Part shown: piece after piece, positions 1 to 64,000 of the stretch
Layout: every line of letters starts with the position of its first letter
Numbering within the stretch: the first letter of the stretch is position 1
Assembly: GCF_030519655.1 (NCBI RefSeq)
Contig: NZ_JAUMIT010000003.1
Location: forward strand, 248,001-312,000
DNA: 64,000 bases
Reading direction: 5' to 3'
Source of the DNA: Wenyingzhuangia gilva
GTDB taxonomy: Bacteria; Bacteroidota; Bacteroidia; Flavobacteriales; Flavobacteriaceae
Made by a program: the position numbers and the translations under genes
The notes under the pieces: model-generated
What the model saw: the letters and a program-made list of their open reading frames with translations, nothing else
What the model was told of the DNA's origin: nothing
Databases searched by the model: none

Positions 1-1036
1 TTAGAATTAAATCTGGAGCATCAGCAGTCCATAATTTGGTAACGCTAATTGGAGATGATAATAAATTGGCATCAGTATCTAATGCAGCTTCTGTAGCAGT
101 ATCAACAGGTAAATAATCTCCGTTGTCATTAGCATCAAAATAAATGGATATTCTAGGGTCATTGCGGTCTTCCATAAACGTAAATCCTATTGTATTTGCA
201 AATACCCATGGATTTTCTCCTCCAGCGTAATTTTTAAAAATTTTAAATTTTGGATTTTCAGAATTTGTTTCATCATAATAATCAATTTCAAAATTATCTG
301 CAGACAAAGTAATTAATTCAGAAGAGTTTACTAAGGCTCCAATATCAGAAGCTTTACTAGGATCTTTATCAACCATTGTCATTAAGATTTTTAATTTTAA
401 GGAAGTTCCAAATTTTATCCATTTTTCCATATCACCTTTATAGTAAGGATCATTATTGGAAATTTTTAGAACCGAAGTAATATCAATTTGAGCGATTGCT
501 TCATCAATCATTGTTAATAAATCGTTTAATATTTGTTCTTGAGGATCAAATACTGGACTTGTAAATTCGTCAGCTTTCCATGCTTGTCTAAAAGGAATAT
601 CTCCAAATATCATAGTGTTTTCAAACATCGTGTTGGCTAACACAAGTTTACACTGAGCAGCACCATTATTGTTTTTTGGTTCAGCAGATTCTGCTTGTTC
701 AATAGCAATGTTTAAGTTGTTTCCAACACTTACAAAATATCCACTCCAAGTATTACCAGTTGAAAAAGGACTAATATCATATCTATCTTCTGCATACCCC
801 CAACCAGCATTTCCTCCTGTTGAAAATGCTTGGTTTGCCCAACCGACTGGTAGATATAAGTCACCACCTGTTCTAACTCCTGTCCATGCATATGCGGCAT
901 ATCCTAAAAGATAATCAGGATCAATTGAAGTAGCTACATTTGGGTTTTCATTTACTTTTAGCAATTCATCACTATCGCATGAACTTAGTGTGAGACAAAG
1001 ACTGCTTATGTATAAAATTATATTTTTAATTCTCAT
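1..1036 (-). CDS. SusD/RagB-like nutrient-binding lipoprotein (partial, 3' end outside window)
   Basis: The open frame runs on the minus strand from an ATG at 1036 to the left edge, so only about the first 345 residues are visible. The start reads MRIKNIILYISSLCLTLSSC: a lipoprotein signal peptide whose lipobox ends LSSC, followed by DSDE, which suits a surface lipoprotein of Bacteroidota. The next part (NENPN..., DPDYLLGYAAYAW, and further on IFGDIPFRQAW and KWIKFGTSLKLK) is typical of the SusD/SusD-like family. These proteins cap a SusC channel and bind the glycan or peptide to be imported. The gene starts 12 bp after the SusC stop, so the two are co-transcribed. The substrate cannot be read from this part. 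Confidence 0.93.
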   Translation of the reverse strand, partial: MRIKNIILYISSLCLTLSSCDSDELLKVNENPNVATSIDPDYLLGYAAYAWTGVRTGGDLYLPVGWANQAFSTGGNAGWGYAEDRYDISPFSTGNTWSGYFVSVGNNLNIAIEQAESAEPKNNNGAAQCKLVLANTMFENTMIFGDIPFRQAWKADEFTSPVFDPQEQILNDLLTMIDEAIAQIDITSVLKISNNDPYYKGDMEKWIKFGTSLKLKILMTMVDKDPSKASDIGALVNSSELITLSADNFEIDYYDETNSENPKFKIFKNYAGGENPWVFANTIGFTFMEDRNDPRISIYFDANDNGDYLPVDTATEAALDTDANLLSSPISVTKLWTADAPDLIL

Positions 1037-1048
1037 AATATATTCTAT

Positions 1049-4000
1049 TTAAAAAGTTAAGTTTATGTTAAACCCTAATGATTTAACAGATGGCACACTA
1101 GCAAATTCAACTGTTGCCCCAGGTCCTCCTGTACCAAAAAAGTTTACTTCTGGATCTATGTGAGGTACATTATCATCAATAATCCAAAGATTTCTAGCTT
1201 CTACACCAAGTCTAAGTCTTGTAATACCTGTTTTTTTAAGTAATTTAGAAGGCACATTATAGAAAAAGTTAATTTCTCGTAATTTCACATATGAGGCATC
1301 AAATATGTTACCTTCTGTATTTGATGTTCCGCTTTGGTTTGTCCAGTACTCTTCCATATTAGTAACTGCAGTTGTGTTTTCTACATAGGAAACAGAACCA
1401 TCAGTATTTGTTACTTCGTTAACACCAGCATCTATATAGGTTTCACCTCTATGAGCTAGCGTTTCTTTTGCCAATCCTGATGATCGTAAATTAGCAGTTG
1501 TTCCAGAAAACAAAGTTCCACCGTGTTTGATATCAATTAAAAAACCTAAACCAAAATTCTTATAAGTAAAAGAGTTATTGATACCCATTGTCCAATCTGG
1601 AGCAGTGTCTCCTAATCTTTGATTTGTAACCACTTCTTTTAAACCAGTATCAGTGTTTATAATGTACTCACCATTATCATTTGTTTTAAATTTAGTACCA
1701 TAAAGACCAAATTCTTCTCCTGGAGCTGCTTTTATTGTTAATCCAGACCACCCACTCTTTAATTGAAATTCATCAAGACCGTCAATTAAGCTAGTAACTT
1801 TTTGTTGGTTTTTATTAAATACAATCCCTAAATCCCATTGAAATTTACTGTTGGTATTGATAAGAGGAGAAAGATTAACATCTAATTCAATCCCTTTGTT
1901 ATTAACAACTCCTGCGTTTAATGTTTTGCTAAAAAAACCAGTACTTTCAGGAACTGAAATATCAAGTAATTGATCGGAAGTATTTGAATTATAATAAGTA
2001 AAGCCAATATTAGCAATGTTCTTAAAGAGTTTAAGATCAAACCCTAATTCAAATTCTTTTTTTCGTTGAGGTTTTAATTCAGCATTTGGAAGTACTCTAG
2101 GAGCTTCAAATCCAATAATTCCTCCTTGTGGCAAATTGTTACTAAGACTAAATTGTACGTAGTAATCATTTGAAGGAACAAAACCAAATAGAAGGCTATA
2201 TGGTTCTGCATCTGAACCTACCTCTGCATAACCTGCTCTAATTTTACCAAAGCTAAGAATGCTTTTGTCTTCTATAAATTCAGAAAAAACAATGGCACCG
2301 TTTACAGAAGGGTAGAAGTAAGAATTATTATCAGCTGGTAAAGTAGAGCTCCAATCATTTCTTCCTGTTAAATTTAAGAAAAAAGTGTTTTTATAATCTA
2401 AGTTAATATCAGTATATACACCGTATAATTCTTTTTTAGAACTAAAATCTGTTCCGTTAAGTGTTTCAGCATTACCTAGTACATATAACCCAGGTACAGT
2501 AAGGTTGTTCCCCGTTAAAGTAGTACGCTCATATTTTGTTTGATATAAGTTGTGTCCTAAAATAGCACTTATAGAAATTCCGTCTTTACTATCTTTAGTA
2601 TAACTTAAATAAAAATCGTTGTTAATAATTTGGTTATAATAATCCCAATTGGTAAAGCTACCTTTTAGAGTCCCCAAACTTCCTACGGCGTATAATTTTT
2701 GTCTACTCTCATTGAAAAAATCTGTACCTAACTTGTTTACTAATTTAAGGTTTTTAGTAATCTTATAATCTAATGTGGCACTACCAATAAACCTTTCTAA
2801 ACGTATAGAGAATGGGTTTTGGTTTAAAACCCAATAAGGATTGTTTGATCTTTGTGTTAAAGGTATCTGATCTCCTGCCGCATTAATATAATTATTTTTT
2901 AAGTCGTCAAAAGAAATGGTTCTAGACATCCCTAGAATATTATCAATAACTACGTTACCATCATTAGAACCTTGTTGAGTCCTTCCGCTAGAAGTTGAAT
3001 TAATGTAGTTGATATTTGTTCTTAGTGTAAATTTATCAGTAAAATTTCTACCTACATTTAAAGTGTAGTTGTTCTTTTTGTAATTGCTGTTAGGAACAAT
3101 TCCTTCTACATTTGAATTTGTATAGGAAAATCTATAGTCAGATTTTGTGTCTCCTCCAGAAAAAGCAACAGAGTTTATTTTTGTTATTCCAGTATTAAAA
3201 AAGTCCTTAACATTATTTGGTTTTGCAGATAAAGTAACATCGTCACCTTTAAAATCAGTAAATGTTTGGTTAGCAACATCTGAAATTTTAGGTCCCCAAC
3301 CATTTACAGCGTCTTTATCATATGTTCCAGACGTTCCTTGTGCATATTCATTTTGGTATTCTGGAAGTTTTAATGGAGAGTCAAAGCGCAAAGAAGAATT
3401 AACATCTATTTTTAAACCACTGTTTTTATTTCCTTTTTTAGTGGTAATTATAATTGCTCCATTTTTTGCTCTTGCTCCATATAAAGCACTTGCAGAGGCA
3501 CCTTTTAGTACAGAAACAGATTCAATATCATCTGGGTTAAGGTCTCCAGCTCTGTTACCTCCATCGACACCTCCTGTAATATCATCTTGATTAAATGATT
3601 GGTTACTTATTGGCATACCATCAATAACAAAAATAGGTTGATTGCTTCCCGATAAAGAGGTTGCACCTCTAATAATTACAGAAGAACTTCCACCGGGTGT
3701 TCCAGATTGTTGTGTAATTTTTAATCCTGAAACTTTTCCTGATAGTGCTTCTATCGGACTTGTGCTTCTTGCTCTGGTTAGGCTTTCATTGTCTACCTCT
3801 CCAACAGATACTCCTAGCCCTCTTTCTTTTTTAGAAATTCCAAGAGCCGTAATGACCACTTCATCTAAGGATTCAATATTTCCTTTTAATGTAGTGTTTA
3901 TAATACTACTCGTTCCAACAGTTTTTTCAACTGTTTCCATACCTACATAACTAAATTGTAGAATATCTCCTTCTTTGGCATTAATGTTGTAAAGTCCGTC

Positions 4001-4168
4001 AAAGTCTGTCAAGGTTCCTGCTGAAGATCCTTTTATCATAACAGTTGCTCCTGGTAATGGACCAGAATCATCGGAAACAGTTCCGCTAATTGTTTTCGTT
4101 TGCGCAAACGAAAATTGAGTTGTTAATGCTATCATTAGCATTAAGATTTTGGGAGTTTTTAGCTTCAT
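1049..4168 (-). CDS. SusC/RagA family TonB-linked outer-membrane transporter
   Basis: 1039 residues, usual for SusC. Residues 1-22 are a signal peptide ending in FAQ. Residues 25-100 form a carboxypeptidase-regulatory-like domain (ISGTVSDDSGPLPGATVMIKG). A TonB-box-like stretch LDEVVITALG lies at 101-110, then the plug domain (IEALSGKVSGLKI, IRGATSL, PIFVIDGMPI), then a long beta-barrel ending in Phe (NINLTF), as in barrels inserted by BAM. There is no N-terminal STN domain, and no sigma/anti-sigma pair beside it. It is the first gene of an operon with the SusD gene that continues off the left edge. Together they should import an oligomer across the outer membrane using TonB energy. Substrate unknown. 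Confidence 0.96.
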   Translation of the reverse strand: MKLKTPKILMLMIALTTQFSFAQTKTISGTVSDDSGPLPGATVMIKGSSAGTLTDFDGLYNINAKEGDILQFSYVGMETVEKTVGTSSIINTTLKGNIESLDEVVITALGISKKERGLGVSVGEVDNESLTRARSTSPIEALSGKVSGLKITQQSGTPGGSSSVIIRGATSLSGSNQPIFVIDGMPISNQSFNQDDITGGVDGGNRAGDLNPDDIESVSVLKGASASALYGARAKNGAIIITTKKGNKNSGLKIDVNSSLRFDSPLKLPEYQNEYAQGTSGTYDKDAVNGWGPKISDVANQTFTDFKGDDVTLSAKPNNVKDFFNTGITKINSVAFSGGDTKSDYRFSYTNSNVEGIVPNSNYKKNNYTLNVGRNFTDKFTLRTNINYINSTSSGRTQQGSNDGNVVIDNILGMSRTISFDDLKNNYINAAGDQIPLTQRSNNPYWVLNQNPFSIRLERFIGSATLDYKITKNLKLVNKLGTDFFNESRQKLYAVGSLGTLKGSFTNWDYYNQIINNDFYLSYTKDSKDGISISAILGHNLYQTKYERTTLTGNNLTVPGLYVLGNAETLNGTDFSSKKELYGVYTDINLDYKNTFFLNLTGRNDWSSTLPADNNSYFYPSVNGAIVFSEFIEDKSILSFGKIRAGYAEVGSDAEPYSLLFGFVPSNDYYVQFSLSNNLPQGGIIGFEAPRVLPNAELKPQRKKEFELGFDLKLFKNIANIGFTYYNSNTSDQLLDISVPESTGFFSKTLNAGVVNNKGIELDVNLSPLINTNSKFQWDLGIVFNKNQQKVTSLIDGLDEFQLKSGWSGLTIKAAPGEEFGLYGTKFKTNDNGEYIINTDTGLKEVVTNQRLGDTAPDWTMGINNSFTYKNFGLGFLIDIKHGGTLFSGTTANLRSSGLAKETLAHRGETYIDAGVNEVTNTDGSVSYVENTTAVTNMEEYWTNQSGTSNTEGNIFDASYVKLREINFFYNVPSKLLKKTGITRLRLGVEARNLWIIDDNVPHIDPEVNFFGTGGPGATVEFASVPSVKSLGFNINLTF

Positions 4169-4188
4169 ATTTATAGATATTTAATTAG

Positions 4189-4272
4189 GTTCTTTGAAAG
4201 TATCAATACCCAAAATTTGCAGGTAAATCGGGGTATTAATTGATGTATATTCTTTTTGATATTTCAAAGAAC
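4189..4272 (-). promoter_or_regulatory. Nested inverted repeats upstream of susC
   Basis: An 11-bp perfect inverted repeat (GTTCTTTGAAA at 4189-4199 and TTTCAAAGAAC at 4262-4272) encloses a second one (AATACCC at 4205-4211 and GGGTATT at 4231-4237). The inner arms end about 40-70 bp before the susC ATG at 4168. On the minus strand this could fold as a two-level hairpin in the mRNA leader, or be a DNA site for a regulator. The sequence does not decide between them. No clear TAnnTTTG element is placed close to it. Confidence 0.4.
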
Positions 4273-4841
4273 GAGGAATATGTTTTTTACTATTTTATGA
4301 TTTAACAGTTGTGAACATGATTTTTACCTTAAATATTTAAGGGAATTATCATTATTACATATGATTTATAACAGCTATTTATTATTGATAAAAATGTATT
4401 TTATAAAAAGGAAATAATAATATGTAAATCAAGTACTTATGTGTTTTTTATACAAATGTTAATTTTATAGTTTGTTCTATTTTAGAAGATAAATGATTAA
4501 GAAAATTATATTAGAACTGTTATCGCTTTTTGATGTTTAATAACCCTCATTTTGTTGGTTTATCTTTGTTTGTTACTTTGTTGCTTTTATATTAACAAAG
4601 TTTTAGACAATTGTTTTAGGTTTATTACATTGATTTTTCTTTTTGACCTTTTTGTTATGCATGAATAGTGTTTTTTGAAAGTGTTTTTTAGAAAAAAGCG
4701 TGTAGGTTAACGGAGATTAAAAAAAGCGAAATACAAAAACACATTAGAGTAGAGGGGAAATAAAAAAATACAAAACGTCAGATTTGTGAAAAACAGTTTT
4801 AAAACTGATGATATTTTTATCCTTTATAAGGAATATATCAC
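4273..4841. other. Gene-free AT-rich intergenic region
   Basis: About 570 bp between the susC leader and the hemN terminator with no credible ORF, tRNA or repeat. It presumably holds the susCD promoter (minus strand). A short palindrome CAGTTTTAAAACTG lies at 4794-4807. A plus-strand TATCTTTG at 4561-4568 resembles a -7 element but has no gene downstream. Confidence 0.5.
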
Positions 4842-4874
4842 AAAAAAAACGCTCTATTAATAGAGCGTTTTTTT
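4842..4874 (-). terminator. Intrinsic terminator of the hemN operon
   Basis: Perfect palindrome ACGCTCTATTAATAGAGCGT (4849-4868) flanked by A and T runs, just past the hemN stop codon. It works in either direction by sequence; only the minus-strand operon ends here. Confidence 0.85.
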
Positions 4875-4881
4875 AATTTTT

Positions 4882-6231
4882 TTAAACAGTTTTAGAAAAT
4901 TGTAATTGATTGTTGTTGCCAAGGTATTGATCTATGGACATACAAATGTTTCGTATAAAAGGTTTCCCTTTTTCTGTAACTACTATTTTACTTTTTTTAA
5001 TAGTAATTAAACCGTCATGAACCAAAGGAAACATTTTTAATGGTGCTTTTTCTAGCGTTTTGTTTTCGGTTGACCAGGTAGTTTCGTAATGACACATGAG
5101 ATTTAAAATATGTTGTCTTATAATAAGATCTTCGTCAGAAGAAATATGTCCTTTAGCAATAGGAAATATTTGATTGTTGACCAAGTCTTGATATTCTTCG
5201 ATATTTTTTACATTTTGATAAAAACTATTCCAGCTATCTCCAATAGAAGAAACTCCTAAACCAATCATTAAATCAGTTTTTGCATGGGTATAACCCATAA
5301 AATTTCTGTGTAGGGTATGGTTTGTTAAGGCCTTGTAAAGAGAATCTGTAGGCAATGCAAAATGATCCATACCTATATTATGATATCCAAAACCTTGTAG
5401 TAGTTTTTTACCTTCCTCATACATCATTAATTTTTCTTTTCCGTTAGGAAGGTTTTCTTCATTATAACCTCTTTGTCCATTTCCTTTTAGCCAAGGTACA
5501 TGTGCATAGCTATAAAAAGCAATTCTATCAGGACTTAGTTCTTTTGTTTTTTCTATAGTATTGATAACATCATTCATGGTTTGAAAAGGTAATCCATAAA
5601 TAATATCATGACCTATAGAAGTATAACCAATTTGCCTAGCCAAGTCTGTTACTTGTTTTACTTTCTCAAATGGTTGAATTCTATGAATGGCTTTTTGTAC
5701 GGTTTCATTATAATCTTGTACACCAAAAGAAACACGTCTAAATCCTAAATCATATAAAGTTTGTAAATGTTCTTTGGTTGTGTTGTTAGGATGTCCTTCA
5801 AAGCTAAATTCGTAATTTTCTGCTAAGCGAGAAGTATTAATGATACAAGTAAGTAGATAATTTAAATTTTCAGGATTAAAGAAAGTAGGAGTACCACCGC
5901 CGATATGTAATTCTTTAATCACTGGTTTTTCATCAAACAAGTTTAAGTACATAGACCATTCTTTTAACACCGCATTTATATAAGGTGTTTCTACATCGTG
6001 TTTTTTTGTGATTCTTTTGTTACAACCACAAAAAGTACACATGCTTTCACAAAAAGGCAAATGGATATAAACACTAACACCTTCTGTTTTGTTGGTTTTG
6101 GTAAAAGTGTCAATCATTTTACTTTTCCAAGTTTTTAATCTAAAGTCCTGCACGTTCCAATGTGGAACTGTTGGGTAACTAGTATATCTTGGTCCAGGAA
6201 CGTTGTATTTGTTAATTAGGTTTGTATCCAT
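4882..6231 (-). CDS. hemN: Oxygen-independent coproporphyrinogen III oxidase
   Basis: 449 residues. HemN is a radical-SAM enzyme that oxidatively decarboxylates coproporphyrinogen III to protoporphyrinogen IX without oxygen. The N-terminal substrate-side motif (VPGPRYTSYP, residues 11-20) and the cluster motif CESMCTFCGC (Cys61, Cys65, Cys68, plus the extra Cys70) are the true HemN signature rather than that of HemW-type relatives. GGGTPTF follows, as in radical-SAM enzymes. It lies 12 bp downstream of the large flavoenzyme-like gene and shares its promoter, which carries an FNR-type palindrome. That fits expression at low oxygen. Confidence 0.96.
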   Translation of the reverse strand: MDTNLINKYNVPGPRYTSYPTVPHWNVQDFRLKTWKSKMIDTFTKTNKTEGVSVYIHLPFCESMCTFCGCNKRITKKHDVETPYINAVLKEWSMYLNLFDEKPVIKELHIGGGTPTFFNPENLNYLLTCIINTSRLAENYEFSFEGHPNNTTKEHLQTLYDLGFRRVSFGVQDYNETVQKAIHRIQPFEKVKQVTDLARQIGYTSIGHDIIYGLPFQTMNDVINTIEKTKELSPDRIAFYSYAHVPWLKGNGQRGYNEENLPNGKEKLMMYEEGKKLLQGFGYHNIGMDHFALPTDSLYKALTNHTLHRNFMGYTHAKTDLMIGLGVSSIGDSWNSFYQNVKNIEEYQDLVNNQIFPIAKGHISSDEDLIIRQHILNLMCHYETTWSTENKTLEKAPLKMFPLVHDGLITIKKSKIVVTEKGKPFIRNICMSIDQYLGNNNQLQFSKTV

Positions 6232-6243
6232 GACTTTGTGTTA

Positions 6244-8019
6244 TTAGGTTCTTTGTAACTGTAATTGTAGATCAATTACTTTTTGATATTTATCTGATAA
6301 ATTGTCTAAAGCCTGTTTGTTTTGTTCTACCAATTCATTAAAATTGCTTTGAAACAGCTGTTGGTAATAAGAAATTCCTTCTAATAAATTATTGGTGAAT
6401 TTTGTTAACGTTTTATTTTGCTTAGGATTAAATTGCTCATTAATTTGATTAGACAAATAGGTAACATACATATCTAATTCTTTTAGAAACAGATTAGGTC
6501 TGTCATTACGTTTAATGATATTTACTTTCCCATAGATATGATCTATCATGTTAGATAAACTTACTTTTTCACTAAAATAGGCTAGGTTAGGACCAGGACA
6601 AACAGAAACACCTTTTCCTTCGGTTTTGGTATCTATGCCATAATTTAGCAAGGCAGTAGTTCCTAACCCCACACAAATGCAAGCCTTTTCTTTTACTTTG
6701 GCGATTTCTTTTTGTTGTTCAACGGGACTTAGAGCATCATTTTCTTCTAATTGTTTGATTTTTAGATATTGATATTCTCTAGAAGCTGTACACTGTCCTT
6801 CTTTTTTAAATTCCTGATTTAAAGCAACATGTTTTTTAGGACAAGCACTACCAGGCCTATTTTTAATAATATTTAGCTCTTTTACTTCATCTTTGGTATT
6901 TCCTCTTAAATTGTTAAAAGGAATTCCAAGAGGAGAAATATTGCTTAAATACAAATCTTTTTCTTGAGCACTGGCTAATTTATCTATAGTATCAACATCA
7001 ACAGTAGTGGCTTCTGGCACCAATAAAAATGGAGATCCCCAACCAATAGAATCTAAACCATAATGTTTTAATAAAAACTGATGTTCTTCTGCAGTTCCAA
7101 CACCTCCTTGTGCTGATATTTTTAAATCGGGAAAACAAAAGGAACGTTTTTTATTTTTATTTTCCAACGCATCCATGAATAAAGAATGGGTAGTGTTATA
7201 TAATTCTTTTTTATTTTTTTTAAACTCTTCTAAAACAGGCCCTAATAAATATCCGTCTGTAGCAAAAGCATGACCACCACAATTTAATCCAGATTCTATT
7301 CTGTATTCAGAAACCCATAAACCTTTTTTTGCTAAATATTTTCCTTGAATCAATGCTGAACGATAATCACTTACTTTGAGAATGATTTTCTTTTTAATAA
7401 ATCCACTTGCATCAGGATAAAAATCTTCAAAGTTTTCTAGGTAATTGTATAGTTTAGGATTCATTCCTGCAGAAAAAACAATTGATGACGTTATCTTAGC
7501 GTTGGCATAACCTCTTAAGGCTGCATGTGCATCATTATATTCAACGGGTAAAGCTTCGTGATCTATATAATTGGTCTTATCAATTTTGGTCATAATATTT
7601 ACATCAATATGACCCGGTTTTAAATTACATTGAATAAGAGATTTTACTTCTTCAATATTTTCACTTTGTAATAGGCGTTTTTTTAATTCAGATCCAGAGG
7701 GTAAATGTTTGATGTAATCAATCAGAATATCTGCTTTTAAACTAGATACATTTTTTAGTTTATCAATTTTTATTTGAATTAAATCATGCATTAAATTAAG
7801 ATAAGCCGTAATTCTTAAAGCTCTATAGTCAATAGTTCTATCGCTAATTTCTATGTATTTCAGTTTGTTAAGTTCTGAATAATATTTTCGTAATTTCTCT
7901 AATAAAATATCATCTACTAAAGAAATTACAGAATCTATTCCATAGGCAGCTACTTTTAAAGGGCTGTCTACTGTGTAACCAATTCCCATTACGGGAATAT
8001 GAAAGGTGTGTTTTTCCAT
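6244..8019 (-). CDS. Unnamed TIM-barrel flavoenzyme-like protein (nitronate monooxygenase-related) co-transcribed with hemN
   Basis: 591 residues from the ATG at 8019. An upstream in-frame TTG at 8046 overlaps the proposed -7 element and is unlikely. I do not know a named family, but several segments resemble FMN-binding TIM barrels of the nitronate monooxygenase/FabK group. These are PVMGIGYTVDSPLKVAAYG near the N-terminus, GLNCGGHAF (244-252; compare the EAGGH motif) and ISAQGGVGTAEEH...GSPFLLVPEA (301-337; compare the phosphate-binding glycine motif). The C-terminal part adds cysteines at about 393, 410, 447, 449 and 474, which might bind metal or an Fe-S cluster. It ends in a Gln-rich coiled stretch. 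Pairing with hemN and the FNR-type promoter suggest a low-oxygen role; substrate unknown. Confidence 0.7.
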   Translation of the reverse strand: MEKHTFHIPVMGIGYTVDSPLKVAAYGIDSVISLVDDILLEKLRKYYSELNKLKYIEISDRTIDYRALRITAYLNLMHDLIQIKIDKLKNVSSLKADILIDYIKHLPSGSELKKRLLQSENIEEVKSLIQCNLKPGHIDVNIMTKIDKTNYIDHEALPVEYNDAHAALRGYANAKITSSIVFSAGMNPKLYNYLENFEDFYPDASGFIKKKIILKVSDYRSALIQGKYLAKKGLWVSEYRIESGLNCGGHAFATDGYLLGPVLEEFKKNKKELYNTTHSLFMDALENKNKKRSFCFPDLKISAQGGVGTAEEHQFLLKHYGLDSIGWGSPFLLVPEATTVDVDTIDKLASAQEKDLYLSNISPLGIPFNNLRGNTKDEVKELNIIKNRPGSACPKKHVALNQEFKKEGQCTASREYQYLKIKQLEENDALSPVEQQKEIAKVKEKACICVGLGTTALLNYGIDTKTEGKGVSVCPGPNLAYFSEKVSLSNMIDHIYGKVNIIKRNDRPNLFLKELDMYVTYLSNQINEQFNPKQNKTLTKFTNNLLEGISYYQQLFQSNFNELVEQNKQALDNLSDKYQKVIDLQLQLQRT

Positions 8020-8043
8020 TACATTTAATTGGTAGTTATTGAG

Positions 8044-8088
8044 CAAATTTATAGAGAAGGTTATCTCATTAAAATGATAATTATCATT
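8044..8088 (-). promoter_or_regulatory. Promoter of the hemN operon with an FNR-type palindrome
   Basis: On the minus strand a perfect TAnnTTTG element (TAAATTTG) covers 8044-8051, giving a start near 8038 and a short leader to the ATG at 8019. Upstream lies the perfect 16-bp palindrome AATGATAATTATCATT (8073-8088). Its core ATGAT-AATT-ATCAT differs from the FNR/CRP-type consensus TTGAT-N4-ATCAA by one base per half. The site centre (8080.5) is 36.5 bp from the last G of the -7 element, roughly position -42, where class II activators bind. A Fur-like reading is possible but the spacing fits FNR better. Confidence 0.6.
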
Positions 8089-8145
8089 AGTATATAATTT
8101 TTATATAAGCCCTGTAATTAAAAGCTGATTAACTACTTTTGTGGC

Positions 8146-8679
8146 ATGAGTATATTTATGGAAGAATTTTTACAGGAATTACCTAAAAAGGCCCAAGCGG
8201 TTAAAAAAGAGAATGTATCTTATTTTAAAAGATTAAAAAAAAGAACTCCTAAAGACTTAGATTATGTAATGCAAGATTTACATGATAAAGAGTTTGAGCG
8301 TACCGATTGTTTAACCTGTGCCAATTGTTGTAAAACAACCAGTCCTATGTTTTTTGCTAAGGATATAGAGCGTATTGCAAAGCATTTACGTATGAAAGAG
8401 CAAAAGTTTATGGACTTGTATTTGGAAAGGGATGAGGATGATTGTTATGTGTTAAAAACTGCACCTTGTACTTTTTTAGATGAAAGTGATAATACTTGTA
8501 CTATTTATAATGTTCGTCCTAGAGCTTGTGCGGAGTACCCACATACCAACAGAAAAAAGTTTATTCAGTTAACAGATTTAACCATAACCAATTCAGAAAT
8601 CTGTCCTGCTGCCTATAATATTGTAGAAGCTTTAAAAAAAGCGATTCCTTTAGATAGTACTCCTAAGAAACATAGATAA
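8146..8679 (+). CDS. YkgJ-type cysteine-cluster protein
   Basis: 177 residues. The motif CLTCANCC and the later CTFLDESDNTCTIYNVRPRAC with EYPH are the zinc/iron-chelating Cys-cluster domain of the YkgJ family (CxxCxxCC plus downstream Cys). Function is unproven in the family. The N-terminus is a helical basic segment. An ATG at 8146 is taken as start, but a plus-strand TACTTTTG element at 8134-8141 would put the transcript start at about 8147. The ATG at 8158 (MEEFLQELPKK) is therefore a good alternative. It is divergent from the hemN operon and 3 bp upstream of the next gene. Confidence 0.85.
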   Translation: MSIFMEEFLQELPKKAQAVKKENVSYFKRLKKRTPKDLDYVMQDLHDKEFERTDCLTCANCCKTTSPMFFAKDIERIAKHLRMKEQKFMDLYLERDEDDCYVLKTAPCTFLDESDNTCTIYNVRPRACAEYPHTNRKKFIQLTDLTITNSEICPAAYNIVEALKKAIPLDSTPKKHR

Positions 8680-8682
8680 AAT

Positions 8683-9024
8683 ATGAAGATTCTTAGAACT
8701 TCTAAATTTTTTGGATTTTGCTATGCTGATGAGCTTCAGGAGAGCGAGTTTTTTGCCAAGAATTTTAGTGTTTCCATTCAACAGAATAGTTTGATTTTTT
8801 CTTTCGATTTTATGAGAGGATTAGATTTACAAAAAATCAAATCAAATATAAAAGACTATCGTTTTTTTGAAATAGAAGATGTTTATTTAAGAAACAAGTT
8901 AATAGAGGTTGTTAAAGAAAACCATCATATAAAAAAAATGAAACTTACCATTGGTGAACACGGTAGTTATATAAAAGAATTAAAATTTAATCATAAAGGT
9001 TTTGTAATAAAACTAATTGCATAA
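8683..9024 (+). CDS. Conserved-looking protein of unknown function
   Basis: 113 residues, start ATG 3 bp after the YkgJ-type gene, so co-transcribed. No motif I recognise. It has no signal peptide or membrane segment and mixes charged and aromatic residues (KFFGFCYADEL, FSFDFMRGLDL). It reads as a small alpha/beta soluble protein. A strong terminator follows directly. Confidence 0.65.
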   Translation: MKILRTSKFFGFCYADELQESEFFAKNFSVSIQQNSLIFSFDFMRGLDLQKIKSNIKDYRFFEIEDVYLRNKLIEVVKENHHIKKMKLTIGEHGSYIKELKFNHKGFVIKLIA

Positions 9025-9025
9025 A

Positions 9026-9052
9026 AAAAGCCATACAATTTGTATGGCTTTT
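9026..9052. terminator. Bidirectional intrinsic terminator
   Basis: A 13-bp perfect stem (AAAAGCCATACAA with TTGTATGGCTTTT, one-base loop) lies between the convergent ends of 8683-9024 (+) and 9085-9672 (-). A and T runs on both sides allow it to serve both. Confidence 0.85.
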
Positions 9053-9084
9053 AGTTTTCTTTAATAGGTTTTTACGGGTAAGTA

Positions 9085-9672
9085 TTAAAAATCGTATCCT
9101 AAAGAAATTTGTAAAACTCTGTTTTTTTGATTTTCTTCATCATATACTTTTCCTAATCCAAAGTAATATCTAGCACCAATGTTGATACCTGAATCAAATT
9201 TAAAACCAGTACCTATATTGGCTCCCCAATCAAAATCGTTTGGTGAAATATCATTAGTAACATCAAAAAAATCAAAATTAGCATCTATTTCTTCTTTATG
9301 AGAAACTGCTACTCCAATTTGTGGTCCAGCCTCTATGTAAAAATGATCAGTAAAATATCCTTTTAACGAAATAGGAAGGTTTAAATAATCAATTTTTTGA
9401 GTAAAGTCTCCGTTGTCGGTTTCAATTTTATATCCTTGTTGAGAATATAAAAGTTCAGTTTGTACAGAAAAACGTTCTTTTAAAAATATTTCATTGTAAA
9501 AACCTACATGGAATCCATGTCTTTGATCTACGTTGGATTCTCCATCAAACTGAGCACTAGCCAAGTTGTAACCACCTTTAATACCAACACTAGATTTTTT
9601 GTACAAATCTTGTGCATGAGCGGTTATTGATATAACAGACATTACTATGGTTGATAAAATTAACTTTTTCAT
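9085..9672 (-). CDS. Outer-membrane beta-barrel protein (PorT-like)
   Basis: 195 residues. Signal peptide MKKLILSTIVMSVISITAHA, then SVGIKGGYNLASAQF, alternating hydrophobic strands (FSVQTELLYSQQGYKI, FYIEAGPQIGVAV, INIGARYYFGLG) and a C-terminal Phe (ISLGYDF). This is the pattern of the small outer-membrane beta-barrel (porin-like) families of Bacteroidota. Specific role unknown. It lies 31 bp downstream of another barrel gene and is probably in one transcript with it. Confidence 0.85.
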   Translation of the reverse strand: MKKLILSTIVMSVISITAHAQDLYKKSSVGIKGGYNLASAQFDGESNVDQRHGFHVGFYNEIFLKERFSVQTELLYSQQGYKIETDNGDFTQKIDYLNLPISLKGYFTDHFYIEAGPQIGVAVSHKEEIDANFDFFDVTNDISPNDFDWGANIGTGFKFDSGINIGARYYFGLGKVYDEENQKNRVLQISLGYDF

Positions 9673-9703
9673 AATCTTTTAATTTTTTTTAGGGGGTTAT
9701 TAA

Positions 9704-10207
9704 TTAAAATTGATATCTAATACCTAAAGCGGCATCTAAATCTAATCCATCAGAATAATCGTTGTTAAAACTTACTTCTGGTCTTAAATCTAAAGAGATT
9801 AACAATGGAATTTTAAAATTGTACTCAATACCAATATCACCACTGGCTACTACAAAAACTTCATCATCAGAATTGATATTATTGTTGTCAAAAAATCCAA
9901 TTCCACCACCAGCACCTACATACCAGTTAAATCTGTTTTCAATAGGATATACCCATTGATGTAAGGCTGTAAATTTCATAGCATCAAAATTTTGAGTATC
10001 TCTCCAACCTAAATCTAACTCTAAACGTGTTGCATTACCTAAAGCTCTTTGATATGAAATTTCAGAACCAAATCCATCGTTGTCTCCAGCTCTAATACCA
10101 ATCGCATTTTTAGAAATAATTTGTGCATTTGCTGTAAAAACTCCTAAACCTAATAACAATAACAAGGTTGTGTATTGTTTTTTTCTTTTTAAAGATACTT
10201 TCATCAT
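9704..10207 (-). CDS. Small outer-membrane beta-barrel protein
   Basis: 167 residues. The N-terminus has a signal peptide ending around FTANA-QI, then IGIRAGDNDGFGSEISYQRAL, several amphipathic strands (TRLELDLGWRD, WYVGAGGGIGFF) and a terminal Phe (GIRYQF). This looks like a small eight-stranded barrel. Its promoter is predicted on the minus strand at 10231-10238 with FNR-type sites 36.5 and 58.5 bp upstream, the same layout as the baeRF promoter. That suggests control by the neighbouring two-component system. It could be a sensor accessory or a porin; neither is shown. Confidence 0.82.
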   Translation of the reverse strand: MMKVSLKRKKQYTTLLLLLGLGVFTANAQIISKNAIGIRAGDNDGFGSEISYQRALGNATRLELDLGWRDTQNFDAMKFTALHQWVYPIENRFNWYVGAGGGIGFFDNNNINSDDEVFVVASGDIGIEYNFKIPLLISLDLRPEVSFNNDYSDGLDLDAALGIRYQF

Positions 10208-10230
10208 AATTGTTTTATTGTTTATACCTG

Positions 10231-10343
10231 CAAAGTTAATGTAGAAGCTAGATGTATTTGTTGATGAAGATTTGACTAAAAATTGATCTTGGTCAATTTA
10301 TGGATGTAAAGTGTAGTAATTACAAGGCTTATAGTTATATTTG
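10231..10343. promoter_or_regulatory. Divergent control region with FNR-type sites between the barrel genes and the histidine kinase
   Basis: A palindrome AATTGATCTTGGTCAATT covers 10281-10298 (core TTGAT-CTTG-GTCAA, centre 10289.5). Toward the minus strand a perfect -7 element TAACTTTG lies at 10231-10238; the site centre is 58.5 bp from its last G. A weaker site (TTGAT at 10261-10265 with a poor second half) is centred at 10267.5, exactly 36.5 bp away. Toward the plus strand a perfect TATATTTG lies at 10336-10343, 53.5 bp from the main site, ahead of the kinase. One site may serve both directions. Confidence 0.55.
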
Positions 10344-10364
10344 AGAGTAGATATATAAAATTTT

Positions 10365-11567
10365 ATGCCCAAAAATCATGTTTATAGTGAAAAATTCACT
10401 TCCATATTAAACAATTTGTTTCACGGAGTAATGCTTATTAATCATAAAGGAATTGTTATAGAATTTAATAAATCCAGTTTGGTGTTATTAGGGATATCAA
10501 GTAAAAAACTTGAAAATAAAAAGTTAAGTGATGTTTTACCCAAAGAATATAGAAGAGCGTTTGAAAAATATTTTAAAAACTGTTTTGATATAGAAACTAG
10601 GAATTATGGTAAATACGAAGTTGTCTTAAAAAGAAAAAAAGAAATTAAAATTTTAGAGATAGATTGTAATCAAAATTTTTATTCAGAGGAAGATCATGAG
10701 TTATATACCATTGGATTGATTAACGATGTTACCAAAAGAAAGAAATTAGAAAAAGAACTAGAGAGGCAAACAAAGACCAAAGACTTAATTATTGAAAAAC
10801 TTGAAAGGGAGCAGGAGTTAAACGATATGAAATCTAGATTTATATCCATAGCTTCTCATGAGTTTAGAACTCCTTTGGCAGGAATATTATCATCGGTAGA
10901 TTTGATAGAACGTTACTTAAAGAATGATGATCAACTGTGGCAAAAATTTATACATCAAACAAAAGTGGACTCTCATGTTGTAAAAATAAAAACATCTATA
11001 AAAACTTTAACAGCTACTTTAAATCAATTTTTATCGTTAGGGCAATTAGAAGAGGGTAAAATAGAATACCAGGAAGAAGTTTTTGATTTAAAAGAAATGT
11101 TAGAAAATCACATAGAAGAGTTTTCTACTTTAACTAAAGAGAATCAAATCATTCATTATAAACACAAATGTAAAAAGAGAATTGTTTGTTTAGATAGAAA
11201 TATTTTAAGGCATGTAATGAACAACTTATTGTCTAATGCTGTAAAATATACCCCCAAAAATAAGAATGTATACATTACCTCTAATATTCAAAAAAATAAC
11301 ATTTCTATTACTGTTAAAGATGAAGGAATGGGAATTCCTATAGAGGATCAGAAAAACTTATTCAGAAGATTTTTTAGAGCTAAAAATGTAACCAATTTAC
11401 AAGGAACCGGTTTGGGATTAAATATTGTAAAAAAATATGTAGAGTTAATGAATGGTACCATATCATTTAAAAGTAAAGAAAATATAGGAACAACATTTAC
11501 GTTGTCTTTTACAATAGATAAGCTTAATGAACACAATACCAATTTAAATATTTTATTAAAGGATTAG
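10365..11567 (+). CDS. PAS-domain sensor histidine kinase
   Basis: 400 residues with no signal peptide or membrane segment, so a cytoplasmic sensor. Residues about 10-125 form a PAS domain (FHGVMLINHKGIVIEFNKSS, then LYTIGLINDVTKRK). A coiled linker follows, then the H-box SIASHEFRTPLAG with the phospho-accepting His165. The ATPase carries the N-box NNLLSNAVKYT, DEGMGIP and GTGLGLNIVKK. It starts from an ATG behind a good TATATTTG element. Its stop is 2 bp before the response regulator start, so the two form one operon and one signalling pair. The sensed signal is probably bound or read by the PAS domain; oxygen or redox is a guess from the predicted target hemN. Confidence 0.95.
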   Translation: MPKNHVYSEKFTSILNNLFHGVMLINHKGIVIEFNKSSLVLLGISSKKLENKKLSDVLPKEYRRAFEKYFKNCFDIETRNYGKYEVVLKRKKEIKILEIDCNQNFYSEEDHELYTIGLINDVTKRKKLEKELERQTKTKDLIIEKLEREQELNDMKSRFISIASHEFRTPLAGILSSVDLIERYLKNDDQLWQKFIHQTKVDSHVVKIKTSIKTLTATLNQFLSLGQLEEGKIEYQEEVFDLKEMLENHIEEFSTLTKENQIIHYKHKCKKRIVCLDRNILRHVMNNLLSNAVKYTPKNKNVYITSNIQKNNISITVKDEGMGIPIEDQKNLFRRFFRAKNVTNLQGTGLGLNIVKKYVELMNGTISFKSKENIGTTFTLSFTIDKLNEHNTNLNILLKD

Positions 11568-11569
11568 AT

Positions 11570-12607
11570 ATGAAAAAGATATTAATTATTGAGGATGATG
11601 TTATTATGAGAGAAAATATTTCAGAATTGGTTGCATTAACCGGTTATGAAGTTGAAACAGCGGAGAATGGTAAAGATGGAATTGAAAAGGTTGCTAATTT
11701 TTTTCCAGATTTAATTGTTTGCGATGTAATGATGCCTGAGTTGGATGGTTATGGGGTTTTATATATATTAAGTCAGAAACCAGAAACAGCCTCTATTCCT
11801 TTTATTTTTTTAACAGCAAAATCTGAAAAAGAAGATTTTAGAAAAGGAATGGAATTAGGTGCCGATGATTATTTATTTAAACCTTTTGAAAGTACTGAAT
11901 TAATTAGAGCCATAGAAAGTAGGTTAAAAAAAATGGAGTTGTTAAAAGAGCAATACAATCCTAAAAGTATGCATGCTTTTTTAGAAACGGCTCAGCAAGT
12001 AGTTTCTTTAAAAGATATTAAAGAGAAATCTAACATTTTTAAATACGGATCAAAAGAGAATATATATAAAGAAGGGGAGCATGTACATTATGTTTATTAT
12101 ATAGAAAAAGGAAAAATTAAAACCTATAAATATAATGATGACGGAAAAGAATACATAACAGCGGTGTATCAAGAAGGGGATTTTTTTGGATTTCAACCTG
12201 TTTTTGAAGAAAGAACCTATGATGAAATGGCAGATACTTTGGCAGATACTGAACTAACTAAAATATCTAAAGATGATTTTTTAACGCTTATTTATGAAAA
12301 TAGAGTCGTGGCCAAACAGTTTATGATGTTAATTTCTAAAAACTTAAGTTCTAAAGAAGAAGATTTAATGTTAATGGCATATAGTTCGGTAAGAAAAAGA
12401 GTTTCTAAAAAATTGCAAGAATTGTTAACAGAAAAAGACGAAATCACTTTGCAAAGGTCTGATTTGGCTAAATTAACGGGCACAACCAAAGAAAGTTTAA
12501 CAAGAACATTAACAGAGTTTAAAAATAGTGATATTATTAAAACAGATGGTAAACGTATTATTTTACTAGATAGAATTAAACTTCAACAAATGGATTTAAT
12601 TTGGTAA
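11570..12607 (+). CDS. Response regulator with CRP/FNR-type effector half
   Basis: 345 residues. Residues 1-120 are a receiver domain with the acidic pair Asp9/Asp10, phospho-acceptor Asp52 (CDVMMPELDGYG), Thr82 and Lys104. Residues about 150-265 form a cyclic-nucleotide-binding-like jelly roll (IYKEGEHVHYVYYIEKGKIK, YQEGDFFG), then a winged helix at about 270-335. The recognition helix TTKESLTRTLTEF (305-317) keeps the Glu and Arg that CRP and FNR use to read the GA of their half-sites. The four Fe-S cysteines of FNR are absent, so any oxygen response must come through the kinase. FNR-type palindromes sit in three nearby promoters. Co-operonic with the kinase. Confidence 0.94.
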   Translation: MKKILIIEDDVIMRENISELVALTGYEVETAENGKDGIEKVANFFPDLIVCDVMMPELDGYGVLYILSQKPETASIPFIFLTAKSEKEDFRKGMELGADDYLFKPFESTELIRAIESRLKKMELLKEQYNPKSMHAFLETAQQVVSLKDIKEKSNIFKYGSKENIYKEGEHVHYVYYIEKGKIKTYKYNDDGKEYITAVYQEGDFFGFQPVFEERTYDEMADTLADTELTKISKDDFLTLIYENRVVAKQFMMLISKNLSSKEEDLMLMAYSSVRKRVSKKLQELLTEKDEITLQRSDLAKLTGTTKESLTRTLTEFKNSDIIKTDGKRIILLDRIKLQQMDLIW

Positions 12608-12620
12608 GCACTGCTAAAAG

Positions 12621-12686
12621 TTGATGTAAATCAACATTAGTAATGACTGGAGTCAATCTATATACTTTTATTAGTGTTTAATTTTG
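12621..12686 (+). promoter_or_regulatory. Promoter of the baeRF operon with tandem FNR-type sites
   Basis: TTGATGTAAATCAA (12621-12634) is an exact match to the FNR consensus TTGAT-N4-ATCAA. A second palindrome ATGAC-TGGA-GTCAA (12643-12656) lies 22 bp downstream, two helical turns away. A perfect -7 element TAATTTTG is at 12679-12686. The site centres are 58.5 and 36.5 bp from its last G, roughly positions -64 and -42, the classical class I plus class II activator layout. The ATG of the target gene is at 12715. Confidence 0.68.
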
Positions 12687-12714
12687 TTATTAAACAATAG
12701 AAGCTAATAAAACA

Positions 12715-13428
12715 ATGTTAAGAACAAAAACTATTCTTTCTGAAAATGATTTTAGAATCCTAGCAGGAACTATAGACTTTAATTGTGTTTCTTTTTATTG
12801 TTCCTTGAGTAATAATATATCAAACACAAAAAATATTTTCTTAGAACTGTTAGAAAGATTAAAAGTAAAGTTAAAAGTTAAACGTGTTACGGGAGAATCT
12901 TATTACAACATCATCAAACCATTAGAACAGGTTTACCACGATGTTGCTTTTTGGGAACAAAAATTAGTGGCTAATAATAAAATATTAGTCATTTTCTTAA
13001 ATGAAAATAATATGACTTCTTTTTTATTAGAAAAAGAATTAAAACCAAGTGTACACTTAACATCAAACTATTATTTATTACCACTTTTTAAAAGTGTAAC
13101 AAATCAACAACTACAACAAGATTCTTCAAGAATTAAGGAAGTGTTATTTGATGAAGAAAAGACAACAAATAGATTAGAAAAAATTATTCCATTAGCATAC
13201 GATGGTAAAATAGAAACCTTGTATGTGTCTTCTAAAAATGGTGTTTATGGTGTTTATGATGATGTAAATAAAACCACCATGATAGATAATGAAAAAAATA
13301 GTGGAAACATGTCTCTAATTAATTTAGCAGCAATTACTACTTATTTGCATAGAGGCAAAGTCTTTTTGCTAGATCCTATAGATATGCCAACAAGTGGAGT
13401 TTCTATTCAAGCAATTTTAAAATCATAA
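12715..13428 (+). CDS. baeRF-family protein (bacterial relative of archaeo-eukaryotic release factor domain 3)
   Basis: 237 residues, cytoplasmic. The C-terminal half has the pattern of the baeRF families: an acidic stretch followed by PLAYDGKIETLYVSS, then NLAAITTYLHRGKVFLL near the end. The earlier segment HDVAFWEQKL...ILVIFLNENN also fits. Members are thought to act on ribosomes in stress, by analogy to release-factor domains; no biochemistry is implied here. It is the first gene after a promoter with two FNR-type sites and is 2 bp ahead of mscS. The family call rests on pattern memory, not a search. Confidence 0.65.
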   Translation: MLRTKTILSENDFRILAGTIDFNCVSFYCSLSNNISNTKNIFLELLERLKVKLKVKRVTGESYYNIIKPLEQVYHDVAFWEQKLVANNKILVIFLNENNMTSFLLEKELKPSVHLTSNYYLLPLFKSVTNQQLQQDSSRIKEVLFDEEKTTNRLEKIIPLAYDGKIETLYVSSKNGVYGVYDDVNKTTMIDNEKNSGNMSLINLAAITTYLHRGKVFLLDPIDMPTSGVSIQAILKS

Positions 13429-13430
13429 AC

Positions 13431-14363
13431 ATGGACAATTTTAACTTAAACGAATCATATCATCTAATAGTTGATAAACTAGTCTCTTGGTATAAAGTTC
13501 TTATAACCATGTTACCAAACATGTTGTTAAGTATAATATTGTTAATTGTTTTTTACTTTATATCAAAACTAGTTAGGTCTCTAGTTAAAAAAGGAGTACA
13601 TAGTTTTATACATAATTTGGCTTTGGTAAAATTAATAGGTACCCTATCTTTCTTTGTCATTTTTAGTATCGGTATTTTTATTAGTTTAAGTGTGTTAAAG
13701 TTAGACAAAGCTGTTACTTCTCTTTTAGCAGGTGCTGGGGTTGTTGGTTTGGCATTAAGTTTTGCTTTTCAAGATTCTGCTACTAATTTTATTTCAGGAG
13801 TTTTTATGGCGGTAAGAAAACCATTTAAGATTGATGATGTAATAGAAACAGCTGATGAAATGGGAATTGTAAAACATATCAATTTAAGAAATGTAATTAT
13901 GCATTCTTTTAATGGGCAAGAAGTAATTATTCCCAATAAAGATGTTTATCAAAATAAAGTTAGAAACTATTCAGCATTAGCACATAGAAGAATAGAATTA
14001 AATTGTGGAGTTACTTATGATGCTGATTTAGAAAAAGTAATAAAAGTAGGAGAAGAGGCTATAAAAAGTTTAGATTTTGTAAGTAAAAGCAAAGAAACCA
14101 ACATCTTCTTTAACGAGTATGGAGGAAGTTCTATTAATTTCACTCTTTATTTTTGGATAGAAACCAATGATCAGCCAGGTTTTTTAAAAGCAAGAAACGA
14201 TGCACTTATAGCACTTAAAAAAGCTTTTGATAAAAATGATATTGGAATTCCATTTCCTATTAGGACTCTTGAGTTTAAGCCCAATCAATTTAATAAAGTG
14301 CTTAAGAGTATTTCAATAGAAAACAGTACTACTAAAGAAAATAATAATAACGATACTCAATAA
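13431..14363 (+). CDS. MscS-family small-conductance mechanosensitive channel
   Basis: 310 residues. Hydrophobic segments at about 20-50 and 60-85 precede the pore helix LLAGAGVVGLALSFAFQDSATNFISG, the Gly/Ala-rich TM3 of MscS. Next comes the beta-domain (VRKPFKIDDVIE, VIIPNKDVYQNKVRNYS) and the C-terminal alpha/beta domain. The channel opens under membrane tension and releases solutes. It starts 2 bp after the baeRF gene and 11 bp before the AI-2E transporter gene, so the three likely form one operon. Confidence 0.95.
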   Translation: MDNFNLNESYHLIVDKLVSWYKVLITMLPNMLLSIILLIVFYFISKLVRSLVKKGVHSFIHNLALVKLIGTLSFFVIFSIGIFISLSVLKLDKAVTSLLAGAGVVGLALSFAFQDSATNFISGVFMAVRKPFKIDDVIETADEMGIVKHINLRNVIMHSFNGQEVIIPNKDVYQNKVRNYSALAHRRIELNCGVTYDADLEKVIKVGEEAIKSLDFVSKSKETNIFFNEYGGSSINFTLYFWIETNDQPGFLKARNDALIALKKAFDKNDIGIPFPIRTLEFKPNQFNKVLKSISIENSTTKENNNNDTQ

Positions 14364-14374
14364 AACCAAAATAA

Positions 14375-15424
14375 TTGAAACTATTAAAAATTAATTATAT
14401 AAGATATGGAGCCTATTCAATTTTTTTATTGTTAGCCTGTGTATTTATTTTAAAAGAAGCTAAAATTGTATTAGCTCCTTTAGTTGTTTCAATTTTATTA
14501 AGTTTTGTTTTAAATCCTGCACTTGAAAAAATAAATCATTTTGTCAAAAACAGACTTGCCTCTACCATTAAATTACTATTGGTTTTGTTTTCGCTTATAA
14601 GTGGTGTACTTTCCCTTTTAACAATACAAATATTAAGTTTTTACGAAGATTTCCCTGATATTAGTGAGCAAATGGTTATTGTAACCAAATCAGTAGAAGA
14701 ATTATTAGAAGATAATTTAGGGATTAGAAATGTAAAAGTAAATGAGAAAATAGACAATGCTACAGAAACATTTTTAAATTCAGGAACTGATTTTTTTGAA
14801 ATTGTATTAGATAATATTGGTGATTTTTTAGTTTATTTATCAATAGTGCCTATTTATGTCTTTTTTCTGTTGTATTATAAAATCAACATTATAAACTATG
14901 TTAAAAAGATTTTAACACCTTTAAAAATAAAAGCATCTCCGGTTATTAAAGAAGTTTCAATTATTATTCAGGATTATTTGAAAGGAATGATGATTGTAAT
15001 GTTAATATTAGCCGTTTTAAACTCCTTAAGCTTATTAATTTTAGGGGTTCCATATGCAATTGCTTTAGGAGTTATAACAGCTCTATTTACCATTGTTCCA
15101 TATATTGGTGTAATTATAGGTGGTTTATTAGTGTTATCAGTTTCTTTATTTACACAAGGTGATCCTGAGACTTTGTTTTATATATTAGTAATGTTTGGAG
15201 TAATTCAATTTATAGAAGGAAATTTTTTAACACCAAAAATAGTTGGAGATAAAATAAACATCAATCCAATGTTGGCTATTTTGGCTTTATTAATAGGGGA
15301 ACAATTATGGGGAATTGTAGGAATGGTTATTGCACTTCCTATTACGGCAGTTATTTTAATTATAATTAAAAACATTAACAAAGAAACTTTCTACACTAAA
15401 GGAGAAGAATTGTTAAAATTATAA
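14375..15424 (+). CDS. AI-2E family transporter (PerM/YdiK-like membrane protein)
   Basis: 349 residues, TTG start 11 bp after mscS. It is a multi-pass membrane protein with two N-terminal segments, a central soluble part and a C-terminal block of helices. The block includes the family signature IQFIEGNFLTPKIVGDKININPML followed by GIVGMVIALPITA. Family members export small molecules or ions; the name AI-2E reflects one member and does not predict this substrate. The 3' end overlaps the convergent NamZ-like gene by 6 bp. Confidence 0.92.
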   Translation: MKLLKINYIRYGAYSIFLLLACVFILKEAKIVLAPLVVSILLSFVLNPALEKINHFVKNRLASTIKLLLVLFSLISGVLSLLTIQILSFYEDFPDISEQMVIVTKSVEELLEDNLGIRNVKVNEKIDNATETFLNSGTDFFEIVLDNIGDFLVYLSIVPIYVFFLLYYKINIINYVKKILTPLKIKASPVIKEVSIIIQDYLKGMMIVMLILAVLNSLSLLILGVPYAIALGVITALFTIVPYIGVIIGGLLVLSVSLFTQGDPETLFYILVMFGVIQFIEGNFLTPKIVGDKININPMLAILALLIGEQLWGIVGMVIALPITAVILIIIKNINKETFYTKGEELLKL

Positions 15425-16624
15425 AGGGTAGAGTAAATATTTAGTTCTAATTAGTTTGAACTTTTCAATTTCAGATTGCCAACTATCTTCAATTTTTTTG
15501 GCTGTAAATCCTTTTTTTAGTTGATGTTCTAAAATTGTATCTCCGGCATGAATGGTAAAAGTAGCACCAAAGAATTTTTCTTTGTTTGGATATTTTTGAT
15601 AAGCATCAACCAACCATTCAATATTTACTTTGTTTAAATGTGGCGTATTTTTTAAATCAACTCCATAACATAATTTATTTTCATCTTTAGGATGTTTGCT
15701 TCCATCATTGGGTTGAGGTGTGTAACTAAAATTAGCTTTTGGAAATAAAGTACTACCGTATTGTTGAAATTGATATTTTGTTCCTCTACCAGCATTGATA
15801 GGCGTTCCTTCAAAAAAACCAAGACTAGGATACAAGTTAATAGCTTTATCGTTAGGTAAATTAGGCGATGGTTTTATAGGGAGATGATAAGTATTTTGAT
15901 GAGTGTAGTTTTCTAACTCAATCACCTTTAAATCACACTGAATGCCATTGTTTAACCATTGCTCTCCATGAATCATTTTGGCATATTCACCAATGGTCAT
16001 TCCGTATACCAATGGAACAGGATGTTTCCCTACAAAAGAACTGTATGTTGGGTTTAATACTGGACCATCAACATAATGTCCGTTTGGATTGGGTCTATCA
16101 AAAACGATTAATGGAATGTTATTTTCGGCACAAGCTTCCATTACATAATGTAGGGTTGAGATATAAGTATAAAATCTTACACCTACATCTTGAATGTCAA
16201 AAACTACCAAATCTAAATTTTGTAAATCTTCATCAGTGGGTTTTTTATGCTTTCCATATAAAGAAATAATAGGCAAACCTGTTTTTACATCTATACTATT
16301 GTCTACTTTTTCAGCAGCATCAGCTTTTCCTCTAAATCCGTGTTCTGGAGAAAAAACTTTACTTATTTTTATGTTTAGTAATAACAAAGAATCAATCAAA
16401 TGAGTATTTCCGTCTTTTTTAAAAATCACAGAAGTTTGGTTGGCAACCACACCAATTTTATGGTTTTTAAGCAAGGGTAAATAGCTATTGGTTCTGTTAG
16501 CTGCTACCAAAATTTCTTTATTAATAGATTTATTTTGAGCTTTACATGAGGATAGTGTGGTAAAGGAGAAAAATACAAGAATTAAAAATGTATTTTTGAA
16601 AACCAATTTAAAAGGCATAAGCAT
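15419..16624 (-). CDS. DUF1343 lipoprotein, likely exo-beta-N-acetylmuramidase (NamZ/GH171)
   Basis: 401 residues. The N-terminus is a lipoprotein signal with lipobox LSSC (Cys27). The family pattern is complete: GVVANQTSV, FSPEHGFRG, LYGKHKKP, DIQDVGVRFYTYISTL and RPNPNGHYVDGP. Characterised relatives remove terminal N-acetylmuramic acid from peptidoglycan fragments, so a periplasmic murein-recycling role is likely. The ATG at 16624 directly abuts the start of the divergent FtsX gene; a second ATG at 16618 is possible. Its promoter would have to lie inside that gene, and I see none clearly. Confidence 0.9.
   Translation of the reverse strand: MLMPFKLVFKNTFLILVFFSFTTLSSCKAQNKSINKEILVAANRTNSYLPLLKNHKIGVVANQTSVIFKKDGNTHLIDSLLLLNIKISKVFSPEHGFRGKADAAEKVDNSIDVKTGLPIISLYGKHKKPTDEDLQNLDLVVFDIQDVGVRFYTYISTLHYVMEACAENNIPLIVFDRPNPNGHYVDGPVLNPTYSSFVGKHPVPLVYGMTIGEYAKMIHGEQWLNNGIQCDLKVIELENYTHQNTYHLPIKPSPNLPNDKAINLYPSLGFFEGTPINAGRGTKYQFQQYGSTLFPKANFSYTPQPNDGSKHPKDENKLCYGVDLKNTPHLNKVNIEWLVDAYQKYPNKEKFFGATFTIHAGDTILEHQLKKGFTAKKIEDSWQSEIEKFKLIRTKYLLYPL
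16591..16598 (+). promoter_or_regulatory. -7 element for the FtsX/LolE gene, inside the NamZ-like gene
   Basis: A perfect TATTTTTG lies 27 bp before the TTG start at 16625, within the 5' end of the opposite-strand gene. It supports that TTG as the start codon. No clear -33 TTG is seen at the expected distance. Confidence 0.4.
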
Positions 16625-17860
16625 TTGAATTTCGAATTATTTATAGCTAACAGACTAACTAGGTCTCAGGAATATAAAAATAGTGTTTCATCTCCCATTA
16701 TAAAAATAGCAATTATAGCTATAGCATTGGGTATGATGATGATGTTAATTTCTATTGCTACAGGAATTGGACTGCAAAGAAAAATTAGAGATAAAGTTGC
16801 AGGCTTTAATGGTCATGTAGTAATTAGTAATTACGACAACAATCAATCTAAAACCACACAGAAACCAATAAATATTCATCAAAATTTTTATCCAAAATTT
16901 ACTAATGTTTCTGGAATTAAGCATGTTCAGGTTTTTGCTACCAGAGCAGGAATTATAAGAACCGAGAATACTTTTGAAGGTGTTGTTTTAAAAGGTGTTG
17001 ATAAAGATTACGATTGGTCTTTTTTTAAAGAATATTTGGTGACAGGAAAAGTACCTGTTTTTAGTAATAAGATTTCTAAAGAAGTATTAATTTCTAAAAC
17101 AATTGCTGATAGAATGCAATTTAAATTGAATGATACTTTTGAAACTTTTTTTATCAAAGAAGATCCTAATACCATGCCAAATAGGAGAGTTTTTAAAATT
17201 GCAGGAATTTACGATACTGGTTTTGAAGAGTTTGATAAAAATATCATGATTGGAGATATCAATCAAATTAGAAGTTTAAATAAATGGACCGATAATCAGG
17301 TAGGTGGTTTTGAAGTTTTTGTAAATGATTTTAATGAGATTGATAGCAAATCAAAAGAAATTTATCAAGAGATTGATGTGACCTTAGATAGTCAAAGTTT
17401 ATTTGAACAATATCCTCAAATTTTTGAATGGCTACAATTGTTTGATGGAAACATAGCCGTCATCATTATTATTATGGTGATTGTTGCAGGAATCAATATG
17501 ATTACTGCTTTGCTAGTATTAATATTAGAAAGAACACAGTTAATAGGGGTTTTAAAAACCTTAGGAGCAAAGAGTTGGTCTATTCGTAAAATATTTTTGT
17601 ACAATGCTTCTTACATTATAGGTAGAGGTTTATTAATCGGGAATATTGCCGGATTGCTAATTATTTATTTGCAATATCAGTTTAAGTTTATAGAATTAGA
17701 TCCTCAAAATTATTATGTGCATGTAGCCCCAGTATATATTACACTTGTACAAGTTTTGATTTTAAATTTAGGAACACTTATTTTATGTGTTTTAATGATG
17801 TTGATTCCCTCTTATATTATTACAAGAATTAGTCCTGCTAAATCTGTAAAATTCTCATAA
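16625..17860 (+). CDS. FtsX-like ABC transporter permease (LolC/LolE type)
   Basis: 411 residues, TTG start (MNFELFIANRL), the usual N-terminus of flavobacterial members. Topology is that of LolC/E: one membrane segment at about 25-45 (IIKIAIIAIALGMMMMLISIA), a large periplasmic domain, then three C-terminal segments (from about 280, 325 and 375). It ends at ISPAKSVKFS. It probably works with an ATPase encoded elsewhere in moving lipoproteins from the inner membrane. No ATPase gene is adjacent. Its end is directly followed by the terminator of the first tandem repeat unit. Confidence 0.93.
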   Translation: MNFELFIANRLTRSQEYKNSVSSPIIKIAIIAIALGMMMMLISIATGIGLQRKIRDKVAGFNGHVVISNYDNNQSKTTQKPINIHQNFYPKFTNVSGIKHVQVFATRAGIIRTENTFEGVVLKGVDKDYDWSFFKEYLVTGKVPVFSNKISKEVLISKTIADRMQFKLNDTFETFFIKEDPNTMPNRRVFKIAGIYDTGFEEFDKNIMIGDINQIRSLNKWTDNQVGGFEVFVNDFNEIDSKSKEIYQEIDVTLDSQSLFEQYPQIFEWLQLFDGNIAVIIIIMVIVAGINMITALLVLILERTQLIGVLKTLGAKSWSIRKIFLYNASYIIGRGLLIGNIAGLLIIYLQYQFKFIELDPQNYYVHVAPVYITLVQVLILNLGTLILCVLMMLIPSYIITRISPAKSVKFS

Positions 17861-17939
17861 AAAAACCTCCATTGGGGATGGAGGTTTTTTCAAACTAACT
17901 AAAACTATCTAAACTATGAAAAACTATTTTGTTTTACAT
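17861..17939 (-). ncRNA. Candidate small RNA, unit 1
   Basis: On the minus strand TTGGCACACTAATTGA (17951-17966) resembles a -24/-12 promoter (consensus TGGCAC-N5-TTGC, with A for the last C). A start at 24 bp from the second G gives about 17939. The RNA would be ~79 nt, ending at the CCTCC/GGAGG intrinsic terminator. A sigma-70-like reading (TTGGCA with an AT-rich -10) is also possible. Confidence 0.4.
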
Positions 17940-18020
17940 TAAATAGATATTCAATTAGTGTGCCAAGAACTACTTTTAGAATAAAATAATATCAATTATT
18001 TACTAGATCTTTATCCACAA

Positions 18021-18099
18021 AAAAACCTCCATTGGGGATGGAGGTTTTTTCAAACTAACTAAAACTATTTAAACTATGAAAAACTATTTTGTTTTACAC
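18021..18099 (-). ncRNA. Candidate small RNA, unit 2
   Basis: Same layout as unit 1: promoter-like TTGGCACACTAATTGA at 18111-18126 on the minus strand, predicted start near 18099, terminator at 18019-18050. Predicted length ~79 nt. The body is almost identical to units 1 and 3. Confidence 0.42.
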
Positions 18100-18181
18100 T
18101 ATATAGATATTCAATTAGTGTGCCAAGAACTACTTTTTAGGATAAAATAAAATCGATTTTTTACTAGATTTTGATGCATAA

Positions 18182-18259
18182 AAAAACCTCCATTGGGGAT
18201 GGAGGTTTTTTCAAACTAACTAAACTATTTAAACTATGAAAAACTATTTTGTTTTACAT
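18182..18259 (-). ncRNA. Candidate small RNA, unit 3
   Basis: Promoter-like TTGGCACACTAATTGA at 18271-18286 on the minus strand, with TATAAT 17 bp after TTGGCA as a possible alternative -10. Predicted start near 18259, terminator at 18181-18211, ~78 nt. The body repeats the TAGTTT motif several times before the hairpin. Confidence 0.42.
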
Positions 18260-18341
18260 TATATAGATATTCAATTAGTGTGCCAAGAACTACTTTTTGG
18301 GATAAAATAAAATCGATTTTTTACTAGATTTTGATGCATAA

Positions 18342-18423
18342 AAAAACCTCCATTGGGGATGGAGGTTTTTTCAAACTAACTAAACTATCTAAACTATGAA
18401 AAAAACTATGATGTTTTTTATAT
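18342..18423 (-). ncRNA. Candidate small RNA, unit 4 (diverged copy)
   Basis: Just beyond the lipA stop, TTGGCACGATACTTGA (18435-18450, minus strand) matches the -24/-12 consensus except for the final C. TATAAT again lies 17 bp after TTGGCA. Predicted start near 18423, terminator at 18340-18371, ~82 nt. The promoter spacer and 5' part differ from units 1-3 while the promoter core, TAGTTT-rich part and terminator are kept. That argues the conserved parts are functional. Confidence 0.45.
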
Positions 18424-18454
18424 TATATGGTTTATCAAGTATCGTGCCAAAAAG

Positions 18455-19378
18455 TTAGTTAACATGTTTTTTTGCATGATAAGAAGATCTTACCAAAGCA
18501 GAACTTTCTACATGTTTAAATCCTAAAGATTTTGCATATACTTCGTATTCTTTAAATAACTCTGGTGTAATGTATTCTTTTACAGGTAAGTGCTTTTTAC
18601 TAGGCTGTAAATATTGTCCTAAAGTAACAACATCTACGTTGGCATTTGCTAAATCTCTTAAGCTTTCAAAAACTTCTTCTTTTTTTTCTCCTAAACCTAA
18701 CATAATACCAGATTTGGTTCTGCGTTGTCCTTGTGATTTGATGTATCTTAACACTTCTAAGCTTCTGTCGTATTGTGCTTGTATACGCACCTCACGAGTT
18801 AGTCTACGAACGGTTTCTATGTTGTGAGAAATTACTTCAGGAGCAGCAGCAATCAATCTATCAATGTTTTTGGTGTCTCCTTGGAAATCTGGAATTAATG
18901 TTTCCATTGTAGTGTTTGGATTGGCTCTACGAACGGCAGCAATGGTTTCTGCCCAAATAATAGAACCACCATCTTTTAAGTCATCTCTATCAACAGAGGT
19001 TAATACAGCATGTTCAATGCTCATAATTTTAATAGAACGTGCTACTTTTTCAGGCTCATCCCACTCAACAGTTTCTGGTTTTCCGGTTTTTACACCACAA
19101 AAACCACAAGATCTAGTACAAATATTTCCTAAAATCATAAAAGTAGCAGTTCCATCACCCCAACATTCTCCCATGTTAGGACAACTACCACTAGTACAAA
19201 TAGTGTTTAGTTTATATTTATCTACCAATCCACGTAATTCAGTGTATTTTTTTCCAACAGGTAACTTAACTCTTAACCAATCTGGTTTTTTATTTCCAAC
19301 AGGAATAGTACCAGGATTTGTAGTTGTTTGTGCTTTATTTGGTAATACAGATTTAAATGTAGTTGCTTCCGTACTCAT
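18455..19378 (-). CDS. lipA: Lipoyl synthase
   Basis: 307 residues from the ATG at 19378 (MSTEATTF). A longer frame back to 19522 overlaps the neighbouring permease gene and is unlikely. LipA inserts two sulphurs into protein-bound octanoyl groups. The auxiliary-cluster cysteines Cys61, Cys66 and Cys72 (CTSGSCPNMGEC), the radical-SAM motif CTRSCGFC (Cys87, Cys91, Cys94) and the C-terminal RSSYHA are all present. It is the last gene of a minus-strand run; the candidate small-RNA array lies directly downstream. Confidence 0.97.
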   Translation of the reverse strand: MSTEATTFKSVLPNKAQTTTNPGTIPVGNKKPDWLRVKLPVGKKYTELRGLVDKYKLNTICTSGSCPNMGECWGDGTATFMILGNICTRSCGFCGVKTGKPETVEWDEPEKVARSIKIMSIEHAVLTSVDRDDLKDGGSIIWAETIAAVRRANPNTTMETLIPDFQGDTKNIDRLIAAAPEVISHNIETVRRLTREVRIQAQYDRSLEVLRYIKSQGQRRTKSGIMLGLGEKKEEVFESLRDLANANVDVVTLGQYLQPSKKHLPVKEYITPELFKEYEVYAKSLGFKHVESSALVRSSYHAKKHVN

Positions 19379-19451
19379 ATGTTTTTCTTTGGGCTGTAAA
19401 GATACAAAAAGTGAATAGGATGAAGTAATAACTATGGGAATAAAGAAACTT

Positions 19452-20735
19452 CTAACGAGATTCTCTTTTTTTGTATAAATATTCACCAACAAAACACAAA
19501 GTGATAATTGAAAGTGCAACAATTACTCCTTCTAAATTTCCTTTAAATTGTTGTGCTAATAAAATGATAAAAGCCAAAAGACATAAAACAAAACCAACTA
19601 AGGGGATGGATTTTTTGCTATTTGTTTTGGTTGCCATTTTATATCCAGATAAATTAACCATGGCAAAAATCAATAAAAAACCAACACTCCCAGCTGTTGA
19701 AATACTTTCTAGCTTTAAAAAGTTAGTCAAAACTAAAGTTAAAATAGAAGTGATTAACAATCCTATAGGTTGGTTCCATAATTGTCCTGTTAATTCGTGT
19801 GGCAATTCATCATCTTCAGCAATTTCATAACTCACTCTACTACCACCGTATAAAGAAGCGTTGATGGCAGAAAAAGTTGAAATTAGTGCGGCTATGGTTA
19901 TAATGGTAAATCCAGTGTTTCCTAACATGGGTTTTGCAGCTTCTGCCAATACATAATCTTCGGCGGTGGCAATTTCATCAAAAGGTAAAGACCCAACGGT
20001 TACACAAGCAATAATGATATACAAAATAATCACAAAAAGGACTGAGTAATAATAAGCTCTGGCTATGTTTTTTTTAGGATTGATAATATCAGGAGCAGCA
20101 TTGGCAATCAATTCAAAACCTTCATAAGCCACAAAAATCACCATTCCACCAGCTAATATATAAATAGGATTTTCCCAGTTCTCTGGAGATAGTTGATGCA
20201 GATTAGAAGTATCCACAACGGTCATTCCATAAAATCCAATCCCAATAAAAGCGATTAAAATGATAAGTTTAATAATCACCGCATAAGATTCAATTTTGCT
20301 CACCACCTCAATACTATAATAGTTAATCGCTGTGGCTAATATGATAATAGCACTCGCATAAATATGAAAATCTATATTTTTGTTTGTAGTAATTTCCCAT
20401 AAATTGGGAGCATAAGAACCAAATGCAGAGGCATAAAGGGACAACATAATAATATAACTAATCCAAAGTAAATTATTAATACCACCACTAAAAATGCCTT
20501 TGTTAAAAGCTTGGTTGATAAATTTTACAGTTCCCCCTTTGTCAGGATAAACTAAAGAAAGTTTGGCATAACTATATGAAGTAATAAAAGCGATGATTCC
20601 TGCAAATAAAAAGGCTAGGGGAGTTCCTCCTTTGGCAATAGAAACAGCAAGTCCTAAAACAGCAAAAATTCCACCACCAACCATACCTCCAATTCCAATA
20701 GATATCGCTTCTTTAAGTCCAACTTTATTTTCCAT
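19452..20735 (-). CDS. APC-superfamily amino acid permease
   Basis: 427 residues from the ATG at 20735 (MENKVGLKEAI). The first helix ISIGIGGMVGGGIFAVLG carries the GxGxxxGxGIF-like substrate-binding motif of APC transporters. About 12 membrane segments follow, with AYEGFELIANAAPDI in TM6 and STFSAINASLYGGSRVSYEIAEDDELP later, all typical. Substrate unknown, probably an amino acid. The gene begins 11 bp after the Nramp-like gene, so they are co-transcribed. Confidence 0.93.
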   Translation of the reverse strand: MENKVGLKEAISIGIGGMVGGGIFAVLGLAVSIAKGGTPLAFLFAGIIAFITSYSYAKLSLVYPDKGGTVKFINQAFNKGIFSGGINNLLWISYIIMLSLYASAFGSYAPNLWEITTNKNIDFHIYASAIIILATAINYYSIEVVSKIESYAVIIKLIILIAFIGIGFYGMTVVDTSNLHQLSPENWENPIYILAGGMVIFVAYEGFELIANAAPDIINPKKNIARAYYYSVLFVIILYIIIACVTVGSLPFDEIATAEDYVLAEAAKPMLGNTGFTIITIAALISTFSAINASLYGGSRVSYEIAEDDELPHELTGQLWNQPIGLLITSILTLVLTNFLKLESISTAGSVGFLLIFAMVNLSGYKMATKTNSKKSIPLVGFVLCLLAFIILLAQQFKGNLEGVIVALSIITLCFVGEYLYKKRESR

Positions 20736-20746
20736 AAGGTTTAAAT

Positions 20747-21973
20747 TTATAACAAAGTGGTTACATACCATGCACTAAACCCTATTAAAAAAATAATTCC
20801 TAGCCAAGAGAGAATTTTTAAGAATAATTTTGGATGATACGCTACAGGAGTATGTTTACTTGTAATTAACTTGTAATTTAAAATAGCAAAGAAAGGAGCG
20901 GTTAAAAAGCTTAAAATAGTTGCTATTTTAATTAAGGTTAACATTTGATCTGTAAAAAAGGAAATCAAAATAATAGTTCCTATAGATAAGAATAAAATCC
21001 ACCAAGCATAAGCGTGTTTTGTGGTTTTAAAATTCAACAATTCAGCCGTGGTTTGCATGGCTCTTGGAGAAGCATCTAAAGCAGTAATTGTGGTACTAAA
21101 CATGGTGGTAAATGCAGCAACAGCAATAAAAATAAAAGCAGTTCCTCCTATATTTTTGGTGTACATTTCTATCAATTGTTTGCTAAAACCTAAAGCTCCG
21201 TTAGAAAAAACCTCTCCGCTATTAAACATTACCAAAGCTCCCATTCCTAAAAAACATGCTCCTAGAATTAAAGTTGAGACATATCCTACATTAAAATCTA
21301 ACAAAGTTGTTTTGAGACTTCTTTTTTCTGTGGATTGATTTTGTTTGGCTTGTGACCATAAAGATTGCCAAATAGAAACATCTAAAGGAGCGGGCATCCA
21401 TCCTAAAAAGGCAATTAAAAAAGCCATTTCTACGCCTTCAAAATGAAATTTTTGAGTCAAATTAATGGGGGTAGTATTTTTAGAAGAAGCAATAAATAAG
21501 GCTCCAATAGTCGTAATGGTTAAAGTCAAAACAATCATTTTCATCACTTTGTCTAAAAACTGATAACGACCCACTAATAAGATTACGGCACTAATTAAGG
21601 TAATGATAATACTGACTGTAGTAGCGCTTCCTGTAAATCCAAAAATATTCATCGCCAAACCTGCTGTGACCAACGTTACGGCTGCTTGAATGGTAAACAT
21701 AGAAGCAAAGTTGATGATATAATAAGCCACTAAAGTTCCTTTGTGTAGTTTGTTATATCCGCTTAATAAATTTTCTCCTGTAGCATTGGCATAACGAGCT
21801 CCGAATTGAAAAAAAGGATATTTTACAATGTGTACGGCTACCAAAGCCCATAACAAACTAAAACCAAAATCTGCACCTGCTCTTGTAGATTGTACCAAAT
21901 GTGATACACCAATAGCGGCTCCTGCAAATAATAATCCAGGGCCAAAGGCTTGAATTTTCTCCTTAATTGTCAT
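20747..21973 (-). CDS. Nramp-family transporter lacking the canonical metal-binding motifs
   Basis: 408 residues, about 11 membrane segments, opening with FGPGLLFAGAAIGVSHLVQSTRAG. In Nramp metal transporters the first helix carries DPGN and the sixth MPH. Here the aligned positions read GVSH and MPA (GWMPAPLD). The fold is clear but transport of Mn/Fe in the usual way is doubtful; it may carry Mg or another substrate. Starts inside the 3' end of the sigma-factor gene (11-bp overlap). Confidence 0.85.
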   Translation of the reverse strand: MTIKEKIQAFGPGLLFAGAAIGVSHLVQSTRAGADFGFSLLWALVAVHIVKYPFFQFGARYANATGENLLSGYNKLHKGTLVAYYIINFASMFTIQAAVTLVTAGLAMNIFGFTGSATTVSIIITLISAVILLVGRYQFLDKVMKMIVLTLTITTIGALFIASSKNTTPINLTQKFHFEGVEMAFLIAFLGWMPAPLDVSIWQSLWSQAKQNQSTEKRSLKTTLLDFNVGYVSTLILGACFLGMGALVMFNSGEVFSNGALGFSKQLIEMYTKNIGGTAFIFIAVAAFTTMFSTTITALDASPRAMQTTAELLNFKTTKHAYAWWILFLSIGTIILISFFTDQMLTLIKIATILSFLTAPFFAILNYKLITSKHTPVAYHPKLFLKILSWLGIIFLIGFSAWYVTTLL

Positions 21974-22532
21974 TTTCTGAGTTGGTAATAATTTCTGCTA
22001 ATAATTTTTTAGCTCTTAAAAGTTTCACCTTAACATTGTTAATAGGCTCATCAAGGTGATTGGCAATTTCAATATAAGTCATGTCCTGAAAGTATCTTAG
22101 GTTGATGACTTTTTGGTATTTAAGTTTTAATTTTTTTATGTTTCTTTTAAGCTCCGCTAAATTTTGTTCTATGATGATTTTATCTTCAGGAGATGGATTG
22201 GCATCAGACAAAGCATAAACTTCTCTGTTTTCATCTTGTAAAGAAATGGTTACATTTTTCTGTTTCCTTAACTCATCAATCAACAAATTTTTGGCAATGG
22301 TAAATAGCCATGTTCTAAAACCATAATCATCATTATAAGAGTCAATTTTATCAAAAGCTTTAGAAAAAGTAATAATGGTAATGTCTTCGGCATCAATAGA
22401 ATCATCACTTATTTTAGATTGTAAAAATGTAAAAACATCGTTCCAATATAAATTTAAAAGATAATTATAAGCAGTTTGATCTCCTTTTTTAGCAGCTTTG
22501 ATATGGGTAAATAAAATATCTTGTGAGGTCAT
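21963..22532 (-). CDS. ECF-type RNA polymerase sigma factor
   Basis: 189 residues from the ATG at 22532, which overlaps the glycosyltransferase stop in an ATGA arrangement; a GTG at 22538 is a less likely start. Region 2 (AYNYLLNLYWNDVFTFL, AEDITIITFSKAFDKI, GFRTWLFTIAKNLLIDELRK) and region 4 (LKLKYQKVINLRYFQDMTYIEIANHL, then NVKVKLLRAKKLL) are complete. No anti-sigma factor is encoded next to it. The genes around it are a glycosyltransferase and transporters, possibly its targets. Confidence 0.93.
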   Translation of the reverse strand: MTSQDILFTHIKAAKKGDQTAYNYLLNLYWNDVFTFLQSKISDDSIDAEDITIITFSKAFDKIDSYNDDYGFRTWLFTIAKNLLIDELRKQKNVTISLQDENREVYALSDANPSPEDKIIIEQNLAELKRNIKKLKLKYQKVINLRYFQDMTYIEIANHLDEPINNVKVKLLRAKKLLAEIITNSENDN

Positions 22533-23644
22533 GACCACTTATAAGGTTTATTGATTTTATTGTAGAGAAAAATGTATAGTTGAAAAAATAACAAACAAAT
22601 ATCTAAAACAGGAATTAATAAAAAAAGACCTTTCTCATTTAGCTTTTTTGATGCAATTCCCACAACAATATATTCACTTATAAGTTTAATTGCAATTAAT
22701 CCGGTAATAATTAATTGATAGTTAGTGTTTTCTATATAAATAAGACTTGCTGGTAAGACCAACCAAAACAACAATCTGTTAAAAGTATAGAGTCCTAATA
22801 AAAATTGATGTACCGGTTTGTATAAACTAGCGGTGCTAATGTGTCTTCTTTTTTGTGTAGCCCAACTTTTCCAATCTTTTTTTGGTGGAGAAACAGTATG
22901 CGAATTTTCATCAAAACAAATGTCTGTATTTTGTTTGTTGGCAATTTGATTGATTAACAAATCATCATCGCCAGACATGACTCTGATGTGTTGATGAAAT
23001 CCTTTATTTTTTAGAAATACAGCTTTGCTATACATTAAATTTCTACCAACACCCATGTATGGAATGCCTATTTTGGCAAAAGAAAAATATTGCAAAGCGG
23101 TCATTACAGTTTCGTAACGAATGATTTTGTTTAAAAAACTTTTAGAAACGTTTTGATGAGCTCCATATCCTAAAACAATTTTAGTGTCTCCTGTAAATTG
23201 ATTGGCCATTTCTTGAATCCAATAGTCACTATTAGGCTTACAATCGGCATCAGTAAATAGTAAACAATCGTTGGTAGCAGCTTTAATTCCAAGAGTTAAG
23301 GCATATTTTTTGTTTCCATAAAAATAATCTGTTTCTTGAATGGTCACTACTTTTACAAAATCATATTTTTGTTCGTATTCTTCAAAAATAGTGGCAGTTT
23401 CATCATAAGAACGGTCGTTAATTAACACCAATTCAAAATCATCATATTTTTGTTTGACCAAAAAAGGTAAATAGGTTTTTAAATTTTCTTCTTCATTTTT
23501 AGCACAAACAATAACCGAAACAGGAATGGTGTTTTTTGTTTTTTGTGATGTTTTGGAAAAATTAAAAAAGTTAAACACAATAATGTAATAACCAAAATGT
23601 ATTACAGTAATCAGTATACAAATTGATAAAAGTAGAATGGTCAT
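22529..23644 (-). CDS. Membrane-bound family 2 glycosyltransferase
   Basis: 371 residues. One N-terminal membrane segment (LLLSICILITVIHFGYYIIVF), then a GT-A domain with VSVIVCAKNEEENL, LINDRSYDETATIF, the DxD-type LFTDADCKP, MSGDDDLLIN and the acceptor-site motif KRRHIST. Two or three C-terminal membrane segments follow. It should transfer a sugar from a nucleotide-sugar at the inner face of the cytoplasmic membrane; donor and acceptor unknown. Followed with a 4-bp overlap by the sigma factor. Confidence 0.92.
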   Translation of the reverse strand: MTILLLSICILITVIHFGYYIIVFNFFNFSKTSQKTKNTIPVSVIVCAKNEEENLKTYLPFLVKQKYDDFELVLINDRSYDETATIFEEYEQKYDFVKVVTIQETDYFYGNKKYALTLGIKAATNDCLLFTDADCKPNSDYWIQEMANQFTGDTKIVLGYGAHQNVSKSFLNKIIRYETVMTALQYFSFAKIGIPYMGVGRNLMYSKAVFLKNKGFHQHIRVMSGDDDLLINQIANKQNTDICFDENSHTVSPPKKDWKSWATQKRRHISTASLYKPVHQFLLGLYTFNRLLFWLVLPASLIYIENTNYQLIITGLIAIKLISEYIVVGIASKKLNEKGLFLLIPVLDICLLFFQLYIFLYNKINKPYKWS

Positions 23645-23669
23645 AAAGGCCTATGCTATGAAGATTAAA

Positions 23670-23855
23670 TTATTTATTCTCGCAATCTTCTGGCATTTTA
23701 CCACAAAAACCACAAGGTTCACCAGATTGATTAAAATTAGCATTTTGACTAGCACAAGTTCCAGAGAACTTTCCGTCTTTTTTCCCCCATATTTTAATAG
23801 CAATTCCTGCAAAAGCCAAGGCTAACAAACCAAATGAAATTAAGAATAGTTTCAT
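23670..23855 (-). CDS. Small Cys-rich membrane-anchored protein
   Basis: 61 residues from the ATG at 23855; an in-frame TTG at 23873 is a weaker start. One N-terminal membrane segment (LFLISFGLLALAFAGIAIKIW), then a short hydrophilic part with CASQNANFNQSGEPCGFCG and a final CENK. Four cysteines could bind a metal or form disulphides outside the membrane. Function unknown. It lies 25 bp upstream of the glycosyltransferase gene. Confidence 0.7.
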   Translation of the reverse strand: MKLFLISFGLLALAFAGIAIKIWGKKDGKFSGTCASQNANFNQSGEPCGFCGKMPEDCENK

Positions 23856-23873
23856 GAAAAATAATTTTAACAA

Positions 23874-24246
23874 ATATACAATTTTTAAGCGGAACCTAAA
23901 TTCATATATGACAGATTAAGCGCTCTTGTTTTTAGTAGTTTTTTTTATTAAAAATTACATCATTGATTAAGAATTTTTTAGGGTATAAATAACTTGTAAA
24001 ACTTGAAAAATATCGATAAAATCGGTTTTTATAGAGTAAATATGCTTTTATATCAATAAAATTTAAAAAAGATATGAAAGTTAAAGTTGTTGTGTTTTAT
24101 ATTTTGAAAATGAGTATATTAGTGTTGTTTTTTGTAGCTTTAAAAAGACTGATTTATAATTGATCAGTGTTAATTTTTTGTTACATCTCCCGTCTATACG
24201 GATGAGTTTTTGTAAATTTGTGTAAATTTTAACAAAAAAATATTTT
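23874..24246. other. Intergenic region upstream of proB
   Basis: About 370 bp without a gene, between divergent genes. A perfect -7 element TAAATTTG at 24213-24220 probably drives proB. Nothing else convincing; a half-site TTGAT at 24160-24164 has a poor partner. Confidence 0.5.
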
Positions 24247-25029
24247 ATGTACGATCAATTAATAGTTGTAAAAGTAGGAACCAATGTAATGAAAAACAAG
24301 AACAATAGAATTGTTCGCCCAGTGCTTCAAAATTTGGTGTCTCAAATTGCTGATTTATATGAACGTAATATTATGACCATTTTGGTTTCTTCTGGATCTG
24401 CTATTGCTGGTAAAGAAGTTTTGGGACCTTCAATAATTAAAGACCCATCTATTAGAAGACAAGTTTATTCATCTATAGGACAACCTAGAATGATGCGTTT
24501 GTATTATAATATTTTTCATGATTTTGGAATTAATTGTGCGCAAGTCCTACCAACCAAAAGAGACTTTCAACCAGGAGTTCACCGTGATAATATGGTAAAC
24601 TGTTACAAAGGTTTGTTAGAAGAAGGCGTAATTCCTGTAGCAAATGAAGATGATACAGTATCACTAACATCAACCATGTTTACAGATAATGATGAAATGG
24701 CAAGTTTAATTGCTGAATTGGTAGAAGCTGATAAACTAATTATTTTAACAGATATTGATGGAGTTTATACTGGAAATCCAAGTGATGAAGGAACAGAACT
24801 AATTGAAGAAGTTACTTCTACCGAAAATTTAGATAAATACATTCAGCCTAATAAAAAAGGGGAAGGTGAAGGTAGAGGAGGAATGAGATCAAAAATTAGT
24901 GTGGCTCAAAAATCTGCAAAAAATAACATTCCTACTTATATTGTAAACGGTAAAACAGAAAACATCATTTTAGATATCATCAATGATGAATATGTAGGAA
25001 CAAGAATTTCTAACGATTTAGAAAAGTAA
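24247..25029 (+). CDS. proB: Glutamate 5-kinase, short form
   Basis: 260 residues. The amino-acid-kinase fold is clear: VVKVGTNVMKNK at the start, ILVSSGSAIAGKE, VIPVANEDDTVS, TDNDEMASLIAEL, LTDIDGVYTGNP and GRGGMRSKI. It phosphorylates glutamate, the first step to proline. It ends after the kinase domain, so the C-terminal PUA domain of longer ProB proteins is missing, as in other short forms. proA is not adjacent; proC is in this window at 29195-29992. Confidence 0.92.
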   Translation: MYDQLIVVKVGTNVMKNKNNRIVRPVLQNLVSQIADLYERNIMTILVSSGSAIAGKEVLGPSIIKDPSIRRQVYSSIGQPRMMRLYYNIFHDFGINCAQVLPTKRDFQPGVHRDNMVNCYKGLLEEGVIPVANEDDTVSLTSTMFTDNDEMASLIAELVEADKLIILTDIDGVYTGNPSDEGTELIEEVTSTENLDKYIQPNKKGEGEGRGGMRSKISVAQKSAKNNIPTYIVNGKTENIILDIINDEYVGTRISNDLEK

Positions 25030-25036
25030 TATTACT

Positions 25037-26038
25037 TTAAAAAACATTGACTTCAATTTCCAGAGGAATTTCAAATTCAGTTTTGATTTTTCTCTGGATT
25101 TTTTTTGCGATTTCAAAAATTTCTTTACCCGTTGCGTTTCCATAGTTTACCAAAACCAAAGCTTGTTTACTATGCACTCCAGCTTCGCCAAAACGTTTTC
25201 CTTTAAATCCTGCTTTTTCAATTAACCAACCTGCTGGTACTTTTACTTGCGTTTCAGAAATAGGATAGGATGGGATTTCAGAAAATTTTTCTTTAAGTTT
25301 TTGAAATAGTGTAACATCAATTACAGGGTTTTTAAAAAAACTACCACTGTTTCCAATTTCTTTAGGATTGGGTAATTTACTGTTTCTAATGGCAATTACT
25401 GCGTTACTAATGTCTTTTAAACTAGGCTTGTTAATGTTTTTTAACTCCTCTTGAATGGCTCCATAAGAGGTGTTTGTTTGATGATTTTTGGTGGTAAGTT
25501 TAAAAGTAACGTTAATAATAATATATTGATCTTTCAGCTCGTTTTTAAAAACAGAATTTCGGTATCCAAACTCACAATCAGCATTGGTAAAAGTCTTAAT
25601 TTTTAACGTTTTTTTATTCAGAGCTTCTAGAGAAACAATTGTGTCTTTTACTTCAAAACCATAAGCCCCGATATTTTGAATAGGACAAGTTCCTACGTTT
25701 CCAGGAATTAAGGATAAGTTTTCTAAACCTCCAAAATCTTGCTCTATACACCACAAAACAAATTCATGCCAATTTTCTCCCGCAGCTGCAGTTACTTCAA
25801 CCGTATTTTCATTCTCATTGTTCACAATTACGCCACTAAGATCTATATGAACTACAGTTTTATCAATGTCTTTGGTAAGTAACATATTACTACCTCCGCC
25901 CAATAAAAAAACAGATTCATTTTCTTGTAAAACATCTTTTAATTGCTGTAACGTTTTAACAGAAATAAATTTTTTAGCTTTTACATCAATACCAAAAGTA
26001 TTGTGGTTTTTAAGAGAGAAATTTGTGTGATATTGCAT
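25037..26038 (-). CDS. murB: UDP-N-acetylenolpyruvoylglucosamine reductase
   Basis: 333 residues, type I MurB. FAD-binding motifs LLGGGSNML and LSLIPGNVGTCPIQNIGAYG, the catalytic region GYRNSVFK, RNSKLPNPKEIGNSGSFFKNP with the catalytic Ser, and GWLIEKAGFKG near the end are present. It reduces UDP-GlcNAc-enolpyruvate to UDP-MurNAc in peptidoglycan synthesis. Convergent with proB, 7 bp apart. Confidence 0.97.
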   Translation of the reverse strand: MQYHTNFSLKNHNTFGIDVKAKKFISVKTLQQLKDVLQENESVFLLGGGSNMLLTKDIDKTVVHIDLSGVIVNNENENTVEVTAAAGENWHEFVLWCIEQDFGGLENLSLIPGNVGTCPIQNIGAYGFEVKDTIVSLEALNKKTLKIKTFTNADCEFGYRNSVFKNELKDQYIIINVTFKLTTKNHQTNTSYGAIQEELKNINKPSLKDISNAVIAIRNSKLPNPKEIGNSGSFFKNPVIDVTLFQKLKEKFSEIPSYPISETQVKVPAGWLIEKAGFKGKRFGEAGVHSKQALVLVNYGNATGKEIFEIAKKIQRKIKTEFEIPLEIEVNVF

Positions 26039-26240
26039 AAGGTAAAGATGCTAAAATTTTCATAATTTTTAGGAAAAATCTAGAGAAGAATGAGTTGTTT
26101 GTTTGGCTAAAAAAGATAAAGACCTGTAAATAAAGTTTTCATTACAAGATAGAGCAGGATACTTTTTTGGATGTTAAAATTTATATTTGAGAATTGCCCA
26201 TGTCTTATTTTAGACAGATTTATTTTAATCTATAAAATTT

Positions 26241-28133
26241 ATGAATTATCATTCCTCTATTCTTCATTTCAAATCTATTTTTCTAAAGTTTTCTATCTTA
26301 TTTTTATTAGCGACAACTGTTTTTTCTCAAAAACAAATGGAAGATTTAGATAGAGGAGCAGTAGCTGTTCGAACGAATAATGAGGAAGTTTTAATTAGTT
26401 GGCGAATTTTAGGAACCGAATTTGAAAATACAACTTATAACGTTTACAGAGACAGTACGCTTTTAAATAAAGAACCTATCACGGGAGCAAGTAATTTTGT
26501 TGATAAAACTTCAGAAAATCATCACTATTGTATTGCAGCTATTGTTGATGGTAAAGAATTAAAAAAATCAAAATCCGTAGAAGTTTGGAATGATATTTAT
26601 AAAAAAATTCCAATCACTGCTCCAGAAGGTGGTGTTTCACCCGATGGTAGGGCTTATAAATATACAGCAAATGATATCTCAGTAGCTGATTTAGATGGTG
26701 ATGGAGTTTATGATTTTGTTTTAAAATGGACACCGACCAATGCCCATGATAATTCTCATAGAGGTTACACAGGAAAAACTTATCTACAAGGTTTAAAAAT
26801 GGATGGAACTGTTTTTTGGACCATAGATTTGGGAATCAATATTCGTTCAGGAGCACATTATACACAATTTATGGTGTATGATTTAGATGGTGATGGTAAA
26901 GCAGAAGTTGCTTGTAAAACAGCTGATGGAACGATAGATGGAACAGGAAAAGTATTAGGAGATGCTTCTGCTGATTATAGAAATAGAGTAGGGTATGTGT
27001 TAGAAGGACCAGAATATTTAAGTCTTTTTAACGGAGAAACAGGAGCTTTTATCACTACTCAAGATTATATTCCTCAAAGAGGAAATGTAGAAAGCTGGGG
27101 GGATGCTTATGGGAACAGGGTAGATAGATTTTTGGCTTGTGTAGCTTATTTAGATGGACATAGACCTAGTTTGGTTTTTTGTAGAGGATATTATACACGA
27201 ACTGTTATTGCTGCCTATGATTATAGAGATGGTCAATTAACAAACCGCTGGGTTTTTGATTCTAATGATAAAGGAAATAAACATTATGCTGGACAAGGTG
27301 CACATAGTGTTACAGTAGGAGATGTTGATGGTGATGGAAAAGACGAAATTCAATATGGTTCTTGTGCTATTGATGATGATGGAATAGGGTTATACACCAC
27401 GCGTTTAGGTCATGGTGATGCTATTCATTTAGGAGATTTTGATCCTGCAAGAGAGGGGTTAGAATATTTTATGGTTCATGAAGAAGCTAATAATCCTAGA
27501 GTACCACAAGTAGATTATAGGGATCCTAAAACAGGAAATATTTTTTGGAGTACTCCTGGTCGAGGGGATATTGGTAGGGGAGTGATTGCAGATATTGATC
27601 CTAATCATTTAGGGGCAGAGATGTGGTCGTCAAACGGAAAAGGAATTTTTAATATCAAAGGAGAAGTAATTTCTGAAATTTATCCAAGAACACATAGAGG
27701 TGCTAGTTGGAACATGTTTGGTTGGTGGGATGGAGATTTGTTAAGAGAAATGGTTGATAAAACTGTCATTGCTAAATGGGATGCTTCAACACAAACTACA
27801 GATATTCTATTGGAAGCTTTTCGATATGATGGTATGGCTTTAAGAAGTAATAACGGAACAAAATCTAATCCATGTATTATTGCAGATATTTTAGGGGATT
27901 GGAGAGAAGAAGTTATTTGGAGAACAGATGACAACACTTCTTTGGTGCTTTTTACAACTCCATATAGTACCAAAGAAAGAATATTTACTTTAATGCATGA
28001 TCCCTTGTATAGAACAAGTATTGCGTGGCAAAATGTAGCGTATAATCAACCAGCACATACGGGTTTTTATTTAGGAGTAGGAATGAAAATTCCTAAATCG
28101 CCAAAAATTTATTTAGCCAAAAAAGTCAAGTGA
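26241..28133 (+). CDS. Family PL11 rhamnogalacturonan lyase, secreted
   Basis: 630 residues. A signal peptide (FSILFLLATTVFS-Q near residue 30) precedes an N-terminal beta-sandwich (about 35-120, SWRILGTEFENTTYNVYRD). The rest is an eight-bladed propeller with calcium-loop motifs DLDGDGVYDF, DLDGDGKAEV and DVDGDGKDEI. PL11 enzymes cut the rhamnose-galacturonate backbone of rhamnogalacturonan I by beta-elimination. No C-terminal type IX secretion domain is seen. No other pectin gene is adjacent, so it stands outside any polysaccharide locus. A TATATTTG element lies at 26182-26189. Confidence 0.93.
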   Translation: MNYHSSILHFKSIFLKFSILFLLATTVFSQKQMEDLDRGAVAVRTNNEEVLISWRILGTEFENTTYNVYRDSTLLNKEPITGASNFVDKTSENHHYCIAAIVDGKELKKSKSVEVWNDIYKKIPITAPEGGVSPDGRAYKYTANDISVADLDGDGVYDFVLKWTPTNAHDNSHRGYTGKTYLQGLKMDGTVFWTIDLGINIRSGAHYTQFMVYDLDGDGKAEVACKTADGTIDGTGKVLGDASADYRNRVGYVLEGPEYLSLFNGETGAFITTQDYIPQRGNVESWGDAYGNRVDRFLACVAYLDGHRPSLVFCRGYYTRTVIAAYDYRDGQLTNRWVFDSNDKGNKHYAGQGAHSVTVGDVDGDGKDEIQYGSCAIDDDGIGLYTTRLGHGDAIHLGDFDPAREGLEYFMVHEEANNPRVPQVDYRDPKTGNIFWSTPGRGDIGRGVIADIDPNHLGAEMWSSNGKGIFNIKGEVISEIYPRTHRGASWNMFGWWDGDLLREMVDKTVIAKWDASTQTTDILLEAFRYDGMALRSNNGTKSNPCIIADILGDWREEVIWRTDDNTSLVLFTTPYSTKERIFTLMHDPLYRTSIAWQNVAYNQPAHTGFYLGVGMKIPKSPKIYLAKKVK

Positions 28134-28150
28134 TTTAAACTAATTTTACA

Positions 28151-28190
28151 AAGAAATCCCCATATATTCAAATACATGGGGATTTCTTCT
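28151..28190. terminator. Intrinsic terminator after the PL11 gene
   Basis: 13-bp perfect stem AAGAAATCCCCAT/ATGGGGATTTCTT with a 12-base loop, between the convergent PL11 and yitT genes. Confidence 0.8.
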
Positions 28191-28208
28191 TGATAAAGAT
28201 TTTAATTG

Positions 28209-29104
28209 TTAATGTAAAGGTCTTCTTTTTACAATTCCACCTTTTAAATCTTTGATACTATTCATTACAATAAATGCTTTGGAATCTATCTTTTCAATTT
28301 CATTGTTTAATCTACTTAGCTCAAGTCTTGTGATCACGGTGTAAAGAATATCAATTTTATTAATTACTCCATTTTTATCATATCCTCCTTGACCATTGTA
28401 AATAGTGACTCCTCTACCTAATTTGTCGGTAATCATTTTTTTGATTTCGGTGTTTTTAGCAGAAATGATAGTGACACCTATATATTCCTCAATACCTTCA
28501 ATAATAAAATCTAAGGTTTTAGAAGCAGATATATATGTAATCATAGAGTACAATGCTATTTCAATAGATAATAAATAAGCAGCAATTGAAAAGATTAATA
28601 CGTTTATTAAGATGATGATATCACCAATGGTTGTCCCAATTTTTTTGCTTAAATAAATCGCTAGAATTTCAGTTCCATCTATCACTGCTCCACCACGAAT
28701 GGATAACCCAATTCCAGCTCCTAAGAAAAATCCACCAAAAACAGCTACTAATAAATCATCATTGGTGACATTAGGAAAAGGAACAGTAGCAACACAAAAG
28801 CAACACAAAGAGCCAATCGGGCAATGGCCAGTGCTGTTTTAATAGCAAATTGTTTTCCCATTATTTTATAACCCATAAAAATAAAAGGGAGATTCACAAC
28901 AATAATTAAAACGTAAAGAGGGATTCCTGAAACTGCTGAAATCAACAGGGAGATTCCTGTAGCTCCACCATCAATAAAATCATTGGTTAAAAGAAATCCT
29001 TTAAACCCAAAAGAAGCAGAAAAAATTCCAATAATAATTAAAAGGCCATCTTTTAAAGAATTTACAAAATATGTATTTTTTTGATCAGTTAAGTAAGTAT
29101 TCAT
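28209..29104 (-). pseudogene. YitT-family membrane protein gene broken by an 11-bp tandem duplication
   Basis: Two overlapping frames together encode one YitT protein. 28748-29104 gives the N-terminal membrane helices (SFGFKGFLLTNDFIDGGATG). The other frame, read up to 28209, gives GGFFLGAGIGLSIRGGAVID, further helices and the C-terminal DUF2179 domain. The frames change at an 11-bp direct repeat, GCAACACAAAA (28789-28799) and GCAACACAAAG (28800-28810). Removing one unit restores the reading LALCVATVPFPNV, exactly what the family predicts. So the gene carries a recent duplication and is off as sequenced, or the site switches, or the assembly is wrong here. Confidence 0.85.
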
Positions 29105-29144
29105 ACAGGGATAATAAATATGTTTGGTTGTGTTTAAAAATACA

Positions 29145-29170
29145 AAACCCTTTGCTGATGCAAAGGGTTT
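29145..29170 (-). terminator. Intrinsic terminator after proC
   Basis: Stem AAACCCTTTGC/GCAAAGGGTTT with loop TGAT; the minus-strand T run follows. Lies between proC and yitT, both minus strand. Confidence 0.8.
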
Positions 29171-29194
29171 GAAATATAATTATGTAACTATTTT

Positions 29195-29992
29195 TTATTT
29201 ATCAGCAGCCAATTCTTTAGCTCTGTTTACGCAGGCAATAGTACCTTCTTTAATTAAATTGTGTACATTATTGTCATCAAAATTGTTTAAGGCAGCACGA
29301 GTAGTACCTCCTTTAGAAGCCACACGGTTCATCCATTCTTCTAAAGAAATATCATTTTGTTTGTATAATTCTACTGCTCCTTCAAAAGTTTGAGCGGTTA
29401 AGGTTTTAGCTTCTTCTCTAGAGAATCCAAAATCTTCTGCAGCTTCAGCCATAGCATTCATGAAGTAAAAAATGTAAGCAGATCCACTACCTGAAATTCC
29501 TGTAGTATTGTCAATCATATCCTCTGTTTCCACTTCAAACGCTTTTCCGGTAGATTTTAAAATAGTTCCTACCAAGTCTAAATTTTCTTTAGCTACTTCT
29601 TTAGAACCTACATAAGTAGTCATTCCTAATTGAATAGAAGCTGGTAAATTAGGCATACATCTAATTACTTTGTCAATTCCCAATCCTTGTTGAATGGTTT
29701 CAATCGTCATTCCTGCCATGACAGAAACAAATAATTGATTTTTGTTTACAATAGATTTGATGTCAGCAAAAACCAACGGAGCAATTTGTGGTTTTACTGC
29801 TAAGAAAATAATATCAGCATCTTTTAAAGCATCATAACTAGTTGCTGCTTTCATCTTATTCATTCCATTGATTTCTGCAACTCTGTCATCAGACTTGTCA
29901 ATAATTTCAATGTTTGCAATTTTTGCATTGTAAATTCCTTCTGCGTAGGTGAAACCCATGTTTCCACCACCAATAACAACTATTTTCTTCAT
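29195..29992 (-). CDS. proC: Pyrroline-5-carboxylate reductase
   Basis: 265 residues. The NAD(P)-binding start IVVIGGGNMGFTYAEGI and FLAVKPQIAP are followed by the family signature in the C-terminal helical domain (TGISGSGSAYIFYFMNAMAEAA and SKGGTTRAALN). It makes proline from pyrroline-5-carboxylate. Encoded 24 bp downstream of the aminotransferase gene, same strand. Confidence 0.96.
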   Translation of the reverse strand: MKKIVVIGGGNMGFTYAEGIYNAKIANIEIIDKSDDRVAEINGMNKMKAATSYDALKDADIIFLAVKPQIAPLVFADIKSIVNKNQLFVSVMAGMTIETIQQGLGIDKVIRCMPNLPASIQLGMTTYVGSKEVAKENLDLVGTILKSTGKAFEVETEDMIDNTTGISGSGSAYIFYFMNAMAEAAEDFGFSREEAKTLTAQTFEGAVELYKQNDISLEEWMNRVASKGGTTRAALNNFDDNNVHNLIKEGTIACVNRAKELAADK

Positions 29993-30016
29993 AAAATTGT
30001 GTTTTAGGTTTTAAGA

Positions 30017-31210
30017 TTATTGTGCGTTGTATTTCTCAATAGCGTCTTTAAGAATGGCAACGGCACGAATTAATTTTTCTTTTTTTAGCACGTAAGCAAT
30101 TCTTACTTGGCTAAGCGCAATGTTTGGAGTGGAATAAAAACCACTTCCCGGAGCAACCATTACTGTTTGTCCGTTGTTGCTATAACTTTCTAGCAACCAT
30201 TTTGCAAATTTATCGGCATTGTCTACGGGTAAATCTGCCAAACAATAAAAAGCACCATTAGGTTTTACCACCTGAACACCTTCTATTTTTAGCAATTCTT
30301 CTACCAAAATATTTCTACGTTCTATGTATTCATTACGAACTTCATCAAAATAACTTTGAGGTGTTTCTAAAGCAGCCTCAGCAGCAATTTGTGCAATGGT
30401 AGGAGGACACAATCTTGATTGTGCCATTTTCATCACAGTACTAATCAATTCTGGATTACGAGACACTACACAACCTACTCTTGCTCCACACATACTGTAT
30501 CGTTTAGAAGTAGAATCAATCATAATGGCATTCATGTCCATTCCTTTTTCTTCCATGATAGAATAGTGCCCTTCATCAGTATACACAAACTCACGATACA
30601 CTTCATCTGCAATTAAGAACAAATTATACTTAACAACCAATTTTTTTAATTGTTTAATTTCTTCTTTAGAATATAAAGTTCCTGTTGGATTTCCTGGATT
30701 ACAAATTAAAATAGCACGAGTTCTAGGTGTAATTAAGGCCTCAAACTCATCTACTTTTGGTAAAGCAAAACCATTATCTATGTTAGTGTTAATAGGCACC
30801 ACGTGTACCCCAGCAGCAATAGAAAAACTAGTGTAGTTAGCGTAAAATGGTTCTGGAATAATAATTTCATCCTGAGGGTCTGTAATACTCGCAATGGTAA
30901 AATACAAAGCCTCTGAACCTCCTGTAGTCACTAATATTTGATCGTTTTTAAGATTGATATTGTGTTTCTTGTAATAATCAACCAACTTGTTTCTGTATTG
31001 TTCAGAACCATTTGAGGTAGAATATTCTAAAACTTCCATATCAATATTTCTAACGGCATCCAAAGCAACTTTAGGCGTTTTGATATCAGGTTGACCAATA
31101 TTTAAGTGAAATATTTCAATACCACGTTTCTTGGCGGCTTCTGCATAAGGAACCAATTTACGAATTGGAGACTCTGGAATAGCACGACCTTTGTTAGAAA
31201 CTCTAAGCAT
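30017..31210 (-). CDS. PLP-dependent class I/II aminotransferase (aspartate aminotransferase-like)
   Basis: 397 residues. Typical fold-type I features: FHLNIGQPDIKTP, the cofactor-contact CNPGNPTGTLY, LIADEVYREFVY, and the PLP lysine in STSKRYSMCGARVG. Substrate cannot be fixed from sequence; aspartate or aromatic amino acids are common for this group. A minus-strand -7 element TACTTTTG lies at 31243-31250. proC follows and is probably in the same transcript. Confidence 0.92.
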   Translation of the reverse strand: MLRVSNKGRAIPESPIRKLVPYAEAAKKRGIEIFHLNIGQPDIKTPKVALDAVRNIDMEVLEYSTSNGSEQYRNKLVDYYKKHNINLKNDQILVTTGGSEALYFTIASITDPQDEIIIPEPFYANYTSFSIAAGVHVVPINTNIDNGFALPKVDEFEALITPRTRAILICNPGNPTGTLYSKEEIKQLKKLVVKYNLFLIADEVYREFVYTDEGHYSIMEEKGMDMNAIMIDSTSKRYSMCGARVGCVVSRNPELISTVMKMAQSRLCPPTIAQIAAEAALETPQSYFDEVRNEYIERRNILVEELLKIEGVQVVKPNGAFYCLADLPVDNADKFAKWLLESYSNNGQTVMVAPGSGFYSTPNIALSQVRIAYVLKKEKLIRAVAILKDAIEKYNAQ

Positions 31211-31376
31211 TATTTATTGTTTTTTTATTGATTTTTGGGCTACAAAAGTACAAATTTCTTAATTCCTTACAGCATAGAACATAGGTTATTCTAGAGTTAA
31301 CAAGTCAATCAATAATAGATATTTGTAGGTTTTTGATGATATAATCGACTATAAAAGAAATTTGAACAATTTAGAT

Positions 31377-31634
31377 ATGCAAAATTCCTCAAAATATTCT
31401 TCCATCCTTTTAATGGAAGCGGGTAGTAAACCTGAAAATGAAATTAAATTTTTTGATCATTTGGGAAATAGAAAAACCATCAAAGATTTAATTGTAAGAA
31501 TAAAAAAAGTTGATAAAGCTGAAATGGTAGTTCTTAAAAGTGGTTTAGAAATTCCTATTGAAAGAATTCACAGTGTAGATTTAGAAATTTCTCCCTATTA
31601 TTCAGATGATTTTTTTAAATGTGACTGTGTTTAA
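31377..31634 (+). CDS. Small protein of unknown function
   Basis: 85 residues from the ATG at 31377; an in-frame TTG at 31362 is a weaker start. Central part IKKVDKAEMVVLKSGLEIPIERIHSVD looks like a small beta-rich domain; it ends in DDFFKCDCV with two cysteines. No signal peptide. Not recognised. A strong terminator follows. Confidence 0.65.
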   Translation: MQNSSKYSSILLMEAGSKPENEIKFFDHLGNRKTIKDLIVRIKKVDKAEMVVLKSGLEIPIERIHSVDLEISPYYSDDFFKCDCV

Positions 31635-31645
31635 ATTTACGTCAT

Positions 31646-31678
31646 AAAAAAAGCCACTTTAATCAAGTGGCTTTTTTT
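31646..31678. terminator. Bidirectional intrinsic terminator
   Basis: AAGCCACTT/AAGTGGCTT stem with A and T runs on both sides, between convergent genes. Confidence 0.87.
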
Positions 31679-31697
31679 ATGGGTAATACTAAAAATC

Positions 31698-32099
31698 TTA
31701 GTCTTTCAATACTTCTCCTTTAATTCTAACTACTTTTGGTTGTTCAGTAGCGTTAGAAACAATAGTTACTGTTTTTGTAAATCTACCTACACGATCGGTA
31801 GCATATTTTACTTTAATTTCTCCAGATTTTCCTGGCATAATAGGCTCTTCTGGTTTTGTTGGAACAGTACATCCACAACTTCCTTTAACACTTTCTATAA
31901 TTAATGGAGCGCTTCCAACATTTTTAAATTTAAAGTAACGAACTCCATCGGCGTTGTGTGCAATTGTTCCGTAATCAATAACTTCAGTTTCAAATTTAAT
32001 AATTGGTTTTAAGGTATTGTCTGTTTTAGCAGTTGCTTGTTGTGCAAAAGACAACATTGGAGCTAAGGCCATACAGATAATAAAAGCTAATTTCTTCAT
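31698..32099 (-). CDS. DUF1573 secreted protein
   Basis: 133 residues. Signal peptide ending LSFAQ at about residue 20, then one DUF1573 domain: IDYGTIAHNADGVRYFKFKNVGSAPLII, VKGSCGCTVP and the closing strands. The domain is an Ig-like fold common in secreted Bacteroidota proteins, function unproven. The GCTVP cysteine pair is typical of the family. Confidence 0.9.
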   Translation of the reverse strand: MKKLAFIICMALAPMLSFAQQATAKTDNTLKPIIKFETEVIDYGTIAHNADGVRYFKFKNVGSAPLIIESVKGSCGCTVPTKPEEPIMPGKSGEIKVKYATDRVGRFTKTVTIVSNATEQPKVVRIKGEVLKD

Positions 32100-32222
32100 G
32101 TCTATATAAATTTTAAGTAAAATTAAATTTTATATTCAAACTTTCAATAACTATACCGTTATTTTTTTTAGTAGTGCAGATATTTGTATTTTTGGCCACC
32201 TGTTATTTAACAAAAATAAAGA

Positions 32223-34856
32223 ATGAGTATTCCGAATACATACAATGCTACTGCGGTAGAAGAAAAATGGTACGACTACTGGATGAAAAATAATTATTTT
32301 CATTCAACACCTAATGATAAAGAACCTTATACAATTGTAATTCCACCACCAAACGTTACTGGTGTTTTACATATGGGACATATGCTTAACAATACCATTC
32401 AAGATGTATTGATTCGTAGAGCTCGTTTAAGAGGTTACAATGCTTGTTGGGTGCCTGGAACCGATCATGCTTCTATTGCTACTGAAGCCAAAGTGGTTGC
32501 CAAATTAAAATCTGAAGGTATTAACAAGGAAGATTTAACTCGTGATGAGTTTTTAAAGCACGCTTGGGAGTGGACAGATAAGCATGGTGGAATTATTTTA
32601 GACCAACTTAAAAAATTGGGTGCTTCTTGCGACTGGGAACGTACTAAATTTACCATGGATGCAGATTTGAGTGAGTCCGTAACCAAAGTTTTTGTTGATT
32701 TATACAAAAAAGGAGATATCTACAGAGGATATCGAATGGTAAACTGGGATCCTGAAGCAAAAACAACTTTGTCTGATGAAGAAGTTATTTTTGAAGAAAA
32801 GCATGGGAACTTTTATCACATCAATTATAAAATTGAAGGAACTGATGAAGTAGTAACCATTGCGACTACTCGTCCAGAAACATTATTAGGAGATACTGCT
32901 ATTTGTATCAATCCAAAAGATGAAAGATATGCTCATTTAAAAGGAAAAAATGCCATTGTACCTATTGCCAACAGAGTAATTCCTATTATAGAAGATGAAT
33001 ATGTTGATATTGAATTTGGAACAGGTTGTTTAAAAATCACGCCAGCTCATGATCAAAATGATAAAGTTTTAGGGGAGAAACACAATCTAGATGTCATAGA
33101 TATTTTAAATGACGATGCTACCTTAAATGATAATGGATTACATTACAAAGGAAAGGATCGTTTTGTGGTTCGTAAAGAAATCACCAAAGAATTAGAAGAA
33201 ATTGGAGCTTTGGTAAAAGTAGAACAACATTTACATAAAGTAGGAACCTCAGAAAGAACCAAAGCGGTAATTGAACCTAAAATTTCTGCTCAGTGGTTTT
33301 TACGTATGGAAGATATCGTTAAGCCTGCTTTGGATGCGGTTTTAAAAGATGAAGAAATCAAATTATATCCAAAGCGTTATAACAATACATATCGTCATTG
33401 GTTAGAAAATATCCGTGATTGGAATATTTCTAGACAATTATGGTGGGGACATCAAATTCCTGCTTTTTTCTACGGAGAAGGAGTAGAGGATTTTGTAGTA
33501 GCAACTTCTATTGAAGAAGCTTTACCATTGGCCATAGAAAAAACAGGAAATAATTCACTGTCAGTGTCTGATTTAAAACAAGATGAAGATGCCTTAGATA
33601 CTTGGTTCTCTTCTTGGTTATGGCCAATTTCTGTATTCAATGGTATTAATGAGCCGGAGAATGAAGAAATCAACTACTATTATCCAACCAACGATTTGGT
33701 TACTGGTCCAGATATTATTTTCTTCTGGGTGGCTAGAATGGTGTTTGCAGGATATGAATTTAGAAATGACAAGCCTTTTAGTAACGTATATTTTACAGGA
33801 ATTGTACGTGATAAGCAAAGACGTAAAATGTCTAAATCTTTAGGGAATTCTCCAGATCCTATAGAGCTAATGAAACAATATGGTGCCGATGGAGTTCGTG
33901 TAGGATTGTTATTGTCGGCTGCAGCTGGTAACGATTTAATGTTTGATGAAGATTTATGTGCACAAGGACGTAATTTTGCGAACAAAATTTGGAATGCTTT
34001 TAAGTTGATAAAAGGATGGGAAGTTTCAGAAACAGAAGCACAACCTGAAGCCTCTAAAATAGCTATTGATTGGTACAAAGCGAAGTTCCAAAAAACATTG
34101 GCAGAAATTGATGCTAATTTTGAAGTATATCGTTTGAGTGACTCTTTAATGAGTATTTACAAATTGATTTGGGAAGATTTCTGTGCTTGGTTCTTAGAAA
34201 TGGTAAAACCTGCTTTTGGAACTCCTATGGATGCTGTTACGTTTAAAGAAATTATAGGTTTGTTAGAGGATAATTTAAAGATTTTACATCCTTTTATGCC
34301 TCACTTAACAGAAGAGGTATGGCAGTTAATTTCTGATAGAACTCCAGAAGAAGCTATAATTATTGCAGAATATCCTAAAGCAACTTCATATAATGAAGAA
34401 ATCATTGCTAATTTTGAAATGGCTTCAGAAGTAATTTCAGGAATTAGAACCATAAGAAAAGATAAAAACATCTCATTCAAAGAAACCATTGATTTATTAG
34501 TACTGAACAACGACAATACATCAAAAGATTTTGATGCTGTAATTGTTAAAATGGGGAATGTAGCAACATTATCTTATGTAGATGCTGCAGTTGATGGAGC
34601 ATTGAGTTTCCGTGTAAAATCTAACGAATATTTTGTGCCAATGGCAGGAGCTATTGATGTAGAGGCAGAAGTAGCGAAGTTAAATGAGGAATTAAAATAC
34701 ACAGAAGGTTTCTTAAAATCTGTTCAAAAGAAGTTGTCTAACGAACGTTTTGTAAGCAATGCACCAGAACAGGTAATTGCAAGTGAACGTAAGAAAGAGG
34801 CAGATGCCTTGGCAAAAATAGAAACGATAAAAGCAAGTTTGTCATCACTAGTATAA
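32223..34856 (+). CDS. valS: Valyl-tRNA synthetase
   Basis: 877 residues. Class I motifs HMGH (50-53, in PNVTGVLHMGHML) and KMSKS (RRKMSKSLGN) are intact. The editing domain carries TTRPETLLGDTA, and WWGHQIPAF follows. The C-terminal coiled coil (VAKLNEELKYTEGFLKSVQKKL) is the arm typical of ValRS. A -7 element TATTTTTG lies at 32187-32194. A terminator follows at 34876. Confidence 0.98.
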   Translation: MSIPNTYNATAVEEKWYDYWMKNNYFHSTPNDKEPYTIVIPPPNVTGVLHMGHMLNNTIQDVLIRRARLRGYNACWVPGTDHASIATEAKVVAKLKSEGINKEDLTRDEFLKHAWEWTDKHGGIILDQLKKLGASCDWERTKFTMDADLSESVTKVFVDLYKKGDIYRGYRMVNWDPEAKTTLSDEEVIFEEKHGNFYHINYKIEGTDEVVTIATTRPETLLGDTAICINPKDERYAHLKGKNAIVPIANRVIPIIEDEYVDIEFGTGCLKITPAHDQNDKVLGEKHNLDVIDILNDDATLNDNGLHYKGKDRFVVRKEITKELEEIGALVKVEQHLHKVGTSERTKAVIEPKISAQWFLRMEDIVKPALDAVLKDEEIKLYPKRYNNTYRHWLENIRDWNISRQLWWGHQIPAFFYGEGVEDFVVATSIEEALPLAIEKTGNNSLSVSDLKQDEDALDTWFSSWLWPISVFNGINEPENEEINYYYPTNDLVTGPDIIFFWVARMVFAGYEFRNDKPFSNVYFTGIVRDKQRRKMSKSLGNSPDPIELMKQYGADGVRVGLLLSAAAGNDLMFDEDLCAQGRNFANKIWNAFKLIKGWEVSETEAQPEASKIAIDWYKAKFQKTLAEIDANFEVYRLSDSLMSIYKLIWEDFCAWFLEMVKPAFGTPMDAVTFKEIIGLLEDNLKILHPFMPHLTEEVWQLISDRTPEEAIIIAEYPKATSYNEEIIANFEMASEVISGIRTIRKDKNISFKETIDLLVLNNDNTSKDFDAVIVKMGNVATLSYVDAAVDGALSFRVKSNEYFVPMAGAIDVEAEVAKLNEELKYTEGFLKSVQKKLSNERFVSNAPEQVIASERKKEADALAKIETIKASLSSLV

Positions 34857-34875
34857 GGACAAAATAAATAAGTTT

Positions 34876-34910
34876 AAAAATCCCATCATTTTATGATGGG
34901 ATTTTTTTTT
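34876..34910 (+). terminator. Intrinsic terminator of valS
   Basis: TCCCATCAT/ATGATGGGA stem followed by a T run. Confidence 0.88.
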
Positions 34911-35004
34911 GATAACTTTTTAACAAAACAGGATTGTGCAGTGTGGATTGTTAATATAAAATATATATTTTTAGGTTTTTACTAATTAAACTTGACTTTT
35001 AATA

Positions 35005-36450
35005 ATGGATCATAAAACCTATAAGGAAAAAAGGAAAAAATCATCAGAATTTAAAAATAGAAAAGAATACTTAGAACATGAATTGTCTATTCTAAATTTT
35101 AGGAAATGGAGAGTTAATTTACCTTTTAGGGATTATTCTATAGAAATAGAAGATGTTGCTCCAGGACTTGCAGCAACTATAGGAAAAGTAGTAATGGTAA
35201 CAGCTGTGGTTGCAGCTTTTGCTGCTCAGTTTGGTTTGTCTCCAGAATTTATTGCAGAAAATGTACGATACGAATTGTTAATTGCTGGAGGAATTTTTGT
35301 GATTATTTTCTCTGCTATTTTAAATCCCAATGCAAATTTATCAGGAACCCATGGCCCCATGCTTCCATTAATTCCAATTATCGCGGCAGCAGGTGGGCAT
35401 CCTTTAGCGCTTGGAATATTAATAGGTGTTTTTGGAATCATCTTAAGCGTTACTAAAGGAGGGTCTAAATTGATGAATTTGACAGGAATTGGTGTACGTG
35501 GTGGTTTGTTAATTTATTTAGGTGCTATGGGGTTACTTAGTCAAATAGATAAGTTAGAAGGTTGGGCATCCTCATCGGGACAAAGCACTATATCATTTGT
35601 AATTATTGGAATGACTATATTGATTTATGCGTATTTGGCTAGAGTAGGTAAACGATGGATTGCGATTCCTCTATGTTCTACTTTAGCAGGGTTAGTAGCT
35701 TATTTTATGGGAGCTCATTTTGAATTTTCAACAGCACCAGGTTTACCACATATGAATCCTATGTGGTGGTGGGGAGAAAATACAGGTTGGCAAATGGGAT
35801 GGCCTACAATAGAAAATTATATTGCAGTAATTCCTTTCGCTATTTTAGCAGTGGCAATGTGGTCTCCAGACTTTTTAGGACACAGAGTTTTTCAAGAAAT
35901 TAATTATCCAAAAGGATCAGAAAAAGCATTGATGGATGTAGATGACACCATGTCTATAGCTTCTGTAAGACAAGTAATTGGTTCATTTTTAGGAGGAGGA
36001 AATATTACATCCTCTTGGGGAACTTATATGATTCCTGCAGCCATTGCAAAAAGACCTATTCCAGGTGGAGCTGTATTAACTGCTCTTTTTTGTGTATTAG
36101 CATCTGTTTTTGGTTATCCGATGGATTTAGCCATGTGGCAACCTGTTTTAAGAGTGGCATTAATTGTTGGTGTATTTTTACCTTTATTAGAAGCGGGAAT
36201 GCAAATGGTAAAAAAGGAAAAAGATTCTGTAAGTGCAGGGACTTGTATTTTTGCCTGTGCTTTTGTAAATCCGGTGTTTGGATGGGCTTTAACCATGTTG
36301 TTAGATAACATGGGATTGATTGGTGATAGAGAAAGAGCGAAAGGGATGTCTTGGAAAGAAAAATTAGTTATTCCAGGAGTGATGTTCGTTGTTTGTGTGG
36401 TTTCTTTAGCCTTGGCTGGACAGTTACCGGGGATTCCTAGATTATTATAA
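35005..36450 (+). CDS. DUF3360-like multi-pass membrane transporter
   Basis: 481 residues. A hydrophilic N-terminus (EYLEHELSILNFRKWRVNLPFRDYSIEIEDV) leads into about 11-12 membrane segments. Gly-rich helices such as NANLSGTHGPMLPLIPIIAAAGG and FLGGGNITSSWGTYMIPAAIAKRPIPGG resemble the SulP/UraA type of anion or nucleobase carriers. I place it with DUF3360 from the N-terminal pattern; the substrate is unknown. Monocistronic, with a terminator on each side. Confidence 0.75.
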   Translation: MDHKTYKEKRKKSSEFKNRKEYLEHELSILNFRKWRVNLPFRDYSIEIEDVAPGLAATIGKVVMVTAVVAAFAAQFGLSPEFIAENVRYELLIAGGIFVIIFSAILNPNANLSGTHGPMLPLIPIIAAAGGHPLALGILIGVFGIILSVTKGGSKLMNLTGIGVRGGLLIYLGAMGLLSQIDKLEGWASSSGQSTISFVIIGMTILIYAYLARVGKRWIAIPLCSTLAGLVAYFMGAHFEFSTAPGLPHMNPMWWWGENTGWQMGWPTIENYIAVIPFAILAVAMWSPDFLGHRVFQEINYPKGSEKALMDVDDTMSIASVRQVIGSFLGGGNITSSWGTYMIPAAIAKRPIPGGAVLTALFCVLASVFGYPMDLAMWQPVLRVALIVGVFLPLLEAGMQMVKKEKDSVSAGTCIFACAFVNPVFGWALTMLLDNMGLIGDRERAKGMSWKEKLVIPGVMFVVCVVSLALAGQLPGIPRLL

Positions 36451-36464
36451 AGAAATATTAGACT

Positions 36465-36496
36465 AAAACCTACACCCTATAAGTGTAGGTTTTTTT
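36465..36496. terminator. Intrinsic terminator
   Basis: AAAACCTACAC/GTGTAGGTTTT stem with T run, between the convergent transporter and unknown genes. Confidence 0.85.
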
Positions 36497-36508
36497 ATGA
36501 AGATATAT

Positions 36509-36886
36509 TTACCAGGTACCTTCTGGTGCAAACAATAAGTTGATGTTATTATCTAAATCATATAAATATTGGTGATTCTTTTTTTCTTGAGTACAATAAG
36601 GTTCTAATAGTTTAACGATGTTTTGATATCCATCTTTTGTTAATGCACAAAAAAAAGTTTCATTGTCTTTGGTGAAGATTCCTTCATCTGAATCTAAAAG
36701 TCCTAAGATTAGGTTGCAGTTACGTGTTTTTATGAAATTTAGTTTCTCTAAGTTTAATTTAAGATTGTTATTGATCACTTCTAAAATTAAATCTCTGAAT
36801 AAAATGGCTTCTACTTGGTTAAAATTATAAAGTCTAACCACATGCTCATCAAATTCGTTTACATTTTCTATATAATCTAATTCCAT
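36509..36886 (-). CDS. Protein of unknown function
   Basis: 125 residues from the ATG at 36886 (MELDYIENVNEF); the longer frame back to 36925 overlaps the aldo/keto reductase gene and is unlikely. Soluble, acidic, no signal peptide. Features VRLYNFNQVEAILFRDLILE and a C-terminal FAPEGTW. Not recognised. It starts 5 bp after the aldo/keto reductase stop, so they are co-transcribed. Confidence 0.7.
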   Translation of the reverse strand: MELDYIENVNEFDEHVVRLYNFNQVEAILFRDLILEVINNNLKLNLEKLNFIKTRNCNLILGLLDSDEGIFTKDNETFFCALTKDGYQNIVKLLEPYCTQEKKNHQYLYDLDNNINLLFAPEGTW

Positions 36887-36891
36887 TAATT

Positions 36892-37818
36892 TTAATTCCA
36901 GTTTAAACCCTTTCGTTCGTTCCAATAAGTATCGGAGTTCATTTTTAGGCTTTGTAATTTTTGTAGTTCTTCTTGTGTTAATTTAAAATCTAATGCTTTT
37001 AAATTCGCTTTTAATTGTTTTTTAGAAAAAGCTCCACTAAGAACAATAGAGGGGGTTAGGCTATCAATAATAAAACGCAAAGCAACAGCATCAATACCAA
37101 TATTATATTTATCAGAAAGCCTACCTAATAAAGGGGGAGTGTTATTAAAAATTCTACCATTGGCAACCCCTTCTTTAATTATAATCTTTTTTTCTTGTTT
37201 GATGAGTTCAACCAAAGTGTGATAAGTACTCTGCTCATAAATATTATAAGTTACCTGAAATACATCAAACAAATATTGTTGTCCTATTTTTATTTGCACT
37301 GCCTCTTTTAAAACATCATTTTGCTGAGTTCCACTAGTGGTTAGGCCAATCAATAGTCCTGTATTTTTTTTAATTTCAGCTAGTTTTTTTAAGACCTTGT
37401 CGTTTTCTAATACACCACTTTCAATAGTAGCAGAATGTATTTGATATACTTTTAAATTGGGCAATAATTTTTTAGAAGTCTCCCATTGTTCTATTAGTTT
37501 TTCTATGCTGTGTTCCTTTACTTCATGGTCTCCTTTGTAACCTAATTGCCAATTGGCAACATAAGTATATCCCCATTTGGTCGCCAAAATAGTATCTGTA
37601 TAATTTTGAGACGTTTGCCACTCTTGTAAAAACTGTTCTCCTTTACCGTAAGAAGGAGCGGTGTCAAAATATCTAATGCCTAATTGATAGGCCGTTTCTA
37701 GCATTTCTTTGCCATTTTTTCTAAAGGCTTCTTGGCTTTTGTCAATATTTTTATCTTCTCTAATATTGATGTATTCCGGTCTCCCCAAGGCAGCCAATCC
37801 TAATCCAATTTTTGTCAT
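36892..37818 (-). CDS. Aldo/keto reductase
   Basis: 308 residues, one (beta/alpha)8 barrel. The catalytic tetrad is recognisable: Asp and Tyr in FDTAPSYGKGE, Lys in LATKWG, His in YQIHSAT. The NADPH site appears at the end (VLSGAFSKKQLKANL). It reduces an aldehyde or ketone; substrate unknown. A downstream small gene of unknown function shares the transcript. Confidence 0.92.
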   Translation of the reverse strand: MTKIGLGLAALGRPEYINIREDKNIDKSQEAFRKNGKEMLETAYQLGIRYFDTAPSYGKGEQFLQEWQTSQNYTDTILATKWGYTYVANWQLGYKGDHEVKEHSIEKLIEQWETSKKLLPNLKVYQIHSATIESGVLENDKVLKKLAEIKKNTGLLIGLTTSGTQQNDVLKEAVQIKIGQQYLFDVFQVTYNIYEQSTYHTLVELIKQEKKIIIKEGVANGRIFNNTPPLLGRLSDKYNIGIDAVALRFIIDSLTPSIVLSGAFSKKQLKANLKALDFKLTQEELQKLQSLKMNSDTYWNERKGLNWN

Positions 37819-38014
37819 TTTTTTATTGCGATTTTTTTGTTAAATCTATCATTATATAAAGATTTAACAATTTTCAATATAGCATAATTTGTAATTTCTA
37901 TATGTTTATTTAGGTGTGATTTTTTAAATTTTAATAGATAAAATGGATTACTGATGATTTATTGCATAGGATGAAAACTATACTTAGTTTTGGTCTAAAA
38001 TAAAAAGTAGCAAT

Positions 38015-38614
38015 ATGAGTTTTATCAAGGCGATGCAACAACGATATACCACAAAAGTGTATGATGCATCAAAAAAACTACCGATAGAAAAAATTGAAGA
38101 ATTGAAAGAGATTTTAAGAATGAGTCCTTCTTCCATTAATAGTCAGCCATGGAAATTTACTTTTGTAAGTGATGCACAAATCAAGCAAAAACTTGCGGAA
38201 GTTTCTTTAACAAATCATCAAAAAGTAACCGATTGCGACACGTTAATTGTTTTTAGTAAAATTGATAATATTGAATTGTTTGAAAAGCAAATCAATGAAA
38301 ACTTAACAGAAAGAGCTGTTAGTTATTATACCAATTTTGTGAAATCTAAAGGAGAAGTAAATATTAGAAATTGGTTTGATAAGCAAGTATATTTGTCTTT
38401 AGGGGTGTTTTTAAGTGCTTGTGCAAATATGGAGATTGATTCTACACCTATGGAAGGAATTGATACAGAAAAGTTTGATGAAATTTTAGGGTTTACAGAT
38501 TATAAAACAGTAGTAGCTGTTACTATAGGAGGAAGAGATGCTGAAGATTTTAATCAGTTAGAGAAAAAGCCAAAAAGCAGAAAACCTTTAGAGGAAGTTA
38601 TTTCTAGTATTTAA
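38015..38614 (+). CDS. Nitroreductase-family NAD(P)H oxidoreductase
   Basis: 199 residues, the usual length. FMN-binding start MQQRYTTKVYDASKKL, RMSPSSINSQPWKF and the C-terminal VTIGGRDAEDFN are typical for NfsB-like flavoproteins. Such enzymes reduce quinones or nitro-compounds in vitro; the physiological substrate is not known. A TAGTTTTG -7 element lies at 37985-37992. Confidence 0.92.
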   Translation: MSFIKAMQQRYTTKVYDASKKLPIEKIEELKEILRMSPSSINSQPWKFTFVSDAQIKQKLAEVSLTNHQKVTDCDTLIVFSKIDNIELFEKQINENLTERAVSYYTNFVKSKGEVNIRNWFDKQVYLSLGVFLSACANMEIDSTPMEGIDTEKFDEILGFTDYKTVVAVTIGGRDAEDFNQLEKKPKSRKPLEEVISSI

Positions 38615-38617
38615 ATT

Positions 38618-38651
38618 AAAAATCGGTTTGATAAATAATCAAACCGATTTT
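38618..38651. terminator. Bidirectional intrinsic terminator
   Basis: AAAATCGGTTTGAT/ATCAAACCGATTTT, a perfect 14-bp stem between convergent nitroreductase and selO genes. Confidence 0.88.
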
Positions 38652-38657
38652 GTATTT

Positions 38658-40199
38658 TTAAGAACTACAACTTAACATAGAACAACCTACTTTTGATTTT
38701 GCCCAATCGGGTCTTTTGGCAAACCATTTTTGATATTTGGGTTGTTCTTCATATGGATTTTGAACTAAGTCATACAGTTCGTTTATAAGATTGTAATCCC
38801 CTTTTTCAGCAGCTTCTATCGCAAGCTGAGACATATAGTTTCGTAATACATATTTAGGATTAACTGCATTCATTTTTTTAATTCTTTCATTTTTAGAAAT
38901 CTCCTCGCTTTCTAATCTTGTATGATATTGGTCAAACCAAGCTTGCCATTCTGTTAAAACTTCTCCTGTTAATTGTTCAGGAATGTAAAAAGCTTCTATA
39001 CAATCTTCAATATTATTAGCGGTGGCTAGCAATCTAAAGAAAATTGTCATGTCTGTTTCTATCAACTTTAAATTGGTTTCTAGTGACTGTATTAAAATAT
39101 AATCTTGTTTGTTTATAGTTTGGATTCCAATTTTAGCACACATCATGGCTAAGTTTTGCTCTTCAAATTGAGTTTTGTAGCTGTTTAAAGCTTTTTCTAA
39201 CGGAGCAGCATCTTCTGTTAAAGTGTAAAAAGTATTGGCTAGTTGATACAAGTTCCACAATCCAATATTAGGTTGTTGTCCATATCTGTATCTTCTATTT
39301 TGTCTATCTGTTGTATTAGGAGTCCAATCAGGATCGTAATTGTCTAACCAGCCATAAGGTCCGTAATCTATAGTTAAACCTAAAACAGACATATTATCAG
39401 TATTCATCACTCCGTGAACAAAACCAACACGTTGCCAGTGCACAATCATTTTTAAAGTAGCATTGACTATTTCTTGAAAAAGTTTAGCATAATCATCTTT
39501 ATTATTTTCTTCTAAATGAGGAAAATGATGACGAATGGTGTAATTCATTAAAGCTGCTAAAGTGGTTTTATCGTTTCTAGAAGCAAATATTTGAAAATTT
39601 CCAAAACGAATAAAACTTTCGGCTATTCTACAAACAATGGCTCCAGGTTCATAAGCAGGGTTTCCGTTGTATAAAACATCTCTTAAAACTTCATCACCAG
39701 AAAGCGCTAAAGATAATGATCTTGTGGTAGGAACTCCCAAATGATACATGGCCTCTGCACATAAATATTCACGAATAGAAGAACGCAACACAGCCAAACC
39801 ATCAGCAGTTCTAGAATAAGGAGTTTTACCCGCTCCTTTTAATTGTAAGGTATAAGATTTATCAGTTTTTACCTGAAATAAATTAATGGCCCTACCATCA
39901 CCTAATTGTCCTGCCCAATTTCCAAATTGATGTCCACCATAACACATAGCATAAGGTTCAGTGTTTGTGTAGATACTATTTCCTGTAATTAAATTTTCAA
40001 ATTCTTTACTAGTGATGTCGTCCTTAGAAAAGCCTAAATCATTCGCAACATCTTTGTTTACGTGTAACAGTTTTGGTGCTTTTGTCGTAATGGGAGTTGC
40101 CAATGAATAACAAGCATTTTCTACCTGACGAGTATAATTCTCAGGATTGCTATCTGCAGGTAATTCACTAGTAAAAGTATTTTGGATGTTTAATTTCAT
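38658..40199 (-). CDS. selO: SelO-family protein adenylyltransferase
   Basis: 513 residues from the ATG at 40199; a longer frame to 40250 overlaps the GNAT gene. SelO is a pseudokinase-fold enzyme that transfers AMP to proteins. Motifs: YGGHQFGNWAGQLGDGRAI, LKGAGKTPYSRTADGLAVLRSSIRE, GVMNTDNMS (metal-binding Asn/Asp) and DYGPYGWLDNYDP. The C-terminus CSMLSCSS keeps the redox Cys region of the family. Last gene of an msrB-msrA-GNAT-selO run, which fits its known link to oxidative stress. Confidence 0.95.
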   Translation of the reverse strand: MKLNIQNTFTSELPADSNPENYTRQVENACYSLATPITTKAPKLLHVNKDVANDLGFSKDDITSKEFENLITGNSIYTNTEPYAMCYGGHQFGNWAGQLGDGRAINLFQVKTDKSYTLQLKGAGKTPYSRTADGLAVLRSSIREYLCAEAMYHLGVPTTRSLSLALSGDEVLRDVLYNGNPAYEPGAIVCRIAESFIRFGNFQIFASRNDKTTLAALMNYTIRHHFPHLEENNKDDYAKLFQEIVNATLKMIVHWQRVGFVHGVMNTDNMSVLGLTIDYGPYGWLDNYDPDWTPNTTDRQNRRYRYGQQPNIGLWNLYQLANTFYTLTEDAAPLEKALNSYKTQFEEQNLAMMCAKIGIQTINKQDYILIQSLETNLKLIETDMTIFFRLLATANNIEDCIEAFYIPEQLTGEVLTEWQAWFDQYHTRLESEEISKNERIKKMNAVNPKYVLRNYMSQLAIEAAEKGDYNLINELYDLVQNPYEEQPKYQKWFAKRPDWAKSKVGCSMLSCSS

Positions 40200-40209
40200 G
40201 TACTTGTTT

Positions 40210-40479
40210 TTAGGAAATAATGTTTTTCCATTTGTTGCTTCTTTCAGCAATGAGTTTTACATAACTACAAACGGCAACAGCTTTATAACCTTCTTTGGTT
40301 AATTGTTCAAAAGTTTTTTCTACCAATATTTTTCCAATAACCTGACCTCTTAAACTATTTGGGACTTCGGAATAAGTAAGATACATGACCTTGTTTTTAA
40401 GGCTGTATTCTACTTTTGCAATTTCTCCATCAATATTTAGCACAAATCTGTTTTTGTCTTTCTGATGTTCAATTTCCAT
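40210..40479 (-). CDS. Short GNAT-type N-acetyltransferase
   Basis: 89 residues, the compact GNAT variant (Acetyltransf_CG type). LNIDGEIAKVEYSLKNKVMYLTYSEVP, then the acetyl-CoA loop SLRGQVIGKILVEKTFEQL (in place of RGxGxA) and VAVCSYVKLIAERS near the end. Substrate unknown. Three bases downstream of msrA and 10 bp upstream of selO. Confidence 0.87.
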   Translation of the reverse strand: MEIEHQKDKNRFVLNIDGEIAKVEYSLKNKVMYLTYSEVPNSLRGQVIGKILVEKTFEQLTKEGYKAVAVCSYVKLIAERSNKWKNIIS

Positions 40480-40482
40480 TGT

Positions 40483-41022
40483 TTAAAAATCTTTTAGTTT
40501 GTCAGCATGCAGCTTTCTTAACTTGTTTAGTTTTGGTCCTACCACCATGGCACAATATCCTTCATTAGGGTTTTGTTTGTAATAGTTTTGATGATAATCT
40601 TCAGCATCAAAATAATTGATGAGAGGACTAATTTCTGTCACAATAGAATCTTCAAAATATTGCTGAACGTCTTTTGTTACTTTTTGGGCAATGATTTTTT
40701 GTTCCTCATTATGATAAAAGATGACAGAACGATACTGAGTTCCAACATCGGCTCCTTGTCTGTTTAAAGTCGTAGGATTATGAGCGGTAAAAAATAGATA
40801 TAAGATATCTTCATAAGAAATGATATCAGCATCAAATTCAACCCTAACCACTTCTGCATGTCCAGTTAAACCTGAACAAACTTCTTTGTATGTAGGAGTT
40901 CCAGGAACTGACCCGCCACTATAGCCTGAAATTGCTTTGATAACTCCTTTCACTTCGTTAAAAAAAGATTCTACACACCAAAAACATCCTGCTCCTAAGG
41001 TTGCTTGTTCTATGTTTGCCAT
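40483..41022 (-). CDS. msrA: Peptide methionine-S-sulfoxide reductase A
   Basis: 179 residues. Active-site motif GCFWCVE with catalytic Cys13, the usual SGYSGG and HAEVVRVEFD, and VGTQYRSVIFY. Reduces the S-epimer of methionine sulfoxide. Its ATG overlaps the msrB stop by one base (TAATG), a tight translational coupling. Confidence 0.97.
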   Translation of the reverse strand: MANIEQATLGAGCFWCVESFFNEVKGVIKAISGYSGGSVPGTPTYKEVCSGLTGHAEVVRVEFDADIISYEDILYLFFTAHNPTTLNRQGADVGTQYRSVIFYHNEEQKIIAQKVTKDVQQYFEDSIVTEISPLINYFDAEDYHQNYYKQNPNEGYCAMVVGPKLNKLRKLHADKLKDF

Positions 41023-41462
41023 TATTTTTTGATTAAAGATTCAGAATTTACACAATAACGTAATCCACTTGGTTCTGGACCATCAGGAAAAACATGTCCT
41101 AAATGACTATCACAATTGTTACATTGTATTTCAACTCTATCTCTTCCTCCAGATAAGTCTTTTAAATATTTAATAGCATTGATTTTTACAGGTTGTGTAA
41201 AACTTGGCCACCCTGTACCTGAATCAAATTTAATGGTAGAGTCAAATAACTCATTACCGCAACAAACACAGTTATAAATTCCAGCATCATAACTAGTACA
41301 AAAAGCACCAGTATGTGGGATTTCTGTACCAGACATACGAGTGATTTTAAATTGATCTGGAGTTAATTCTTTTTTCCATTCTTCGTCTGTTTTTTCTACT
41401 CTTTTTTCAGGAGATGGATTTCCGTTTACAGTAAAATTGACAATATCTTTCCAAGTAAGCAT
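41022..41462 (-). CDS. msrB: Peptide methionine-R-sulfoxide reductase B
   Basis: 146 residues. Zinc cysteines Cys65/Cys68 (NCVCCG) and Cys114/Cys117 (CNNC), SGTGWPSF, GHVFPDGP and catalytic Cys137 in RYCVNSESL; Cys55 is the likely resolving residue. No signal peptide, so cytoplasmic. First gene of the repair operon. Confidence 0.97.
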   Translation of the reverse strand: MLTWKDIVNFTVNGNPSPEKRVEKTDEEWKKELTPDQFKITRMSGTEIPHTGAFCTSYDAGIYNCVCCGNELFDSTIKFDSGTGWPSFTQPVKINAIKYLKDLSGGRDRVEIQCNNCDSHLGHVFPDGPEPSGLRYCVNSESLIKK

Positions 41463-41582
41463 AAGGTTTTTAATTTTTAATTATGAGTAGTAAAACTAAG
41501 TAAAAACTTACTAGGATAAAATAGTAATGGTTTAAAGTTAAAGTCTAATCATTCATAATTTGTATATTTAATTTAAAAACGA

Positions 41583-42662
41583 ATGGTTTTATTGTTTTTA
41601 TATCTTTTTCTGGCATTATTTGTATCGTTTGTGTGCTCAATTCTTGAATCTGTATTGCTCTCTATTCCGCAATCTTTTTTAATTGTGAAACAAGATAAAG
41701 GAGCTAGTTGGGCTACTACTTTTATAGAGTATAAAAATAATATAGACAAGCCTTTGTCGGCGATTTTATCTATGAACACAGTAGCTCATACTATTGGGGC
41801 TGCTGGTGTTGGGGCACAAGCAGTAAAAATTTATGGAGAAGCTTCTTTTGCAATCATATCAGCTATACTAACCATTCTTATTTTAATTTTTACTGAAATT
41901 ATTCCAAAAACTTTGGGAGCTAAATATTGGAGGCAGTTGGCAGTAATTTCTTTACATACCATGTCGGGAATGGTTTTTTTAACATATCCTTTGGTATTGA
42001 TGTCTGCAGTAATTACAAAATTATTTTCATCAGATAAAAAAGAAAAAACCACAAGTAGAGAAGAAATTGCAGCGCTCGCCAGTATTGGGGCTGATGAAGG
42101 AGTTTTTTCTGAAAAAGAACATAAAATAATTCACAATATTTTAAGGTTAAAAAATGTAAAAGTGATAGAAATTATGACCCCAAGAGTTGTGGCTGTGGTG
42201 GCAGATGAAAATTTATCGCTAAATGATTTTTTAAAGAGCAAAGATTATTTAAAGTTTTCTAGAATTCCTGTGTATTCAGAAAACGAAGAAAATATTACAG
42301 GGTATGTTTTTAGACAAGAGGTTTTTGAAAAGTTAGCAGAAAACCAATATGAGTTAAAACTAAAAGATATTAAAAGAGACATTTATGTAGTTTCTAATGA
42401 TATTGTACTTTTTTCTCTATGGGAAAATTTGTTGGATAAAAAAGAACACATTGCTTTAATAGTTGATCAATATGGTGGTTTAGATGGTATTGTAACTATG
42501 GAAGATGTGATCGAAACTCTTTTGGGGTTAGAAATTATGGATGAAAAAGACACCATTACAGACATGCAAAAATTTGCAAGAGAGCGTTGGAAAACACGAC
42601 AAGCAAAATACAAGCTATTATATAAACTGAATAATGAAATTTCATCAGAGGATGAGAAGTAA
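41583..42662 (+). CDS. CNNM/CorC-type (DUF21 + CBS pair) membrane protein
   Basis: 359 residues. N-terminal DUF21 domain with about three to four helices (LYLFLALFVSFVCSILESVLLS, then SMNTVAHTIGAAGVGAQA and IIPKTLGAKYW). Two CBS domains follow (IMTPRVVAVVADENLSLNDF and IALIVDQYGGLDGIVTMEDV). Family members take part in magnesium or cobalt efflux; some are called hemolysins without proof. The usual C-terminal CorC_HlyC domain is absent, as the protein ends soon after the CBS pair. Confidence 0.93.
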   Translation: MVLLFLYLFLALFVSFVCSILESVLLSIPQSFLIVKQDKGASWATTFIEYKNNIDKPLSAILSMNTVAHTIGAAGVGAQAVKIYGEASFAIISAILTILILIFTEIIPKTLGAKYWRQLAVISLHTMSGMVFLTYPLVLMSAVITKLFSSDKKEKTTSREEIAALASIGADEGVFSEKEHKIIHNILRLKNVKVIEIMTPRVVAVVADENLSLNDFLKSKDYLKFSRIPVYSENEENITGYVFRQEVFEKLAENQYELKLKDIKRDIYVVSNDIVLFSLWENLLDKKEHIALIVDQYGGLDGIVTMEDVIETLLGLEIMDEKDTITDMQKFARERWKTRQAKYKLLYKLNNEISSEDEK

Positions 42663-42740
42663 TATGATAAAGTTACAATAAGATTTATGTTATAAATCTT
42701 CTATCATATCGTATCTTTGCATTCGATTTTTACAACCAAT

Positions 42741-44288
42741 ATGTCAGAAGATTCTAAACTAAACTCGGTAAATGATAAAGAAGTAAAACAATGTATACAT
42801 ACGTTGGAGTCTTTATTAAATGATACCAATCAGCTTTTTGAAATGCCTGAAGACCAGCGTGTAACTTTGATGAAGGTAGCAGGTTTGTTAAGTAGACCCA
42901 CAAAAGAAGAGCAAGATAGGAGAAGAAAAGATGCTAAAAAAGCAGCCAAGCGTAAACAACGTGAAAGAGAAAAACACGCTCGTAAAGAAACAGGAATTCG
43001 TTCCGCTAGAGAAGCTGCTGTGTTTGAAGCTCCTAAAATGTTGACTTTTACGGAAGTTAAAAAAGAGGACACTCCTGAATTAGAATCGCCAAGAAACTGT
43101 TATGTATGTAAAGCCTTTTTTACCAAGTTGCATCATTTTTATGATAGTATGTGTACAGAATGCGGAGATTACAATTATGCGAAACGTTTTCAAACAGCCG
43201 ATTTAACTGGTCAAGTTGCGATTATGACAGGCTCTCGTTTAAAAATCGGTTATCATATCACTTTAATGATGTTACGTGCTGGAGCTACTGTAGTTGCTAC
43301 CACTCGTTTCCCTGCAGATTCTGCCATTCGTTTTGCTAAGGAAGCAGATTTTCATGAATGGGGACATCGTTTAAAAATTCATGGTTTAGATTTAAGACAT
43401 ATTCCAAGTGTAGAAATTTTCTGTAATTATATAGAACAAAAATACGATCGATTAGATATTTTAATCAACAATGCAGCACAAACGGTAAGAAGACCTGCAG
43501 GGTTTTACAAGCATATGATGGAGAATGAAGAGAAACCTTTGTCTGCTTTACCAGTCAATGCTCAAGAATTGTTAAGCGATCACTATAGTTGTTTAGAAGA
43601 ATTGAATTTGTTAAGCAGTAGTGTTGTAGCAACCAAAAAGAATGCTCCTGTAAGTTGGCATGGTGAACAACCTGGAGTGGGATTAAGAGCCTCGGCAAAA
43701 TTATCTCAAATTCCTTATAGTTTTGATAATTCTTTAGTAGTCAATGAAGTATTTCCCGAAGGAGAATTAGATGCAGATTTACAACAAGTAGATTTACGTA
43801 AAACCAATAGTTGGCGATTAAAAATAGGGGAGATAGAAACGACAGAAATGTTAGAGGTTCAGTTGGTAAATTCTGTGGCTCCTTTTGTATTAATCAACCG
43901 TTTGGGAGAGTTGATGAAAAAAGAAAATACAGGTAAAAAACATATTATTAATGTTTCTGCCATGGAAGGAAAATTTTATCGATTTAAAAAAGAAGATAGA
44001 CATCCGCATACTAATATGGCTAAGGCAGCTTTAAATATGTTAACACATACTTCTGCTTCTACGTTTGCCAAGCATGGAATTTATATGAATGCAGTAGATA
44101 CTGGTTGGGTAACTGATGAAGATCCTGTTGAATTGTCTAAAAAGAAAGTAGATTTACATGATTTTCAACCTCCATTAGATATTGTTGATGGTGCTGCCAG
44201 AGTGATAGATCCATTGTTTGATGGAATTAACACAGGAAAGCATTGGTGTGGAAAATTTTTAAAAGATTACAAACCTATTGATTGGTAG
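42741..44288 (+). CDS. Zinc-ribbon short-chain dehydrogenase/reductase lacking the catalytic Tyr
   Basis: 515 residues from the ATG at 42741; a -7 element TATCTTTG at 42712-42719 rules out the earlier frame start at 42717. Residues 55-85 are very basic. Cys120, Cys123, Cys138 and Cys141 (CYVC...CTEC) form a zinc-ribbon-like motif. A Rossmann domain follows, with MTGSRLKIG (162-170) and [13 protein letters not shown]. At the expected YxxxK site the sequence is TNMAK, so Tyr is replaced by Thr while Lys stays; the Ser (NVSAMEG) is kept. Function unknown; ordinary SDR chemistry may be altered. Confidence 0.87.
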
Positions 44289-44294
44289 GTTTTC

Positions 44295-44379
44295 AGTATT
44301 CAGTACAAAGTCCTCAGTCTTTAGCACAAAGCTACTTAATGCTCTGTACTAAAGACTAAAGACTCAGTACTCAGTACTA
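44295..44379. repeat. Imperfect 38-bp inverted repeat between convergent genes
   Basis: Arms 44295-44332 and 44342-44379 are reverse complements at about 29 of 38 positions and most mismatches are G-U compatible in RNA. Both arms are built of CAGTA/AGTCTTTAG-like words. It has the look of a dispersed intergenic palindrome and may also end transcription from both sides. Confidence 0.6.
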
Positions 44380-44772
44380 TTATTTCGGTTTATTTCTGGC
44401 AATAACTACATTCTGAATATGTGCAATGCTATATGCTGCCATTTGAGCTCTAGTTGCCAAATCTCCTTCGTACAAACTATCAATAGTTTTTTTCCAAATA
44501 CTTAACCAATGGTCAAAATGTTTTTGGGTAATCATATGGTTAAAAGTGGCATCTGTTTTTAAATGTTTTTGAGTAGGATTTCCTTTAAATTTAGGAACTC
44601 CAAACAAATTTGTTTCCCAAAAATCAGTTAACTTTTCCAAATGAATAGGCCATTCTTCATTAGGAATCATCTTGTTAAAAATAGGCCCTAATAAATCATC
44701 TTTCCTTATTTCATCATAAAAGGAAATTACCAATTTATTGATGTCTGTTCTGTTTTGGATGTCTTTTTTCAT
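44380..44772 (-). CDS. Group III-like truncated haemoglobin
   Basis: 130 residues from the ATG at 44772; the longer frame to 44898 overlaps the FemX-like gene. The sequence begins KKDIQNRTDINKLVISFYDEIRKD, contains IPNEEWPIHLEKLTDFWETNLFG, then THNFNHMI-like residues (ATFNHMITQKHFDHWLSIW) with a likely haem His. It is the right size for a 2-on-2 globin, which binds oxygen or nitric oxide. It starts 4 bp after the FemX-like gene. Confidence 0.88.
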   Translation of the reverse strand: MKKDIQNRTDINKLVISFYDEIRKDDLLGPIFNKMIPNEEWPIHLEKLTDFWETNLFGVPKFKGNPTQKHLKTDATFNHMITQKHFDHWLSIWKKTIDSLYEGDLATRAQMAAYSIAHIQNVVIARNKPK

Positions 44773-44776
44773 AAAC

Positions 44777-45880
44777 CTAAAGATAGTGTTCTTTATATTG
44801 ATAGATGTCGTAAAACTCTTTATTATAAGGATAATCCCAACATCCCATTCTGTGATAAAGATTTCCACCAAATCCTTTTTTATAAATATGGACTCCATGC
44901 AAAGGATGTGTTTTTTCTAAATTTGGTGCAGATCCAAACATATCGTATTCTACACACCCCCAATTTTTAGAAATTTTTATAGATTCCCATTGAAGAGCAT
45001 AACTAGCCATTTGGTTATTTTTACAAGAGGAAGAGGCTCCATATAAGTATGTTCCACGTTCTTTAGATAAAACTAAAAACATAGAAGCTAAAAACTCTCC
45101 TTCTAAATCAGCCATCAACATTTTAACGGTTACTCCTTTATTGTGGTGATCTTGATTGGTAAATATAGTGGTGAAAAAAGCTTCATCTTGTAAAGGAATG
45201 TTATGTCTAATAGCAGTGTCTTTGTAAAGTTTATACCAGTCTTTAATATGTTCAACACCATATTCTTTTACCCTAATTCCATTTTTAAAAGCTTTCTTGA
45301 TATTGTACCGAGTATTGTATCTCATGTTTTTGAGTAACTCTTTTTCTGACAGTGTTAAATCAAGAAAAAAGGTGTTTTTAGGAAGTATGTCTCCTATACT
45401 TTTTTTTAGATTCCAATGATTGGTTTTAAAATTTACACGATATTCTTGTGTTTTTGAGATAGGAGCACCAATCCAATTTCCAGATTTGTCAAAATATTCG
45501 TCTTCAATAGCCCATTGATTTTCCCAAACTAAATCATAACGAATAAACATACAATTTGAGGGAAGATGCGGTTTTATAGCTTCGGATAATTGTTCTAAAA
45601 ACAATCCTTGATTTTCAAAAGAAGGTTCTAGTTTTGGACCATAAGGGATATAGGCAAAACATTTGTTGTCATCAATCTTTTTTGTGAGAACCAATAAATC
45701 TTCTCCTGTTTTTACATCAGAGTCTTCATTGGTGTTTAGCAAATCTTTTGAGATGGTTAATTCAAACCCGAGGGGTGATAAGCCTTGATCTTTTTTAATT
45801 CGTCCCCAAAAAGGGGTTTGAGTGATGATATTTGTTTCGTTAAGTTCTTCTAATTTTTTGTTTTCTAACTGACAAATCAT
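44777..45880 (-). CDS. FemX/FemAB-like peptidyltransferase (GNAT fold)
   Basis: 367 residues. Conserved parts: TPFWGRIKKDQGL, FAYIPYGPKL, LLKNMRYNTRYNIKKAFKNGI, GEFLASMFLVL, YLYGASSS, and WGCVEYDMFGSAPN near the end. This is the FemAB-type double GNAT fold that adds amino acids from aminoacyl-tRNA to peptidoglycan precursors. Whether it acts on murein or another acceptor here is not shown. A minus-strand TAGTTTTG at 45891-45898 would leave only a very short leader. Confidence 0.85.
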   Translation of the reverse strand: MICQLENKKLEELNETNIITQTPFWGRIKKDQGLSPLGFELTISKDLLNTNEDSDVKTGEDLLVLTKKIDDNKCFAYIPYGPKLEPSFENQGLFLEQLSEAIKPHLPSNCMFIRYDLVWENQWAIEDEYFDKSGNWIGAPISKTQEYRVNFKTNHWNLKKSIGDILPKNTFFLDLTLSEKELLKNMRYNTRYNIKKAFKNGIRVKEYGVEHIKDWYKLYKDTAIRHNIPLQDEAFFTTIFTNQDHHNKGVTVKMLMADLEGEFLASMFLVLSKERGTYLYGASSSCKNNQMASYALQWESIKISKNWGCVEYDMFGSAPNLEKTHPLHGVHIYKKGFGGNLYHRMGCWDYPYNKEFYDIYQYKEHYL

Positions 45881-46010
45881 GTTTTTTTTGCAAAACTAAA
45901 AAATCAATTATTTAATATGAAATATTTTAGAATTTCTTCTTAAAAAACAATTTTCGTTGATTTTTTTAGAGACTAAAAACTAAGAAATGACTAAGAGTTA
46001 AAATAATAAT

Positions 46011-46397
46011 TTAAGGATTGATAAAATTAATATTAGTCCCGTATACTTTATAATTATTGGTAATGATATAAGCTCTTACGTGGTATCCTACTCCTGTTCT
46101 TAATTCTGTAGGAATTTCAATAGAAAATGTATCTCCTTGTATATTTCCATCAGACTTGAGAATATTATCAAATTCAGTAGTTGGATTTTTTTTTTCCCCA
46201 AAAACAAAACCATGTTCCATTATTACAAAATCACCTTTATGTATAAATTCAGCGTTAAAATACGAGTTTCCAGAAACTTTACTAATTGATGAAGTTTTTA
46301 GTCTTGGATATTCTCTTGTAGTAATTTCTTCTTTTGTACACTTAATGGATATTATAAGTACAAAAAGTAAAACAATAATTTTAAATATCGGCATCAT
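46011..46397 (-). CDS. Putative lipoprotein of unknown function
   Basis: 128 residues. N-terminal signal with a possible lipobox ending SIKC (Cys20), weak because Lys precedes the Cys. The rest (NAEFIHKGDFVIMEHGFVFGEKKNPT, then GVGYHVRAYIITNNYKVYG) looks like a single beta-sandwich. The start overlaps the stop of the barrel gene by 4 bp (ATGA), so they are coupled. The gene pair appears lineage-specific. Confidence 0.65.
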   Translation of the reverse strand: MMPIFKIIVLLFVLIISIKCTKEEITTREYPRLKTSSISKVSGNSYFNAEFIHKGDFVIMEHGFVFGEKKNPTTEFDNILKSDGNIQGDTFSIEIPTELRTGVGYHVRAYIITNNYKVYGTNINFINP

Positions 46398-47587
46398 TTT
46401 TTTAATAGAATTAAATTAATTGAAAAGCTGTTTTTTTGACCTCGAAATACTTTTTGAGCATCCAAATTGTTGAGTTGATGTGTATAGCGAAGTGAAATTT
46501 CTGCATTAAAATTATTAAAGCTTTTATGGAATCCGAGTCCTGCTAAAATACCTATTTGAGTTTTATTTATTTCAAAATCATCATTATTATTAGTAGTATA
46601 TACGATGTTGTTGTTTATAGATTCTTCATAATTTATCAGCTTAGACTTAAGATGATAATCAACATTTACTCCTCCTTGAAAATATAAATTTGTTTCTTTT
46701 TTGGAAAAGGCATATTTAAAAGATATAGGAATTGATAAGGTAGTTAAATCTATATAGGAATCATAATTTTTAAGAGTTGTATACTTAAATTCTGAACTAG
46801 ATGAAGAATAACTAGATTTTGAAAAATGTAACTCACCTTGATATGAAATTTTTTCAGAAATTCTTGGAGATTTAATAGATACTAATAATCCAAAAGTTGG
46901 GTGTATAGAGTTGTCATTAATATACGAGTACCTACTAGATTCATCTCGTGCTTTGATATACGAGTTTTTTAGACCAACAATAATCCCATATTTTATAATA
47001 TTCCATTTTTTAGATGATTTAATTTCTCTATAACCACCTCCTTTACATTTATTATATTTAATAATTAAATCTGTTAATTCTTTTTCGTCATATTTTAAAT
47101 CAACTATAATATTACTTGCATTTGTAAGACAATCATTAATAAAATAAGCTACTATACCTTTCCACCTATTATTTCTTACTTCCGTGTGACCTATCAAACG
47201 ATTTACTTCTACAAGCATCACTTCCGATTTTAAATCAAAAACATCCCCTTCTTTTTGTAAATGATACATATCTCTAGATTTATAAAGATTAGTGTTTCCT
47301 TGAACTAGGAGCTCTGCGAATTCATCTATAACAATTCTAGATTTGAATACTTTGTAATTATTGTATCCAAATTCTTTTATTTCGCTAGGGTAATATTCTT
47401 TTATTTGTTGATTTTTTTTAAATAAACAGGAAATATAATTATTAGTATCTAAACGATCTTTTATTTGACCATAGATAGTATCATTTTCAGTGGTAATGAT
47501 GTAACCATCTTTAAAAGAATTTTGAGCAAATGACTTTACACAAAAAAGCATAATCATTGACAAAGCAATAATGAGTTTTTTTTTCAT
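46394..47587 (-). CDS. Outer-membrane protein with a C-terminal beta-barrel
   Basis: 397 residues. Signal peptide ending SFAQ at about residue 22, then a Thr/Asn-rich start (FKDGYIITTENDTIYGQIKDRL) found in many flavobacterial outer-membrane proteins. Residues from about 205 form a barrel (KYGIIVGLKNS, EISLRYTHQL, FSINLILLKK). Ser/Tyr-rich loops lie around 255-275. No enzyme motif. Co-transcribed with the lipoprotein gene. Confidence 0.75.
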   Translation of the reverse strand: MKKKLIIALSMIMLFCVKSFAQNSFKDGYIITTENDTIYGQIKDRLDTNNYISCLFKKNQQIKEYYPSEIKEFGYNNYKVFKSRIVIDEFAELLVQGNTNLYKSRDMYHLQKEGDVFDLKSEVMLVEVNRLIGHTEVRNNRWKGIVAYFINDCLTNASNIIVDLKYDEKELTDLIIKYNKCKGGGYREIKSSKKWNIIKYGIIVGLKNSYIKARDESSRYSYINDNSIHPTFGLLVSIKSPRISEKISYQGELHFSKSSYSSSSSEFKYTTLKNYDSYIDLTTLSIPISFKYAFSKKETNLYFQGGVNVDYHLKSKLINYEESINNNIVYTTNNNDDFEINKTQIGILAGLGFHKSFNNFNAEISLRYTHQLNNLDAQKVFRGQKNSFSINLILLKK

Positions 47588-47735
47588 AGCAGATAATAAA
47601 ACAGTTAAATCATTATTTCATTTTCTATTTTACTTAATTTTAGAAAAGGATTATAATAATCTTAAGTGTGATTTTAAAATTTTTAATTAAAAGTAAAAAA
47701 AAAAATGTTCTAAAAAATGTTTTAATAGGCTTTTT

Positions 47736-48437
47736 TTAAAATAAGGCAACAGCCATTCCTAACAAAATAGCAACGAATTTTGGGTAACTAAATTTATGAT
47801 TTTCTGAACTTTCAAAAAGAATGACCGTAGAAATATGTAAGAAAATACCAATGATTAATGCGGTAATTTGATGTTGATAATCTTGAAAAAAATGAATTTT
47901 AGAAGCTAAAAAACTTCCTAAAGGACTCATTAAGGCAAAAGTAGTCATAAAAAATATCACTTTTTTTAAATCATATTCATGCTTTAAAAAGAAAGAGGTT
48001 AGTACAATTCCAACAGGAACTTTGTGAATAACAATGGCCCATAAAAAAGATTGATTATTGGCATAGCCTAAAGGAATTCCTTCGGAAAATGCATGAATAC
48101 AAAGACTAACAAACAACATCCATGGAAATTGTTTTTTAGCATCGTGAATATGTACATGTCCGTGTTCAGCTCCTTTAGAAAAGGACTCTAAAACCAATTG
48201 GATAATGATTCCAATGAGAATAAAAACACCTACCATTTTAGAATTTATGGTTTCCGTATGTTGGTGATCATGATCTAATAACCCAAAAGCTTCGGGCAAT
48301 AAATGACTTATGGTCATAGACAACAAATAGGCACCACTAAAAGAAAGTAGTAACTGAATAAACTTTTTATTTGGGTGACTAACGCTAACAAATAATACAC
48401 TTGCTAAGACAGATAGAATTAAATAAACGTATATCAT
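47736..48437 (-). CDS. ZIP-family divalent metal transporter
   Basis: 233 residues with about eight membrane segments. His-rich loop DHDHQHTE and HGHVHIHD in the cytoplasmic loop, the TM4 motif HAFSEGIPLG and the TM5 motif HKVPVGIV are the ZIP metal-site signatures. It would import zinc or a similar ion. The gene overlaps the methyltransferase stop by 4 bp (ATGA). Confidence 0.93.
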   Translation of the reverse strand: MIYVYLILSVLASVLFVSVSHPNKKFIQLLLSFSGAYLLSMTISHLLPEAFGLLDHDHQHTETINSKMVGVFILIGIIIQLVLESFSKGAEHGHVHIHDAKKQFPWMLFVSLCIHAFSEGIPLGYANNQSFLWAIVIHKVPVGIVLTSFFLKHEYDLKKVIFFMTTFALMSPLGSFLASKIHFFQDYQHQITALIIGIFLHISTVILFESSENHKFSYPKFVAILLGMAVALF

Positions 48438-49165
48438 TTGGTTAAAATCAAGATAAGTCTATCTGAGTTTTCAATATCAAAATCAGATAAATGATAGTCG
48501 CCAAAGATATGTTTAATTTTTAAATTGGCTTGTTTGGTATAGTGTCTGAATTTTTCTAAATCGATGGCCTTTACACGTTCCTGAAAATGTAGTTCTTCAT
48601 TGTTTTCGGTTAAATCAATTTCCTTGGTAATAAATCCATCCGTAACGTGTCTTTTAATGCGAAACTCAATCTCATCACGTGTGATTACTTCAGTATTTAC
48701 CAAGTTTTTTATTACTTTGTTTACATTCATATAATCAAGTACGGCAACACCATTTTTATTTAAACAGGCTTCAATGTTTTGTAAAACTTTAATATCATCA
48801 TTGTCGTCATCAAAATAACCAAAACTGGTAAACATATTAAAAACAGCATCTACCTTTATAGCAAAAGGTTTACGCATGTCTTGAACAATAAATTTTAGAG
48901 TACTATTGGCAAACTGATTGGCATAATCAATACTGTTTTTAGATAAATCTGCTCCAATAACAGGATAGCCAAGTGTGTTTAAAAAGATTGAATGTCTTCC
49001 TTTTCCACAAGCTAAATCTAAAATAGAATTGTCTTTAGGAAGTTTTAAAAATGAAACCAAATTTTGCATAAATACTTTGGCTTCATCGTTGTTTCTGTTT
49101 TTGTATAAAATATGATAATAACGAGTATTGAACCATTCGCTAAACCAAGTTTTAGTGTTTTCCAT
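48434..49165 (-). CDS. Class I SAM-dependent methyltransferase
   Basis: 243 residues from the ATG at 49165 (MENTKTWFSEWF); the longer frame to 49198 has no better start. SAM motif ILDLACGKGRHSIFL, VIGADLSKNSID, FIVQDMRKPF, FNMFTSFGYFDD. The target is unknown. Translationally coupled to the ZIP transporter. Confidence 0.9.
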   Translation of the reverse strand: MENTKTWFSEWFNTRYYHILYKNRNNDEAKVFMQNLVSFLKLPKDNSILDLACGKGRHSIFLNTLGYPVIGADLSKNSIDYANQFANSTLKFIVQDMRKPFAIKVDAVFNMFTSFGYFDDDNDDIKVLQNIEACLNKNGVAVLDYMNVNKVIKNLVNTEVITRDEIEFRIKRHVTDGFITKEIDLTENNEELHFQERVKAIDLEKFRHYTKQANLKIKHIFGDYHLSDFDIENSDRLILILTK

Positions 49166-49240
49166 GTACTTTTTTAATTGAAATTCAAATTTAGGCAATT
49201 TATTCTTTAGTAGTTTTATTCAAAAGACATTACAATCAAT

Positions 49241-49248
49241 TACTTTTG
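49241..49248 (+). promoter_or_regulatory. -7 element of the RlmL-type gene
   Basis: TACTTTTG, a perfect TAnnTTTG. It overlaps a TTG at 49246 and so points to the ATG at 49270 as the true start. Confidence 0.4.
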
Positions 49249-49269
49249 TGGTCTAAAATATACAAGTAT

Positions 49270-50439
49270 ATGGGAGTGAATTTTAAAATGGTAGCCATTA
49301 CCTTACAAGGTCTAGAAGAAGTTTTAAGTAATGAGTTAAAGCAATTAGGAGCTCAGGATGTAAAAGCGGGTATTAGAATGGTAGAGTTTGTTGGGGATGA
49401 GGGATTTATGTATAAAGCCAATTTGTATTTAAGAACTGCCATTAGAATTTTAAAACCTATTATTAAGTTTAAAGTTAAAAACGAAGACGATTTATATAAG
49501 AATTTATTAAAAATTCGTTGGGAAAAATATTTAGAAGTAAACGGAACTTTTGCTACCAAAGGAACCAATCAGTTTAGCGGAATTACAAGCAATACACATT
49601 ATTTGGCCTTAAAAACCAAAGATGCCATTGCTGATTATTTTATGGCAAAACATGATGCAAGACCTGATGTAGATATTAAACATCCAGATTTAAAAGTAAA
49701 TGTTCATATTGATAGATATGGATTTTGTACCGTTTCTTTAGATAGTTCTGGAGATTCTTTACACAAAAGGGGATATAGAATGAATACCAACTTGGCTCCA
49801 ATTAACGAAGTACTAGCAGCAGGTTTGGTGTTGTTGTCTGGTTACACTGGCGATCAAAATTTTATTGATCCTATGTGTGGATCGGCAACAATTTTAATTG
49901 AAGCAGCTATGGTGGCTTGTAATATTCCGGCAAACATTAACAGAAAAGAATTTGCTTTTGAAAAATGGAAAGATTACGATGAAAATTTATTTTTTGCCAT
50001 TCAAGATTCTTTAATCAAAAAAATTAGAGATCCAAAGTGTAAAATTATGGGATTTGACAAAGCTCCATCAGCAGTAAGAAAAGCCAATGAAAATATTGCT
50101 AGCGCTAATTTAGAAGAATTTATAGGGGTTCATCACATCAACTTTTTTAATTCTAAAAAAGAAGTTTTTGGACCAACCACCATTTTGTTCAACCCTCCTT
50201 ATGGAGAGCGTTTAAAGTTAGATGATATAGAAGGTTTTTATAAAAGTATAGGAGATACTTTAAAGCATAACTACCATAATTCTTCAGCTTGGTTTATTAC
50301 TTCGGATATTGAAGCTTTAAAACATGTAGGTTTAAAAACAAGTAGAAGAATTGCGATTAAAAACAGTGATTTAGATTGTAAGTTTGTGAAGTATGAAATT
50401 TACGAAGGAAGTAAAAAAGCTTCTAAAAACGATTATTAA
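49270..50439 (+). CDS. rlmL: THUMP-domain 23S rRNA guanine-N2 methyltransferase (RlmL-type)
   Basis: 389 residues from the ATG at 49270. N-terminal THUMP domain with ferredoxin-like part (about 10-160), then the UPF0020 methyltransferase: FIDPMCGSATILIEAAM, IMGFDKAPSAVRKANENI, and the catalytic NPPYGERL. Corresponds to the N-terminal half of E. coli RlmL, which methylates G2445; the RlmK half is absent, as in other stand-alone forms. Confidence 0.92.
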   Translation: MGVNFKMVAITLQGLEEVLSNELKQLGAQDVKAGIRMVEFVGDEGFMYKANLYLRTAIRILKPIIKFKVKNEDDLYKNLLKIRWEKYLEVNGTFATKGTNQFSGITSNTHYLALKTKDAIADYFMAKHDARPDVDIKHPDLKVNVHIDRYGFCTVSLDSSGDSLHKRGYRMNTNLAPINEVLAAGLVLLSGYTGDQNFIDPMCGSATILIEAAMVACNIPANINRKEFAFEKWKDYDENLFFAIQDSLIKKIRDPKCKIMGFDKAPSAVRKANENIASANLEEFIGVHHINFFNSKKEVFGPTTILFNPPYGERLKLDDIEGFYKSIGDTLKHNYHNSSAWFITSDIEALKHVGLKTSRRIAIKNSDLDCKFVKYEIYEGSKKASKNDY

Positions 50440-50457
50440 GAATTTAATTCTTTAATA

Positions 50458-50496
50458 TAAAAAGAGCTTTCTAATTTTAGAAAGCTCTTTTTTTTT
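50458..50496. terminator. Bidirectional intrinsic terminator
   Basis: AAAGAGCTTTCTAA/TTAGAAAGCTCTTT with two-base loop, A and T runs at both sides, between convergent rlmL and ftsB-like genes. Confidence 0.88.
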
Positions 50497-50788
50497 AATC
50501 TATGGTATCATATTCAATTAAATATAAATACTCATCATCTTTTTTGTAATGGTATTTTTCTCGTGCATAATTATTGATGTTTTTTTGCACGGCATGTTCT
50601 TCTATTGTTTTTCTATTTTTTTTAATTTCTGATTTATAAAACTCAATAGACTTTTCTAATTTATTAATTTCTCGGTTGTATTCTAGTTGATACAAATAAG
50701 AGTTAGAGTCAAAAAAGAGCATCCAAATAATAAAGATGACAATAACAATTGGCCCTATTATTTTTTTGTTTTTTAAGTTTAACTTCAT
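50495..50788 (-). CDS. FtsB/DivIC-type septum formation initiator
   Basis: 97 residues. One N-terminal membrane helix (IIGPIVIVIFIIWMLFF), then a coiled coil (YNREINKLEKSIEFYKSEIKKNRKTIEE) and a short C-terminus with REKYHYKKDDEYLYLIE. This is the DivIC/FtsB plan; such proteins bridge early and late divisome parts. Its ATG directly follows the Wzc stop with no gap, so translation is likely coupled to wzc. Confidence 0.88.
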   Translation of the reverse strand: MKLNLKNKKIIGPIVIVIFIIWMLFFDSNSYLYQLEYNREINKLEKSIEFYKSEIKKNRKTIEEHAVQKNINNYAREKYHYKKDDEYLYLIEYDTID

Positions 50789-53263
50789 TTATATTCCTTT
50801 TTTAGGATTAAGAATGTTTTTAATACGAGTTCTTAATGATAATTTTTCATCGGTATGATGTCCATATGAATAAGATCCGTAACCGTAACCGTAACCATAT
50901 CCGTATCTGTAGCCATATTTAGAAGTTTGAGCAAAATCATTAATGATAAAAGCAATGTTTTTTACTTCATTGTTTGTATATTTTTGATCAATCATTTTCA
51001 TCATTCCTTTTTTAGTGTACCCTTGCCTAGTAACATAAATATTGGCATCAGCATAATCCATCAAATCTAAAGCATCAGAAACGAGTCCAATAGGCGGAGT
51101 ATCAATAATGATATAATCGTATTTTCGCTTTAAATTTAAGAATAAGTCTTTTGTAGCCTGACTCAAAATTAATTCCGATGGGTTAGGAGGAATAGTTCCA
51201 GTAATAATAATATCAAGATTTTCTATCTCCGTTTTTTGTGTTACTTCTTCTAAAGATTGTTGACCAATAATATAATCTACCAATCCAAATTCATTCTCTA
51301 AATTAAAATCTCTATGAATTTTAGGTTTTCTTAAATCAAACCCTAGAAGGATGGTTTTTTTACCACTCATAGCAAAAGAACTTGCAATGTTCATAGAGGT
51401 TACTGTTTTCCCTTCACCACTAATTGATGAGGTACATAAAATGGTTTTATTAGGTTTCTTTAAATCTTCTTTGTGAAATAAGTAAGGGATGTTAGATCTT
51501 AATGCTCGGTAAGATTCTGACACAGATGATTTTGGACTGTGATACAACACCAAATTAGATTTGTTATTATTTTTACCAACAACCCCTAATACAGGAATAT
51601 GGTATAAACGCTCTAATTGTTCTACGGTATAAATATTGTCATCTAAAGCTTCTATAATAGTAATAAAAATTAACGGTAGTATAATGGCTAGTAAAATAGC
51701 AACAATATAATTAAATGATGATTTTTTTGCCAAAGGTCCTTGACCAATATCTTTTGCGTTGTCAATAATTTTTATACTTGATGAATTTGCTGCAATGGCA
51801 GCTCCGGCATCATAACTTTTTTGTTTTAAAAGATTGTAGTTGCTTTCAGAAATAGAGTAGTTTTTTTCTAACTGAATTAATTGATATTCCTTAAGAGGTA
51901 AATCCTTAATAGAAGTTTTAATTCTATTTAGTTCTTCAGTAATTTTACGAGCTTTAATTCCGTTGTATTCAATCAAAGCATCAATTCTACTTTTAATATT
52001 TTGCTTAGAAAGTTTTATTTTATTTTCTAGTTCTATAAACTCAGGATGTGTAGGGTAGATATGGTTAGATAGCAATTTCTGTTTTAGCAACAAAAAGTTA
52101 ATCAATTCTGCAATATTGGTTTGTAATCCAACATCTCCCAGTTCCGTTAAAGGAATGTTTTTAATATCAACATCATTAGTAAGCGCATTATTTTTAAGTC
52201 TTAGCAATAATTCTGTATTGTTTTTTATTTCCTTTTGCTGATTGGTGTAATCTAATATTTCTTGATAAGCTTGTTCTCCTTCACTAGATAAATTAAGGGC
52301 ATTTTTAGATTTAAAACTAATCAATTGATTTTCTAATTCTTTTAACTTGTCAGACTCCACATAAAATAAAGAATCAATAAAGTTTTTGGTTTTTACAGCA
52401 TATTCAATTTTGGTTTCTTTTTCTGCTTCTCCAAGTACATAAATAGTTTTATTGATATAATCAATCAAGCGTTTTTTATTTGCTCCTTGTAAACTTAAGT
52501 TTAAAAGTGATGTACCCATTACAGCTGTATTGATATCAATATTTTTGTAAGTAGCTACTGTTCCATTAAAAGAACTAAAACTAATGTAATAAGGGGTATT
52601 TAATATTGGTTTGTTAACCAAATGCAAATCAAACTCACAAAAAGGAGTAACAATACTTTTAGTAATATTAAAGGACTGAGTATAGTTTTGAGTATTTAAA
52701 TCAATAGACTTAGATGTGTGATTTGAGTAATTATATAGATTAAGGGTACTTTCTTGATCTTTTAAATCTAAAGAAATTTCTACTGTTTTTTCATCAGTAA
52801 AAATCAATTGAATTTTATTCCCTTGTACTTGATAACTTTTTGGATTGTTGATTTTAATAACAAAAGGTGTATAGCCATATATGTCTTTATATCTAGTTTC
52901 TAAAAGTATTTTTTCTTTCTTTAAATAGTTGATGTAAAACTGTAATGTTGAAACTACTTTTTCGTTGTGAGTTCTAGATTTAAAATCAGCTTTTATAGAT
53001 TCAACCATATCACTTGCTCCTCCCCATTTAAAAGAAATATTGGTGCTAGCAGAAAGCATTGGGTTGGTTTTTTCATCAATGGTAATTAAACTATTGATTT
53101 TATAAGTATCTGTACCCATCATGTTTTTATATTTAGCAAAAGCTAACGATATCACAACCGATAGTACAAAGAGTTTCCAGTAGCTAAAAACTTTTAGTAA
53201 ATAACTTTTAATATCAATAGATCCAAAATCCTTGGTAAAATCTTTTAAGTTTTTTGTAGACAT
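50789..53263 (-). CDS. Wzc-type polysaccharide co-polymerase and tyrosine autokinase
   Basis: 824 residues. N-terminal Wzz domain with a membrane segment (YWKLFVLSVVISLAFA), a long periplasmic coiled-coil region, a second membrane segment (YIVAILLAIILPLIFITII), then the cytoplasmic BY-kinase with Walker A SGEGKTVTSMN, Walker A' ILLGFDLRKPK and Walker B IIIDTPPIGLVSD. The tail is a Tyr/Gly cluster (KYGYRYGYGYGYGYGSYSYG), the autophosphorylation site. Controls exopolysaccharide export and length with the Wza protein encoded just upstream. No glycosyltransferases or Wzx/Wzy are adjacent. Confidence 0.95.
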   Translation of the reverse strand: MSTKNLKDFTKDFGSIDIKSYLLKVFSYWKLFVLSVVISLAFAKYKNMMGTDTYKINSLITIDEKTNPMLSASTNISFKWGGASDMVESIKADFKSRTHNEKVVSTLQFYINYLKKEKILLETRYKDIYGYTPFVIKINNPKSYQVQGNKIQLIFTDEKTVEISLDLKDQESTLNLYNYSNHTSKSIDLNTQNYTQSFNITKSIVTPFCEFDLHLVNKPILNTPYYISFSSFNGTVATYKNIDINTAVMGTSLLNLSLQGANKKRLIDYINKTIYVLGEAEKETKIEYAVKTKNFIDSLFYVESDKLKELENQLISFKSKNALNLSSEGEQAYQEILDYTNQQKEIKNNTELLLRLKNNALTNDVDIKNIPLTELGDVGLQTNIAELINFLLLKQKLLSNHIYPTHPEFIELENKIKLSKQNIKSRIDALIEYNGIKARKITEELNRIKTSIKDLPLKEYQLIQLEKNYSISESNYNLLKQKSYDAGAAIAANSSSIKIIDNAKDIGQGPLAKKSSFNYIVAILLAIILPLIFITIIEALDDNIYTVEQLERLYHIPVLGVVGKNNNKSNLVLYHSPKSSVSESYRALRSNIPYLFHKEDLKKPNKTILCTSSISGEGKTVTSMNIASSFAMSGKKTILLGFDLRKPKIHRDFNLENEFGLVDYIIGQQSLEEVTQKTEIENLDIIITGTIPPNPSELILSQATKDLFLNLKRKYDYIIIDTPPIGLVSDALDLMDYADANIYVTRQGYTKKGMMKMIDQKYTNNEVKNIAFIINDFAQTSKYGYRYGYGYGYGYGSYSYGHHTDEKLSLRTRIKNILNPKKGI

Positions 53264-53272
53264 TAACTTGTT

Positions 53273-54052
53273 TTATAATGAATTAATGAATAAAAATGTA
53301 GTGACTGCAACGGTAAAAGTTGATAAAATAGTGTTAAACACACTTAGACCTGTAGTTCCTACACCAATAGGCTTTTGTTTAATAGGTTTGATGTTAATGA
53401 TATCGTTGTTTTTAATTAAAAAAACATCAGAATTAAAAGTGTTGATATCAGTAAGGTCAACCTCATATTTTTTTAAACCATCTTCTTCTTGTCTAATGAC
53501 TTCTACATTGGTTCTGTTACCATATTCTGTAACATCACCTGAGTTTGCAATGGCATCAATAATATTGGCTTCGTATTGCATTAAGTAATTGGTTCCAGGT
53601 TTTCCTATTTGTCCAAGAATCGTATATTTTATTCCAGCATATTTTACTTCTACAAAAAAGCTATCTGTATTTTGAATATATTTAGCTAATTCTTTTTCAA
53701 TATGAACTCTAATTTCATCTATTGTAAAGCCAAGAACATTCATTTCTCCAATATAAGGAAGTCTAATGTTTCCATGTGGATCTATTCTATATCCAGATAA
53801 ATAAGGATTTATATTGTTAACTCCATTAGATTGTTGTCCACTGTTGGCCAAAGAATTAAAAAACTCTGTTAATTCTTTATCTTTAGAAGAGACTTTAATA
53901 ATAAGGATATCATTTACTTGAGTTTTAAAAGTTTTGTGTTGTAAATTGTAAATTTCATCAGAAGTACTTCCTTGTAAATAGGTTGTTCTTTTGTTACTAA
54001 CACAAGAAATTAAAAAACTTAAAGATAGAAAGGCGATAAGGAGTTTTTTCAT
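53273..54052 (-). CDS. Wza-type polysaccharide export lipoprotein
   Basis: 259 residues. Lipoprotein signal with lipobox LISC (Cys17), a polysaccharide-export domain (FKTQVNDILIIKV, GYRIDPHGNIRLPYIGEMNVLGFTIDEI), one clear SLBB domain (YTILGQIGKPGTNYLM) and a C-terminal membrane-spanning stretch (TILSTFTVAVTTFLFI). It forms the outer-membrane exit for a capsule or exopolysaccharide. It is shorter than E. coli Wza. Nine bp upstream of wzc, same operon. Confidence 0.93.
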   Translation of the reverse strand: MKKLLIAFLSLSFLISCVSNKRTTYLQGSTSDEIYNLQHKTFKTQVNDILIIKVSSKDKELTEFFNSLANSGQQSNGVNNINPYLSGYRIDPHGNIRLPYIGEMNVLGFTIDEIRVHIEKELAKYIQNTDSFFVEVKYAGIKYTILGQIGKPGTNYLMQYEANIIDAIANSGDVTEYGNRTNVEVIRQEEDGLKKYEVDLTDINTFNSDVFLIKNNDIINIKPIKQKPIGVGTTGLSVFNTILSTFTVAVTTFLFINSL

Positions 54053-54149
54053 TTAACTAAAATAATGGCTCTAAGCACAAATATAAAACTATAAAATTGA
54101 GTATCTAATTTTAATTTGCTTTACTTTTACGCCTGTTTTATTGTGATAT

Positions 54150-54917
54150 ATGGTTAAAAAATATATAAAATTCTTAACAAAAGCGACCAACCAACATGGG
54201 GTACATTCTCCATTTGTATATCGTTTGGTGACTGAGTGCATTTACAAAAAAACTTCTTCTTCGGTATTAAACGAATTTGAATATTATAAAAAAATCCTCG
54301 AAAATAATCATACTGAAATCACCATTACTGATTTTGGAGCTGGTTCTAAGGTCTTTAAAGATAACAAAAGAAAGGTGTCCGATTTGGTTAGTAAGGTTAG
54401 TGTTTCAAAAAAATATGCTTTACTACTAAATAGGCTCGTCAATCATTTAAACATAAACTATGCCTTAGAACTTGGTACTTCTGTAGGTTTGGGAACAGCA
54501 TCAATGTGCTTTAACAACATAAATATTAAGGTTGATACTATTGAAGGATGTGACAAAACTTTAAATATAGCAGAGAAACAATTCAAAAAATATTTTAATC
54601 AAGATCAAATTACCACATATTGTGGCGATTTTTCAGATTTGTTACCCTTATTGTCTGTCAAAAAATACGATTTAATTTATTTTGATGGAAATCATCAAAA
54701 AGAAGCAACTTTAAAATATTTTAAAGAATGTTTAAAAGCAAAACACAATGATTCGGTTTTTATTTTTGATGACATTTATTGGTCAAACGATATGGAACAA
54801 GCTTGGGAAGAAATTAAAAATCATGCTGAAGTAAAAGTTACGGTAGATTTGTTTCAATGGGGATTGGTTTTTTTTAGAAAAGAACAAGAAAAAGAACATT
54901 TTAAAATTAGATTTTAA
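54150..54917 (+). CDS. Class I SAM-dependent methyltransferase
   Basis: 255 residues. SAM motif ALELGTSVGLGTASM, VDTIEGCDKTLNIAE, and LIYFDGNHQKEATLKYF. Resembles O-methyltransferase-like proteins (ITDFGAGSKVF earlier). Target unknown. The cobalamin adenosyltransferase gene starts 2 bp after its stop. Confidence 0.88.
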   Translation: MVKKYIKFLTKATNQHGVHSPFVYRLVTECIYKKTSSSVLNEFEYYKKILENNHTEITITDFGAGSKVFKDNKRKVSDLVSKVSVSKKYALLLNRLVNHLNINYALELGTSVGLGTASMCFNNINIKVDTIEGCDKTLNIAEKQFKKYFNQDQITTYCGDFSDLLPLLSVKKYDLIYFDGNHQKEATLKYFKECLKAKHNDSVFIFDDIYWSNDMEQAWEEIKNHAEVKVTVDLFQWGLVFFRKEQEKEHFKIRF

Positions 54918-54919
54918 AC

Positions 54920-55495
54920 ATGAAGATTTACACAAAAACTGGTGATGAAGGAGAAACTTCTTTGTTTGGAGGAAAAAGAGTTTCTAAATCACATATTAGA
55001 ATTGATGCTTACGGAACGGTTGATGAATTAAATTCTTATATTGGATTGTTAAGAGATCAAGAAATAGATCAACATCATAAAACTTTTTTAACCAACATTC
55101 AGCAAGAATTATTTGTTGTTGGTGCTTTTTTAGCTACTCCAGAAGAGAGCGAAACACTAAAAAATGGTAAAAATAGGTTGAAATTAGATGTTTTTGGTGA
55201 AAATGAAGTGGCCGTTTTAGAAAAAGAAATTGATGTACTTGATAGTCAATTAGAACCCATGACACATTTTATTTTACCAGGAGGAAATACTACGGTGTCA
55301 CATTGTCACATCGCCCGTACAATCTGTCGTAGGGCAGAGCGTATCTGTGTTTTGTTACAGTCTGTGGAGACTGTCAATTCAGGTATCCTTCAGTATTTAA
55401 ATAGACTATCAGACTATTTATTTGTGTTGGCACGAATGTTGTCTAAACAGTTACAGGTGGTTGAAACCAAGTGGATTCCATCAAAAAATAAATAA
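54920..55495 (+). CDS. PduO-type cob(I)alamin adenosyltransferase
   Basis: 191 residues. Characteristic ATP-binding start KIYTKTGDEGETSLFGGKRV, IDAYGTVDELNSYIGLLRD, and the later CHIARTICRRAERICVLL. Converts cob(I)alamin to adenosylcobalamin with ATP. The organism therefore uses coenzyme B12, for instance in methylmalonyl-CoA mutase, not seen here. Co-transcribed with the methyltransferase before it. Confidence 0.94.
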   Translation: MKIYTKTGDEGETSLFGGKRVSKSHIRIDAYGTVDELNSYIGLLRDQEIDQHHKTFLTNIQQELFVVGAFLATPEESETLKNGKNRLKLDVFGENEVAVLEKEIDVLDSQLEPMTHFILPGGNTTVSHCHIARTICRRAERICVLLQSVETVNSGILQYLNRLSDYLFVLARMLSKQLQVVETKWIPSKNK

Positions 55496-55572
55496 GTTCT
55501 TTAAAAGACTAAAAAAAACTTGACTTTTTTAATTAAAAAATTATTTTTGCAATAATTATAATTTGATAAAAA

Positions 55573-55794
55573 ATGTATTGGACTTTAGAATTAGCTAATT
55601 ATTTAGCAGATGCACCTTGGCCAGCTTCAAAAGATGAATTGATAGATTTTGCAATTAGAACCGGAGCTCCATTAGAAGTTGTAGAGAATTTACAAAGTTT
55701 AGAGGATGAAGGTGAAATCTACGATGATATTGTAGAAATTTGGCCAGATTATCCTACTGAAGAAGATTATCTTTGGAACGAGGAAGAATATTAA
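55573..55794 (+). CDS. DUF2795 protein
   Basis: 73 residues, very acidic at the end (DYPTEEDYLWNEEEY). The core YLADAPWPASKDELIDFAIRTGAPLEVVENLQSL is the DUF2795 helical domain. Function unproven. Followed by a terminator. Confidence 0.88.
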   Translation: MYWTLELANYLADAPWPASKDELIDFAIRTGAPLEVVENLQSLEDEGEIYDDIVEIWPDYPTEEDYLWNEEEY

Positions 55795-55815
55795 AATATT
55801 TGAATATTAAATAAA

Positions 55816-55842
55816 GAAAAAGTCTCATTAGAGGCTTTTTTT
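55816..55842 (+). terminator. Intrinsic terminator
   Basis: AAAAGTCTC/GAGGCTTTT stem with loop ATTA and T run, just before secA. Confidence 0.8.
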
Positions 55843-55871
55843 TTATTTATTTTTGAGACATAAAACAATAA

Positions 55872-58800
55872 ATGATGGGCATATTAGACTCAGTATTAAA
55901 AGTATTTGTTGGAGACAAACAACAGAAAGATTTAAAATTATTACAACCAATTGTTAGTGAAGTAAGAGCTTTTGAAGAAGCTTTTAAAAAATTAACCATT
56001 GATGAATTAAGGGCGAAAACAGTTGATTTTAAAGATTTAATAGCCAAAGAAACAAAGTCTATAGAAGATGAAATTACTGCTTTAGAAGAAAAAGCAAAAT
56101 TGGCTGCTATAGATGAAAAAGAAGCTATTTACAACCAAATAGACATTTTACAAGATCAGGCTTATGAAGCTTCTGAAAAAGTACTAAATCAAATTCAAGC
56201 AGAGGCTTTTGCTGTGATTAAAGAAACAGCAAGAAGGTTTACAGAAAATACCCAAATAGAAGTAACTGCTAATGCTTATGATAGGGAATTATCAGCAAAC
56301 AATGCATATGTAGAGTTAGTTGGAGAAGATAAGGCCATTTGGTACAATTCCTGGGATGCTTCTGGTACACAAGTTACTTGGAATATGGTTCATTACGACG
56401 TTCAGTTAATTGGAGGTTCTGTTTTGCATCAAGGTAAAATTGCTGAGATGATGACAGGGGAAGGAAAAACATTAGTAGCAACTTTACCAATTTACTTAAA
56501 TGCTTTATCAGGTAAAGGAGTACATGTAGTAACCGTAAACGATTATTTAGCAAAACGTGATAGTGCGTGGATGGCACCTTTGTTCCAATTTCATGGATTG
56601 ACTATTGACTGTATAGATAATCATAGATCTAATTCTCCAGAGAGAAGAGCAGCCTATAATGCAGATATTACTTATGGAACCAACAACGAGTTTGGTTTTG
56701 ATTATTTACGTGATAATATGGCTAGTACCATGGAAGATTTGGTACAACGCAAACCAAATTATGCCATTGTAGATGAGGTGGATTCTGTTTTAATTGATGA
56801 TGCTCGTACGCCATTAATTGTTTCAGGACAAGTTCAAGATGGAGACAGACATGAATTTAACGAGTTAAAGCCTAAGGTAGCTGATATTGTTAAATTACAA
56901 AGTCAATATTTGGTGAGTGTTTTAGCCAATGCTAAAAAATTAATCAAAGAAGGAGATACCAAAGAAGGTGCTTTTCAATTGTTAAGAGTTTACAGAGGTT
57001 TACCAAAAAATAAAGCGTTGATTAAATTCTTGTCTCAAGAAGGAATTAAGCAATTATTGCAAAAAACTGAAAATTACTACATGGCAGATAACAATAAAGA
57101 AATGCCAGCTGTAGATAAGGAATTGTATTTTGTGATTGAAGAAAAAAATAATTCTATTGAGTTAACAGAAAAAGGAATTGCTACTTTATCAGGAGAAGAA
57201 GGTGGAGACTTTTTTGTATTACCAGATATTGGAGTAAAAATTGGAGAACTTGATAAACAAGATATTTCAGAAGAAGAGAAGGTAGCTCGAAAAGAAGAGT
57301 TATATAGAGATTTTAGTATTAAGAGTGAAAGAATTCATACTTTAAATCAATTATTGAAAGCATATACTTTGTTCGAAAAAGATACAGAGTACGTGGTGAT
57401 GGATAACAAGGTAAAAATTGTTGATGAGCAAACTGGACGTATCATGGAAGGTCGTCGTTACTCTGATGGTTTACATCAAGCCATTGAAGCCAAAGAGAAT
57501 GTGAAAATTGAAGCGGCTTCTCAAACGTATGCAACAGTAACTTTACAAAATTACTTTAGAATGTACCGTAAACTTTCAGGAATGACAGGTACTGCGGTTA
57601 CAGAAGCTGGAGAATTTTGGCAAATTTATGAGTTAGATGTGGTTGAAATCCCAACTAACAAACCAATTGCAAGAGAAGATAAAGAAGATTTAATTTACAA
57701 AACACAGCGTGAAAAGTACAATGCGGTTATAGAAGATATTGTAAAACTTGTAGAGGCAGGTAGACCTGTTTTGGTAGGTACTACTTCTGTAGAAATTTCT
57801 GAATTATTAGGTAGAATGTTATCTATCAGAAAAATTAAGCACAATGTATTAAACGCAAAATTACATAAAAAAGAGGCTGATATTGTTGCTGAAGCAGGGA
57901 AACCAGGAATTGTAACCATTGCAACAAACATGGCTGGTCGTGGTACCGATATTAAATTGTCTGAAGAAGTAAAAGCAGCCGGAGGTTTGGCTATTATTGG
58001 TACAGAACGTCATGATTCTCGTCGTGTAGACCGTCAGTTACGTGGTCGTGCAGGTCGTCAAGGAGATGTTGGTTCTTCTCAATTCTACGTGTCTTTAGAA
58101 GATAATTTAATGCGTTTGTTTGGTTCTGATAGAATTGCCAAAATGATGGACAGAATGGGATTAGAAGAGGGGGAAGTAATTCAACATTCTATGATTACCA
58201 AGTCTATTGAAAGAGCTCAGAAAAAAGTAGAAGAAAACAACTTTGGTATTCGTAAGCGTTTGTTAGAGTATGATGATATTATGAACTCTCAACGTGAGGT
58301 AGTTTACAAACGAAGACGTCACGCTTTAGATGGTAAACGTTTACAGGTAGACATTGCCAATATGATTTATGATGCTTGTGCTACCATTGTAGATGATAAC
58401 AAATTAACTAATGATTTTAAGAATTTTGAGTTTGAGTTGATTTTAAACACTTCTATGAGTTCTCCTTTTACTAAAGAAGAATTTGAGAACACACAACCAC
58501 AAGAGTTGTCAGATAAGTTGTATGATGTAGTGATGAAACACTATACAGATAAAATGGCTAGAAATGCTAATTCAGCTTATCCAATCATTAAAAACGTATT
58601 TGAAAACGAAGGAGATAGATACGAGCGTATTGTAGTTCCTTTTAGTGATGGTACAAAAACATTAAGAGTGGTTACTGATTTGAAAAAATCATACGAATCT
58701 CAAGGTGCAGAGTTAATTTCTGATTTCGAGAAAAACATCACCTTAGCTATTATTGATGATGAATGGAAAGATCATTTACGTAAAATGGATGATTTAAAAC

Positions 58801-59231
58801 AATCGGTACAAAATGCATCATATGAGCAAAAAGATCCTTTGTTAATTTATAAGTTTGAAGCTTTTGAATTGTTCAAAAAGATGTTGGATAAAATAAATAA
58901 AGAAGTATTGTCTTTCTTGTTTAAAGGTGAGTTGCCAGAAAGCAATCAACAAATTTCTGAAGCAAAAGAACAAAGAACACAACAAAATGTTCAGATTTCT
59001 AAGCAAGAAGTGTTAAACTCATCTGAGGCAGCAAACAGACAAGCGATTCAGAATTCTCAATCACCAGAGCAGGCTAGACCTGAAACGATGGTTAGAGAAC
59101 AACCAAAAATTGGTAGAAATGATAAAGTGGTGATTCAAAATGTGCAAACAGGTGAGAAAAAAGAAACTAAGTTTAAACAAGCCATTCCTTTATTAGAAAC
59201 TGGTAAATGGGTATTGACGGGATTGGCTTAA
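55872..59231 (+). CDS. secA: Preprotein translocase ATPase SecA
   Basis: 1119 residues, long as usual in Bacteroidota. Motor motifs: [14 protein letters not shown] (Walker A), [17 protein letters not shown] (DEAD), the crosslinking and HSD regions, [33 protein letters not shown]. The extra residues near 110-140 and a long helical C-terminus with Gln-rich part lack the zinc-binding CxC motif of E. coli. Drives Sec export. Confidence 0.98.
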
Positions 59232-59252
59232 GTCAAGTTTTGTAAATAAGAT

Positions 59253-59293
59253 AACCCCTCTTTGAATTAATTTTCAAAGAGGGGTTCTTTTTT
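59253..59293 (+). terminator. Intrinsic terminator of secA
   Basis: AACCCCTCTTTGAA/TTCAAAGAGGGGTT, a perfect 14-bp stem followed by a T run. Confidence 0.9.
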
Positions 59294-59328
59294 TATAATT
59301 ATTTATAATGAATGATAATATATCATGA

Positions 59329-59526
59329 TTAATCTCTTGTGCTTAAAAGGTCCAAAGCTTCTTCTTGCCATTTTTTTTCTAATTCTTTATAAGCACTTAA
59401 ATCAATATTAAATTTATCTGATAAAATTTTAAGTATTAATTGGTTATCAACATAATTCATCACTTGTAAAGTAATCATACTTTGTTTTGTGTCTATCATT
59501 TTTCCTTCTAAATCTTCTAATTTCAT
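59329..59526 (-). CDS. Small protein of unknown function
   Basis: 65 residues, charged and helical (LEDLEGKMIDTKQSMITLQVMNYVDNQLI...). No motif recognised. The frame is open and codon use looks like that of neighbours, but no promoter or family supports it firmly. Confidence 0.45.
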   Translation of the reverse strand: MKLEDLEGKMIDTKQSMITLQVMNYVDNQLILKILSDKFNIDLSAYKELEKKWQEEALDLLSTRD

Positions 59527-59663
59527 TTTAAATTCTTTTAATATTTATGGCTAAATTATTAATACATAGAATATATAAAAAAATAAAAGGACTTAATAGT
59601 TAAGTCCAAAATTATATTACTCATAAAATTGTTTAGTTTTGCGATTTCTAAAAAGAGAATCAA

Positions 59664-60131
59664 TTGAGTAATAATACTTCGTTAAATATTGTATTGGTAC
59701 ATCCACAAATACCTAATAATACGGGGAATATTGGTAGGCTTTGTGTGGGATGTAATGCAAAATTACATTTGGTAAAACCTTTAGGGTTTGAAATTACAGA
59801 TACAAGAGTAAAAAGAGCTGGTTTAGATTATTGGAAGGATTTAGATATTACTATTCACGAATCTTTTGAAGATTTAATAACGTTGATCAAAGATCAAGAA
59901 AGAATGTTTTTATTGTCTGCTAGAGCATCAACTTCTATTTATCAAACAAATTTTAAAGAGGGAGATTGGTTGTTGTTTGGAAAAGAAGCAGAAGGATTAC
60001 CGACTGAAATTCAAGAAAAATATGCGAATCAATTAAGAACCATTCCTTTTCCAGGACCTATTAGAAGTTTTAATTTAGGAAACGCAGTTGCGATGGTTTT
60101 AGGAGAGTCAATAAGGCAATTAGCGTTTTAG
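59664..60131 (+). CDS. trmL: tRNA (cytidine/uridine-34 2'-O)-methyltransferase
   Basis: 155 residues, TTG start, the usual small SPOUT fold. Motifs IVLVHPQIPNNTGNIGRLC, AGLDYWKDL, FGKEAEGLP and IPFPGPIRSFNLGNAVAMVLGE give the knotted SAM-binding end. It methylates the wobble base of tRNA(Leu) in known members. No ATG lies near the N-terminus. Confidence 0.93.
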   Translation: MSNNTSLNIVLVHPQIPNNTGNIGRLCVGCNAKLHLVKPLGFEITDTRVKRAGLDYWKDLDITIHESFEDLITLIKDQERMFLLSARASTSIYQTNFKEGDWLLFGKEAEGLPTEIQEKYANQLRTIPFPGPIRSFNLGNAVAMVLGESIRQLAF

Positions 60132-60132
60132 T

Positions 60133-60495
60133 TTATTTAAGAAAAACAAAAATCATCGCTATAATTGCAGGAAGTGCTTGCGTTACAAATATTTTTTTAC
60201 TTGCAGAGATGGCTCCGTAAATACCTGCAACAATTACACAACCTAAAAAGAAAATACTAATATAGGTAGACCATTCTGGGTTGCTAATTAATAAAGACCA
60301 AATTAACCCTGCCGCTAAAAAACCGTTATACAATCCTTGGTTGGCAGCCAATCCTTTGGTTGGCGTAAATAAACTTTCTGGTAAAGTTTTAAAAGTTTTT
60401 TTTCCAATGGTTTCCCATGCAAACATTTCAAAATACATGATGTATAAATGTTCTATAGCAACTAAAAGAATTAAAATTTTTGAAACAATTTCCAT
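60133..60495 (-). CDS. DUF1304 membrane protein
   Basis: 120 residues with four membrane helices; the first carries ILLVAIEHLYIMYFEMFAW, and NQGLYNGFLAAGLIW is typical of DUF1304. Function unknown. Convergent with trmL, one base apart. Confidence 0.9.
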   Translation of the reverse strand: MEIVSKILILLVAIEHLYIMYFEMFAWETIGKKTFKTLPESLFTPTKGLAANQGLYNGFLAAGLIWSLLISNPEWSTYISIFFLGCVIVAGIYGAISASKKIFVTQALPAIIAMIFVFLK

Positions 60496-60515
60496 GGAAT
60501 GCTAATTTTTAGATT

Positions 60516-61508
60516 TTAAAGATAAGAATATTTAGATAAAATCAAATCAATTATTTCTTCGGTTTCATCGGCGTATTCAACAGGAATAAATTGTTCTTCG
60601 TTAATCCATTCTTTTACTATTTGTGCGTGTTTGTTTTTTAGCTTTTTAATTACAGGAACTCCTAATTCTAGTAATGCTTGTGCATTACATTGTTGTTCGT
60701 ATTGGTTTTTCATGGGAATAACAAGTAACTTTTTCTTAAGATATAAAGCTTCTGCAGGTGTTTCAAAACCAGCTCCACAAATCATTCCTGTACAATTTTC
60801 AAAACTTTTAATAAAAGTGGTGTTATTTATAGGTTCAATAATTACATTTCCATTTTTGTATGCATTTTTGGTGTGTTTAGAAAAAACCTGCCAATTAGTT
60901 TCTTCAAACTGATTAAAAAAAGCAATTAGTTTTTTGTCACCATAAGCGGGTAAATAAACGGTATAATAATCTCCAGATATAGGATTCAAGTCTCTAATTT
61001 CTTTGCGTATTACTGGAGTATAAATATGTGAATTGTATTTCTTGAAATGAAATCCATAATAAGCATCAGTAGGAGCATAGCGTTTTAAAATTCGTTCTCC
61101 TATAAAATCTTTCTTCTTAGGTTTTGGACTTTCTTTGGCTTTTACCGCAGCTTGGTGACTCATAGAAACGCAGGGAATGTTATTTAATTTAGCAGCCCAA
61201 GCAGAAAGTGGTTCAAAATCATTAATCACCAAATCATATTGTTTGATGTTGATTTTGTTCATCTCTTTTCTAAATTGATTAAAATCTGAATTTTTTACGG
61301 TTTTCCATAAATCAACTCCACCTTTTTTTCCAAAAATAAAACTCATGCCTTGCAATTGATATTTAATCTCAAAAGGAAGTTTTACATCAGCCTGTACACC
61401 ACTCACTAAAATATCTAAATCCACCTTTTTTTGTAAAATAGGCACAATATCTCTAGCTCTACTTAAGTGTCCGTTCCCAGTACCTTGTATGGCGTATAAT
61501 ACTTTCAT
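60516..61508 (-). CDS. MurG/GT-B-type glycosyltransferase of unknown target
   Basis: 330 residues. N-terminal Rossmann start VLYAIQGTGNGHLSRARDI, then a second domain with CGAGFETPAEALYLKKKLLVIPMKNQYEQQ, the nucleotide-sugar binding end of GT-B enzymes. Its ATG overlaps the stop of the LpxH-like gene by one base, so the two are translationally coupled. Possibly a lipid-linked glycan step; not proved. Confidence 0.85.
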   Translation of the reverse strand: MKVLYAIQGTGNGHLSRARDIVPILQKKVDLDILVSGVQADVKLPFEIKYQLQGMSFIFGKKGGVDLWKTVKNSDFNQFRKEMNKINIKQYDLVINDFEPLSAWAAKLNNIPCVSMSHQAAVKAKESPKPKKKDFIGERILKRYAPTDAYYGFHFKKYNSHIYTPVIRKEIRDLNPISGDYYTVYLPAYGDKKLIAFFNQFEETNWQVFSKHTKNAYKNGNVIIEPINNTTFIKSFENCTGMICGAGFETPAEALYLKKKLLVIPMKNQYEQQCNAQALLELGVPVIKKLKNKHAQIVKEWINEEQFIPVEYADETEEIIDLILSKYSYL

Positions 61509-62407
61509 TAAGGTTGTAGTTTTTTATCAATCACATTCATTTCCTGCATCAATTGTTGAAATAAATCTTTGTTTTTTAAATCTGCTTTTCCCAAATCGTT
61601 TTCATGATCGTGGTCAGTTGGATTTAATTTTTGAGCAATTTCATCTTCTTGATAATGATAAATTTTCCACTTTTTTTTGTGGTATTCTAAAGCGGTTAAA
61701 TTTTCAATCCAATCTCCAGAGTTTAAGTATTCTACAGATTGATTTTTATCATTCACAATAGTTCTATGTTGTGGTTGATGAATATGCCCACAAATCACAT
61801 AATCGTATTCGTTTAAAAAAGCGATATCAGCAGCTGTGTCTTCAAAATTATTAATGTGTTTTACAGCTGATTTTACACTGTTTTTAATCTTTTTAGAAAA
61901 AGAAATTCTGCCTCTTCCAAGTATTTTTTCACTAATCCAATTCACCAAGGTGTTAATCATAATTAACAAATCATAACCCACACCACCTAATTTTGCTAAC
62001 CATTTAGAATGTTGCATGGTTACATCAAAAACATCTCCGTGAAAAAACCAAGCTTTTTTGCCATCTAACTCTAATACTAGTTTGTTTACCAGTTGAAAGT
62101 TCCCTATTTGAAAACCAACAAATTTTCTTAGCATTTCATCATGATTTCCAGTGATATAATATACCTCTGTTCCTTTGGTGACCAAAGAGGTAATATATTT
62201 AATGACTTTCATATGAGGTTTAGGAAAATAACTCTTTTTAAACTGCCAAATATCAATAATATCTCCATTAAGAATTAAGATTTTAGGCTCAATAGTTTTT
62301 AAATAGTTAAGTAATTCTTTTGCTCTAGATCCGTAAGTACCCAAGTGAATATCTGAAACAACGACTACATCTACTTTTCTTTTGTGTTTCTTTTTTGTGG
62401 TAGGCAT
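61508..62407 (-). CDS. LpxH-like calcineurin-type metallophosphoesterase
   Basis: 299 residues. Metal-binding motifs VVSDIHLG, LILNGDIIDIW, YITGNHDE, FFHGDVFD and CGHIHQP are intact. Resembles UDP-2,3-diacylglucosamine diphosphatase (LpxH type), but is longer than LpxH and may act on a related lipid. First gene of the pair with the glycosyltransferase. Confidence 0.88.
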   Translation of the reverse strand: MPTTKKKHKRKVDVVVVSDIHLGTYGSRAKELLNYLKTIEPKILILNGDIIDIWQFKKSYFPKPHMKVIKYITSLVTKGTEVYYITGNHDEMLRKFVGFQIGNFQLVNKLVLELDGKKAWFFHGDVFDVTMQHSKWLAKLGGVGYDLLIMINTLVNWISEKILGRGRISFSKKIKNSVKSAVKHINNFEDTAADIAFLNEYDYVICGHIHQPQHRTIVNDKNQSVEYLNSGDWIENLTALEYHKKKWKIYHYQEDEIAQKLNPTDHDHENDLGKADLKNKDLFQQLMQEMNVIDKKLQP

Positions 62408-62609
62408 AAAATGACAATAATTAATTAGACAAACCTATTTCATCATTGTTAAAGCTAGCTTAATTAAAAGTTAAATAATTGGTTTTAGGTGTTTTTGCTA
62501 TAAAAACGGCCATTTATTTGCAGAATTTACTGATTGTCATTCCGTTAATTATATCTATTTTAAGTAAAGAATTGACGAGTCTTTTTAAAAATGATCTGTG
62601 TTAATTTTT

Positions 62610-62617
62610 TATATTTG
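62610..62617 (+). promoter_or_regulatory. -7 element of the DUF4954 gene
   Basis: TATATTTG, a perfect TAnnTTTG, about 24 bp before the TTG start at 62641. Confidence 0.4.
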
Positions 62618-62640
62618 ATGAACTTAGAAAACTCAAGCTT

Positions 62641-64000
62641 TTGAACAATTATAGAAGTATCACTAAAGAAGAAATTGATCAACTTATTCAACAAGGATGT
62701 CAGTCTGATGCGTGGGACAAAATTTTTATAAAACCAACAACTGATGTCTCAAAAATGTCATCAGTCACTTTTTCTGGAGAAAACTACATTGGTAGTATTG
62801 AAGGAGATAGAACATTTTATGGTGGAATTGTAAAACAAAACAGTATTAGAAATGTTCATTTACACAATTGTAAAATTGGAGACAATGCTTTTATTAACAA
62901 CGTTAAAAGTTACATTGCCAATTACCATATTGGTGATAATGTACTGATAGACAATGTTGATATTATTGCGGTTGATGGTTCTTGTAGCTTTGGAAATGGC
63001 GTTTGTGTTGATGTAATTAATGAAGGAGGAGGAAGAGATATTCTTATTTTTAATCAATTATCTGCGCAAATTGCTTACTTATTAGCTTTATACAGACACA
63101 AAACAGTTTTGGTTGATGAACTAAAACGAATGATTGAAGAATATACAAAATCGATTACTTCGACTGTTGGATATATTGGAAATGATGTTAAAATTTTAAA
63201 TGCCAACACCATAAAAGGTGTTTGTATTGGCGATGGAGCTTATATCAATTCTGCCTCAAAATTAATTAATGGGAGTATTAATTCTACCAATGAATCTAAG
63301 GTTTATGTAGGAACGGGAGTAATGGCAACCAATTTTATTATTTCAAGTGATTCAAAGGTTGATAACTCTTCTGTGTTGACCAATTGTTTTATAGGTCAAG
63401 GTTGTTTAATTGATAAGCATTATTCCATAGAACATTCCATATTTTTCGCCAATTGTCAAGGTTTTAATGGAGAAGCTTGTTCTATTTTTGCTGGACCTTA
63501 TACGGTTACACACCATAAATCTACCTTGTTAATTGCAGGATTGTTTTCTTTTATGAATGCCGGAAGTGGATCAAACCAAAGCAATCACATGTATAAGTTA
63601 GGACCAATTCATCAAGGAATTATGGAGCGTGGTGCTAAAACAACGAGTGATTCTTATGTATTGTGGCCATCAAAAATAGGTCCTTTTACATTGGTGATGG
63701 GAAGACATTATCAACATGTAGATTCTTCAGATTTTCCATTTTCTTATTTGATAGAAGATAAAAACAAATCGTATTTAATTCCAGGAGCAAATTTAAAAAG
63801 TGTAGGAACGGTTAGGGATGCACAAAAATGGCCAAAAAGAGATAATAGGCATTCAAAAAATAGAATGGACATTATCAATTTTAACTTGTTGAGTCCGTAT
63901 ACCATTCATAAAGTTTCAGAAGGATTAAAATACTTAAATACTATTTTAGAGCTTTCGGGAGATAAATTAGAGGAATATAACTATAAAGATATGGTTGTAA
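62641..64000 (+). CDS. DUF4954 protein with hexapeptide-repeat beta-helix (partial, 3' end outside window)
   Basis: About 453 residues visible from a TTG at 62641 to the right edge. Begins NNYRSITKEEIDQLIQQGC; then short hexapeptide-like repeats (KIGDNAFINNVKSYI, HIGDNVLIDNV, FIGQGCLIDKHYSI) as in left-handed beta-helix acyl- or nucleotidyltransferases. A conserved stretch GPYTVTHHKSTLLIAG and MNAGSGSNQSNHMYKLGP follows. This is the DUF4954 family of Bacteroidota. Enzyme activity unproven; the fold suggests a sugar-nucleotide acyltransferase. Confidence 0.88.
   Translation, partial: MNNYRSITKEEIDQLIQQGCQSDAWDKIFIKPTTDVSKMSSVTFSGENYIGSIEGDRTFYGGIVKQNSIRNVHLHNCKIGDNAFINNVKSYIANYHIGDNVLIDNVDIIAVDGSCSFGNGVCVDVINEGGGRDILIFNQLSAQIAYLLALYRHKTVLVDELKRMIEEYTKSITSTVGYIGNDVKILNANTIKGVCIGDGAYINSASKLINGSINSTNESKVYVGTGVMATNFIISSDSKVDNSSVLTNCFIGQGCLIDKHYSIEHSIFFANCQGFNGEACSIFAGPYTVTHHKSTLLIAGLFSFMNAGSGSNQSNHMYKLGPIHQGIMERGAKTTSDSYVLWPSKIGPFTLVMGRHYQHVDSSDFPFSYLIEDKNKSYLIPGANLKSVGTVRDAQKWPKRDNRHSKNRMDIINFNLLSPYTIHKVSEGLKYLNTILELSGDKLEEYNYKDMVV

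Follow-up and report, generated by a model that had tools for sequence, protein, structure and literature searches.

What do the short tandem repeats between lipA and a convergent permease gene in Wenyingzhuangia gilva encode? The initial annotation of this locus – which lies in a 64,000-nucleotide stretch of DNA, hereafter the window – proposed four ~160-bp units downstream of lipA, each a minus-strand small RNA (sRNA) gene with a promoter-like TTGGCAC-N5-TTGA element and a common intrinsic terminator. Our analyses confirmed that a four-unit minus-strand tandem array is real (17856–18457; Table 1). A repeat analysis of the window identified a 48-nt block that recurs four times at spacings of 160, 161, and 160, and a tandem array at 17856–18403 with a period of 160 nt, 3.4 copies, and 95% matches. 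On the minus strand, all four ~160-bp units contain TTGGCAC-N5-TTGA, a predicted RNA, and a 13-bp hairpin followed by a T run, the hairpin being a perfect inverted repeat (AAAAAACCTCCAT/ATGGAGGTTTTTT) in every unit. The annotation was thus correct about the number and spacing of the units, the element, and the terminator.

Units are numbered here in the direction of transcription, so that u1 adjoins lipA and corresponds to the annotation's unit 4 (18337–18457). That unit had been described as the diverged one, and it is indeed only 80–82% identical to u2–u4, compared with 97% among those three. Placing the predicted sRNA start 27 nt past the first base of the element (sigma-54 spacing; not mapped experimentally) gives RNAs of 84, 80, 81, and 81 nt for u1–u4, close to the previously proposed 78–82 nt, with u1 slightly outside that range. 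The predicted fold comprises a weak 5′ hairpin, an exposed seed of ~32 nt, and the terminator hairpin, and two of the units fold better than shuffled sequences (z −3.8 and −4.4). A terminator scan returned no sites in the array, though the hairpin and T run are plain in the sequence; the likely cause, in our view, is that the stem pairs into the T run. The u4 terminator is symmetric and may also terminate the convergent plus-strand permease gene. When one unit was searched against the genome, only the four array units matched at E ≤ 0.001. An Rfam comparison, which had been suggested as a check, gave no family match at the gathering threshold anywhere in the window.

Table 1. Positions (window numbering) of the array units, neighboring genes, and the candidate target within the window.
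Feature	Position	Strand	Comment
u1 −24/−12 element TTGGCACGATACTTGAT	18434..18450	−	GG and TTG invariant in 20/20 aligned units
u1 predicted sRNA, 84 nt	18340..18423	−	start inferred from sigma-54 spacing, not mapped
u1 exposed seed UUUUUCAUAGUUUAGAUAGUUUAGUUAGUUUG	18372..18403	−	unpaired in predicted fold; SusC-start pairing reached by 0/200 shuffles
u1 terminator hairpin	18341..18371	−	
u2 −24/−12 element TTGGCACACTAATTGAA	18270..18286	−	
u2 predicted sRNA, 80 nt	18180..18259	−	
u2 exposed seed	18212..18243	−	
u2 terminator hairpin	18181..18211	−	
u3 −24/−12 element	18110..18126	−	
u3 predicted sRNA, 81 nt	18019..18099	−	
u3 exposed seed	18051..18083	−	
u3 terminator hairpin	18020..18050	−	
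u4 −24/−12 element	17950..17966	−	
u4 predicted sRNA, 81 nt	17859..17939	−	
u4 exposed seed	17891..17923	−	
u4 terminator hairpin	17860..17890	−	
lipA (lipoyl synthase)	18455..19378	−	upstream same-strand neighbor, anchor of the array
FtsX/MacB-type permease	16625..17860	+	convergent neighbor
Candidate-target SusC start region	4144..4228	−	duplex −15.4 kcal/mol with array seed, prediction only

We built a covariance model of the unit (R1) and searched the seven genomes of the genus examined, including that of the window. All seven encode one to five units right after lipA, supplying the copy count in relatives that had been proposed as a further check: five in G001, four each in G003 and G006, one in G005, and three full units plus cut units at contig ends in G004. 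G002 has three units with a run of Ns between units 2 and 3 (L007, G002:C1) – an assembly gap or withheld stretch – so its copy number is a minimum. Synteny is conserved in all seven genomes, with lipA directly upstream and the permease downstream (across a contig break in G004). Among 20 aligned units from five genomes, TGGCA is invariant, as is a TTG at a fixed distance from it; C replaces T before TGG in one unit, and T replaces C after TGGCA in three. The TAGTTTAGTTAGTTTGAA block is largely retained outside one short unit, G3_u4, in which the seed is incomplete. Terminator stems vary between species, with 5 of 10 consensus pairs changed on both sides. The claim that these are minus-strand transcription units is supported by this comparison, in which the −24/−12 element, the TAGTTT-rich exposed stretch, and the terminator are kept while spacers change, though there are no transcript data.

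Unit sequences also bear on the history of the array. Unit u1 is most like the first unit of G001 (86%), suggesting that this unit arose before the two species diverged; the remaining units of the two genomes are 88–99% alike. In G002 and G006 each array is internally uniform (92–97% and 81–97%, respectively) but only 47–68% like the window's array, a pattern that points to repeated expansion or homogenization. A strict pattern (sigma-54 element plus TAGTTTAGTTAGTT) was found in two of 397 genomes of the family, both of them from the genus; it is evidently too strict, since it missed G001 despite its five units. Weak R1 matches in the window's genome (L079) and in G002 (L075) lack a promoter and were set aside. 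Separately, we observed a second, diverged locus with one or two sRNA-like units in three genomes, including our own (G000:C1:985770, L077; G001:C1:709823, L078; G005:C4:18258, L063). Its units combine a −24/−12 element, a UAGUUU-rich stretch, and a strong terminator, and lie upstream of a TrhO/YceA-like rhodanese gene.

To look beyond the genus, we used a LipA query to collect 80 named lipA loci of other Flavobacteriaceae, screened ~260 nt past lipA for the pattern, and read 17 loci by eye. By this visual judgment, a unit of the same build lies within ~180 nt past lipA in 10 of the 80 loci: L125, L138, and L142 (two copies each), L133, L145, L112, and L150 in Lutibacter (L150 being the weakest), L146 and L154 in Tenacibaculum, and L149. 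The other 70 loci were only screened, except for seven that were read, five of which have another gene directly next. Folding predictions give the typical RNA outside the genus a 5′ hairpin (e.g., GAAAACAAAG...CTTTGTTTTC), an unpaired CATTGTATAAATTATTTGAGTTAGTTAAAA, and a terminator. Nine loci with related units had no Rfam match at the gathering threshold. According to the initial annotation, relatives that have the array without the promoter-like element or the terminator would refute it. No such unit occurs among those read within the genus; outside it, a clear −24/−12 element is missing from one copy each in L138 and L142 (L138a, L142a) and from one of the three G031 copies. By our reading, L138a and L142a have an xAnnTTTG-like box instead. 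Both belong to paired copies after lipA (L138:4910–5172, L142:4908–5168) in which the first has this box and the second a −24/−12 element; the pairs may be paralogues under different sigma factors.

A second, sequence-only model (R2) was searched against 139 genomes. Beyond its training set it identified L112, units ~1 kb (L131) and ~3.3 kb (L127) past lipA, the three tandem copies after lipA in G031, one copy in G008, and one in G009 ~380 nt past lipA. At E ≤ 0.01, R2 had matches in 82 of the 139 genomes, most of them weak, and only nine genomes fell below 1e-6 (the seven genus genomes, G031, and G008). Because most matches are weak and R2 did not re-find its own training row L145 at E ≤ 1, we did not use this tally as a member count. 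Reading of 27 R2 loci led us to reject some as apparently antisense to gene starts (L242, L249) and others as terminators without a promoter. In the antisense cases (in G018 and G068), the start regions (ATGAAAAC...) appear by eye to resemble the sRNA complement enough for a model match.

We consider sigma-54 the best reading of the promoter, which the initial annotation had left unassigned, though this is inferred from conserved geometry and is not proof. The sigma-54 consensus is YTGGCA(C/T)-N5-TTG, with GG and TG kept. All 20 aligned units meet it, GG and TG included. Their −12 base is A, T, or G rather than the classical C; the classical TTGC occurs in three copies outside the genus (L138b, L112, and one G031 copy). 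Elements of the −24/−12 type are named for sigma-54 in the available portion of a study of Flavobacterium psychrophilum (PMC9723704). Consistent with this reading, the window's genome encodes rpoN and has three strong activator matches (227–240 bits); seven further matches over the cut-off, all <37 bits, were not counted because family matches occur in 14 of 14 control genomes. One activator gene is followed, by eye, by an LptE-like gene, a neighbor also listed for an activator in F. psychrophilum, where the sigma-54 motif precedes groESL, dnaK, clpB, lon, htpG, skp, and the sRNA Rfp36 (PMC9723704, in the part available). We further observed TTGGCAC-N5-TTG 57 nt upstream of the start of an Hsp20 gene in our genome (L228:18907–19401, contig C30), which fits a sigma-54 chaperone regulon of the kind described in the same excerpt (PMC9723704), and 62 nt upstream of a cytochrome c assembly gene. 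The N5 element is hardly enriched genome-wide: it has 13 sites in 864 kb, where five other spacings give 2, 5, 9, 5, and 8, and sRNA units account for 5 of the 13.

At lax Rfam thresholds the units resemble many families about equally (STnc370, 31.5 bits; ncr1015, 29.4 bits; Phe_leader, 27.9 bits; Thr_leader, E 0.004). We followed only FopS (RF04319, BTncRNA_FopS), for two reasons: the seeds align, and the target known for FopS can be tested. The score alone would be no justification. As far as the accessible text goes, FopS of Bacteroides thetaiotaomicron is a multicopy, sigma-AB-driven RNA whose features include a terminator and an exposed seed; it pairs close to the start codon of a susC mRNA and thereby represses translation, an effect counteracted by the RRM protein RbpB (PMC11697453). 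The 71-position Rfam model aligns full-length to all four units (27.6, 23.7, 21.5, and 21.1 bits), and UUUUUCAU-GU-UUAGAU is common to model and units. These scores fall well short of the gathering cut-off of 56 (E 0.05–0.9), and no RF04319 match exceeded that cut-off in any of 40 genomes, our own included (a Bacteroides control was positive).

The seed complement reads CAAACTAACTAAACTATTTAAACTATGAAAAA, like a flavobacterial gene start (TAACTAAA...ATGAAAAA). This resemblance and the weak FopS lead motivated a test of SusC starts for pairing, a connection absent from the initial annotation. The genome contains 19 SusC genes over the cut-off, one of them in the window (TIGR04056 match at 1052–4096, first ATG at 4168). 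As controls for the region from −60 to +25 of each, we used 660 starts of other genes, taken from the window and from 40 stretches; some starts will be wrong, since the first ATG was taken throughout, and the pairing energies ignore accessibility. Mean predicted seed duplexes were −15.8 kcal/mol for SusC and −10.7 kcal/mol for control starts (p=1.2e-9); of 200 dinucleotide-shuffled seeds, none gave a difference this large. The excess persisted when only the upstream part of the seed was used (19 vs 657, p=1.4e-6), while the 5′ hairpin part gave no SusC signal, its result being reached by 155 of 200 shuffles. Among the SusC leaders, one pair is 79% alike and no other exceeds 60%, ungapped. Of the two second-locus RNAs in this genome, one has a SusC signal (0/200 shuffles) and the other does not (137/200).

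We then asked whether each genome's own seed fits its own SusC starts. Shuffled seeds reached the observed mean in 0 of 300 trials for the window's genome (G000; 19 genes), 2 for G006 (15 of 21 genes), and 0 each for G031 (5 of 5), Tenacibaculum agarivorans (G456; 10 of 15), UBA2765 (G457; 10 of 10), and isolate 2-853-G (G458; 10 of 10). Cross-pairing separated the genomes into two blocks: the two genus seeds gave −16.1 to −16.7 with genus leaders and −11.6 to −15.6 with those of the other four genomes; the four other seeds gave −12.6 to −14.8 and −14.4 to −23.5, respectively. Seeds are largely interchangeable inside each block, so the fit is lineage-level rather than species-level.

These results have to be weighed against readings in which the repeats are something other than sigma-54-dependent RNA genes. 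They might be no RNA genes at all, but a bidirectional-terminator or REP-like repeat, or plus-strand duplicates of susC leader fragments serving as decoys or left as debris. A nearly symmetric terminator facing a convergent gene would suit the former and the plus-strand resemblance to a gene start with ATGAAAAA the latter. We nevertheless find this very improbable: conservation does not extend to the plus-strand frames (8, 24, 24, and 20 codons across the array, by eye, and no ATG there in G002), the genome has no close copy outside the array at E ≤ 0.001, and the conserved parts are a minus-strand promoter, set at fixed spacing, followed by seed and terminator. Processing of lipA read-through into ~80-nt pieces, with the promoter-like element unused, is scarcely credible; the array does directly follow lipA on the same strand, yet the first terminator should stop such a transcript before u2–u4, which keep the element regardless, and the distant L131 and L127 units carry elements of their own. 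It is also unlikely, in our estimation, that the sRNA genes are real and that housekeeping sigma-A or an ECF factor, rather than sigma-54, recognizes them. Two units do contain TTGGCA-N17-TATAAT, as initially annotated, and a third has TATAGT; Bacteroides FopS is sigma-AB driven, on the text available (PMC11697453); and L138a and L142a have the xAnnTTTG-like box. Across the 20 units, by eye, the TATAAT hexamer is not kept, unlike the invariant GG and TTG, and flavobacterial sigma-A boxes are given as TAnnTTTG in the accessible part of PMC9723704.

More doubt attaches to the targets. The main targets of the sRNAs could instead be a broad group of exported proteins, with A-rich leaders common in flavobacteria contributing part of the SusC signal. 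Two of the 19 SusC starts sit no higher than the 28th and 63rd control percentiles, and the best 30 of 660 controls (−21.7 to −15.9, one itself a SusC) include MKK-type exported proteins and carbohydrate-active enzymes; Pfam matches among ten of these 30 comprise rhamnogalacturonan lyase, pectinesterase, FtsH, PAP2, and a BatA protein. Other targets in addition to SusC are therefore likely. As a replacement for SusC, such a set seems to us doubtful without being dismissible, since SusC stands out not only against shuffled seeds but also among MK-starting genes (12 vs 208, p=5e-5) and AT-rich leaders (16 vs 381, p=3e-7). AACTAA lies upstream of 12 of 19 SusC and 56 of 660 control starts, and TAACTAAA upstream of 6 of 19 and 6 of 660. 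With seeds from other genera, duplexes with SusC leaders reach −35.1 kcal/mol, the strongest involving an MKTKF-type SusC start of 2-853-G.

FopS is, by analogy, the closest known RNA, and on paper the array would work in the same way, with an exposed seed, SusC starts as targets, and multiple copies. Seed pairing at susC start codons is a feature that the array shows by computation only, and the FopS consensus seed also fits the SusC starts of our genome (0/200 shuffles). The two differ in that the array RNAs have an extra 5′ hairpin, sit in tandem at lipA, and have a −24/−12 element instead of a sigma-AB promoter. The canonical sigma-ABfr promoter motif is not what the array units keep. A promoter of this class is named for FopS in the text accessible to us (PMC11697453). 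No RRM_1 (RbpB-type) match was found in our genome at E ≤ 0.001 (Bacteroides control positive), which does not exclude another binding protein. With the Rfam cut-off missed and the promoter class different as well, we do not assign the array RNAs to FopS. Whether the FopS and array seeds are homologous, or alike because both match SusC starts, remains open. In G037, from another family of the order, we observed two FopS-like loci (L320 and L322; 36.6 and 33.8 bits, cut-off 56) with UUUUUCAUAGUAAGAUUUUGGGUUAGUU, a seed that looks intermediate between FopS and the flavobacterial form. Eight weak R2 matches in other Flavobacteriales (L240, L241, L246, L247, L251, L253, L256, L259) have a GUUAGUU-like stretch followed by a terminator, several apparently just past a gene and without a −24/−12 element (by eye); these are possible 3′-UTR-derived FopS-like RNAs.

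Other sRNAs share single features with the array. Qrr sRNAs resemble the array in comprising several near-identical sRNAs; they are sigma-54 dependent and Hfq-dependent and belong to a quorum-sensing circuit. In Vibrio they form a multicopy family (PMC11697453, in the portion available). Rfp36 is likewise flavobacterial with a predicted sigma-54 promoter; homology is not established, and the accessible part of its report gives it no function (PMC9723704). RybB and MicA of enterobacteria illustrate a stress sigma factor, sigma-E, that drives sRNAs lowering outer-membrane protein mRNAs (PMC1804206, in part), though sigma factor, phylum, and targets all differ from those of the array. Among the matches listed in the open-access literature, supplementary tables not included, there was no report of a lipA-adjacent array, and SusC-targeting sRNAs came, in the portions available, from Bacteroides only.

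We therefore favor, with a probability of roughly 0.7, a sigma-54-controlled array of FopS-like sRNAs that represses SusC translation. The array, promoter geometry, seed, terminator, synteny, and excess SusC-start complementarity in six genomes are computed results; expression, sigma-54 dependence, the stress signal, and repression with its direction are inferred. Under the favored model, four tandem, independently transcribed genes would encode one ~80-nt trans-acting sRNA. Sigma-54 RNA polymerase and an enhancer-binding activator would switch on each unit, probably upon envelope or protein-folding stress, and each transcript would stop at its own terminator. The seed would pair around the start codon of mRNAs for SusC-family proteins (TonB-dependent glycan importers), UUUUUCAU with AUGAAAAA and UUUAGUUA with an UAACUAAA-like motif 9–39 nt upstream. 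Such duplexes would keep translation from initiating, the effect reported for Bacteroides FopS, and the tandem copies might provide dosage, which is a guess.

A wider hypothesis, which we hold tentatively and at somewhat less than even odds, is that FopS and the flavobacterial RNAs are branches of one phylum-wide lineage with a seed antisense to the SusC start. In Flavobacteriaceae this lineage would have been rewired to sigma-54 as the Bacteroidota counterpart of sigma-E/RybB, with envelope stress shutting off TonB-dependent importers, tandem growth at lipA, seeds and susC leaders co-adapted by lineage, and no need for RbpB. SusC-type importers are numerous in glycan-degrading flavobacteria, and our genome alone has 19. 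If the favored model is true, the array would be a switchable brake on the synthesis of outer-membrane sugar importers, and it would suggest that FopS-like control can operate without RbpB. Flavobacteriaceae would then offer a concrete, mutable circuit linking sigma-54, an sRNA, and SusC, along with a natural dosage series of one to five tandem copies at one conserved site.
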